From a virus: 32,712 bases of DNA. Shown here one piece after another: positions 1 through 32,712 of the stretch. The stretch is from IMG/VR virus record IMGVR_UViG_3300025099_000081, positions 1-32,712 of that record. One strand, given 5' to 3'. A program made the position numbers and the translations under genes. A model generated the notes under the pieces. The model saw only the letters and a list, made by a program, of their open reading frames with translations, ran no database searches and had not been told where the DNA came from. Within the stretch, counting starts at the first letter, position 1. Each line of letters opens with the position of its first letter.

Positions 1-1
1 T

Positions 2-1702
2 TATCTTACTGCAGAACTTTTTGATATTAAGTTCGCACAATCTGCTGACGTGATGTACATCACACACCCTAATCACAAAACTAGGAAGTTAGCAAGAACA
101 GGTCATACCTCTTGGACATTAACAGAAGTAGATTTTACTAATGGTCCATACTTAGATACGAATACATCTACAACTACATTTTCAACTTCAGCACATACTG
201 TAGGAACTGGTGTAACTTTAACAGCTTCAGCAGTTACAGGTATTAATGGTGATACAGGATTTCAAACAACAGATGTTGGAAGGTTGGTTAGATTTAGAGA
301 TGGTTATGGAGAAATAACTGCAAGAACAGATACATTAAATGTAACCATAGAAATATTAGTAGACTTGGGATCATCTAGTGCTTCTACTGATTGGAACTTA
401 GGTGCGTTTTCAGACACTACTGGTCATCCTTCTTGCGTATCATTCTTTGAACAACGATTAGTTTTTGCAGCAACTTTATCACAGCCACAAGCAGTATTTT
501 TTTCTAAGTCTGGTGATTATGAAAACATGGATGCAAACATTGGTGGTACTGTAGCAGATGATGATGCAATCATTTATACAATCGCATCCAACCAAGTTAA
601 TGCTATTCGATTTATGGCAGCTAGTAGAACTTTAATTATTGGTACTGCAGGTGGTGAATTTACAGTTAGTGGTGGTGGAGATAATGATTCTGTTACACCT
701 ACAAATATTATGATTAAAAAACAATCTAACCATGGTGCCGCAAACATAGATGCTGTTGCAGTTGCTAATGCTACTTTGTTTGTACAAAGAGCTAAAAGAA
801 AACTAAGAGAACTTGCTTACAACTTTGATGTAGATGGTTATACAGCTCCGGATCTAACTATCCTTGCTGAACACGTTACTGAAGGTGGTATAACAGAAAT
901 GGCATATCAAGAAGAACCATTAGCAATTATTTGGTGTGTAAGAAATGATGGTGAGTTAGTCGCATTAACTTATCAAAGAGAACAAGAAGTTGTTGCTTGG
1001 CATAGACATATCTTCGGTGGTTCTTTTGGTAGTGGTAATGCAGTTTGTGAATCTGTTGCAGTAATACCAACTGAAGATAGCGAGTATGAATTATACATGA
1101 TTATTAAAAGAACAATCAATGGCGCAACTAAACGATATGTAGAATTTTTAAATACATTTGATTTTGATGAAACAGATAATACATCATTTAATTTTTTAGA
1201 TTCACAATTATCTTACAGTGGATCTGCAGTAACAACACTTTCTGGATTATCACATCTTGAAGGACAAACAGTTTCTATATTAGCAGATGGCGCAACGCAT
1301 CCAGATAAAACTGTTAGTTCGGGTTCAATAACATTAGATCGATCTGCTACTAATGTTAAAATAGGATTAGGATATACATCATTATTAAAAACAATGAGAA
1401 TAGATGCTGGTGCGCAGAATGGTACATCACAAGCTAAAACAAAAAGAATATATGAAGTTACTGCAAGATTATATGAAAGTGTTGGTGTTGAGATAGGACC
1501 CGACCTAAGTAATATGGAGAGAGTTCCTTTTAGAACATCAAGTGATCCTATGGACAAAGGTATTCCACCATTCACAGGAGATAAAGAAGTAGAGTTTAGA
1601 GGAAATTATGATACAGATGGATTTATGATTGTCAGACAAACACAACCTTTACCTTTGACAATCTTATCACTATACCCGAGGTTAGTAACAAATGATGGAT
1701 AA
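2..1702 (+). CDS. Tail protein, gp12 (tail tubular B)-like position, 5' truncated by window edge
   Basis: Virion tail (nozzle/stabilisation-type) protein. The frame is open from base 2, so the true start lies outside the left edge; the Met at 50 is internal. The N-terminal visible part (LFDIKFAQSADVMYITHP, then RKLARTGHTSWTL) is the signature of a tail protein widespread in T7-like and marine podoviruses. About 566 residues are present. The right edge of the window (32672-32712) begins a gene encoding MARVAAQITNFTAG, the usual N-terminus of this family, so both pieces probably belong to one gene cut by linearisation, with about 100 codons missing. It overlaps the next gene by 11 bases, and its position before gp13/14/15/16-like genes supports a tail role. 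The family is recognised with good confidence; equivalence to T7 gp12 rests mainly on position. Confidence 0.8.
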   Translation, partial: YLTAELFDIKFAQSADVMYITHPNHKTRKLARTGHTSWTLTEVDFTNGPYLDTNTSTTTFSTSAHTVGTGVTLTASAVTGINGDTGFQTTDVGRLVRFRDGYGEITARTDTLNVTIEILVDLGSSSASTDWNLGAFSDTTGHPSCVSFFEQRLVFAATLSQPQAVFFSKSGDYENMDANIGGTVADDDAIIYTIASNQVNAIRFMAASRTLIIGTAGGEFTVSGGGDNDSVTPTNIMIKKQSNHGAANIDAVAVANATLFVQRAKRKLRELAYNFDVDGYTAPDLTILAEHVTEGGITEMAYQEEPLAIIWCVRNDGELVALTYQREQEVVAWHRHIFGGSFGSGNAVCESVAVIPTEDSEYELYMIIKRTINGATKRYVEFLNTFDFDETDNTSFNFLDSQLSYSGSAVTTLSGLSHLEGQTVSILADGATHPDKTVSSGSITLDRSATNVKIGLGYTSLLKTMRIDAGAQNGTSQAKTKRIYEVTARLYESVGVEIGPDLSNMERVPFRTSSDPMDKGIPPFTGDKEVEFRGNYDTDGFMIVRQTQPLPLTILSLYPRLVTNDG

Positions 1703-2156
1703 AAAATTACATATAGTGCCTTATACAAAAGAACATGGACAGTTTATACTATCCTGTCAAATGAACCATAAGATTTTAGAAGCAGATAGACACTTTATTA
1801 ATGTAGAGGGTGATGCTAAAAATTTAGAACAAAACAACTTAGCCTTTACAGGTATTATTAATTATCAACCTATCTTTGCTGCCGGAATGAAAATGGTTTG
1901 GGGTCGAGTAGCCGAGGGTTGGGTGATTGCAACAAGTGAGATTTGGAAAAATCCTTTAGCTGTAGCTCGTGCAATAAAAAAAGATTTTGCTAGAGTTGCA
2001 AGAGAACACAATATAGAAAGAGTACAAACTGCAATTAGAAAAGATTTTAAACAAGGTCAAAGATTTGCAGAATGGCTAGGTTTGGAGAACGAAGGCTTAA
2101 TGAAAAAATTTGGTTTTGATGGTACAGATCAGTACAGATATGCGAGGATATTTTAA
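1692..2156 (+). CDS. DUF2833-like, GNAT-fold protein at gp13 position
   Basis: 154-residue protein resembling the DUF2833/T7 gp13-type family, which is thought to have an acetyltransferase-like fold without proven enzymatic activity. The pattern FAAGMKMVWGRVAEGWVIATSE followed by a helix and RFAEWLGLENEGLMKKFG is typical: a substrate-like strand, then the C-terminal 'GLENEG' motif of GNAT proteins. It starts inside the tail gene (11-base overlap), with GAGG about 10 bases upstream of the ATG, and its stop overlaps the next ATG (TAATG). In T7-like phages this slot encodes a virion-assembly or internal virion protein, and a similar role is inferred here. No intact acetyl-CoA P-loop motif (R/QxxGxG/A) is apparent, which argues against a working acetyltransferase. 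Confidence 0.65.
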   Translation: MMDKKLHIVPYTKEHGQFILSCQMNHKILEADRHFINVEGDAKNLEQNNLAFTGIINYQPIFAAGMKMVWGRVAEGWVIATSEIWKNPLAVARAIKKDFARVAREHNIERVQTAIRKDFKQGQRFAEWLGLENEGLMKKFGFDGTDQYRYARIF

Positions 2157-2620
2157 TGTCTGGAGCTATACCTTTTATTGGACCGGTAATGAGTGTAGCA
2201 GCAGCTACCTCTGCAAATGAAATAGGAAAATTTAATCAAGATGTTGCAAATAGAAATGCAATCATTGCAGAACAAGAAGCAGCAGCTCAAGCTAAATTAA
2301 CAGAATTTAATATTGCAAAATTTAATCAAAGTTTTGAGAAGTTTCAATCTACTACAAAAGTTGCTACATTAAAAAGTGGTGTAGAACTATCGGGTACTGC
2401 ATTAAAGATTTTACAATCTAATGCTGAACAAGCAGAACTTCAAAGAGATATTATAGAATACAATGGTAAAGTTGCTGAAGCTAAAAAATTAGAAGAAGCT
2501 AACTTTGCTAGAATATCTGGTGCATTAGCAAGAGCGCAAGGTAGACAACAAGCTATAGGTTATTTAGCTGGAGCAGGATCTAGTTTATTAACTATGAAAC
2601 AAATGGGGATGTTTAGTTAA
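2156..2620 (+). CDS. Internal virion protein, gp14 position
   Basis: 154-residue predicted ejection protein. The N-terminus (PFIGPVMSVAAATSANEIG) is a hydrophobic, Ala-rich segment. It is followed by a long Ala/Gln/Glu-rich helical region and a C-terminal YNGKVAEAKKLEEANFARISGALARAQGRQQAIG block ending in a Gly/Ala-rich hydrophobic stretch. This helix-rich layout with 'YN.KVAEA..LE.ANFAR' is characteristic of T7-like gp14-type internal virion proteins, which are ejected into the cell envelope before DNA. The start codon overlaps the preceding stop (TAATG), as does the next gene's start, indicating tight translational coupling. Function is inferred from family resemblance and gene order. Confidence 0.7.
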   Translation: MSGAIPFIGPVMSVAAATSANEIGKFNQDVANRNAIIAEQEAAAQAKLTEFNIAKFNQSFEKFQSTTKVATLKSGVELSGTALKILQSNAEQAELQRDIIEYNGKVAEAKKLEEANFARISGALARAQGRQQAIGYLAGAGSSLLTMKQMGMFS

Positions 2621-4758
2621 TGGCAAAGATACCTACATTTGAAACTACTGTTGCACCTACTGCTGAAGTTGGAGCTGTAAAAAGTAATATACAAGTTTCA
2701 CCTAAATCAAGTTTAGCTGGAGCTTTATTACCAACTGCAAATGCAATCACACAATTCTATGTAAAAGAAAAAGAAATATCTAATAAGGTAGAAGGTGGAC
2801 AACTAATTGCAGATGCCAATCAAGAATTATTAGAAATAAAAGAACAAGCTAAATTAAAAGCTACACCAGATGAAGGTGTTAATTTTTTTAATGCTGGTTA
2901 CAAACAAGTTGTTGATAAATACAAATCAAAAGCAAGTAATAATTATATTCAAAAATATTTTGATTTAAACATTTCATCCAACAAACCTTCTTACATTAAT
3001 AATGTTTTAAAACAAACTAGAGCTAACATGGTTAAAACAAGAGTTGATCAAGTAACTAATAGTGTTGAAAATAAAATATTAAATGCAGTTGAGAGTGATA
3101 ATAATTTTGATCTTGCAACTGTAGGAGAATCTATTACCGCAGAATATCAAGGCTTAGTTAATGATGGTTTAATTTCTGAACAAGATTTACAAATCTACAA
3201 AGATAAAATTCCTAACTTAATTGAAGTCGCACAGGTAAGAAAGATGGCAAGAAACAATGCTGCACAAGCATTTGTAATTTTATCTGATGTAACTAATTTT
3301 ACTACCATACAAGGTGATGAAAGAAGAAAACTAATAAGTGAATTTGGTACACTTGCTAAACAACAAGCGGATGTAACAAGTGCTATTTTAGATCAAAGTA
3401 TCATTGAAAAATCAAATGATTTTATGGAAAAATATGGAAGTAAAGAAAAATTTGGTTTTAGCACAGAAGAGTTAGAACAGTTTAAAACAGGTGATGAAGA
3501 AACTGACAATCAAATAGTAATCTTAAATGAAAAAATAGTTAATAAAGAATTTAGTTTTGATACAAATTATAACACTAATACAGATGTCATAAGTAAAATA
3601 GCATCTGGAGAAATTAAAAACACTTCAACTAAATTTTTATTAGCCGGAGAAACAGAACCCAAAAGTATTTTAGAAAGAGCTGGTAATAAAACAATTAATG
3701 ATAATGATTTTAAATTTTTGTCAGATGTTATTACAAGAAATAAAAATAATACTTTAAAAAAACAAGATCAACAATTTTTAAAATACTTTGAAAACCTTGT
3801 ACCATTACTTCAAGGTAATACTTTTTTAAATTATTTTGATAAAGAATATAATGCAAAGGCTAGTGAGTTAAGACAAACATTACATAAAAGATATTTAGAT
3901 GGATTGGCTCAAGGTGCTAACCCAACTGATTTATTAAGTTATACATCTGAAAATTATATTGCTAAAGATATAAAAAACTTTTTACCTAAGACTTCAGATT
4001 TAAGTAGTATCGTAATTGAAATGGCTGCAGAAAATAATCAAACTGTTGATGGACCACCAAGAATTGAAGGAGAAACAGCAGAAGAATATTTAAATAGAAT
4101 ACAAAAAGAAGAAAAAAAAATTGATATAGGTAATGAGAGTAGTCTAGATTTAAGTGCCAGTTTAGATGTAGATGCAAATATAGAACAAGTAGGATTCTTA
4201 GGAAAATTTCTTTTTGGTGAAAATGAAGTTTTAATTAAAAACTGGAGTAACAAATATCAAACAGAAGGTAGTATTATTAATGCTTTAAAAGCAAAAAAAA
4301 GATTAGATCGTATGAATGAACCCGGTTATAAAATTCCAAATGATGCAATATCTGCAATAAAAAATGCAGCTAAAAACTTTGATCGTGATGGTGGTTTTTC
4401 AAAAGAAACTTTAATAGATTATTTAACTAAGATTGGTCAAATAGAAAGTCAATACGAAACTAAAGTACAAAAAACAGATAGACCTGTAAAAGAAGAAACA
4501 AAATTTTTAGCAAGATCATATTGGCAAATAGAAGTAGATACAGCAAAAGATTTATTAAAAAATTCTGCTCCTATATTTGGTAGTAATTTTGAATCTACTT
4601 TTTCTAAAAAATATAAAGGAGAATATGAAACAGCAAGAGAAGGTTTATTAAATTTAAGCGACAGAGATTTAGTTAATTTATTAGAAAAAGATGACACGTT
4701 AGCTGCTAACATTGCAGCAGCATTAATAGTAACTAGATTTAACACAGAAGAAGCATGA
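2620..4758 (+). CDS. Internal virion protein, gp15 position, with possible C-terminal muralytic motif
   Basis: 712-residue hydrophilic, largely helical protein rich in Lys, Asn and Glu, in the slot of the T7 gp15 ejection protein. The N-terminal half is a long coiled-coil-like repeat of charged helices with no recognised enzyme domain. Near the C-terminus, residues about 600-645 contain IGQIESQY (Glu609) and then ARSYWQIEVDTAKDLL (632-646). This resembles the catalytic Glu region and the 'G..QF...TA' motif of lysozyme/transglycosylase-like domains in marine phage virion proteins. If so, the protein would open a local hole in peptidoglycan during entry. The start overlaps the gp14-like stop and the stop overlaps the next gene as ATGA. 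The virion role is likely; the enzymatic reading is a hypothesis. Confidence 0.6.
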   Translation: MAKIPTFETTVAPTAEVGAVKSNIQVSPKSSLAGALLPTANAITQFYVKEKEISNKVEGGQLIADANQELLEIKEQAKLKATPDEGVNFFNAGYKQVVDKYKSKASNNYIQKYFDLNISSNKPSYINNVLKQTRANMVKTRVDQVTNSVENKILNAVESDNNFDLATVGESITAEYQGLVNDGLISEQDLQIYKDKIPNLIEVAQVRKMARNNAAQAFVILSDVTNFTTIQGDERRKLISEFGTLAKQQADVTSAILDQSIIEKSNDFMEKYGSKEKFGFSTEELEQFKTGDEETDNQIVILNEKIVNKEFSFDTNYNTNTDVISKIASGEIKNTSTKFLLAGETEPKSILERAGNKTINDNDFKFLSDVITRNKNNTLKKQDQQFLKYFENLVPLLQGNTFLNYFDKEYNAKASELRQTLHKRYLDGLAQGANPTDLLSYTSENYIAKDIKNFLPKTSDLSSIVIEMAAENNQTVDGPPRIEGETAEEYLNRIQKEEKKIDIGNESSLDLSASLDVDANIEQVGFLGKFLFGENEVLIKNWSNKYQTEGSIINALKAKKRLDRMNEPGYKIPNDAISAIKNAAKNFDRDGGFSKETLIDYLTKIGQIESQYETKVQKTDRPVKEETKFLARSYWQIEVDTAKDLLKNSAPIFGSNFESTFSKKYKGEYETAREGLLNLSDRDLVNLLEKDDTLAANIAAALIVTRFNTEEA

Positions 4759-7700
4759 AGCTAAGTGATCAGCAAACATTATTAGAGCAAGGTGGCTTTA
4801 GTCAAAAAGAAATAGAAGATTGGAAGAAAGATAAAATATTAAAACTAAACAATGCCGGATTTTCTAATGCAGAAATATTAGAAGAGTTTGGTGTAGTTCC
4901 TGCAGACAACAAAGCTAATGTAAAGTATTTTAAAAATATAAAAGAAGAATTAGAAAACGAATACTATACACAAGAATCAATATCACCAGATGATGAACTT
5001 TTATATCAATCAAAAATAGATCAAGCTGATGCTCCATCTTTAAAAGAATTAGTAGTAGGTAAAGAATTTGATGGAGACGAAATATTAAAAAGAGGTTGGG
5101 GTAAAACACTATATGATATGACATATAGATTGGCTACTGATGGAGGTTTATCAGAAGCATTTACACAAGAAGAACCAGAAGATTATACTTGGTTTGAAGG
5201 TTTATTAGAAAGAGGTTTAACACTTGGTGCAGAACTTCCTATATATGGTGGAAGTTTTTTAGCAGGTACAGGTGCAACAGGTAATCCTATAGCGGGTGCA
5301 TTTACTGCTGGTGCTATTCCGGGTGCTGCAAGAGAAACAATCTTAAAAGGTTTAGAGCAACAATCTTATGGTCAGCCAGTTGAAATATTAAAAAATTTTT
5401 TAAAAGATGGTATTATTGAAGGTGCTAAACAAGGAACTATATTTGCAACCGCAGCAGTTGCTCCACAATTAAAATTACCTTTTGTTGGTAAACTTGCAGA
5501 CAGATATTTAACAAGAGTAGCATCACAACTTACAGCATTTGAAGGTGTAGGTGCTGCATTAAATGGACAGTTACCAACATTAAGAGAGTTTAGTTATTCT
5601 GCAGTTATGTTTGGTGCTTTAGGTGTAAGACTACCTAAAAAAACTATGGAAGATAGAACTAAAAAAATATTTGTAGATACTGGTAAAAAACCTAATCAAG
5701 TATTTAAAGATTCTTTAGTTGATAAAACAATATTAGAAGATGTTGGATCAAGAGCTTATGTCAGAGCTTATGATAAATTGTTAGATAGAAAAACTCTAAA
5801 AGAAAAACCACAACCAGAAAAACCAGAACAATTATTTAAAGATGATTTAGCAAACAAAGCTGCAGAAAACATTGTTTTCAAACCTAAAGTTGAACCATTA
5901 ACTACTGAAAGATTAAAAGAAATGGGATCAAAGGTTAAAAGAAAAGCAATTATAGAAGGTATTGATACTAAATATCCTATACTAGAAGTATTAAGAGAAG
6001 CAAAAGTAAATACTAAAACTGGTATTGAAAAATTAAATTTATATGAACAATCAAGAATACTTGAAGGTATGCCAAACAGAGCTGCATATTTTATTGAGTT
6101 TAATACTTTAAATTTTAAAACTACAGGAGATAAAGGTCTAGGACTAAAAGAAGTTACTAAAGATATAATTAAAAAAGGAAAAAATGAAACACAGTTATTT
6201 GAAACTTATTTAATGAATAGAAGAGCAATAGAACTATCTGAAAGAAAAATAGAAACTGGTTTTAATATTGAAACAGCAAAACAATTTGTAAATCAAAATA
6301 AATCTAAATTTGAACAAATAGCAAAACAAACTGATAAATATCAAAGAGATGTTTTAGAATATGCAAGGGATAGTGGTTTAATATCTAAAGATGGTTTTAA
6401 TTCTATGACCGAAGCAAATAAAAATTATGTTACCTTTGCTAGAGAAATGATTGGTCAAGATGGAAAGGTTGTTGCTGCTGAAGGTAGTAGTGTAAATCCA
6501 TTTAAAAAAATAGAAGGATCTAAATTAAAAGTATTCCCTCCATTAGAACAAATGGTTAAAAATACAAATACAATAGTAAATGCTGCTGAAAAAAATCAAG
6601 TTAAATTAAATTTTATTGATATGGTTATAAAATCAAAAGCTAAAGATCCTAATACTTTTGAGTTTATGAATAAAGTAAATCTTAAAACAACTAATAGACC
6701 TAAAGAAGAACTACTTACTTTTAGAAGAGATGGTAAATTAGAAACATGGGATGTTGGAAAAGATTTAGTAGATGCTTTTAAAACTTTAGATCAACAAGGA
6801 TCTAATATGTTAATGAATTATCTTGGCGCACCTGCAAGAACTCTTAGAGCTGGTGCGATATTGATACCAGACTTTGCTGTTCCAAACTTTTTCAGAGATA
6901 CTATGCAAGCAAGTTTTTTAAATAAAGTTGGTTTTATACCTATACAGGATTCGATCATTGGTGCATTTAATATTATTACAAAAGGTAATAATAAAAAAGC
7001 AATGGAGATGTATAAAAAATATGTCAAATCTGGTGGTATGCAATCTACGTTATTAGCTGTTGATAGACCTAATATATTTGATGGTAAAGTTTATGATATT
7101 CTTGCTAAAGGACCAGTAAGAAATGCTGACAGAGGTATACTAGCTCCATTAAAAGCATTAACAAGATTATCAGAGGAGATGACAAGGTTTAGAATTTTTG
7201 AAAAAACTTATAAAAAAGCTATTGAAAAAGGTTTGACAGAAAAACAAGCACTTGAGAGAGGTGGTTTTGAAGCTAGAAATCTTTTAGATTATGCTAAAAG
7301 AGGATCATTAGGTCAAAATATAAATAGATTGGTTCCATTCTGGAACGCAAGAGTTCAAGGTTTAACAAGATTATATGAAGCATTTAGAGATCAACCCGGA
7401 AGAACCTCTGCTATGATTGGTGCTTATGTAGTAATACCAACTTTAGGTTTTTACATGTTAAATAAAGATGATCCAGATTATAAAGAAGAACCAGATTGGA
7501 TTAAACAAAATTATTATTATTTTAAAATAGGTGATAAACCATATAGATTTCCAAAACCATTTGAGGTTGGTACATTAGTTTCATCTGTTATTGAAAAAAC
7601 TTTAGATTGGGTAAGAACAAATGAACCTCAACAATTTGCAAGATTTGCAAAAGATTTCTTTTTTAATAATGCTAAAGGATTTTATCCTATCCCTACTTCT

Positions 7701-8399
7701 GTTAGACCATTTATAGAAAATTATGCAAACTGGAGCTTCTTTAGAGATGCTCCATTAGTTCCAAAATCATTAGATAAAAATCTACCTAATAAATTTTACT
7801 ATACTGAATATACATCTGAAACATTTAAATTAATTTCAAAACTATTAAATGGATTGGTAGGTGATGATAGTTTTTTAGCAACCAATCCTATTCATGCAGA
7901 GAATGTATTTAGATCATGGACCGGTGGATTAGGTAGATATATTATAGATACTTTAGATTATGCTATAATTAAAGGTAAAATAATAGATGACCCTATCAAA
8001 CCTACAGACACTCTATCTAAAATACCTGTTATTAGAGCTTTTGACGTAAGAGATGTACCCGGATATTCAGCTCAATCTATAGTTAAATTTTTTGAAGAAT
8101 ATAGTAAAGTTGAGAAGATACTTAATGGTATGGATTTTGCTAAAAAAGCAGGAGATTTTGAAGAGTATAGAAGATTAAAAGAAACATTAAATGTAGACGA
8201 AGAAAAATTATTAGACTATAGAGAATCTATAAGAAAGATAGATAAGCAGATAAGAAACATATATAACTTAAAAGAATTTCCAAATGGTGATATACCTACA
8301 CCAGATGAGAAACGAGAGTTAATAGATGACTATTATAAATTAATGATAAATTTTGCTCAACAAGCATTAAGTTATCTTGAATTAGTAAGAGAAAAGTAA
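4755..8399 (+). CDS. Large internal virion (ejection) protein, gp16 position, LPD38-like region
   Basis: 1214-residue protein, close in size to T7 gp16, the large ejection protein that forms the trans-envelope channel. A Gly/Ala-rich hydrophobic segment lies near residues 150-185, a Lys-rich helical middle follows, and residues about 710-900 carry FFRDTMQASF, LTRLSEEMTRFRIFE, GGFEARNLLDYAKRG and LVPFWNARVQGL. These motifs recur in large polyvalent phage virion proteins (resembling the domain called LPD38). A hydrophobic segment near residue 910 (MIGAYVVIPTLGFYML) could be membrane active. No lytic transglycosylase domain is visible at its N-terminus, unlike T7 gp16. It starts with a 4-base ATGA overlap with the gp15-position gene. 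Confidence 0.7.
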   Translation: MKLSDQQTLLEQGGFSQKEIEDWKKDKILKLNNAGFSNAEILEEFGVVPADNKANVKYFKNIKEELENEYYTQESISPDDELLYQSKIDQADAPSLKELVVGKEFDGDEILKRGWGKTLYDMTYRLATDGGLSEAFTQEEPEDYTWFEGLLERGLTLGAELPIYGGSFLAGTGATGNPIAGAFTAGAIPGAARETILKGLEQQSYGQPVEILKNFLKDGIIEGAKQGTIFATAAVAPQLKLPFVGKLADRYLTRVASQLTAFEGVGAALNGQLPTLREFSYSAVMFGALGVRLPKKTMEDRTKKIFVDTGKKPNQVFKDSLVDKTILEDVGSRAYVRAYDKLLDRKTLKEKPQPEKPEQLFKDDLANKAAENIVFKPKVEPLTTERLKEMGSKVKRKAIIEGIDTKYPILEVLREAKVNTKTGIEKLNLYEQSRILEGMPNRAAYFIEFNTLNFKTTGDKGLGLKEVTKDIIKKGKNETQLFETYLMNRRAIELSERKIETGFNIETAKQFVNQNKSKFEQIAKQTDKYQRDVLEYARDSGLISKDGFNSMTEANKNYVTFAREMIGQDGKVVAAEGSSVNPFKKIEGSKLKVFPPLEQMVKNTNTIVNAAEKNQVKLNFIDMVIKSKAKDPNTFEFMNKVNLKTTNRPKEELLTFRRDGKLETWDVGKDLVDAFKTLDQQGSNMLMNYLGAPARTLRAGAILIPDFAVPNFFRDTMQASFLNKVGFIPIQDSIIGAFNIITKGNNKKAMEMYKKYVKSGGMQSTLLAVDRPNIFDGKVYDILAKGPVRNADRGILAPLKALTRLSEEMTRFRIFEKTYKKAIEKGLTEKQALERGGFEARNLLDYAKRGSLGQNINRLVPFWNARVQGLTRLYEAFRDQPGRTSAMIGAYVVIPTLGFYMLNKDDPDYKEEPDWIKQNYYYFKIGDKPYRFPKPFEVGTLVSSVIEKTLDWVRTNEPQQFARFAKDFFFNNAKGFYPIPTSVRPFIENYANWSFFRDAPLVPKSLDKNLPNKFYYTEYTSETFKLISKLLNGLVGDDSFLATNPIHAENVFRSWTGGLGRYIIDTLDYAIIKGKIIDDPIKPTDTLSKIPVIRAFDVRDVPGYSAQSIVKFFEEYSKVEKILNGMDFAKKAGDFEEYRRLKETLNVDEEKLLDYRESIRKIDKQIRNIYNLKEFPNGDIPTPDEKRELIDDYYKLMINFAQQALSYLELVREK

Positions 8400-8413
8400 T
8401 ATAGGAAAGTAAA

Positions 8414-11400
8414 ATGACAGTATCAACTACAATTATAAAAAACTCTCACAATGGAAATGGTAGTACAACTACCTTTGCTTACAGTTTCAAAATTTTTGCG
8501 GACAGCGACTTAGTAGTAATTATTAGATCATCTACAGGAACAGAGACAACTAAAACATTAACTACTCACTATACAGTTACAGGTGCAGGATCTGCTTCTG
8601 GTGGAACTGTTGTTTTCACGAGTGGTAATATACCCGCTTCGGGTGAGACAGTTGTTATAAGAAGGAATGTCCCGCAAACTCAAGTGATAGATTATATCGC
8701 TAATGATCCATTCCCTGCGGAGACACACGAAGAGGGTCTGGATCGTAACACTATGATTGCTCAACAAGTATCGGAAGCAACAGACAGATCTATCAAACTA
8801 TCAAGAACAAATACTATGACATCTACAGAGTTTACTGTAGGTGCAACTGATAGAGCAAATAAAGTTTTATCTTTTGATTCATCTGGAGAACTTTCAGTAA
8901 CTCAAGAGCTAGGAACTTTCAGAGGTAACTGGTCAGCATCAACTGCTTATCAAGTTAGAGATTTAGTAAAAGACACAAGTACAAATAATATTTTTTTAGC
9001 AAACACAGCACATACATCTTCTGGTTCACAACCGCTTACAACAAATACAGATTCAGCTAAATGGGATTTAATTGTTGACGCTGCAAGTGCAACAACTTCT
9101 GCTAGTGCAGCAGCTACTTCAGCAACAGCTAGTGCAAATAGTGCTACAGCTTCTGCTAACTCTGCAACAGCTAGTGCTAACTCAGCTTCAGCAGCTTCTA
9201 CTTCAGAAACAAATGCTGGAAATTCTGCTACAGCTGCAGCTTCTTCAGCAACTTCTGCAGCAGCTAGTTTTGATTCTTTTGATGACAGATACTTAGGTGC
9301 TAAATCTTCTGATCCATCTACAGACAATGATGGTAATGCTTTATTAACTGGAGCTTTATATTTTAATTCTACAGATGATGTAATGAAAAATTACACAGGT
9401 TCTGCATGGCAAAATTTAAAACCAACTTCATCTGAACAAACAAATATTAATACTTTATCTGCAAGTGCAGTAGTTGCTGACATGGCAATACTAGGTACTA
9501 CAGATGTAGTTAATGATATGAATATTCTAGCAACTGCTGATGTGGTTGCAGATATGAATACACTTGCAACAAGTGATGTAGTAACTGATATGAATACTCT
9601 TGGTACTGCGGATGTTGTTAATGACATGAATGTTTTAGGAACTTCTGCAAATGTAGCAGCTATGAATTTATTAGGTACTTCAGCAGTTGTAGCTGATATG
9701 GCAATTTTAGGAACATCAGATGTTGTGTCAGATATGAACACACTAGCTACAGCAGATGTAGTTAATGATATGAATGTACTTGGTACTTCAGCTAATGTTA
9801 CTGCAATGAATACTTTAGGTACTTCTACTAATGTAACTAACATGGCAACTGTTGCTGCAAATATAACTGGTGTAAATAGTTTTGCAGAAAGATATAGAGT
9901 TACATCTTCAAATCCTACATCAAGTTTAGATGCTGGTGATTTAGCTTTTGTAACTGGAGATAGTGCGTTAAAATTTTATGATGGATCAAGTTGGACTTCT
10001 ATTGCACCGGGAATAGCAAATGTTGTTGACGATAGTTCTCCTCAACTTGGTGGAAACTTAGATTTAAATTCAAATAGTATAACTGGTACTGGTAATTTAG
10101 ATATAGCAAATGGCACAATCAAACTAGATGGTAACTATCCAACAGGTACAGAAAATGTTGCGTTAGGAGACAAGGCATTAGATGATGGTTCGTTAAGTGG
10201 AGCTCATAATACTGCAATTGGCTCTTGTTCTATGACAGCTAATACAAGTGGTCAAAGAAACACTGCTGTTGGTAGAACTTCGTTAGAGGCAAATACGACA
10301 GGTTCTTGTCATACTGCATTTGGTTTTGGAACTTTAAGAAGTAATGTAAATGGAAATTACAATACAGCAATCGGATACCAAAGTTTAAATGCTAATATTA
10401 GTTCAGATAACAATACAGGAGTTGGTTATAATACTTTAGTTGTTAATACAGCTGCAAATAATACAGCAGTTGGTTCGAACTCTTTAGTAGCTAATACAAC
10501 AGGTGGAGAAAATACAGCTGTTGGTGGTTCTGCTTTACAAAAAAATACAACTGCAAGTAATAATGCAGCAGTAGGTTATTTATCATTGTATAACACCACA
10601 ACAGGTGGTGCTAACACATCATTAGGAACTTGTTCTTTAAAAGAAAATACTACAGGAGTTCACAATGTGGCTGTTGGTAAAGATGCTTTAGAAGCTAATA
10701 CAACAGGTGGATGTAATACAGCAGTTGGTAAAGAGGCTTTAGCTGCTAATACAACTGCAAGTGATGGAGTAGCAGTTGGTTATTTAAGTTTAAATAGTAA
10801 TACAACAGGTATTAGAAATACAGCAGTTGGAAGATGTTCTATGCAAGCCAACACATCTGGTTGTTGTAATGTTGCTGTAGGTTCAAGAGCAATGCTTGTC
10901 AATGTTAGTGGAGATTTCAATACTGCTTTAGGTGGAAGTGCTTTAGAATCTAATACAACAGCAGATAACAATACAGCAGTTGGTGCTCATTCTTTAAAAG
11001 TAAACACAACAGGTGCATCAAATACAGCAGTAGGTAAATGTGCTTTAGCTGCTAATACAACAGGTAACAATAACACAGCACTTGGATTTGAATCGCTTAT
11101 AGCTAACACCACAGGCGAAAGTAATGTAGCTCTTGGTAGAACAAGTTTATTTTCAAACACAACAGGTTCAGATAATATTGCAATTGGATTAAGTGCTTTA
11201 AGATGTAACACAACAGCTTCACAAAACACAGCAGTAGGTTTTTGTGCTTTATGTTCTAATACGACAGGTTGTTGTAACACAGCATTAGGTAGGTCATCAC
11301 TTATTGCAAATACAACAGGAAATTTTAATACTGCTGTAGGTAGAGGTGCTATGCAAGTAAATACAACAGCATCAGAAAACACAGCTGTTGGTTTTTTATC

Positions 11401-12592
11401 ACTTTTTAATAATACGACAGGTACAGCTAATACTGCATTAGGTGTAGAATCTCTAAAAGCAAACACAACAGCAAACAGTAATACAGCAGTTGGACTTAAA
11501 TCACTTTACGCTAATACAACAGGAACAGATAATACAGCTATCGGACAACAGAGTTTATTTTCTAACACAACAGGTGATAGAAATGTAGCATCAGGTTATA
11601 CTGCTCTATATACAAATACAACAGGTAATTGCAATATAGCAGTTGGAAGACAAGCATTATATAATAACACCACAGCTTCTAATAATACAGCAGTAGGTAA
11701 TAATGCTTTATTTACTAACACAACAGGTTGTCAAAATACTGCTTTGGGTGAGAGTGCATTAGCTGTTAACACAACAGGTTGTTCAAACGTAGCAATTGGT
11801 CATCTATCTTTAGATGCTAACACAACAGGTTGTTTTAATACAGCAGTTGGAAAAGAATCTTTAACAAGTAATACAACAGGTGTTCATAATATTGCAATTG
11901 GTAGAGCAACTTTAGACCAAAATACAACAGGTCATTATAATTTAGCAGTTGGTTATCAAGCTATGGCTGTTAATACAGCTTCTTGTTATCATACTGCACT
12001 TGGTTATTTTGCTTTATTTCTTACCAATGGTGGTGAAAGTAATACTGCTGTAGGAAGAAACTCAGGGTACAATATTTCAACAGGCTCTAATAACTTAACA
12101 TTAGGATTTAATGCAGGTAGGTCTAGTTCCCCATCAGGTGCAATTACAACAAGTTCTAATAATGTTGTTCTTGGAAATGATAGTATCACAGATTTATATT
12201 GTGCTGATACATCAATTTCATCATCAGATTTAAGAGATAAGACTGATATAGAAGATTTTACACATGGTTTAGATTTTGTAACAAAATTAAATCCTAAAAC
12301 TTATAGATGGGATAAACGAAGTTGGTATATAACTGATGACAACCAAAGTATATTAGATGTAACACCAGATGGTTCTAAAAAGAAAAATAAAAAACATATT
12401 GGTTTCTTAGCACAAGACGTATTGGCTTTAGAAAAAGAAATAGGTTTTGCTAATGATAGAGATGATATGTTAGTTGTTAATCAAACTGAAGATGAAACTA
12501 GATATGGTCTAAAATATGAAAGATTAGTACCTGTATTAGTCAATGCAATTAAAGAATTAAAAGCAGAAATAGACGAATTAAAGAAAAAATAA
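8414..12592 (+). CDS. Giant tail fibre: T7-like anchor, repeat shaft, S74 chaperone
   Basis: 1392-residue receptor-binding fibre. Residues 1-150 match the T7-type tail-fibre N-terminal domain that docks to the tail (FAYSFKIFADSDLVV, then EEGLDRNTMIAQQ). Residues 222-290 are an Ala/Ser/Thr-rich, coiled-coil-like stalk. Residues 345-488 hold about 11-12 copies of a 12-residue repeat (consensus MNTLGTSDVVND). Residues 599-1226 hold about 37 tandem 17-residue units (consensus NTAVGxxSLxANTTGxx), a trimeric beta-roll pattern like YadA/Hia heads, with about 20 Cys. Residues 1271-1392 are a peptidase S74 intramolecular chaperone with the Ser-Lys pair SDLRDK (S1271, K1276), then GFLAQDV and a terminal YERLVPVLVNAIKELKAEI helix; it is expected to cleave itself off after trimerisation. 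An AGGAAAG ribosome site precedes the ATG. Confidence 0.92.
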   Translation: MTVSTTIIKNSHNGNGSTTTFAYSFKIFADSDLVVIIRSSTGTETTKTLTTHYTVTGAGSASGGTVVFTSGNIPASGETVVIRRNVPQTQVIDYIANDPFPAETHEEGLDRNTMIAQQVSEATDRSIKLSRTNTMTSTEFTVGATDRANKVLSFDSSGELSVTQELGTFRGNWSASTAYQVRDLVKDTSTNNIFLANTAHTSSGSQPLTTNTDSAKWDLIVDAASATTSASAAATSATASANSATASANSATASANSASAASTSETNAGNSATAAASSATSAAASFDSFDDRYLGAKSSDPSTDNDGNALLTGALYFNSTDDVMKNYTGSAWQNLKPTSSEQTNINTLSASAVVADMAILGTTDVVNDMNILATADVVADMNTLATSDVVTDMNTLGTADVVNDMNVLGTSANVAAMNLLGTSAVVADMAILGTSDVVSDMNTLATADVVNDMNVLGTSANVTAMNTLGTSTNVTNMATVAANITGVNSFAERYRVTSSNPTSSLDAGDLAFVTGDSALKFYDGSSWTSIAPGIANVVDDSSPQLGGNLDLNSNSITGTGNLDIANGTIKLDGNYPTGTENVALGDKALDDGSLSGAHNTAIGSCSMTANTSGQRNTAVGRTSLEANTTGSCHTAFGFGTLRSNVNGNYNTAIGYQSLNANISSDNNTGVGYNTLVVNTAANNTAVGSNSLVANTTGGENTAVGGSALQKNTTASNNAAVGYLSLYNTTTGGANTSLGTCSLKENTTGVHNVAVGKDALEANTTGGCNTAVGKEALAANTTASDGVAVGYLSLNSNTTGIRNTAVGRCSMQANTSGCCNVAVGSRAMLVNVSGDFNTALGGSALESNTTADNNTAVGAHSLKVNTTGASNTAVGKCALAANTTGNNNTALGFESLIANTTGESNVALGRTSLFSNTTGSDNIAIGLSALRCNTTASQNTAVGFCALCSNTTGCCNTALGRSSLIANTTGNFNTAVGRGAMQVNTTASENTAVGFLSLFNNTTGTANTALGVESLKANTTANSNTAVGLKSLYANTTGTDNTAIGQQSLFSNTTGDRNVASGYTALYTNTTGNCNIAVGRQALYNNTTASNNTAVGNNALFTNTTGCQNTALGESALAVNTTGCSNVAIGHLSLDANTTGCFNTAVGKESLTSNTTGVHNIAIGRATLDQNTTGHYNLAVGYQAMAVNTASCYHTALGYFALFLTNGGESNTAVGRNSGYNISTGSNNLTLGFNAGRSSSPSGAITTSSNNVVLGNDSITDLYCADTSISSSDLRDKTDIEDFTHGLDFVTKLNPKTYRWDKRSWYITDDNQSILDVTPDGSKKKNKKHIGFLAQDVLALEKEIGFANDRDDMLVVNQTEDETRYGLKYERLVPVLVNAIKELKAEIDELKKK
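9446..9877 (+). repeat. 12-residue (36-bp) tandem repeats in fibre shaft
   Basis: About 12 in-frame units spaced 36 bases apart; ATG of the 'MAIL/MNTL' units occurs every 36 bases from 9482 to 9842. Consensus is M-N-x-L-G/A-T-S-D-V-V-x-D. The nucleotide sequence is diverged between units while the protein pattern is kept, which points to selection on the fibre rather than recent duplication. Confidence 0.85.
10208..12091 (+). repeat. About 37 tandem 17-residue (51-bp) beta-roll repeats in fibre
   Basis: Units of consensus NTAVGxxSLxANTTGxx run from 10208 to 12091. I count 37, one of them 16 residues long, plus degenerate flanking units. Variable positions 6-7 and 16-17 hold the diversity, including repeated Cys. 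Synonymous divergence between units is high, so the array is old and maintained. Confidence 0.88.
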
Positions 12593-12616
12593 ACAATAAC
12601 TAATGAAAGGAACAAA

Positions 12617-13498
12617 ATGTTAAATACATATGTCGTAGAAGGCGGAGTAGGTAAATGTACTGCATTTACAGCTTTAATACCAGAACTTAAAAAAAAATCA
12701 GAGGTGCAAATATATACACCTTACATTGGTTGCTTTGGTGGTAATCCAAATGTTAAGATGGCATTTGAAGGAACTATACCTTTAACACATCCAGACATAA
12801 TGGCATCAGATAATCTATATTATTGTGAGCCATATAAATCTAATTTTCAATTTGGTAAACAACATTTAATAGAAAGTTACTGTGAGCATCATGGTGTTAA
12901 ATATGATAAATCAATGAAACCCAAAATATACACAGAGCAATACAAAGAAAAAGTTGATGAATGGTTAAAGGTAAATAAGATAGGTAAATATATTTTAATT
13001 CAACTTTCTGGTGGACAACCTCAAATGGGTTTTAATGTTAATAACCAATATGTTAATATTAATCCTAATAGAAACTATCCACCTTTTCTTGCACAACAAG
13101 TTGTTGATATGCTAAGAAAAGAATATCCAAACACAACTATTATTAACTGCGTATTACCTAATGAACCACATTTTAATGGTACTATAAGATGTGATCTACA
13201 TTGGACACATATACATGAAATGTTAAAAGGTGCAGAGGGGTTTATTAGTATTGATAGTTGCTTAAATCACTTTTCAGCATCAGCAGAAAAACATGGAGTA
13301 GTTGTTTGGGGTTCAACAAGGTGGACACAATTTGGTTATTCACACAACAAAAACCTACAATTTCACATGAATGATAAATGGGATGAAATAAAGTATGTTG
13401 AAAGTGATCCTAGAAATGTTATGGTAGAACCTAAATTAATTATTGATAGTTTTAAAAAACTTGATAAAGACAAACCAGTTGCGTGTGCAACTAAATAG
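12617..13498 (+). CDS. Glycosyltransferase family 9-like protein
   Basis: 293-residue protein with the layout of a GT-B, GT9-like (heptosyltransferase-type) enzyme. Residues 208-241 carry GFISIDSCLNHFSASAEKHG followed by VVVWGSTRWTQFGY, the equivalent of the nucleotide-sugar binding 'DSG.mHlA.a...P.v.l.Gpt....fGp' signature. The N-terminal EGGVGKCTAFTALIPEL matches the 'GG.GD...tp.l..L' start of such enzymes. The canonical 'G' after DS is replaced by C, so the donor site may be altered. It follows the tail fibre (24-base gap) with a GAAAGGAAC ribosome site. Likely roles are modification of virion or host-surface glycan; acceptor and donor cannot be read from sequence. Confidence 0.68.
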   Translation: MLNTYVVEGGVGKCTAFTALIPELKKKSEVQIYTPYIGCFGGNPNVKMAFEGTIPLTHPDIMASDNLYYCEPYKSNFQFGKQHLIESYCEHHGVKYDKSMKPKIYTEQYKEKVDEWLKVNKIGKYILIQLSGGQPQMGFNVNNQYVNINPNRNYPPFLAQQVVDMLRKEYPNTTIINCVLPNEPHFNGTIRCDLHWTHIHEMLKGAEGFISIDSCLNHFSASAEKHGVVVWGSTRWTQFGYSHNKNLQFHMNDKWDEIKYVESDPRNVMVEPKLIIDSFKKLDKDKPVACATK

Positions 13499-13507
13499 GA
13501 GATAAAT

Positions 13508-13759
13508 ATGAGTGAAGAAGTAAAAACAGCAGAAGAAATAGCACAAGATTACACAGCTATGGGTCATTCTGTAGATTTAATTAATGGTATCATTGATGAA
13601 ACTCAAATGGCAGATGAATCAGCAGAAGATAGACAAAATGCAGTTGACAGAAATGTTGAACACTTAGAAATTATGGTTGCTAAAGATTACTGGACAGATG
13701 AAAGTATGACTTCAGTTAATGCAGCTATTACTGCTGGTAAAGCATATACTGCTAGTTAA
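13508..13759 (+). CDS. Small acidic conserved marine-phage protein
   Basis: 83 residues, strongly acidic, predicted helical. The pattern YTAMGHSVDLINGIID, then DRNVEHLEIMVAKDYWTDESMTSVNAAITAGKAY is one I recognise from short proteins encoded near tail fibres in marine phages including cyanophages; function unknown. An AGGAGAT ribosome site sits 6-8 bases before the ATG. The location just after the glycosyltransferase suggests late expression with structural genes. Confidence 0.7.
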   Translation: MSEEVKTAEEIAQDYTAMGHSVDLINGIIDETQMADESAEDRQNAVDRNVEHLEIMVAKDYWTDESMTSVNAAITAGKAYTAS

Positions 13760-13768
13760 TTTATTATA

Positions 13769-13984
13769 ATGAAATTTGTTTTAGCCTACACTATTTGTTC
13801 GGCTATTACAGGTTTTTGTAATACACCAATAGCACATCCTACAGATTTTAATACTTGGACCGATTGCACAAAACATGGTGCAGTAATAACTATAAAAACT
13901 ACCAATGATTTTTTAGAAAGATTTAACGAAGAAAAATTATACGTTTCTTATTTTTGTAATTCAGTGGAGAGAGATAATGCCTAA
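13769..13984 (+). CDS. Small Cys-containing protein with signal-like N-terminus, unknown function
   Basis: 71 residues. The N-terminus MKFVLAYTICSAITGFC is hydrophobic and could be a weak signal peptide or membrane anchor. Cys residues recur in the remainder, compatible with an exported, disulfide-bonded protein. No clear Shine-Dalgarno precedes the ATG (only AT-rich sequence). It overlaps the next gene by 8 bases. No family recognised. Confidence 0.5.
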   Translation: MKFVLAYTICSAITGFCNTPIAHPTDFNTWTDCTKHGAVITIKTTNDFLERFNEEKLYVSYFCNSVERDNA

Positions 13985-14171
13985 GAACTCTGCGCTTGAA
14001 AGAATAGAATCACACGAAAAACTTTGTAGAATAATGCAAAAACAAACTCATCAAAAAATTCATAATATCGAAACAGAAATCAAAGATATAAAAAAACATT
14101 TATACTATGCTATGTCTGCGCTCATAGGTGGTATGTTCACAATTATAGTTATATTATTTCAAAAACTTTAA
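13977..14171 (+). CDS. Small tail-anchored coiled-coil membrane protein
   Basis: 64 residues: a charged helix (ERIESHEKLCRIMQKQTHQKIHNIE...) followed by a C-terminal membrane segment (YAMSALIGGMFTIIVILFQ, about 43-62). This resembles small XhlA-type or accessory lysis membrane proteins in architecture only. GGAGAGAG lies just upstream of the ATG. Close to the holin-like gene, so a role in lysis or membrane association is possible but unproven. Confidence 0.6.
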   Translation: MPKNSALERIESHEKLCRIMQKQTHQKIHNIETEIKDIKKHLYYAMSALIGGMFTIIVILFQKL

Positions 14172-14185
14172 ACTTTAAGGCTGCT

Positions 14186-14491
14186 ATGGCTAGAAGAAAA
14201 AAGGCAATCACTGGTTTAGTTAGCGAAATGAAAGTACAAATAGAACTTGCAGAAGATCCAAACTTATTAGTATTTACACCGCTTGGTGGTCTAGGTCCGG
14301 TAGATATTGTTACTTTAAATATGTCTACAGGTGAGTATATTGGGTATGATGTTAAGTCAAAAAACTATAGAAAGAAAGATAGTTATGTTGCACCAGATGG
14401 ATACAAAAGAAATCTTAAAGGAACTTTTATATCAAGAGGTGCTACTAAAGAACAAAAGAAACTAAAGATAAAGATAATATATGCCAAATGA
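14186..14491 (+). CDS. Mini PD-(D/E)XK nuclease-like protein
   Basis: 101 residues. Glu14 in an N-terminal helix (LVSEMKVQIELAE), GPVDIVTL with Asp40, and GEYIGYDVKSKNY with Asp55-x-Lys57 are spaced like the PD-(D/E)XK catalytic core of Holliday-junction-resolvase or VSR-like nucleases. The length covers little more than this core. An AAGG ribosome site precedes the ATG, and the 3' end overlaps the next gene by 11 bases. Candidate roles are branched-DNA resolution before packaging or host DNA degradation. The motif is visible; activity is inference. Confidence 0.6.
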   Translation: MARRKKAITGLVSEMKVQIELAEDPNLLVFTPLGGLGPVDIVTLNMSTGEYIGYDVKSKNYRKKDSYVAPDGYKRNLKGTFISRGATKEQKKLKIKIIYAK

Positions 14492-14693
14492 TAATTCGCT
14501 AGATATTATTAATGAGTATAAAGAGCAGGTAAGAATACTGAAAGGACAGATTGCAGAGCTTGAAGATGCAAATAAGTCTAAAGATTCAGCTAATAAAAGG
14601 TGTTTGCAAAAGCTAGAATTTTGTACTAAAGATTTAGATGATGCTCAAAAAAAAATCAAAGAATTAGAGGAGAAAATAGATAATGCCATTTGA
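14481..14693 (+). CDS. Small coiled-coil protein
   Basis: 70 residues, almost entirely heptad-like charged helix (YKEQVRILKGQIAELEDANK..., then DDAQKKIKELEEKI) with two Cys in the middle. No membrane segment. It overlaps both neighbours by 11 bases (mini-PD-(D/E)XK gene and holin-like gene), so it is part of a translationally coupled set. Function unknown; a scaffold or partner protein is plausible. Confidence 0.6.
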   Translation: MPNDNSLDIINEYKEQVRILKGQIAELEDANKSKDSANKRCLQKLEFCTKDLDDAQKKIKELEEKIDNAI

Positions 14694-15114
14694 AATGATA
14701 ACAATGCTAGGCTCTACTGTATTAGGTGGAGTGATGAGTATTTGGTCCCAAAGTATTAAAGCAAAAAGAGAAGAACAAAAGATGTTAATACAAAGAGCAG
14801 AAGTACAAACTGCTGCTTTTAAAGAAGCAAGAGAGTATGAGAACACAGGCTTTCAATGGACCAGAAGAATAATTGCACTTACTGCTATCTTTGCTATAGT
14901 TGTATTACCAAAAATTTTACCACTTATCTCTCCAGATGCTCACGTTGTAGTTGGCTACACACAATTTAAACCCGGATTTTTATTCTTTGAAGGTAAAGAA
15001 ATTATGAAGTGGGTACCTATGGATGCTAAAGGAATAATCATTACACCACTAGATACTAACTTAGTATCTGCAATTATTGGTTTATACTTTGGTGGGTCCT
15101 TAGTTAAAAAATGA
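14683..15114 (+). CDS. Holin-like three-TM protein (GTA holin type)
   Basis: 143 residues with a short hydrophobic N-terminal segment (about 7-22), a charged helix, a strong membrane segment at 63-83 (IIALTAIFAIVVLPKILPLI) and another at the C-terminus (about 122-140) ending in LVKK. This matches the organisation of the 3-TM holin family known from gene transfer agents and common in marine phages. GGAG lies upstream of the ATG; the stop overlaps the cupin gene as ATGA. Proposed role: timed permeabilisation of the inner membrane. No endolysin gene sits next to it, which is unusual. Confidence 0.6.
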   Translation: MPFEMITMLGSTVLGGVMSIWSQSIKAKREEQKMLIQRAEVQTAAFKEAREYENTGFQWTRRIIALTAIFAIVVLPKILPLISPDAHVVVGYTQFKPGFLFFEGKEIMKWVPMDAKGIIITPLDTNLVSAIIGLYFGGSLVKK

Positions 15115-15608
15115 TTGATCCCAATCAAGACAAACTATCTCATTTTGCGCACTGGTATCTAACCTCTGGTGAAGTAGATAAAGTATATACACCTATGAAA
15201 AATGGTTTAGTATTCATAGAAGGTGTTAGTGGTATAGTTTTATATAGAGTAAAATCTTTTCAAGTAGAACTATTTATATGTCAGCCTAACTGTGTAATAC
15301 CACAACACACACATCCAGATGTAGATAGTTATGAATGTTTTTTATATGGAATGAAATTCACTCACTCTGGTGAAACTATAATTGATCACGAAGAAGCATT
15401 TAAAGAAGAGAATGGTTTTCCAATTAATCTTTATCAAACTATAAGAGTAAGACCAAATGATCCTCATGGCGGAACAGCATCTGATAAGGGAGGTGCTTTT
15501 ATATCTATTCAACACTGGTTAAATGATGTAGAACCTACTCATGTAAGTTCTAATTGGGATGGAAATTATATGGGTAAAGAACATTTAAAACAAGCAAACA
15601 CAAAATGA
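15111..15608 (+). CDS. Cupin-fold protein
   Basis: 165 residues. CVIPQHTHPDVDSYECFLYG (61-80) supplies His66, His68 and Glu75, and VRPNDPHGG supplies His119. Together these are the HxH...E...H metal site of a cupin beta-barrel. It could be a metal-dependent dioxygenase, isomerase or sugar-binding cupin; the substrate is not evident. It is translationally coupled to the holin-like gene (ATGA overlap) and to a tiny ORF at its 3' end. Cupins recur in marine phages near tail or lysis genes; a role in glycan or host-metabolite modification is only a guess. Confidence 0.65.
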   Translation: MIDPNQDKLSHFAHWYLTSGEVDKVYTPMKNGLVFIEGVSGIVLYRVKSFQVELFICQPNCVIPQHTHPDVDSYECFLYGMKFTHSGETIIDHEEAFKEENGFPINLYQTIRVRPNDPHGGTASDKGGAFISIQHWLNDVEPTHVSSNWDGNYMGKEHLKQANTK

Positions 15609-15733
15609 AGTTGTATGCACAACAATATAGTAAGAGAGTAACACACTTATCACAACAAGGTTATGGCAAAAAAAAAGTTAAATCTCGAAAAACTAGAACA
15701 CGTCAGAATACCAAAAAAAACAAGTATAGGTAG
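15605..15733 (+). CDS. Tiny basic ORF, possible
   Basis: 42 codons, starting on the ATGA overlap with the cupin stop. The product (MKLYAQQYSKRVTHLSQQGY...) is highly basic at its C-terminus. It shares most of its length with the better-supported ORF beginning at 15663 in another frame, so one of the two may be spurious. Kept because of the coupled start. Confidence 0.35.
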   Translation: MKLYAQQYSKRVTHLSQQGYGKKKVKSRKTRTRQNTKKNKYR

Positions 15734-15812
15734 ACGACCTAAACTATCTTCTATGAATAAACATAGAAAGAGACAAAAAGGTAAATCAAAAAATCGTGGA
15801 CAAGGGAAGTAA
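15663..15812 (+). CDS. Tiny basic conserved protein
   Basis: 49 residues, about a third Lys/Arg. The pattern KTSIGRRPKLSSMNKHRKRQKGKSKNRGQGK resembles a short basic protein (KTSIG...NKHKR...RGQGR) that recurs in marine phages; function unknown. AAGG lies 4-7 bases upstream of the ATG. Too basic and short for an enzyme; nucleic-acid binding is plausible. Confidence 0.6.
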   Translation: MAKKKLNLEKLEHVRIPKKTSIGRRPKLSSMNKHRKRQKGKSKNRGQGK

Positions 15813-15844
15813 TATCTTATAATAAAAAGTCGGAGGATATAAAT

Positions 15845-15985
15845 ATGCATGATGATATACCTACACACGAACAGGACTTAAATATGATACAAAAGATTAA
15901 GAACAAAGCTATGCACTATTGGACAGACCATAAAGAAATGGTTATCGCAATAGCTGTAGTATTGGTTATTGCTATCATTATATAA
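15845..15985 (+). CDS. Tiny C-terminal-anchored membrane protein
   Basis: 46 residues. An N-terminal acidic/polar part (MHDDIPTHEQDLNMIQKIKN) is followed by a single membrane helix at the C-terminus (EMVIAIAVVLVIAIII). The ribosome site GGAGG at 15832-15836 is the best in this region (8-base spacing), arguing for real expression. Similar small 'PTHEQDLNM' membrane proteins occur in marine phages. Unknown function; membrane location suggests lysis or envelope remodelling. Confidence 0.65.
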   Translation: MHDDIPTHEQDLNMIQKIKNKAMHYWTDHKEMVIAIAVVLVIAIII

Positions 15986-16004
15986 TCAAACATAAGGATA
16001 ACCT

Positions 16005-16094
16005 ATGGAGATAGACAGGATGAACTACTATTTCACAGGTTTTCTTATAATAATGCTTACGTTGTTGGCTTTTTGTGGAGGACCAGCAACATGA
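16005..16094 (+). CDS. 29-residue membrane peptide
   Basis: ATG preceded by AAGGA at 6-base spacing. The product is MEIDRMNYYFTGF followed by a hydrophobic run LIIMLTLLAFCGGPAT, i.e. one membrane segment or lipoprotein-like signal (LAFC is a poor lipobox because of the Phe). It overlaps the next small gene's ATG by 4 bases. Could be a small holin or disruptin-type peptide; unproven. Confidence 0.45.
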   Translation: MEIDRMNYYFTGFLIIMLTLLAFCGGPAT

Positions 16095-16198
16095 TTGATA
16101 AATTTATCTATAATTTTTTTGGAAAATTAGATATACTTTGTGGTTTGATAGACAAACTATTTGCGCCACGTTGTAAATGTAAGAAGAAAAAGAAATGA
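16091..16198 (+). CDS. 35-residue amphipathic Cys/Lys-tailed peptide
   Basis: Starts on an ATGA overlap with the previous tiny gene and ends on an ATGA overlap with the next. The sequence MIDKFIYNFFGKLDILCGLIDKLF is an amphipathic helix, then APRCKCKKKKK: a CxC motif and a five-Lys tail. The same style of C-terminus is seen in other marine-phage peptides. Peripheral membrane or nucleic-acid association is possible. Confidence 0.5.
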   Translation: MIDKFIYNFFGKLDILCGLIDKLFAPRCKCKKKKK

Positions 16199-16560
16199 AA
16201 GTATCTGAAAATACATCTGTAAGTATGCCAATCAAAAATATGGTTGGTATCATTGTAGCGGTTGCTATGGGTATCTTTGCATACACTGAAGTTACTGCTA
16301 GACTTACATCACTTGAAACATCAAGAGAATTATTTCAAGCTGACTTACTTAAAAAGTCAGAACAAAAACCAACTGATCAAGAACAGTTTATGTTATTGGA
16401 ATCAGTTTTTGCTGACGTAGAAAAACTTACAGAAAATCAAGAGCAGAACATGACTAACAAAGTTAATATAGAATTTTTAAAAAACCAATTAGAAAAAGCA
16501 TTAAAAGATATTGAACATTTAAAAGATAAAGTAAGACAAAATGGTAATGGTCATGATTGA
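16195..16560 (+). CDS. N-terminally anchored coiled-coil protein (spanin-like layout)
   Basis: 121 residues. A short N-terminal tail, one membrane helix at about 15-31 (NMVGIIVAVAMGIFAYTEV), then a long charged coiled-coil (SLETSRELFQADLLKK, later VNIEFLKNQLEKALKDIEHLKDKV). An N-in inner-membrane helix with a periplasmic coiled coil is the architecture of i-spanins, but sequence similarity to a spanin family was not recognised. It overlaps the following gene, which begins with a membrane segment, so the pair could be a spanin equivalent. Coupled to the upstream peptide by ATGA. Confidence 0.6.
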   Translation: MKVSENTSVSMPIKNMVGIIVAVAMGIFAYTEVTARLTSLETSRELFQADLLKKSEQKPTDQEQFMLLESVFADVEKLTENQEQNMTNKVNIEFLKNQLEKALKDIEHLKDKVRQNGNGHD

Positions 16561-16768
16561 AATAGTGGTAGCATTATTATTAGTAATTAATTCAGAGATA
16601 AAAGAAGCTCGTATACAACCCGATCTTAGCACTTGCCTTAAAGGTAAAAGATTAGCAAATCGTACAAACACTGGTAGTAATATTGTTTACCAATGTGTGC
16701 GTAGCAAGGCAGAGCTTGAAAAAAATATTGATGGGTCCTTATCAATCAAGAAACTTATATTGGAGTAA
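16553..16768 (+). CDS. Small protein with N-terminal membrane/signal segment, two Cys
   Basis: 71 residues from the ATG at 16553; ATGs at 16541 and 16547 are in frame but give a non-natural MVMVM start. N-terminal MIEIVVALLLVINSEIKEARI is a signal anchor; the rest holds STCLKGKRLANR and VYQCVRSKAELEK, probably one disulfide, and ends KKLILE. The pattern is conserved in small marine-phage proteins of unknown role. It overlaps the coiled-coil membrane gene by 8 bases and may be its partner. Confidence 0.6.
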   Translation: MIEIVVALLLVINSEIKEARIQPDLSTCLKGKRLANRTNTGSNIVYQCVRSKAELEKNIDGSLSIKKLILE

Positions 16769-16770
16769 TT

Positions 16771-17037
16771 ATGGCAAAGACACCAGCATGGCAACGTAAA
16801 GAAGGCAAGAATCCTAAAGGAGGATTAAATGCTAAAGGTAGAGCTTCTTATAACAAAGGTCGTACAAAGACCGGCAAGAAGAGAAACTTAAAAGCACCAA
16901 GTAAAAAAGTAGGCAACAAACGTAGAGCTAGTTTCTGTGCGAGGATGAAAGGCATGAAGAAGAAATTGACTTCAGCTAAAACTGCAAGAGATCCTAACAG
17001 TAGAATTAACAAAGCACTTCGTGCTTGGAACTGTTAA
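16771..17037 (+). CDS. Highly basic DUF6321-like protein
   Basis: 88 residues, about 35% Lys/Arg. MAKTPAWQRKEGKNPKGGLNAKGRASYN is the start of a small phage family (resembling DUF6321) found in many aquatic phages, and RRASFCARMKGMKK in the middle fits the same family. It follows the previous stop by 2 bases and its TAA overlaps the next ATG. Function unknown; the charge suggests DNA or RNA binding, or a virion-packaged condensing protein. Confidence 0.75.
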   Translation: MAKTPAWQRKEGKNPKGGLNAKGRASYNKGRTKTGKKRNLKAPSKKVGNKRRASFCARMKGMKKKLTSAKTARDPNSRINKALRAWNC

Positions 17038-17240
17038 TGAAACGTAAGACTTGGGTTAAAAGAGAAACAGTTAGGCTTTGTGGTTATTGTGAAGAATGTA
17101 ATAAAGAACTATTGAGTAATGAAGGCGGATGGATTATAACTCATACCAAGAAGTATTTTTGCCATGATGGTAAAGATGGTTCTTGTTTTGATAACTATTG
17201 TAAACGTAAATTAAAGGAGAAACAATATGCCGGGATATAA
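17037..17240 (+). CDS. Zinc-ribbon/treble-clef-like small protein
   Basis: 67 residues from the ATG at 17037, which overlaps the upstream TAA; an upstream in-frame ATG at 17025 lies within the previous gene and is less likely. LCGYCEECNKELL and YFCHDGKDGSCFDNYCKRK supply a CxxCxxC cluster and a second Cys/His cluster, typical of a small zinc-binding fold. Role unknown; such phage proteins often bind nucleic acid or host proteins. Confidence 0.6.
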   Translation: MKRKTWVKRETVRLCGYCEECNKELLSNEGGWIITHTKKYFCHDGKDGSCFDNYCKRKLKEKQYAGI

Positions 17241-17316
17241 AATGAAGAAACCAATGACAAAAAAGAAAGTTAAGAAAGCAAAGAAAGCTAAAAAATCTAA
17301 AGGGAGAATGTACTAA
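17227..17316 (+). CDS. 29-residue Lys-rich peptide
   Basis: The sequence begins MPGYKMKKPMTKKK and ends SKGRMY; about half the residues are Lys. GGAG lies upstream at normal spacing, and its TAA overlaps the next ATG. 'MPGYK.KK' peptides of this kind recur in marine phages. Unknown function. Confidence 0.5.
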   Translation: MPGYKMKKPMTKKKVKKAKKAKKSKGRMY

Positions 17317-17411
17317 TGTTAAAAGGTAAACAGAAAAATCTTCCACCTGCATTAAAGAAAAAAATTATTGCAGCAAAAATGAAGAAGAATAAAAATAAAA
17401 AGAAAAAATAA
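17316..17411 (+). CDS. 31-residue Lys-rich peptide
   Basis: Starts on the TAATG junction after the previous peptide; sequence MLKGKQKNLPPALKKKIIAA, then a Lys/Asn tail. The LPPALKKKI core is common in short aquatic-phage peptides. Its own TAA overlaps the next ATG. Function unknown. Confidence 0.5.
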   Translation: MLKGKQKNLPPALKKKIIAAKMKKNKNKKKK

Positions 17412-17554
17412 TGGCAACTAAATCTGTAAAAGCACCTAAAGGTTTTCATTGGATGAAAAAAGGTTCAACCTTTAAACTGATGAAAGGTACTTATAAACCA
17501 CATAAAGGAGCTGTAAAGATGGCAAAGTTTACAGTACAAAAGAAACATGGCTAA
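17411..17554 (+). CDS. Small basic conserved phage protein (PKGFHWMKKG type)
   Basis: 47 residues: KAPKGFHWMKKGSTFKLMKG, then YKPHKGAVKMAKFTVQKKHG. This motif set is characteristic of a short protein common in marine phage and virome contigs; no function is known. Linked by TAATG to the gene before, and its 3' end overlaps the gene after by 8 bases. Confidence 0.65.
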   Translation: MATKSVKAPKGFHWMKKGSTFKLMKGTYKPHKGAVKMAKFTVQKKHG

Positions 17555-17687
17555 ACTATGTGCTAAAGGTAAGGCTGCTGCCAAACGTAAGTTTAAAGTG
17601 TATCCATCTGCGTATGCAAACATGTATGCAGCCGGTGTATGTAGTGGTAGAATAAAACCTAAAGCTACAAAGAAAAAAAGAAAGTAA
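17547..17687 (+). CDS. Small basic conserved phage protein (LCAKGKAAAKRKF type)
   Basis: 46 residues: MAKLCAKGKAAAKRKFKVYP, SAYANMYAAGVCSGRIKPK. This is a well-conserved short protein of marine phages, with two Cys and many Lys. TAATG coupling to the next gene. Function unknown; probable nucleic-acid-associated protein from its composition. Confidence 0.7.
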   Translation: MAKLCAKGKAAAKRKFKVYPSAYANMYAAGVCSGRIKPKATKKKRK

Positions 17688-17932
17688 TGTCAAAAGGTTT
17701 ACGATCTTGGGTACAAGCTAACTGGGTAGATATTGCTAACCCTAAAAAGGGTGGTGGCTTTCCGAAGTGTGGTCGTAGTGGTGGGGAAAAAAGAAAGAAC
17801 TATCCCAAGTGTGTTCCTGCTGCTAAAGCTAGGTCCATGTCTGCAAGTCAGAGAGCTGCTGCAGTATCAAGAAAAAAGAAAGCTGAAAGAAAAACTAGAC
17901 AAGGTAAGAAACCTAACTACGCAAAAACATAA
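17687..17932 (+). CDS. Basic conserved phage protein (KKWV..NWVDI..CGRS type)
   Basis: 81 residues: GLRSWVQANWVDIANP, FPKCGRSGGEKRKNYPKC, then a very basic helix rich in Ala, Arg and Lys (ASQRAAAVSRKKKAERK). Two Cys in the KCGRS/PKCVP pair may bind zinc. The pattern is widespread in aquatic phages with no assigned function. It is the last gene of the rightward late block and converges with the DnaA-like gene after only 3 bases. Confidence 0.7.
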   Translation: MSKGLRSWVQANWVDIANPKKGGGFPKCGRSGGEKRKNYPKCVPAAKARSMSASQRAAAVSRKKKAERKTRQGKKPNYAKT

Positions 17933-17935
17933 CTA

Positions 17936-18469
17936 TTATTCTTTAATAGTTTCTGCTACAGTTTCTTTTATCTTTTCGTACTCTTGCCACAAAGTTTTTT
18001 CCGGTGACCAAAATCTTCTTTGATCTCGTTTCATCTCTATTGAATGTAAAACTGTGGTATGATCTTGTCCAAAGTATCTACCAATATCTGTTAAACCCAT
18101 ATTATATTTTTCAAATAATAAATTATGAATAACATTTCTAGCTCTAACTATGCTTGATGTTCTTGACTTACCCATCAATGTTTCTTTGTGAACCTCAAAG
18201 TAAATACAAATTTTATTTATAACTGATTGTACATCAGATGGTTTCGGTGTTTTAAAACTAAAACCTACAATCTTTTTATTTGGTGGCGCAACTTGAACCG
18301 GTCTTTTTCTATCCTGCATTTCTTTGCAGCCATTGATAAAACCAAGTCTATAAATTTTTTTTTTATCTTCGCTTAACAAATCGTATGATGATTTAACTTC
18401 ATAAATAAATTCATTTTGATTTAGATATTTAATATGATTTTCGTATACATTGTTTATATTTTTGGTCAT
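17936..18469 (-). CDS. DnaA domain IV-like DNA-binding protein
   Basis: 177 residues. The C-terminal part (about 80-148) matches the DNA-binding domain IV of DnaA: INKICIYFEVHKETLMGKSR, SIVRARNVIHNLLF and the signature YFGQDHTTVLHSI (equivalent of 'GRDHTTVLHA'). There is no AAA+ ATPase domain; the N-terminal 75 residues are charged and unrecognised. It probably binds DnaA-box-like sequences, as an origin-binding adaptor, as a competitor of host DnaA or as a regulator of transcription. GGGGA precedes the ATG. It is the last gene of the leftward replication/recombination operon. Confidence 0.88.
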   Translation of the reverse strand: MTKNINNVYENHIKYLNQNEFIYEVKSSYDLLSEDKKKIYRLGFINGCKEMQDRKRPVQVAPPNKKIVGFSFKTPKPSDVQSVINKICIYFEVHKETLMGKSRTSSIVRARNVIHNLLFEKYNMGLTDIGRYFGQDHTTVLHSIEMKRDQRRFWSPEKTLWQEYEKIKETVAETIKE

Positions 18470-18519
18470 AGATCCCCTACGTTTCCTTCAGTTTTTTTTA
18501 AAAAATTAAATTAATAAGT

Positions 18520-18681
18520 TTATCTTCTCATTAATTCTTCTTTTGTCTGCTCTATCTTCCATATTAATCTGTAAGAATCTTTCTGATACTTACCGACTTT
18601 TTGTTTTGCTTCCAGATACTTCTCATGCTTCTTTGCTTGAAGATCCTTTAGCTTCTGCAGACGCAATCTGATCTGTTCCAT
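18520..18681 (-). CDS. Small coiled-coil protein
   Basis: 53 residues from the ATG at 18681, which has AAGGAG just upstream; a second ATG at 18684 is too close to that site, and an upstream in-frame one at 18711 is less likely. The product is a single charged helix (IRLRLQKLKDLQAKKHEKYL..., later LIWKIEQTKEELMRR). It overlaps the 3' end of the next upstream gene by 59 bases, which is long but has strong ribosome-site support. Function unknown. Confidence 0.5.
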   Translation of the reverse strand: MEQIRLRLQKLKDLQAKKHEKYLEAKQKVGKYQKDSYRLIWKIEQTKEELMRR

Positions 18682-18844
18682 CATGCTCCTTTTGTACTGT
18701 TGTAAAATCAATCTTTAAATTATTGATCTTACATTCTACAAGCTCTCCATTATTGGAGTTGTTTGCAGCCTTCTTTACATCATCAAATAGTTCAATCATT
18801 TGAAATGAACACTCACCATTGATAATTCTTCGGTATTTTTTCAT
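18623..18844 (-). CDS. Small hypothetical protein
   Basis: 73 residues, starting MKKYRRIINGECSFQMIELF, then DDVKKAANNSNNGELVECKI and a hydrophilic tail. AAAGGAT is placed well before the ATG, and the start overlaps the upstream stop as ATGA, so translation is likely. The C-terminal 20 residues coincide with the start of the coiled-coil gene in another frame. No family recognised. Confidence 0.5.
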   Translation of the reverse strand: MKKYRRIINGECSFQMIELFDDVKKAANNSNNGELVECKINNLKIDFTTVQKEHDGTDQIASAEAKGSSSKEA

Positions 18845-19143
18845 ACTTTATCCTTTTTGGCAACCTCTTTTTTGTGTATCTCTCTGGTCATTTTATTATA
18901 TACACTAAGGTCCAAATAGTTATCTGCTTTAAAATTTTTTGTTGATCTATATAGTTTTAGAGCCATCATTAATTGACCTACTTGATATGGTTTTATTCTT
19001 TTTTTTAAACTACCAAACAATATAATTGTAAACATTTCTGCTAATAAAACAAAGTTTTCTTGATAGTCACCATAATCTTTTTGTCGATCATCAATAACTT
19101 TCTTTTCAATTTCTTGATCTATATCTGTTATTTTCTTATCCAT
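18841..19143 (-). CDS. DUF6378-like protein
   Basis: 100 residues. RQKDYGDYQENFVLLAEMFT, then KPYQVGQLMMALKLYRSTKNFKADNYLDLSVY fits the phage/bacterial DUF6378 pattern (R..YG....NF......, MM.LKl.R......D...D...Y), a small helical family reminiscent of MazG-like nucleotide-processing folds. Function undetermined. The start has no Shine-Dalgarno; instead a long inverted repeat lies in its leader (19156-19210). Its stop overlaps the next gene (ATGA). Confidence 0.7.
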   Translation of the reverse strand: MDKKITDIDQEIEKKVIDDRQKDYGDYQENFVLLAEMFTIILFGSLKKRIKPYQVGQLMMALKLYRSTKNFKADNYLDLSVYNKMTREIHKKEVAKKDKV

Positions 19144-19155
19144 ATTGAGAGAGGT

Positions 19156-19210
19156 GTCTTGGGGAAGAAAACTACCGAAAGGGAACTAGAAAGAAAAACT
19201 CCCCCAAGAC
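19156..19210. promoter_or_regulatory. Long inverted repeat in leader of DUF6378-like gene
   Basis: Arms GTCTTGGGG (19156-19164) and CCCCAAGAC (19202-19210) pair perfectly over 9 bp, with a 37-base loop that is purine-rich on the plus strand. It lies in the 81-base gap between two leftward genes and has no T-tract, so it is not a canonical intrinsic terminator. The stem holds the only G-rich stretch in the leader of a gene that lacks its own ribosome site. Possible RNA regulatory or processing structure. Confidence 0.55.
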
Positions 19211-19224
19211 TAGATATAAGTTAA

Positions 19225-19533
19225 TTAAAACTTATATGATTGTTTGTTACCATAATTAGGTTTGCTTTGAAACCCTTTATTTGAGGTTGCAGGTTTGTCA
19301 GTATTGGAAGTAGGTGGTGAAATCTTGACAGTTATACCAACAACATTTCCTTCTCCATCCTGTTCATCCCAAGCGCACTGGTTCCACCAACTACCATCTG
19401 CCATCTTCACACCTTTGGTCCACTTCTTTCCTTCTGGCGCATTTTCGTTTGGTGGTGCTACCCAATCCGGTTGCTTCGCTTCATTCTTGTTATGGTTTCT
19501 TACAAGATTACACCATACTACATCTTCACTCAT
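19225..19533 (-). CDS. Hypothetical protein following ERF gene
   Basis: 102 residues from the ATG at 19533, chosen because AAAGGAG sits 6-7 bases upstream; an in-frame ATG at 19554 has no such support. The sequence is polar with WCNLVRNHNKNEAKQPDWV, GKKWTKGVKMADGSWWNQCAWD, a strand-rich middle and a disordered Ser/Thr/Asn/Pro tail ending in aromatic/basic residues. Architecture (compact N-terminal domain, flexible tail) and position after an annealing protein suggest a DNA-binding partner such as an SSB substitute, but no OB-fold signature is recognised and the tail is not acidic. Confidence 0.55.
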   Translation of the reverse strand: MSEDVVWCNLVRNHNKNEAKQPDWVAPPNENAPEGKKWTKGVKMADGSWWNQCAWDEQDGEGNVVGITVKISPPTSNTDKPATSNKGFQSKPNYGNKQSYKF

Positions 19534-19553
19534 TGTTTTCTCCTTTGTTATCA

Positions 19554-20222
19554 TCAGCTTTGTTGCATAGTTTCAGCTAACTGCTGATCATTTGTTAATT
19601 GTAATTCACGAGTTTCGGCAATATCTGTTACCTGTCTGTATGCTCGTAAATTATTTCTCATTAGAAAATCAACATCCTTTCTAATTAAATCTTTAACTTC
19701 ATTAAATTCAGCTAAAGAGTTAGTTGCTTTCAAAGCACGTTTCATTTCTTCTACATCTATAGTATCATCCATATATGTAGGTTCTTCAACAGATTGCTCT
19801 GTAGAATCTTCTTCAAATGGTTTTGGCTCATAGCCATCCTCATCTTTAATGCCTGTTTTTAAATTTAATAAATTTAAGAACGCATACTTTCTTGAGTATG
19901 ACATAGCATTTCCGGTTCCAAACTTATCAAGGTTTCCAAATGCAGAGCAGCCATCAACAAGTATATGTTGTGTTGGATCATCTACATCATAAACTTTCAT
20001 AGTACATACGACCATAACTTGTTTAATGTTTGGTACAATCTCTGTTAAATAATTACAAGTCGCATACAATCCATTGTCAAGCAATGCTTGTGTTGCTACC
20101 TCTTGAACTTTGTCGTGCAAAAGTGGGTTGAAGTGCATCCCATTTGCTTTTGCAGCTTTCTTCACTGCACCTGCGCTCAAACAAGCGGCATGTAGTTTTT
20201 GATATATATTTCTTTTAGTCAT
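19554..20222 (-). CDS. erf: ERF-family single-strand annealing protein
   Basis: 222 residues from the ATG at 20222 (GAAAGG 5 bases upstream; an upstream GTG at 20234 is less likely). NIYQKLHAACLSAGAVKKAAK matches the ERF N-terminus, and FGTGNAMSYSRKYAFLNLLN (101-120) is the conserved 'G.A.SY.rrYaL.nll' block. The last 90 residues are acidic and variable. ERF proteins anneal homologous single strands for recombination, genome circularisation and replication. Located between a RecB/Cas4-like nuclease upstream and a DnaA-like protein downstream in the same leftward operon, as in recET-like phage modules. Confidence 0.88.
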   Translation of the reverse strand: MTKRNIYQKLHAACLSAGAVKKAAKANGMHFNPLLHDKVQEVATQALLDNGLYATCNYLTEIVPNIKQVMVVCTMKVYDVDDPTQHILVDGCSAFGNLDKFGTGNAMSYSRKYAFLNLLNLKTGIKDEDGYEPKPFEEDSTEQSVEEPTYMDDTIDVEEMKRALKATNSLAEFNEVKDLIRKDVDFLMRNNLRAYRQVTDIAETRELQLTNDQQLAETMQQS

Positions 20223-20421
20223 TTTTCCTTTCACAGTTTTTTTTGTTTATATCTTTTTGCCAATTAGAATTTTTTTCTACTTTCCAAACGTAAGAAGTAA
20301 CTATTGTATTATTATTTACAGTACACTTCTTACCAAATACTAATTTGGTTTTTGTTTCTTCGTGTGCAAATGCACTTGTTGTTATTATTAAAGACAACAA
20401 CACTACTATTATTTTACTCAT
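20215..20421 (-). CDS. Small exported protein
   Basis: 68 residues from the ATG at 20421, which forms an ATGA overlap with the upstream nuclease stop and has GGGGA 8 bases upstream. MSKIIVVLLSLIITTSAFA is a clear signal peptide with an AFA cleavage site before HEETKT; the mature part is about 49 residues with two Cys (probable disulfide) and many Lys. A periplasmic protein inside a DNA-metabolism operon is out of place; it might act in superinfection exclusion or envelope protection. No family recognised. Confidence 0.6.
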   Translation of the reverse strand: MSKIIVVLLSLIITTSAFAHEETKTKLVFGKKCTVNNNTIVTSYVWKVEKNSNWQKDINKKNCERKND

Positions 20422-21350
20422 GTTTTTATTCCCCATAGGTTAGTTATTAATTGTAATTGTTCCGGAGCTAAATCTTTATAATAAAAAAAATGGTTCATGT
20501 CTGGTGGCTCACACATCAATGCAAGTTCAGACAGATTACCTTTGCAAAACATAATCATACGTTCCCAAAGTATAATCTTTTCAACCATCTTAAAGTATAA
20601 ATGCTCCAGATGTTCTTCACTCATTAACTCATGCGATTGATCAAAGATGATATGGTCTTTGTCATTTACATAAATTAAATATGGTACCTTCTTGGTAGTC
20701 ATATAATAAAATGAAGTCTGTGTTAGGTTATCCATTGCTGGTTCAGTGGGTAGCTCTTGTGTACTCAAGTACCACTCATCCTTGTTCTTAACCTTTCTAA
20801 TGTTCGGTGGTTTTGTTTTTAATTCTATAAATAATTTTTCTGTCAGATAATCTACTCTACCAGTTATCGGTTTGATCATTGTAAATTCTTTGTGATCAAC
20901 ATATTTTTCGCAAACTAATTTATCAGTTCCTACTAAATCTTTCACTACTTTTTTTGTAATACCTATACAATCGTGTGCATAACTTAACATTTCTTTTCTT
21001 GCATACTCATCTTTTTTATCTAATGGATCTTTTTTATTTATTTCTTCTAGCTCTTTATTAAAAGAAACATTATAATCCCGGTCCCATTCTGCAGCGACAG
21101 AAGTTTTTGTTTTAAATAAAACATCTGCAATCAATCTTTGTACTGTATTGTTTACAAGGTTTCCAAATTGAGGTTTATATCTCCATGACCAAGACCTTCT
21201 AATTTTTTCCGGGAAAGTATATTGAATTAAATTTTTGGCAAAAGGTGTAGACGTAGAAGAATAAGACCAATGATCTAATCCATCTCCACCATTGAATATT
21301 GCAAATGCTTCTTCTATTAATTGTTCTTTTGTTTTTTCTCTAAGTTTCAT
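20418..21350 (-). CDS. RecB/Cas4-like PD-(D/E)XK exonuclease
   Basis: 310 residues from the ATG at 21350 (AAAGGA 5 bases upstream; an upstream in-frame ATG at 21428 would run through the promoter region). GRVDYLTEKLFIELKTK (164-180) gives Asp167, Glu176 and Lys178 of the PD-(D/E)XK core, followed by QTSFYY (211-216), the Q/Y motif of RecB-type nucleases. FGNLVNNTVQRLIA (62-75) occupies the position of the N-terminal motif. It lacks the four-Cys cluster of Cas4 iron-sulfur enzymes. Predicted to resect DNA to feed the ERF annealing protein downstream. First gene of the leftward operon. Confidence 0.82.
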   Translation of the reverse strand: MKLREKTKEQLIEEAFAIFNGGDGLDHWSYSSTSTPFAKNLIQYTFPEKIRRSWSWRYKPQFGNLVNNTVQRLIADVLFKTKTSVAAEWDRDYNVSFNKELEEINKKDPLDKKDEYARKEMLSYAHDCIGITKKVVKDLVGTDKLVCEKYVDHKEFTMIKPITGRVDYLTEKLFIELKTKPPNIRKVKNKDEWYLSTQELPTEPAMDNLTQTSFYYMTTKKVPYLIYVNDKDHIIFDQSHELMSEEHLEHLYFKMVEKIILWERMIMFCKGNLSELALMCEPPDMNHFFYYKDLAPEQLQLITNLWGIKT

Positions 21351-21448
21351 AAGTTCCTTTAGTTTTCCACTATCTATACATATATTTTTTTTATTGTAAA
21401 GAAAATAATATGATATATATAGATACATATTAGATAAAGAAAGGACTT
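21351..21448. promoter_or_regulatory. Divergent promoter/operator region
   Basis: 98-base AT-rich gap between the leftward nuclease operon and the rightward HTH gene. Rightward: TTGTAA (21394-21399), 18 bases, TATAGA (21418-21423). Leftward (read on the minus strand): TTTACA (21400-21395), 16 bases, TATAGA (21378-21373). The two -35 boxes overlap back to back. TATCTATACATAT (21371-21383) and TATAGATACATAT (21418-21430) cover both -10 regions, are 11/13 identical as direct repeats, and contain an 8-base inverted match (TATCTATA/TATAGATA). This looks like a switch controlled by the adjacent HTH protein. Confidence 0.55.
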
Positions 21449-21676
21449 ATGACACTTGAAGAATATCGTAAAAAGAAGGGGTTATCCTATTATAATTTTG
21501 GACTTGAGCTTGGCATTATAGGTGTACAAAATCCCGGCACGTCAGTTCAAAGGTGGTGTTTAACTGCTAAAGTTAAAAGATTTCCGGACCCAGATATGGT
21601 AAAGAAAATATTAGAAGTAACCAACAATGAAGTAACAATAGAGGATTTGTACAGTGCTTGGTACGAAAAAGTTTAA
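21449..21676 (+). CDS. Small Cro-like HTH regulator
   Basis: 75 residues. MTLEEYRKKKGLSYYNFGLELG, TSVQRWCL, RFPDPDMVKKILEVTNNEVTIEDLY follows the XRE/Cro helix-turn-helix pattern (start helix, HTH about 12-40, then 'P....+.KI...T...V...D'). GAAAGG precedes the ATG. It lies next to the divergent promoter region and likely controls the leftward recombination operon and/or its own operon. The HTH is somewhat degenerate (GIIGVQNPGTS insertion before the recognition helix), so binding specificity is not predictable. Confidence 0.65.
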   Translation: MTLEEYRKKKGLSYYNFGLELGIIGVQNPGTSVQRWCLTAKVKRFPDPDMVKKILEVTNNEVTIEDLYSAWYEKV

Positions 21677-21917
21677 ATACAAAAGAGTTAAAATTATTTG
21701 GCAAGATATTGTTAGTAATTCTGAGTGGACTACACTTGAGAAAGCTAAAGAGCAGACGTACAGTTGGTGCGAGGACACCGGCTATCTATTATGTAAAGAT
21801 AAAAAAAAAGTTATTATCTTTGCTTCTCATAGCTTTGATGATGATGGTTCTCTTACAGTTGGTAACACTACAGTATATCCAAGATCGGTTGTGAAAAAAA
21901 TTGAGGTTTTAAAATGA
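21654..21917 (+). CDS. Small conserved phage protein with GTG start
   Basis: 87 residues. No ATG exists in the frame; GTG at 21654 has GAGG nine bases upstream and overlaps the HTH gene by 23 bases. VKIIWQDIVSNSEWTTLEKAKEQ, then TGYLLCKDKKKVIIFAS and NTTVYPRSVVKKIEVL follow a small marine-phage family pattern of unknown function (beta-rich). The stop overlaps the next ATG (ATGA). Confidence 0.6.
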   Translation: MLGTKKFKYKRVKIIWQDIVSNSEWTTLEKAKEQTYSWCEDTGYLLCKDKKKVIIFASHSFDDDGSLTVGNTTVYPRSVVKKIEVLK

Positions 21918-22066
21918 CATACGAAGGTATATTTGATGAAACAGATTGCAAACAAGAATTAAAACGAGCAAAGAAATATATACAGAAACAAGCAGATATA
22001 ATTTTAGCTTTAGAGAAAGAACTAGAAGAAAAAGAAAACGAGATAATAATAATTAAGAATAAATAA
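21914..22066 (+). CDS. 50-residue coiled-coil protein
   Basis: Begins on an ATGA overlap with the gene before. MTYEGIFDETDCKQELKRAK, then a charged helix (ADIILALEKELEEKENEIIII). Single coiled coil, no membrane segment. Function unknown; part of the coupled early rightward genes. Confidence 0.5.
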   Translation: MTYEGIFDETDCKQELKRAKKYIQKQADIILALEKELEEKENEIIIIKNK

Positions 22067-22069
22067 TTT

Positions 22070-22441
22070 ATGGCTAGATGGACTTATGCTTTCAGTAATG
22101 GAAGTTATAACGATTGGCATAGAAAATACGAGGGTATTGCTATGATTGATATAGATAGTATTGAGGTTTGTCCTCGTTGCTACGAGCCACTTGCTATACT
22201 TGAAACTTGTTATGATAAAGGACAGAAATATAAGGCTACAAACCTTGTAAAGACCCTTGCTAGTCGCTTAAATATACCCTGTTTTTTAGTTTTTTATAGA
22301 AATCTGACCTCAACTACCCTAACCTTTAGAGTTAAGCGAATAACAAGCTCTCCGACAGAGTTTGAGGTTATGAACGAGAACCAATGGCTATCTATCTTGC
22401 TAGACCTCCAACGAAATCACAGAAAATATTGTGCAGACTAG
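22070..22441 (+). CDS. Conserved hypothetical protein with CxxC, possible nuclease fold
   Basis: 123 residues. MIDIDSIEVCPRCYEPLAIL, then ETCYDKGQKYKATNLVKTLASRLNIPCFLVFYR. Asp27/Asp29/Glu32, the CxxC (34-37) and Glu45 followed by a Lys-rich turn and an 'LA...N.P.FLV.Y' strand resemble a phage protein family with a restriction-endonuclease-like core and a zinc knuckle. The catalytic ExK is not intact, so this may be a non-catalytic relative. It overlaps the downstream initiator-like gene by 11 bases. Confidence 0.55.
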   Translation: MARWTYAFSNGSYNDWHRKYEGIAMIDIDSIEVCPRCYEPLAILETCYDKGQKYKATNLVKTLASRLNIPCFLVFYRNLTSTTLTFRVKRITSSPTEFEVMNENQWLSILLDLQRNHRKYCAD

Positions 22442-23123
22442 AGGTTTTATACACATAACGTACAAATTGTACTTTCATCTTAATAGATTGTCCGGTCAAA
22501 AGAAATCTAACTGTCTAAATGTATTTATGGCGCTCATGAAACACTGTTGGAAGAAGAATAACTATTCGGCTGGTCTAAGGCACATGACTTTAGCTAAAGA
22601 TACTAACTTATCTAGGTCTACTGTTAAGAGATCACTTGAAACTTTAGAGAAGATGAATGTAGTTTATTCTATCAAAGGTCGCAGTGGTAAAACCTACTCT
22701 ATCAATCAATTATTCATTAAAAATGAGGGTCTATTTCAAGGTAGCTCAAATCTACACACCTCAATGTCTAAATCTGAACTACCTAATGCGCAAATAAGAG
22801 CTACATTAGTAGATACATTAGAAGTATATACTATAGAAAATATAATTAGAGATAATAGAGGTAATCAACAAGCTATAGTAGACAATTTAGCGAAGCTCCC
22901 CCTTGCACAGCTTAATTCAGATACTAAAAATCCATACTATATTAAACTTGCTAAAGAAAGAAAGGCTGAACTGGACCAGGAAAGTAAAGCAAGTTATGTA
23001 CACCCTCAAAAAATATTAGCTGAACTTTCTAAGATAAGTAAGAACAGTAACCCTAGATACAAAGAGAAAGTTGCATATAATAAACGTAACAATTTAGATT
23101 GGAAAGGTAGACCTAAAAAATAA
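22431..23123 (+). CDS. Winged-helix replication initiator-like protein
   Basis: 230 residues with a GTG start inside the end of the preceding gene. GFIHITYKLYFHLNRLSGQK, VFMALMKHC, LAKDTNLSRSTVKRSLETLEKMNVV and GRSGKTYSIN form a winged HTH (about 28-92) like the N-terminal domain of phage/plasmid replication initiators (O-like, RepA-like, 'helix_turn_helix_36' type). The C-terminal 130 residues are polar and Lys-rich, without primase or helicase motifs. The N-terminal homology starts before any ATG, supporting the GTG. It could bind an origin or regulate transcription; initiation is favoured because no other initiator candidate with an O-like domain exists. Confidence 0.68.
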   Translation: MQTRGFIHITYKLYFHLNRLSGQKKSNCLNVFMALMKHCWKKNNYSAGLRHMTLAKDTNLSRSTVKRSLETLEKMNVVYSIKGRSGKTYSINQLFIKNEGLFQGSSNLHTSMSKSELPNAQIRATLVDTLEVYTIENIIRDNRGNQQAIVDNLAKLPLAQLNSDTKNPYYIKLAKERKAELDQESKASYVHPQKILAELSKISKNSNPRYKEKVAYNKRNNLDWKGRPKK

Positions 23124-23539
23124 TGCCGGGAAGAGCTATGAGAAAGGTGTTCTGTCAAGGCTACACTCGTGCCGGTAGACGTGAGGGTAAACTAATACCT
23201 TGTAGAATGAAGGGTTATCAGTTGGCAAATGGGACCTTTTATTGTAAGTATCATGGGTACCAAAATGTTAAAGGGTTTAGAAAATCTAATTACACAGATG
23301 AAACTAGAATAAAACAATTAAGTAAACTACAACAATTTAGAAAGTATACAGATGACCAACTCAAAGAATATTACTACACCAAAGTCAAAGTCAGAATTAA
23401 TAACAACGAACCAAGCAGATATAATCTGCGAAAAACTAACGAGAGGTCTAACACTTACAGAAATCTTAGAGGAAAAACAGTACGAGTTCAGCTTGATGAA
23501 GTTCTATGCTCACTTAAAAAAAAATCCAGAATTGAATGA
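23123..23539 (+). CDS. Zinc-motif protein (C..C..CxxH), long overlap with small terminase
   Basis: 138 residues; start on a TAATG junction. The N-terminal half carries Cys11, Cys27, Cys41 and His44 (KVFCQGYTRAG, IPCRMKGYQLANGTFYCKYHGY), resembling small phage zinc-binding HGG-type proteins. From residue 77 onward the frame overlaps the small terminase gene for 188 bases. That C-terminal part is Arg/Asn-rich and looks like an unselected out-of-frame reading, so the functional protein may be mainly residues 1-76. Confidence 0.6.
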   Translation: MPGRAMRKVFCQGYTRAGRREGKLIPCRMKGYQLANGTFYCKYHGYQNVKGFRKSNYTDETRIKQLSKLQQFRKYTDDQLKEYYYTKVKVRINNNEPSRYNLRKTNERSNTYRNLRGKTVRVQLDEVLCSLKKKSRIE

Positions 23540-23825
23540 AAGAATAACAGAGGCTAGAAAGAATGGTGTACAAACTTTAATTGATAAGCTGTTGCAAATC
23601 TTTCAGTATCAAGAGGTTGAAAATCCTAACCAGATATTATGGATAAGAGAGAAGACAAAATTTATTACGTTCTTGGCTAACAAATTAACTGATCTGTATT
23701 CTGATAATAAGGTGCAGCAAGTTAAGACAGATCAATCTATTAAGATTAGTTGGGAAGATAATCAAAGTGATATGATTGATGTATCAGAGGATATAGTTGA
23801 TATACCCTCTGATAATAAAGATTAA
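23352..23825 (+). CDS. terS: Terminase small subunit
   Basis: 157 residues. The order HTH-like helix (ADIICEKLTRGLTLTEILEE), recognition helix (FSLMKFYAHLKKNPELNERI), oligomerisation helices (EARKNGVQTLIDKLLQIFQY, then QILWIREKTKFITFLANKL) and an acidic tail is that of small terminases, which recognise the packaging site and load the large subunit. No Shine-Dalgarno is visible at the ATG, which lies deep in the preceding gene. It is separated from the large terminase by 1.4 kb including a leftward operon. The acidic tail overlaps a convergent minus-strand gene by 4 bases. Confidence 0.78.
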   Translation: MTNSKNITTPKSKSELITTNQADIICEKLTRGLTLTEILEEKQYEFSLMKFYAHLKKNPELNERITEARKNGVQTLIDKLLQIFQYQEVENPNQILWIREKTKFITFLANKLTDLYSDNKVQQVKTDQSIKISWEDNQSDMIDVSEDIVDIPSDNKD

Positions 23826-23977
23826 TTAAAATAACCTTGTTGATATTTTTTTAAAAGAAATTTACTTAAACCTTTTTGAAATTCTTGCTTATCTTTTTTA
23901 TCATCTGCAAGAACTTCTATTCTCAAACCTTTTAAAATGTTGGGTTGTTTTTTCTTTGTTGTTTTTTTCTTTGTCAT
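23822..23977 (-). CDS. 51-residue basic protein
   Basis: MTKKKTTKKKQPNILKGLRI, then EVLADDKKDKQEFQKGLSKF and a short tail. GGAAAGGAAAC lies 5 bases before the ATG. Overlaps the upstream minus-strand gene by 77 bases in another frame and the small terminase stop by 4. Last gene of the leftward mini-operon. Function unknown. Confidence 0.5.
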   Translation of the reverse strand: MTKKKTTKKKQPNILKGLRIEVLADDKKDKQEFQKGLSKFLLKKYQQGYFN

Positions 23978-24092
23978 TTGTTTCCTTTCCTAGTTTTATA
24001 TTTTGTTCAGTAAGTTTTATAAGTCGCATTACATAGCCACTTATAAATTCTACTTCATCAAAATTTCGTTCCTGTGTCAGTTGTTTATTCAT
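23901..24092 (-). CDS. 63-residue helical protein
   Basis: MNKQLTQERNFDEVEFISGY, then a helix (VMRLIKLTEQNIKLGKE) and a charged tail. AAAGGG sits 5 bases before the ATG, and the start overlaps the upstream stop (ATGA). The last 25 residues overlap the next gene and may be dispensable. Unknown function. Confidence 0.5.
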   Translation of the reverse strand: MNKQLTQERNFDEVEFISGYVMRLIKLTEQNIKLGKETNDKEKNNKEKTTQHFKRFENRSSCR

Positions 24093-24262
24093 TTTTCCCT
24101 TTTGTTTTTTTCATTTACCATATCAACCAAATCATTTGGCAATGGTTCTATATCGTAGTCATAAAGTATGGCAAGACTTTGTTCTTCTTCTTGCTTTAAT
24201 TTATCTAGGTATTTGTTCCAATCATCAATTATTTTACCTAGTTTATCTACTTTTTTATTCAT
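24089..24262 (-). CDS. 57-residue charged helical protein
   Basis: MNKKVDKLGKIIDDWNKYLD, then KLKQEEEQSLAILYDYDIEP and LPNDLVDMVNEKNKREK. AAAGGGACC gives a close ribosome site. The ATGA overlap with the following gene shows coupling. No family recognised. Confidence 0.55.
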   Translation of the reverse strand: MNKKVDKLGKIIDDWNKYLDKLKQEEEQSLAILYDYDIEPLPNDLVDMVNEKNKREK

Positions 24263-24273
24263 TGGTCCCTTTC

Positions 24274-24543
24274 TTATTTGTTTAAGTTTGTTAAGATATA
24301 CTCACCAGATTTAATTTTCTTTTTTGTTTCTGTTATACTTTCACCTAAAAATATATTTCTATACTTGCCGGTTGTGTTGCTATAATTCCAATATTTTTGA
24401 TCTAGTTCTATTGAATTGATAGCTGTCTTTTTAGCAATCATAGATTTATAAGATTGAAAAAATGTATTGCCTACATCATCAGTAATTATAAATTGATTTG
24501 CTATTTTGTTTCCACTATTTCCTGTTATGTTTCTTACTTTCAT
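24274..24543 (-). CDS. Small conserved protein (LD..YW.YS.TT.KYRN.FLGE type)
   Basis: 89 residues; GAAAGGAAAC precedes the ATG. The N-terminal strand-rich part NKIANQFIITDDVGNTFFQS is followed by YKSMIAKKTAINSIELDQKYWNYS, TTGKYRNIFLGE, ITETKKKIKSGEY, a motif string found in small proteins of many phages and their hosts with no experimentally known role (possibly the family Pfam lists as DUF8033; name not certain). First gene of the leftward mini-operon, next to the large non-coding region. Confidence 0.65.
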   Translation of the reverse strand: MKVRNITGNSGNKIANQFIITDDVGNTFFQSYKSMIAKKTAINSIELDQKYWNYSNTTGKYRNIFLGESITETKKKIKSGEYILTNLNK

Positions 24544-24749
24544 TGTGTTTCCTTTCTTTGATTTGTTTTAAACATATCCAAGATGTATAAATTAATTATG
24601 ACTAAAACAAGGCAAGATAAAAAAAAATATAAAATTATTTTGTGTGATATATTTGCAACAGGTGTTGTATAATTACAGTTTATAATGGTTCTAAGTTTTA
24701 TTGGGTCTTATTAGATTTGTTTTAAAATGTTCCTATTTTAATTTATAGA

Positions 24750-24768
24750 GCGCAAACTTTTTTTGTGC
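24750..24768. promoter_or_regulatory. Small hairpin in non-coding region
   Basis: Arms GCGCAAA (24750-24756) and TTTGTGC (24762-24768) pair over 7 bp including one G-T wobble, with a five-base loop. No T-tract follows, so it is not a clear terminator. Could be an origin or regulatory element. Confidence 0.3.
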
Positions 24769-24991
24769 GATAAAACAAACGACAGTATTATTGACCTATC
24801 TATAAAAAATAAAACATTAACCGCTTTAGGTTTGATAACTTTCTATTACCACTAATCTAAAAAAGATATAATATATAGAACAAGGGTACATTTTTTAGAA
24901 ACCTTGACCCCCTATACCCCCAAAAACCTACCGCATTTTATTATATATATATTGACCGGACTTGAGGACACCCTTAGATCCAGCCACCCCT

Positions 24992-25000
24992 TTATACACA
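24992..25000 (+). promoter_or_regulatory. DnaA-box-like 9-mer
   Basis: TTATACACA matches the TTATNCACA DnaA-box consensus exactly and lies in non-coding DNA. A second identical copy is at 22447-22455, inside the start of the initiator-like gene. In an AT-rich 33-kb genome a few consensus matches are expected by chance, so this counts only in combination with the phage's DnaA domain IV-like protein. Confidence 0.35.
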
Positions 25001-25030
25001 AACACTTTTTTAGTTTTATTTTTTTTCAAA

Positions 25031-25043
25031 TACATTAAATGTA
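25031..25043. promoter_or_regulatory. 13-bp palindrome before the structural operon
   Basis: TACATT-A-AATGTA is perfectly symmetric and ends 4 bases before the ATG at 25048, a gene without a Shine-Dalgarno. Operator-like placement: a bound regulator would block the late operon start. Confidence 0.4.
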
Positions 25044-25047
25044 GTAT

Positions 25048-25236
25048 ATGGATTACTTTACTACAGATGATTTAGATTCAGTTGTTTACATTGAAGAAGG
25101 CACAAACAACGTAATAATTAAGTTTTATGGCTTTCCCAATAAGATAACTTCTGATTTATTTATTACTTATGCTATGCTTAGTATGGGTTTTGACTATCAA
25201 CCTATTAGTAGTATGAAGTCTGACAGAATACACTAG
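25048..25236 (+). CDS. Small conserved protein preceding large terminase
   Basis: 62 residues: MDYFTTDDLDSVVYIEEGTN, VIIKFYGFPNK, ITYAMLSMGFDYQPIS. This acidic short protein directly upstream of the large terminase is a recurrent marine-phage family without known function. No ribosome site is visible; a palindrome is immediately upstream. The gap to the terminase gene is 2 bases. Confidence 0.65.
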   Translation: MDYFTTDDLDSVVYIEEGTNNVIIKFYGFPNKITSDLFITYAMLSMGFDYQPISSMKSDRIH

Positions 25237-25238
25237 AT

Positions 25239-26510
25239 ATGGATATTAAAATACCCTACACACCAAGGAAACACCAAGCTCATTTACATAGACAAATAGA
25301 TAAGCACAGATGGAATGTACTCGTATGCCATCGTAGGTTTGGTAAAACAGTATGCATGATCAACCACCTAATTAGGTCAGCATTACTGTCCCAAAATAAA
25401 AACCCTAGGTATGCCTATATTGCACCCACCTTTAAACAAGCAAAGTCTATTGCATGGGATTACATGAAACAGTTCACCGCCAAGATACCCCACACCAAGT
25501 TTAACGAGACAGAGCTGCGTGTAGACCTACCTAATGGCTCTCGTATTACCTTGCTAGGCAGTGAATCGCCAGATGGTCTTCGTGGAATATATTTAGATGG
25601 ATGTGTGATTGACGAATATGCGAACGTCAATAGTAAGCTATTTCCAGAAATTATTAGACCTGCATTATCAGATCGTAAAGGTTACTGTGTGTTTATTGGT
25701 ACACCTATGGGAATGAACAATAACTTCTATGAATTATACCAACACGCACAAGGTGCGGATGATTGGTTTCACTATAAAGCTAAAGCTAGTCAAACAAAGA
25801 TAGTTGATCAAGATGAATTAGATAAGGCAAAAGAAGTTATGGGAGATAAGAAGTATCAGCAAGAGTTTGAGTGTGATTGGATTGCCAACATAGAAGGCGC
25901 AGTGTATGGAGATGTAATTGCAAAACTAGATGATGACAGACAGCTTACCAGAGTGCCTTACGATCCTGCGCTACCAGTATCAACAGCATGGGACCTTGGA
26001 GTATCAGATCACAGTTCTATAATATTTTATCAGCAGCTTGGCAGATCCATAAACATTATTGATTACCACGAAGAGAAAGGTCAAGGTCTACCTTATTACA
26101 TTAAGATGATTAATGAAAAAGAATATATCTACAAAGATCATTTTGCTCCGCATGACATTGAAGTTACAGAATTTGGAAATGGCAAAACTCGAAGAGAGGT
26201 CGCTACGCAATTAGGATTAAGGTTTAAAGTCGTACCAAAAATTCCATTAGAAGATGGTATCCATGCAACAACAATGATGTTACCTAGATGTTGGATTGAT
26301 GTTGAGCATTGCAAAAGTTTGATAGATGCGTTAAGACATTACCACAGGAAGTATATTGATAAAAACAGAATGTTTAGATCAAAGCCTGTCCACGATTGGA
26401 GCAGCCATGCGTGTGATGCCATGAGGTATCTCGCTGTTGGTCTTCAAGAAATTAATACTAGACAAACTGCTCCACAAGTTGTAGCAGATAATAATTATAG
26501 GATTTTATAA
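25239..26510 (+). CDS. terL: Terminase large subunit
   Basis: 423 residues. ATPase: Walker A-type CHRRFGKT (30-37), the adenine/Q-type start PYTPRKHQ, Walker B VIDE with Asp125-Glu126, and the coupling motif IGTP (153-156). Nuclease: Asp252 in TAWDLGVSD, KDHFAPHD (299-306) and HDWSSHACDAMRY (385-397, with Asp386 and Asp393), the RNase H-fold metal ligands. It pumps DNA into proheads and cuts concatemers. It lacks its own Shine-Dalgarno and probably depends on coupling to the upstream 62-residue gene. Start of the packaging/capsid operon. Confidence 0.95.
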   Translation: MDIKIPYTPRKHQAHLHRQIDKHRWNVLVCHRRFGKTVCMINHLIRSALLSQNKNPRYAYIAPTFKQAKSIAWDYMKQFTAKIPHTKFNETELRVDLPNGSRITLLGSESPDGLRGIYLDGCVIDEYANVNSKLFPEIIRPALSDRKGYCVFIGTPMGMNNNFYELYQHAQGADDWFHYKAKASQTKIVDQDELDKAKEVMGDKKYQQEFECDWIANIEGAVYGDVIAKLDDDRQLTRVPYDPALPVSTAWDLGVSDHSSIIFYQQLGRSINIIDYHEEKGQGLPYYIKMINEKEYIYKDHFAPHDIEVTEFGNGKTRREVATQLGLRFKVVPKIPLEDGIHATTMMLPRCWIDVEHCKSLIDALRHYHRKYIDKNRMFRSKPVHDWSSHACDAMRYLAVGLQEINTRQTAPQVVADNNYRIL

Positions 26511-26512
26511 TT

Positions 26513-26740
26513 ATGGGTTCAATATTTAAACCAAAGATGCCATCATTGCCACCACCACCTCCAGCACCGGAGCCACCAAGTGATGAGCTAACAGCAGAAG
26601 AAAAAGAAAGAATTAAAAAAGAACAAGATGCTATTATGAGAAGAAGAAAAGGTAGAAAACAGACTATACTTACTGGACCTCTTGGTATACAAGAAACAGA
26701 AGAAAAAGCATTAGAAACATTATTAGGAAAGAAGGATTAA
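26513..26740 (+). CDS. Small head-region protein with ILTGP/LLG tail
   Basis: 75 residues: Pro-rich N-terminus (PSLPPPPPAPEPP), charged helix, then RRKGRKQTILTGPLGI and ALETLLGKKD. The tail '[KR]GR...ILT...G......LLG' is shared with the next gene and seen in small proteins next to portal genes in other phages. Likely head-assembly or packaging accessory; mechanism unknown. Confidence 0.65.
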   Translation: MGSIFKPKMPSLPPPPPAPEPPSDELTAEEKERIKKEQDAIMRRRKGRKQTILTGPLGIQETEEKALETLLGKKD

Positions 26741-26741
26741 T

Positions 26742-27500
26742 ATGGGTGCAAGTGGACCAAGTGGACAAGATAATGGCGGATCAAGAGAAAGCAATAAGAA
26801 AGCTAGAAAAGATACAGAAGTTTCTGCTTACGAAAGAGAAATAGAAAAACAAAAAGCAGCTGAGAAAGCTCAGAAAAAAAATACTACAAGAAAATCTACT
26901 GACGATCCCAGAAATACTAATAGAGAAAATGCAGCAGTTTCTAATTACACAAGTCTAACTAAAGATGATGCTGTCAAAATAAAACAAAGTAAAGAAAAAG
27001 TTAAAAAAGCAACTGGTAAATCAAAACTTGATAATTACGAAATTCCAAAATCAGATGCTCCGGGAGTAATTGGTGCTACTTTAAATTTAACTCAACCATT
27101 TAGACAAAAAAGTTTTGAAGTAAACAGAGAATATTATCAAAAGAATGTAGTTGGTAAAGAAAATTACAAAGACACATTTGATGATTACGAAAGATATATA
27201 AAAGGTAGAAGTGAAGGTAAACTAGATGCAATGGGTAGACCTATAACATCTACTGGAGGCAGAGATAGTAAAGTTACTGAAGCTCCAAAAGAAACTGTTA
27301 AGACTTCAATACTTTCTCAACCAGTAGAAGCTGAAACTAAAGTTGAAACTTTTAAAGAAGAAAAAAAAGAAGATAAATATGATGTTAGAAAAATTAAAAA
27401 AAAAGGAAGAAGAAAAAATATACTAACTTCATCAAAAGGTGTAACAACAGTTTCAGACGATTATTCGTTAGGTAAGAAAAGTTTATTAGGAACAGTATAA
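26742..27500 (+). CDS. Disordered charged head-region protein with ILTSSKG/LLG tail
   Basis: 252 residues, mostly low-complexity Lys/Glu/Ser-rich and probably disordered, with one more ordered block (GVIGATLNLTQPFRQKSFEV, then YYQKNVVGKENYKDTFDDYE). It ends KKKGRRKNILTSSKGV and KKSLLGTV, the same tail as the previous protein. AAGGAT precedes the ATG, and the stop overlaps the portal start by one base. Possibly a virion or packaging accessory binding the portal or terminase through its tail; inferred. Confidence 0.6.
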   Translation: MGASGPSGQDNGGSRESNKKARKDTEVSAYEREIEKQKAAEKAQKKNTTRKSTDDPRNTNRENAAVSNYTSLTKDDAVKIKQSKEKVKKATGKSKLDNYEIPKSDAPGVIGATLNLTQPFRQKSFEVNREYYQKNVVGKENYKDTFDDYERYIKGRSEGKLDAMGRPITSTGGRDSKVTEAPKETVKTSILSQPVEAETKVETFKEEKKEDKYDVRKIKKKGRRKNILTSSKGVTTVSDDYSLGKKSLLGTV

Positions 27501-29128
27501 TGGCAAAAACAGATTTAACTAAATCTTTAATGTCAAGATTTGACAGGCTGAAGGCACAAAGACAAAATTGGGAAACACATTGGCAAGAAGTTGCAGATTA
27601 CATGCAACCAAGAAAAGCTGATGTTACTAAAACAAGATCAAAAGGTGATAAGAGAACAGAATTAATTTTTGATTCATCTCCAATACAAGCAGTAGAATTA
27701 TTAGCAGCATCATTACATGGAATGTTGACTAACCCTTCTACTCCTTGGTTTTCATTACGATTTAAAGATTCATCTTTAGAAATGGAAGATGAAGCTAAAC
27801 TTTGGTTAGAGAACGCAACTGAAGTTATGTACACAGCATTTAACAGATCAAACTTTCAACAAGAAATATTTGAACTGTACCATGACTTAATTACTTTTGG
27901 TACAGCAGCAATGTTTATACAAGAAGATAATCAAGATATATTAAAATTTTCTACAAGACACATTAACGAAATTTTTATTGCTGAAGATGACAAAGGTAGA
28001 ATAGATACTGTTTACAGAAAATTTAAACTATCAGTAAGAGCTGCAATACAACAATTCGGCAATAAAGTTTCAAGCGATATAAAAATGCAATCAGCAAAAG
28101 ATCCATACAATGAAGTAGAGATGTTGCACGTTGTATACCCAAGATCAGATTATAATCCTAATTTAAAAGATACAGATAACATGCCATTTGAATCTGTTTA
28201 TATTGAAATGAAGAATGGTAATGAATTATCAGTATCGGGTTTCCAAGAGTTTCCTTTTGTAGTTCCTAGATACTTAAAAGCATCACATGAAATATATGGA
28301 AGATCACCAGCTATGACAGCGTTGCCAGACGTAAAGATGCTAAACGAAATGTCAAAAACTACAATCAAAGCTGCGCAGAAACAAGTGGACCCACCACTAT
28401 TAGTTCCGGATGATGGTTTCTTATTACCAGTTAGAACTGTACCGGGTGGATTAAATTTTTATAGAAGTGGTACAAGAGATAGAATTGAACCATTAAACAT
28501 TGGTGCAAATAATCCACTAGGTTTAAATATGGAAGAGCAAAGAAGAACTGCTATTAGAAATGTATTTTATGTAGATCAATTAATGTTGCAACAAGGTCCA
28601 CAAATGACAGCAACAGAAGTTATACAAAGAAACGAAGAGAAGATGAGATTACTAGGTCCAGTGTTAGGTAGATTACAATCAGAATTATTGAAACCAATGA
28701 TTGATAGATGTTTTAATATTTTATTTAGAAGAGGACAGTTTGCTCCTGCACCAGAATTTTTATCTGGTCAAGACATAGAAATAGAATATGTTTCTCCTCT
28801 TGCTAAAGCACAAAAATCTACAGAGCTTTCATCAATTACTAGAGGTATAGAAATATTAGGATCACTTGCTAATGTAGCTCCAGTATTTGATTATATTAAC
28901 TTTGATGCTTTAGTTAAACATGTTGCTGATCTTGTAGGAGTTCCGCAAAAAGTTTTAAAACTACAATCACAAGTTAATGCAGAAAGAGAAGAAGCTGCAT
29001 CGGCAGCACAACAACAACAACAAATGGCTCAGATGCAACAAGTTGCACAAGCCGCAGGAGATGTAGCACCACTAGCGAAAGCATTGCCGGAAGAAGCAAG
29101 AGCTTTAGCAAATGCTGAAGTGGAATAG
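27500..29128 (+). CDS. Portal (head-tail connector) protein
   Basis: 542 residues, typical of T7-like/podovirus portals. Characteristic blocks are RFDRLKAQRQNWETHWQEVADYMQP, DSSPIQAVELLAASLHGMLTN, TPWFSLRF, GRSPAMTALPDVKMLNEMSK and QMTATEVIQRNEEKMRLLGPVLGRL. The C-terminus is Gln/Ala-rich (crown/barrel region). Forms the dodecameric DNA channel at one vertex. The start overlaps the upstream stop (TAATG). Confidence 0.93.
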   Translation: MAKTDLTKSLMSRFDRLKAQRQNWETHWQEVADYMQPRKADVTKTRSKGDKRTELIFDSSPIQAVELLAASLHGMLTNPSTPWFSLRFKDSSLEMEDEAKLWLENATEVMYTAFNRSNFQQEIFELYHDLITFGTAAMFIQEDNQDILKFSTRHINEIFIAEDDKGRIDTVYRKFKLSVRAAIQQFGNKVSSDIKMQSAKDPYNEVEMLHVVYPRSDYNPNLKDTDNMPFESVYIEMKNGNELSVSGFQEFPFVVPRYLKASHEIYGRSPAMTALPDVKMLNEMSKTTIKAAQKQVDPPLLVPDDGFLLPVRTVPGGLNFYRSGTRDRIEPLNIGANNPLGLNMEEQRRTAIRNVFYVDQLMLQQGPQMTATEVIQRNEEKMRLLGPVLGRLQSELLKPMIDRCFNILFRRGQFAPAPEFLSGQDIEIEYVSPLAKAQKSTELSSITRGIEILGSLANVAPVFDYINFDALVKHVADLVGVPQKVLKLQSQVNAEREEAASAAQQQQQMAQMQQVAQAAGDVAPLAKALPEEARALANAEVE

Positions 29129-29129
29129 T

Positions 29130-29354
29130 ATGGAAACAAAACAACTAGAGAAAGTAATAAAAGAACTACAAACAAATTATAAATTCATATTCAATACAGA
29201 CGAAGGCAAGAAAGTCTTAGCTGATCTTGAAAAAAGATGTCATTATCATTCTACCACTAATGTAAAAGGTGATAGCCATGAAAGTGCATACATGGAAGGA
29301 CAACGCAGTGTTCTTCTATTTATTAAATCAATGCTGCAAAACAAGGAAAAATAA
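29130..29354 (+). CDS. Bbp19-like small phage protein
   Basis: 74 residues from the ATG at 29130, one base after the portal stop; an in-frame ATG at 29112 lies within the portal gene. FNTDEGKKVLADLEKRCHYH, ESAYMEGQRSVLLFIKSML follows the Bbp19-type pattern (F.t..Gk.vL.dL.......EGqR.v...I). Found between portal and scaffold in many podoviruses; function unknown, possibly head assembly. Confidence 0.7.
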   Translation: METKQLEKVIKELQTNYKFIFNTDEGKKVLADLEKRCHYHSTTNVKGDSHESAYMEGQRSVLLFIKSMLQNKEK

Positions 29355-29356
29355 AA

Positions 29357-30235
29357 ATGTCAAATGAACAGATAACACAGGAAACTGTGCCTGTAGATCA
29401 AGCGACTACAGAAGCACAACCACAAGCAACACAAACAACAGTTGCCACTGCAGACACACCTGCACCGCAACCAACCGAATCATCTTGGAAAGAATCTATT
29501 AGTGAAGTATATAGAAATGATCCTAGTATAGAAAAATTTACAGAGATAGATGCGTTAGCAAAAAGTTATATCAACGCAACTAGAATGATTGGTCAAGATA
29601 AAATAGTTGTGCCTAATAAAAATTCTACAGAAGAAGTTTGGGAAGAAGCCTACGAAAAACTTGGTAGACCAGAAACACCGGATCAATATAATTTAAATTT
29701 TAAATCAGATGTTGTAACTATAGATGACAGCGCAATTAAATCTTTTGCCGAACAATCTCATAAACTTGGTTTAAATAGTAAACAAGCTGAAGGTGTTTTA
29801 AACTTTTATAAAAATAATATGGAAGGCATTGCACAACAATCAAAGATAGATACTGAAACTGCACAAGCTCAATCTGAACAAGTGTTAAGACAAGAATGGG
29901 GTAGAGACTTTGATGCTAAAGTAAAACAAGCTGGTGCGATTGCTAAAGCAAATATTAATTCAGAAGTATTAGATATGACTTTATCAAATGGAACTAGACT
30001 TGGTGATCATCCAGAAATAATAAAAGGTTTTGCAAAGATAGCAAGTATGATGTCAGAAGATAAAATAATTACAACTGAAAGTGAAAATGTTAATTCAAAC
30101 GCAGACATTGAAACTGAAATATCAAGCATTACCAATGATATTAATGGTCCATATTGGAACAAGTCTCATCCAGATCACGATAAAGTTGTTCAACAAGTTT
30201 ATACTTTAAGAGAGATGTTGAATGATGGAAAATAA
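29357..30235 (+). CDS. Scaffolding (capsid assembly) protein
   Basis: 292 residues, acidic, with a Gln/Thr/Pro-rich N-terminus and then SWKESISEVYRNDPSIEKFTEIDALAKSYINATRMIG, KLGRPETPDQYNL and a helical C-terminal half. 'D.s...f....dlAksY.n....ig' and 'lG.P..pd.Y' are the marks of marine podovirus scaffolds. Directs prohead assembly and is then lost. AAGGAAAA lies upstream of the ATG. Overlaps the next small gene by 11 bases. Confidence 0.85.
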   Translation: MSNEQITQETVPVDQATTEAQPQATQTTVATADTPAPQPTESSWKESISEVYRNDPSIEKFTEIDALAKSYINATRMIGQDKIVVPNKNSTEEVWEEAYEKLGRPETPDQYNLNFKSDVVTIDDSAIKSFAEQSHKLGLNSKQAEGVLNFYKNNMEGIAQQSKIDTETAQAQSEQVLRQEWGRDFDAKVKQAGAIAKANINSEVLDMTLSNGTRLGDHPEIIKGFAKIASMMSEDKIITTESENVNSNADIETEISSITNDINGPYWNKSHPDHDKVVQQVYTLREMLNDGK

Positions 30236-30398
30236 TCATTTAAACAATGAAGAACTTAAACTGGAGATACTAAGGATCGTAAAAGAAAATGGAACAGAGT
30301 TTCAAAAAAATGATCCCTTGCCAATCTGCGAAAATTATTATAAATGGATTAAAAGTAAGACAATTCTTAAAAAGAACCTTACTGACAAGAAGGAATAG
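30225..30398 (+). CDS. 57-residue protein between scaffold and capsid
   Basis: MENNHLNNEELKLEILRIVK, then ENGTEFQKNDPLPICENYYK and WIKSKTILKK. ATGs at 30222 and 30225 are adjacent and the second is taken. The pattern 'LKLEILR.V.E......DPL..A..YY.W' recurs in short marine-phage proteins at the same position. Unknown function. Confidence 0.6.
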   Translation: MENNHLNNEELKLEILRIVKENGTEFQKNDPLPICENYYKWIKSKTILKKNLTDKKE

Positions 30399-30493
30399 AC
30401 TTCTAGTCTAAAAGACTTTAAATCCAAGAGATGCCTACGCAGGTGGATAACTTCTCTGTTGTTTAACATAAATCATAACAATGGGAGACTAAT
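30399..30493 (+). promoter_or_regulatory. Structured leader of the major capsid gene
   Basis: 95-base gap before the capsid gene. Two mutually exclusive stems share a strand: AGAC/GTCT (30397-30400 with 30406-30409) and AGTCT/AGACT (30405-30409 with 30413-30417). Further on, AGAGA (30427-30431) pairs with TCTCT (30453-30457), enclosing GCCT-ACGC-AGGT. A micro-ORF of 11 codons (MPTQVDNFSVV, 30431-30466) sits inside this structure. Likely controls capsid mRNA stability or translation; GGGAGA before the capsid ATG is outside the stems. Confidence 0.4.
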
Positions 30494-31357
30494 ATGTCAT
30501 CACAAATAACTACAGCATTTGTACAGCAATATTCTGCTAACATTCAAATGCTTTCTCAACAAATGGGATCGTTATTAAGAGACAAAGTACGTCTTGAATC
30601 TGTTGTCGGAAAAAATGCTTTCTTCGATCAAGTAGGAAGTGTAACTGCTATTGAAAAAACTAGCAGACATTCTGACACTCCTCAAATCGATACTCCACAT
30701 GCAAGAAGAAGAGTATCTCTTGCGGATTACGAATTTGCGGATTTAATAGACCAACAGGACAAAGTACGTCTTTTAATAGACCCGACTTCATCTTATGCTC
30801 AAGCTGCAGCTATGGCTATGGGTAGAGCTATGGATGATGTGGTAATCAGTGCCGCTTTAGGAACTGCATTTACTGGCGAAACAGGATCAACTTCAACTGT
30901 ATTACCTTCTGCACAGAAGATTACAGAAAGTGGTACTGATGGTTTAACTATTGCAAAGTTAAGAACTGCAAAAGAAAAGTTCGACTTAGCAAGTGTAGAC
31001 CCATCAATCGCTAGATTTATTGTGGTATCACCTAGACAAATCACTGATTTATTAGGTACTACTGAAGTAACAAGTTCAGATTTCAACACTGTTAAAGCAT
31101 TAGCAAATGGTGAAATCAACTCGTTCCTTGGTTTTAACTTTATTGTATCAAACAGACTATCTATTGCATCTTCTAAAAGATCATGTATCGCATTTGCACA
31201 GGATGGTATTACATTAGCAGTTGGTAAAGATGTTTCAGCTAGAATAGACGAAAGAGCTGATAAATCTTATGCTACTCAAGTGTACTACTGCATGAGCATT
31301 GGCGCTACTAGAATGGAAGAAGAAAAAGTAGTAGAAGTCCAAGCTCACGAAGCATAA
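30494..31357 (+). CDS. Major capsid protein
   Basis: 287 residues, in the expected slot after scaffold. SSQITTAFVQQYSANIQMLSQQ, SLLRDKVRLES, FFDQVG, DTPHARRRVSLADYEFADLID, DPTSSYAQAAAMAMGRAMDD and ARFIVVSPRQITDLLG are typical of a small HK97-fold capsid family found in marine podoviruses. Forms the icosahedral shell. Codon use shifts slightly towards a highly expressed pattern (more C-ending codons than in neighbouring genes by eye). GGGAGACT precedes the ATG. Confidence 0.9.
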   Translation: MSSQITTAFVQQYSANIQMLSQQMGSLLRDKVRLESVVGKNAFFDQVGSVTAIEKTSRHSDTPQIDTPHARRRVSLADYEFADLIDQQDKVRLLIDPTSSYAQAAAMAMGRAMDDVVISAALGTAFTGETGSTSTVLPSAQKITESGTDGLTIAKLRTAKEKFDLASVDPSIARFIVVSPRQITDLLGTTEVTSSDFNTVKALANGEINSFLGFNFIVSNRLSIASSKRSCIAFAQDGITLAVGKDVSARIDERADKSYATQVYYCMSIGATRMEEEKVVEVQAHEA

Positions 31358-31369
31358 TAGGAGGAAAAT

Positions 31370-31834
31370 ATGGCTACAGTTTATTCAGTTCAAAAGACTA
31401 AATGGAATCAGAATGTTCCTTCAGAGAAAATTGGTACTACTGAACTAGCAGGTAGAGTAAGAGTTGCTTTCGCAGAATACGAAGCATCTTCTCTAGCTTC
31501 TGGTGATGTGATCGAAATGTTTAATTTACCAAATGGTGCAAGAATTGTATCTGGTAGATTAGCACATGACGCATTAGGTAGTTCAACTACTCTATCAGTA
31601 GGTTACGCAGCGCATAACAATGCTGCTGGTACTGCTGTAAGTGCTGCTGCTGCTGCTTACAAAGCGGCTGCTGCTTCTACTTCAGCAACTGCTGTAAATG
31701 CTGCTAACACTATTGCACTGGGTGAAAACTCAGTTGTAGATGCTGATAAGGATGGACTTCCTGTGTCAGTAACTATGGGTGGAGCTGCAGGTACTGGAAC
31801 TATTCAATTAACTATGATGTACGTTGTAGATTAA
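31370..31834 (+). CDS. Probable head decoration/structural protein
   Basis: 154 residues. VYSVQKTKWNQ, GRVRVAFAEYEASSLASGDVI, FNLPNGARIVSGRL, TLSVGYAAH, then an Ala-rich stretch and IQLTMMYVVD: a beta-rich protein of the kind that follows the capsid gene in marine podoviruses. AGGAGG is the strongest ribosome site in the window, indicating high expression. Probably a decoration or head-stabilising protein; not directly shown. Confidence 0.7.
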   Translation: MATVYSVQKTKWNQNVPSEKIGTTELAGRVRVAFAEYEASSLASGDVIEMFNLPNGARIVSGRLAHDALGSSTTLSVGYAAHNNAAGTAVSAAAAAYKAAAASTSATAVNAANTIALGENSVVDADKDGLPVSVTMGGAAGTGTIQLTMMYVVD

Positions 31835-31844
31835 TAAAAAGAAT

Positions 31845-31880
31845 TTTAGGCGGGGAAAGCGAGAGTGGAACCCGCCTAAA
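31845..31880. terminator. GC-rich hairpin after the decoration gene (terminator-like, no T-tract)
   Basis: TTTAGGCGGG (31845-31854) and CCCGCCTAAA (31871-31880) pair perfectly over 10 bp with a 16-base purine-rich loop. There is no T-run after it (GTGCATG follows), so it is not a canonical intrinsic terminator. It separates the abundantly needed capsid/decoration genes from the tail genes and may attenuate transcription or protect the upstream mRNA 3' end. Confidence 0.6.
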
Positions 31881-31884
31881 GTGC

Positions 31885-32085
31885 ATGAAGAAGATAAAAG
31901 ATTTAAAACCTGTATTACATTTTAAGAAAGACAATTATGTATATAGGTATGTTTTGGTAGACAGATTTAAACATGATTCTAAATATCATTATGGATTTGA
32001 TCTAAAAGAAGAGAGAACAGAGAAAGAAATATTTGCGTTAGAAAAAGATAGACAAATAAGACGCAAGTATATTATAAGGAAGTAG
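31885..32085 (+). CDS. 66-residue basic protein
   Basis: MKKIKDLKPVLHFKKDNYVY, RYVLVDRFKHDSKYHYGFDL, then a charged helix and RRKYIIRK. ATG is 4 bases after the hairpin and has no free Shine-Dalgarno, so translation may depend on the hairpin's state. No family recognised; located between head and tail genes. Confidence 0.5.
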   Translation: MKKIKDLKPVLHFKKDNYVYRYVLVDRFKHDSKYHYGFDLKEERTEKEIFALEKDRQIRRKYIIRK

Positions 32086-32086
32086 T

Positions 32087-32668
32087 ATGGCATCAACAGT
32101 AGACATTTGTAATGGAGCATTAAATCAACTTGGTGCAACAACAATCCTATCGCTTACAGAAGATTCAAAAAATGCCAGACTTTGCAACTCAAGATTTACT
32201 CAAGTAAGAGATGCAGTATTCAGATCACATCCTTGGAACTGTTTACAAGAAAGATTAGAACTAGCACAATCAACTACAACTCCTGCATGGGGTTACAGTT
32301 TTAAATATGATTTACCTGGTGATTGTTTGAGATTGCTTAGAATACTAGATTATGATTCAGATCACAAAGTAGAAGGTAGATCAATATTATCTAACAACTC
32401 TTCAATGAAAATATTATACATCTCAAGAGTTACAGATCCAAATCAATATGATGAAAATTTAAGAGAAACATTATCAGCAGCACTAGCTGCAGACATAGCT
32501 TATGCTATTACATCTAACAATACCACGCAGCAAAATATGTTAGCTCTTTATCAAGAAAAATTAAGAGATGCTAGATTTGTTGATTCAACTGAAGGATATA
32601 ATACTACACAAGAAGATGGAATGGCAGATGTTATAGATGCTGGTACATTTATTAACTCAAGGTTCTAA
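32087..32668 (+). CDS. Tail tubular protein A (gp11-like)
   Basis: 193 residues. STVDICNGALNQLGATTILS, FTQVRDAVFRSHPWNCLQER, WGYSFKYDLPGDCLRLLRI, TLSAALAADIAYAITSNN: the standard signature of T7-like gp11/gatekeeper proteins that connect portal to nozzle. AGGAAG precedes the ATG. Followed directly by the cut tail gene. Confidence 0.92.
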   Translation: MASTVDICNGALNQLGATTILSLTEDSKNARLCNSRFTQVRDAVFRSHPWNCLQERLELAQSTTTPAWGYSFKYDLPGDCLRLLRILDYDSDHKVEGRSILSNNSSMKILYISRVTDPNQYDENLRETLSAALAADIAYAITSNNTTQQNMLALYQEKLRDARFVDSTEGYNTTQEDGMADVIDAGTFINSRF

Positions 32669-32671
32669 TAC

Positions 32672-32712
32672 ATGGCTAGAGTAGCTGCACAAATTACAAA
32701 CTTTACAGCGGG
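32672..32712 (+). CDS. Start of tail protein (gp12 position), truncated at window end
   Basis: Thirteen complete codons and part of the fourteenth, MARVAAQITNFTAG, the usual N-terminus of the gp12-position tail protein in these phages ('...TNFTAGELSPRL...'). The gene lies 3 bases after the gp11-like stop. It is most likely the 5' end of the frame that opens the window at base 2. Confidence 0.75.
   Translation, partial: MARVAAQITNFTA

What the first reader, a model, noticed from the sequence alone, without database searches (positions are those of the whole stretch)
15605..17932. Dense cassette of about 12 tiny membrane and Lys-rich proteins
Between the cupin and the convergent end of the late operon, nearly every base is coding for 29-121-residue proteins linked by ATGA/TAATG overlaps: four or five membrane/coiled-coil peptides, then seven very basic peptides, several with paired Cys. 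Several resemble conserved but uncharacterised marine-phage peptides. Such conservation without known function suggests a shared system: candidates are DNA condensation in the virion, ribosome/RNAP takeover or a non-canonical lysis set.
Basis: partly seen in the sequence, partly recalled or inferred. Interest (0 to 1): 0.75.

Follow-up and report, generated by a model that had tools for sequence, protein, structure and literature searches.

The report
Marine phage basic virion-module gene cassette
A run of tiny genes in a virus of the ocean's most abundant bacteria encodes small positively charged proteins that, in hundreds of cyanobacterial viruses, are joined into one larger protein found in purified virus particles, so they are probably packaged with the viral DNA rather than being miscellaneous unknowns.

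Summary
The cassette is real: 14 ATG ORFs cover 98% of 15605-17932 (dinucleotide shuffles average 15%), and the ORFs tested show dN/dS 0.08-0.42. It lies in an HTVC010P-type pelagiphage (nearest isolate HTVC203P). It is not one block of twelve. The membrane pair F05/F06 separates from the basic genes in many relatives, while the basic genes form a conserved module set: F12 (YPSAYAN) just before F13 (WVDI..CGR..YPKC), plus either DUF6321 (F07) or an alternative RARH..WSC protein. All 208 distinct F13 proteins examined have an F12-type partner; only one locus has both F07 and its alternative. In T4-like cyanophages the same three modules are fused in one protein between the terminase genes (58 of 77 fusions: F13-F12type-DUF6321). 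Two such phages have published virion mass spectrometry: S-SCSM1 gp029 (all three modules) is labelled virion protein, and S-CREM2 gp160 and gp137 (modules split) were detected. Distant relatives lie in giant-virus Pfam families (DUF5872; weakly DUF5754/Tlr6F). Best reading: virion-internal, DNA-associated basic proteins, working like T4 internal proteins. Virion location is supported by homology; DNA binding is inferred. A lysis role for the basic genes is unsupported.

The parts
15605..15733 (+). F00: 42 aa very basic ORF overlapping F01 out of frame; probably a gene
   Evidence: conserved in HTVC203P (L001:3115-3243) and non-overlapping in HTVC010P (L002:2844-2948)
15663..15812 (+). F01: 49 aa basic peptide, pI 12
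   Evidence: dN/dS 0.35
15845..15985 (+). F02: 46 aa, C-terminal hydrophobic segment
   Evidence: only close relatives found
16005..16094 (+). F03: 29 aa hydrophobic peptide
16091..16198 (+). F04: 35 aa amphipathic, Lys-rich tail
16195..16560 (+). F05: 121 aa, one N-terminal TM then coiled coil (phrog_20984)
   Evidence: E 1.4e-63; adjacent to F06 in 46 of 48 loci
16553..16768 (+). F06: 71 aa, N-terminal hydrophobic stretch and two Cys (phrog_24646)
   Evidence: E 2.4e-31
16771..17037 (+). F07: 88 aa DUF6321 module, net +27, two conserved Cys
   Evidence: Pfam E 8.9e-19, 68.3 bits against cutoff 28.5; 512 phage records; model pLDDT 83
17037..17240 (+). F08: 67 aa, six Cys, zinc-finger-like spacing
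   Evidence: Cys columns 68-100% conserved in 19 distinct sequences
17227..17316 (+). F09: 29 aa, 48% Lys/Arg
   Evidence: HTVC203P has one 35 aa ORF in place of F09+F10
17316..17411 (+). F10: 31 aa, 45% Lys/Arg
17411..17554 (+). F11: 47 aa, PKGFHWMKKG..LMKG.YKPHKGAV..AKF.VQKKH
   Evidence: found in HTVC106P, HTVC103P/104P, roseophage CRP-901 and at least 80 viral contigs; dN/dS 0.13
17547..17687 (+). F12: 46 aa, Cys..YPSAY..Cys module; probable relative of the DUF5872 N-half
   Evidence: both Cys 100% conserved in 110 distinct sequences; upstream of F13 in 66 of 66 testable loci; dN/dS 0.08
17687..17932 (+). F13: 81 aa, WVDI..CGR..YPKCVP module; relative of the DUF5872 C-half
   Evidence: hhalign with P-SCSP2 protein E 3.9e-14, which itself hits PF19197 at 5e-14; model pLDDT 81

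Best explanation
The right-hand, basic half of the cassette (F07, F12, F13, probably F11, and possibly F09/F10) encodes a set of small virion proteins. They are made late, taken into the head during assembly or packaging, lie against the packaged DNA, where they offset its charge, and may enter the cell with it. They work like the small basic internal proteins of phage T4. In pelagiphages and cyanopodoviruses each module is its own gene; in T4-like cyanophages the same modules are strung together in one late protein. Shown here: module identity, fusion, synteny, purifying selection, and published virion detection of homologues. Inferred: that this phage's own copies are in its virion, that they touch DNA, and that they are ejected. 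The membrane half (F02-F06) is a separate neighbour set of unknown role.
For: (1) Fusion: Bellamy gp123, S-SM2 SSM2_109, Syn9 gp114 and 58 of 77 multi-module proteins have the order F13 - F12-type - DUF6321. (2) Virion mass spectrometry of homologues: S-CREM2 gp160 (F13-type E 5e-14 + F12-type E 2e-24; 7 unique peptides) and gp137 (DUF6321 E 3.5e-10; 4 unique peptides) are in PMC10665884 Table 3. S-SCSM1 gp029 (F13 9e-14, F12-type 9e-29, DUF6321 8e-34) is recorded as 'virion protein', the tag also given to its structural proteins, and PMC9602691 reports 45 virion proteins by mass spectrometry. (3) Position: between terS and terL in cyanomyoviruses, between scaffold and major capsid genes in cyanopodovirus P-SCSP2 (F12, F13, F07 as separate genes), just after the major capsid gene in P-SCSP1q, at the end of the late operon here. 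(4) Linkage: F12-type upstream of F13 in 66/66 F13-drawn loci; F13 downstream in 37/37 F12-drawn loci; 208/208 distinct F13 have a partner on the same strand. (5) Composition: F07/F12/F13 pI 10.6-11.9, net +15 to +27. (6) T4 precedent: IPI-III are basic, about 8-20 kDa, about 360 copies per head, bind DNA at low salt; many are ejected (PMC9026906).
Against: No virion proteomics or DNA-binding data were found for any pelagiphage in this group. Detection in the cyanophages is of whole larger proteins and may come from their other parts (Bellamy gp123 also has DUF192); gp137 rests on 4 peptides (4.1% coverage). Contamination of CsCl preparations is possible, as the S-SCSM1 authors say for some proteins. 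The modules fold (pLDDT 81 and 83) and carry invariant Cys and Trp, which suggests a specific function beyond charge neutralisation. HTVC010P lacks F11-F13, so they are not essential to the lineage. No solved structure matches.
Confidence: 0.55

Rival explanations
1. Ejected host-takeover or counter-defence effectors: the modules ride in the virion but act in the new host cell on ribosome, RNA polymerase, nucleoid or a nuclease, as T4 Alt and IPI do. DNA contact in the head is incidental.
For: Specific folds with invariant Cys/Trp, swappable third module (F07 or FRAR), shuffled order in fusions, virion detection of homologues. T4 precedent in PMC9026906.
Against: No similarity to any known effector or solved structure. 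Presence in phages of many hosts (Pelagibacter, Synechococcus, Roseobacter, Flavobacterium) argues against a host-specific target.
Confidence: 0.2
2. Assembly or packaging factors: proteins that help head assembly, terminase action or DNA packaging and are carried along in small amounts.
For: Genes lie between terS and terL or between scaffold and major capsid genes in other phages; low peptide counts in virions.
Against: Here they lie far from the terminase-like gene (25239-26510) and the capsid-like gene (30494-31357); gene position varies between lineages while the modules stay together.
Confidence: 0.15
3. A non-canonical lysis set: the membrane peptides F02-F06 with the basic peptides form a lysis apparatus.
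For: Late operon, next to the usual M15 endolysin slot of relatives; F05 is a TM plus coiled-coil protein nearly always next to F06; no M15 endolysin found at its usual place in this phage.
Against: The basic modules occur in phages without F05/F06 and inside cyanophage fusion proteins between terminase genes. F06 has no evident lipobox. F05/F06 separate from the basic genes in many loci.
Confidence: 0.05
4. Unlinked orphan genes gathered at a late-operon end by illegitimate recombination, with no common function.
For: F01-F04 and F09/F10 are short, fast-changing or restricted to close relatives.
Against: F12-F13 linkage without exception in testable loci, fusion in other phages, dN/dS about 0.1.
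Confidence: 0.05

Closest known systems
T4-GC119 proteins of T4-like cyanophages (phrog_727; Bellamy gp123, S-SM2 SSM2_109, Syn9 gp114, P-HM2 PHM2_112)
   Same: Contain F13-type, F12-type and DUF6321 modules (P-HM2: DUF6321 only recognised); late structural region; two relatives with virion evidence
   Different: One fused protein with acidic linkers and extra domains (DUF192), lying between terS and terL; here separate genes at the end of the late operon
Phage T4 internal proteins IPI, IPII, IPIII
   Same: Small, basic; virion location supported for homologues; proposed DNA contact (PMC9026906)
   Different: No sequence relation shown; the window proteins have no leader with an L/I-x-E site; ejection and copy number unknown
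DUF5872 (PF19197), annotated in the algal giant virus CpV-BQ1 (PMC12085832)
   Same: F13 relatives match the C-half (P-SCSP2 E 5e-14; HTVC027P 5e-4), F12-type relatives match the N-half (CRP-901 E 2e-3)
   Different: The Pfam model is one 116-position unit; in phages it is two genes or two modules. The window proteins themselves do not reach the Pfam cutoff
DUF6321 (PF19846)
   Same: F07 is a clear member
   Different: Stand-alone 88 aa gene here, usually the C-terminal domain of a longer cyanophage protein
Tlr6F / DUF5754 (PF19058) of polinton-like viruses, virophages and giant viruses (PMC4642659, PMC12220804)
   Same: The alternative third module (FRAR) weakly matches it: 5 of 14 members, best E 0.0015; a small protein shared by phages and eukaryotic viruses
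   Different: Absent from this window, where DUF6321 takes the place; match below Pfam cutoff

Membership tests
DUF6321 (PF19846) | score over Pfam gathering cutoff across the whole model | tested here: met
   F07: 68.3 bits against 28.5, model positions 1-72 of 72
DUF5872 (PF19197) | score over Pfam cutoff for the window proteins F12 and F13 | tested here: not met
   no hit at E up to 1 for either
DUF5872 (PF19197) | F13 family homologous to the C-half | tested here: met
   hhalign F13 seeds against P-SCSP2 protein E 3.9e-14, prob 98; that protein hits PF19197 E 5e-14 over positions 55-112
DUF5872 (PF19197) | F12 family homologous to the N-half | tested here: inconclusive
   hhalign F12 against cyanophage N-type E 7.6e-5, prob 62, 13 columns; 8 ORFs hit by both profiles; similar Cys..PSAY..Cys layout
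T4-type internal proteins (functional analogy only) | small and basic | tested here: met
   46-88 aa, pI 10.6-11.9
T4-type internal proteins (functional analogy only) | present in the mature virion | tested here: inconclusive
   not tested for this phage; fused or split homologues in S-CREM2 and S-SCSM1 virions
T4-type internal proteins (functional analogy only) | N-terminal capsid-targeting leader cut at L/I-x-E by the prohead protease | tested here: not met
   F07, F12 and F13 begin directly at the module, no leader. In fusions a Glu before A/G/S at module junctions is enriched, but strict I/L at P3 is not general
T4-type internal proteins (functional analogy only) | DNA binding and ejection into the host | not testable with these tools
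   needs biochemistry and infection assays
Tlr6F / DUF5754 | presence of the FRAR/Tlr6F-like module | tested here: not met
   window has F07 and no FRAR hit
two-component spanin (for F05/F06) | inner-membrane protein with periplasmic coiled coil plus an outer-membrane lipoprotein | tested here: inconclusive
   F05 has one N-terminal TM and a coiled-coil-like rest; F06 shows no evident lipobox by eye

The most novel reading that the evidence does not exclude
The modules are parts of a widely shared packaged-protein toolkit: mix-and-match basic modules (DUF5872 N and C halves, DUF6321 or a Tlr6F-like alternative) used by tailed phages of many marine bacteria and by unrelated eukaryotic giant and polinton-like viruses to dress or accompany packaged DNA, encoded as separate genes in small genomes and as one protein, possibly cut by the prohead protease at Glu-Ala/Gly junctions, in T4-like ones.
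Probability: 0.25. Interest if true: 0.85.

Novelty: new variant of a known kind. Interest (0 to 1): 0.68.

Why it matters
HTVC010P-type phages are among the most abundant viruses in the sea, and several of their most conserved small genes had no function. Linking them to modules of a cyanophage protein seen in virions turns them into testable virion components, gives a role to look for in the DUF6321 genes of over 500 phage records, and gives a first functional lead for giant-virus families DUF5872 and Tlr6F/DUF5754, which occur across viruses with unrelated capsids. A library search found no paper naming DUF6321 and one naming DUF5872.

Tried and rejected
F11 as a piece of the cyanophage PKGYHxMxDGxLMKG segment: only one fusion reached E 0.004, the rest did not; not claimed. 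F07 and FRAR as homologues: only 14 columns align, prob 17; they are alternatives in linkage, homology unproven. Homology among F07, F11, F12 and F13: none. Solved-structure matches by sequence and by fold: none. P-SCSP1u cryo-EM paper: no virion mass spectrometry of the DUF6321 gene in its text. Pelagiphage transcriptome paper (HTVC027P): timing of gp49/gp50 is only in figure and supplement, not readable here. Cyanophage comparison paper names T4-GC119 only as hypothetical; its proteomics table is in a supplement. Strict L/I-x-E junction hypothesis: holds for the FRAR junctions (8/8), partly for F12-type (21/53), not for F07 (9/46) or F13 (8/39); kept as a lead only. P values there ignore shared ancestry.
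Full report
What the window is. G000 is a 32,712-base IMG/VR virus record. Its gene order and best DNA matches place it with HTVC010P-type pelagiphages; the nearest isolate is Pelagibacter phage HTVC203P (80% of a 5-kb query at 88% identity), then the Skadi phages, HTVC034P, HTVC035P and HTVC010P.

Observation. The dense cassette is real. Fourteen ATG ORFs of 29-121 aa cover 97.7% of 15605-17932, against a mean of 15% in 200 dinucleotide shuffles. Most ORFs recur in the same order in HTVC203P. Purifying selection is clear and strongest for F12 (0.08), F13 (0.12) and F11 (0.13). Two very basic ORFs at the left end overlap out of frame; HTVC010P has their counterparts end to end, so both may be genes.

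Not one block. F05 and F06 are adjacent in 46 of 48 loci, but the gap to F13 exceeds 1.3 kb in more than half of 45 loci, with an M15 endolysin between in 15. HTVC010P has F05-F08 without F11-F13. F02 and F03 are found in few relatives. The membrane half and the basic half should be treated as separate things.

The basic half is a module set. Profile searches of about 280 loci from viral contigs, with a few annotated phages, show F12 directly upstream of F13 in 66 of 66 F13-drawn loci with enough upstream sequence, F13 downstream in 37 of 37 F12-drawn loci, and 54 of 58 for the wider F12-type family. All 208 distinct F13 proteins have a same-strand partner; 177 also have DUF6321 (F07) or an alternative protein, FRAR (RARHxC...YWSCKxW), and only one has both. 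In HTVC010P-type phages F07 and FRAR occupy the same slot between F06 and F08 (16 and 2 loci). F12, F13 and F07 each carry two nearly invariant Cys. Caveat: loci were drawn by similarity to these families, and HMMs were iterated on them.

Fusion. In T4-like cyanophages the modules are one protein: Bellamy gp123 (618 aa), S-SM2 SSM2_109 (708 aa) and Syn9 gp114 (443 aa). In Bellamy and P-HM2 the gene lies between the terminase genes, in S-SM2 directly before terL and in Syn9 just after terS. Of 77 multi-module proteins, 58 have F13 - F12-type - DUF6321, and others end in FRAR or have the first two swapped. In the cyanopodovirus P-SCSP2 the same three modules are separate genes between scaffold and major capsid. 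F13 homology across these is well supported (hhalign E 2.5e-10 with the cyanomyovirus module, 3.9e-14 with P-SCSP2), F12 to the F12-type only borderline (E 7.6e-5, prob 62), backed by the similar Cys-PSAY-Cys layout and the shared place next to F13.

Virion evidence. The S-CREM2 virion proteome (PMC10665884, Table 3) lists gp160, which holds F13-type and F12-type modules, with 7 unique peptides, and gp137, which ends in DUF6321, with 4. In S-SCSM1, where 45 virion proteins were found by mass spectrometry (PMC9602691), gp029 is annotated virion protein and contains all three modules. That the label there comes from mass spectrometry is my reading: proteins such as the portal and prohead protease carry the same tag while both terminase subunits do not.

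Wider relatives. P-SCSP2's F13 is a clear DUF5872 member (E 5e-14), and an ORF of roseophage CRP-901 without a gene in its record matches the DUF5872 N-half (E 2e-3), so this Pfam family, annotated in the giant algal virus CpV-BQ1 (PMC12085832), appears split in phages. FRAR matches DUF5754/Tlr6F weakly, a family known from polinton-like viruses, virophages, giant viruses and phages (PMC4642659, PMC12220804). In the bacterial and archaeal genome collection F13 turned up in only 25 contigs, mostly MAGs and single cells, probably phage DNA (inference).

Structure. AlphaFold2 models of F13 and F07 are moderately confident (pLDDT 81 and 83, pTM 0.65 and 0.57). Neither has a credible PDB fold match; F13 matches viral models, including DUF6321 and DUF5872 proteins and the S-SCSM1 virion protein, weakly for most.

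Mechanism. Best reading: late-made basic proteins taken into the head and lying with the DNA, as T4's IPI-III do (basic, about 8-20 kDa, several hundred copies, DNA binding at low salt, many ejected; PMC9026906). The analogy is functional; the window proteins lack the T4 leader. In the fusions most junctions have a Glu followed by A, G or S just before the module (A/G/S after Glu in 40 of 46 for F07, 39 of 53 for F12-type, 27 of 39 for F13, null 19%), and all 8 FRAR junction windows hold an [IL]xE, mostly [IL]xE-AEYQG. T4 prohead protease cuts after L/I-x-E, but strict I/L is met in a minority of the F07, F12-type and F13 junctions, so processing is a lead, not a result.

What is shown and what is not. 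Shown: reality of the ORFs, selection, linkage, fusion, and virion detection of fused or split homologues in two cyanophages. Not shown: presence in this phage's virion, DNA binding, ejection, or any role of the membrane half.

Noticed in passing
17936-18469 (-): 177 aa protein convergent with the cassette; its HTVC203P counterpart is annotated DNA replication initiation (DnaA), suggesting a DnaA C-terminal-like domain carried by the phage.
   Followed up: partly
14481-15608: The M15 endolysin usual at this place in HTVC010P-type phages is missing; instead there is a coiled-coil ORF, a 143 aa hydrophobic (TM) protein and a cupin. The HTVC203P orthologue of the TM protein is labelled peptidase M15 in GenBank but the window protein has no Pfam hit, so the label looks wrong and the lysis enzyme is unidentified.
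   Followed up: partly
13977-14171: 64 aa TM protein with weak similarity to XhlA (E 0.004), a possible holin-associated protein just upstream.
   Followed up: no
15111-15608: Cupin-like protein with weak similarity to PCO_ADO dioxygenases (E 3e-4) inserted in the late operon; absent from the nearest isolate at this place.
   Followed up: partly
12617-13498: Glycosyltransferase family 9-like protein (E 0.002) right after the fibre-like gene.
   Followed up: no
8414-12592: 1392 aa fibre-like protein with long arrays of short repeats.
   Followed up: no
L292:2243-2368 and L005:6275-6640: Small protein with an EF-hand-like loop (DANKDGKISREDF) next to F12/F13 in cyanopodovirus P-SCSP2 and pelagiphage HTVC023P.
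   Followed up: no
L008:3624-4141: Roseophage CRP-901 has unannotated ORFs for the F12-type, F13-type and F11 modules; the record leaves this stretch without genes.
   Followed up: yes
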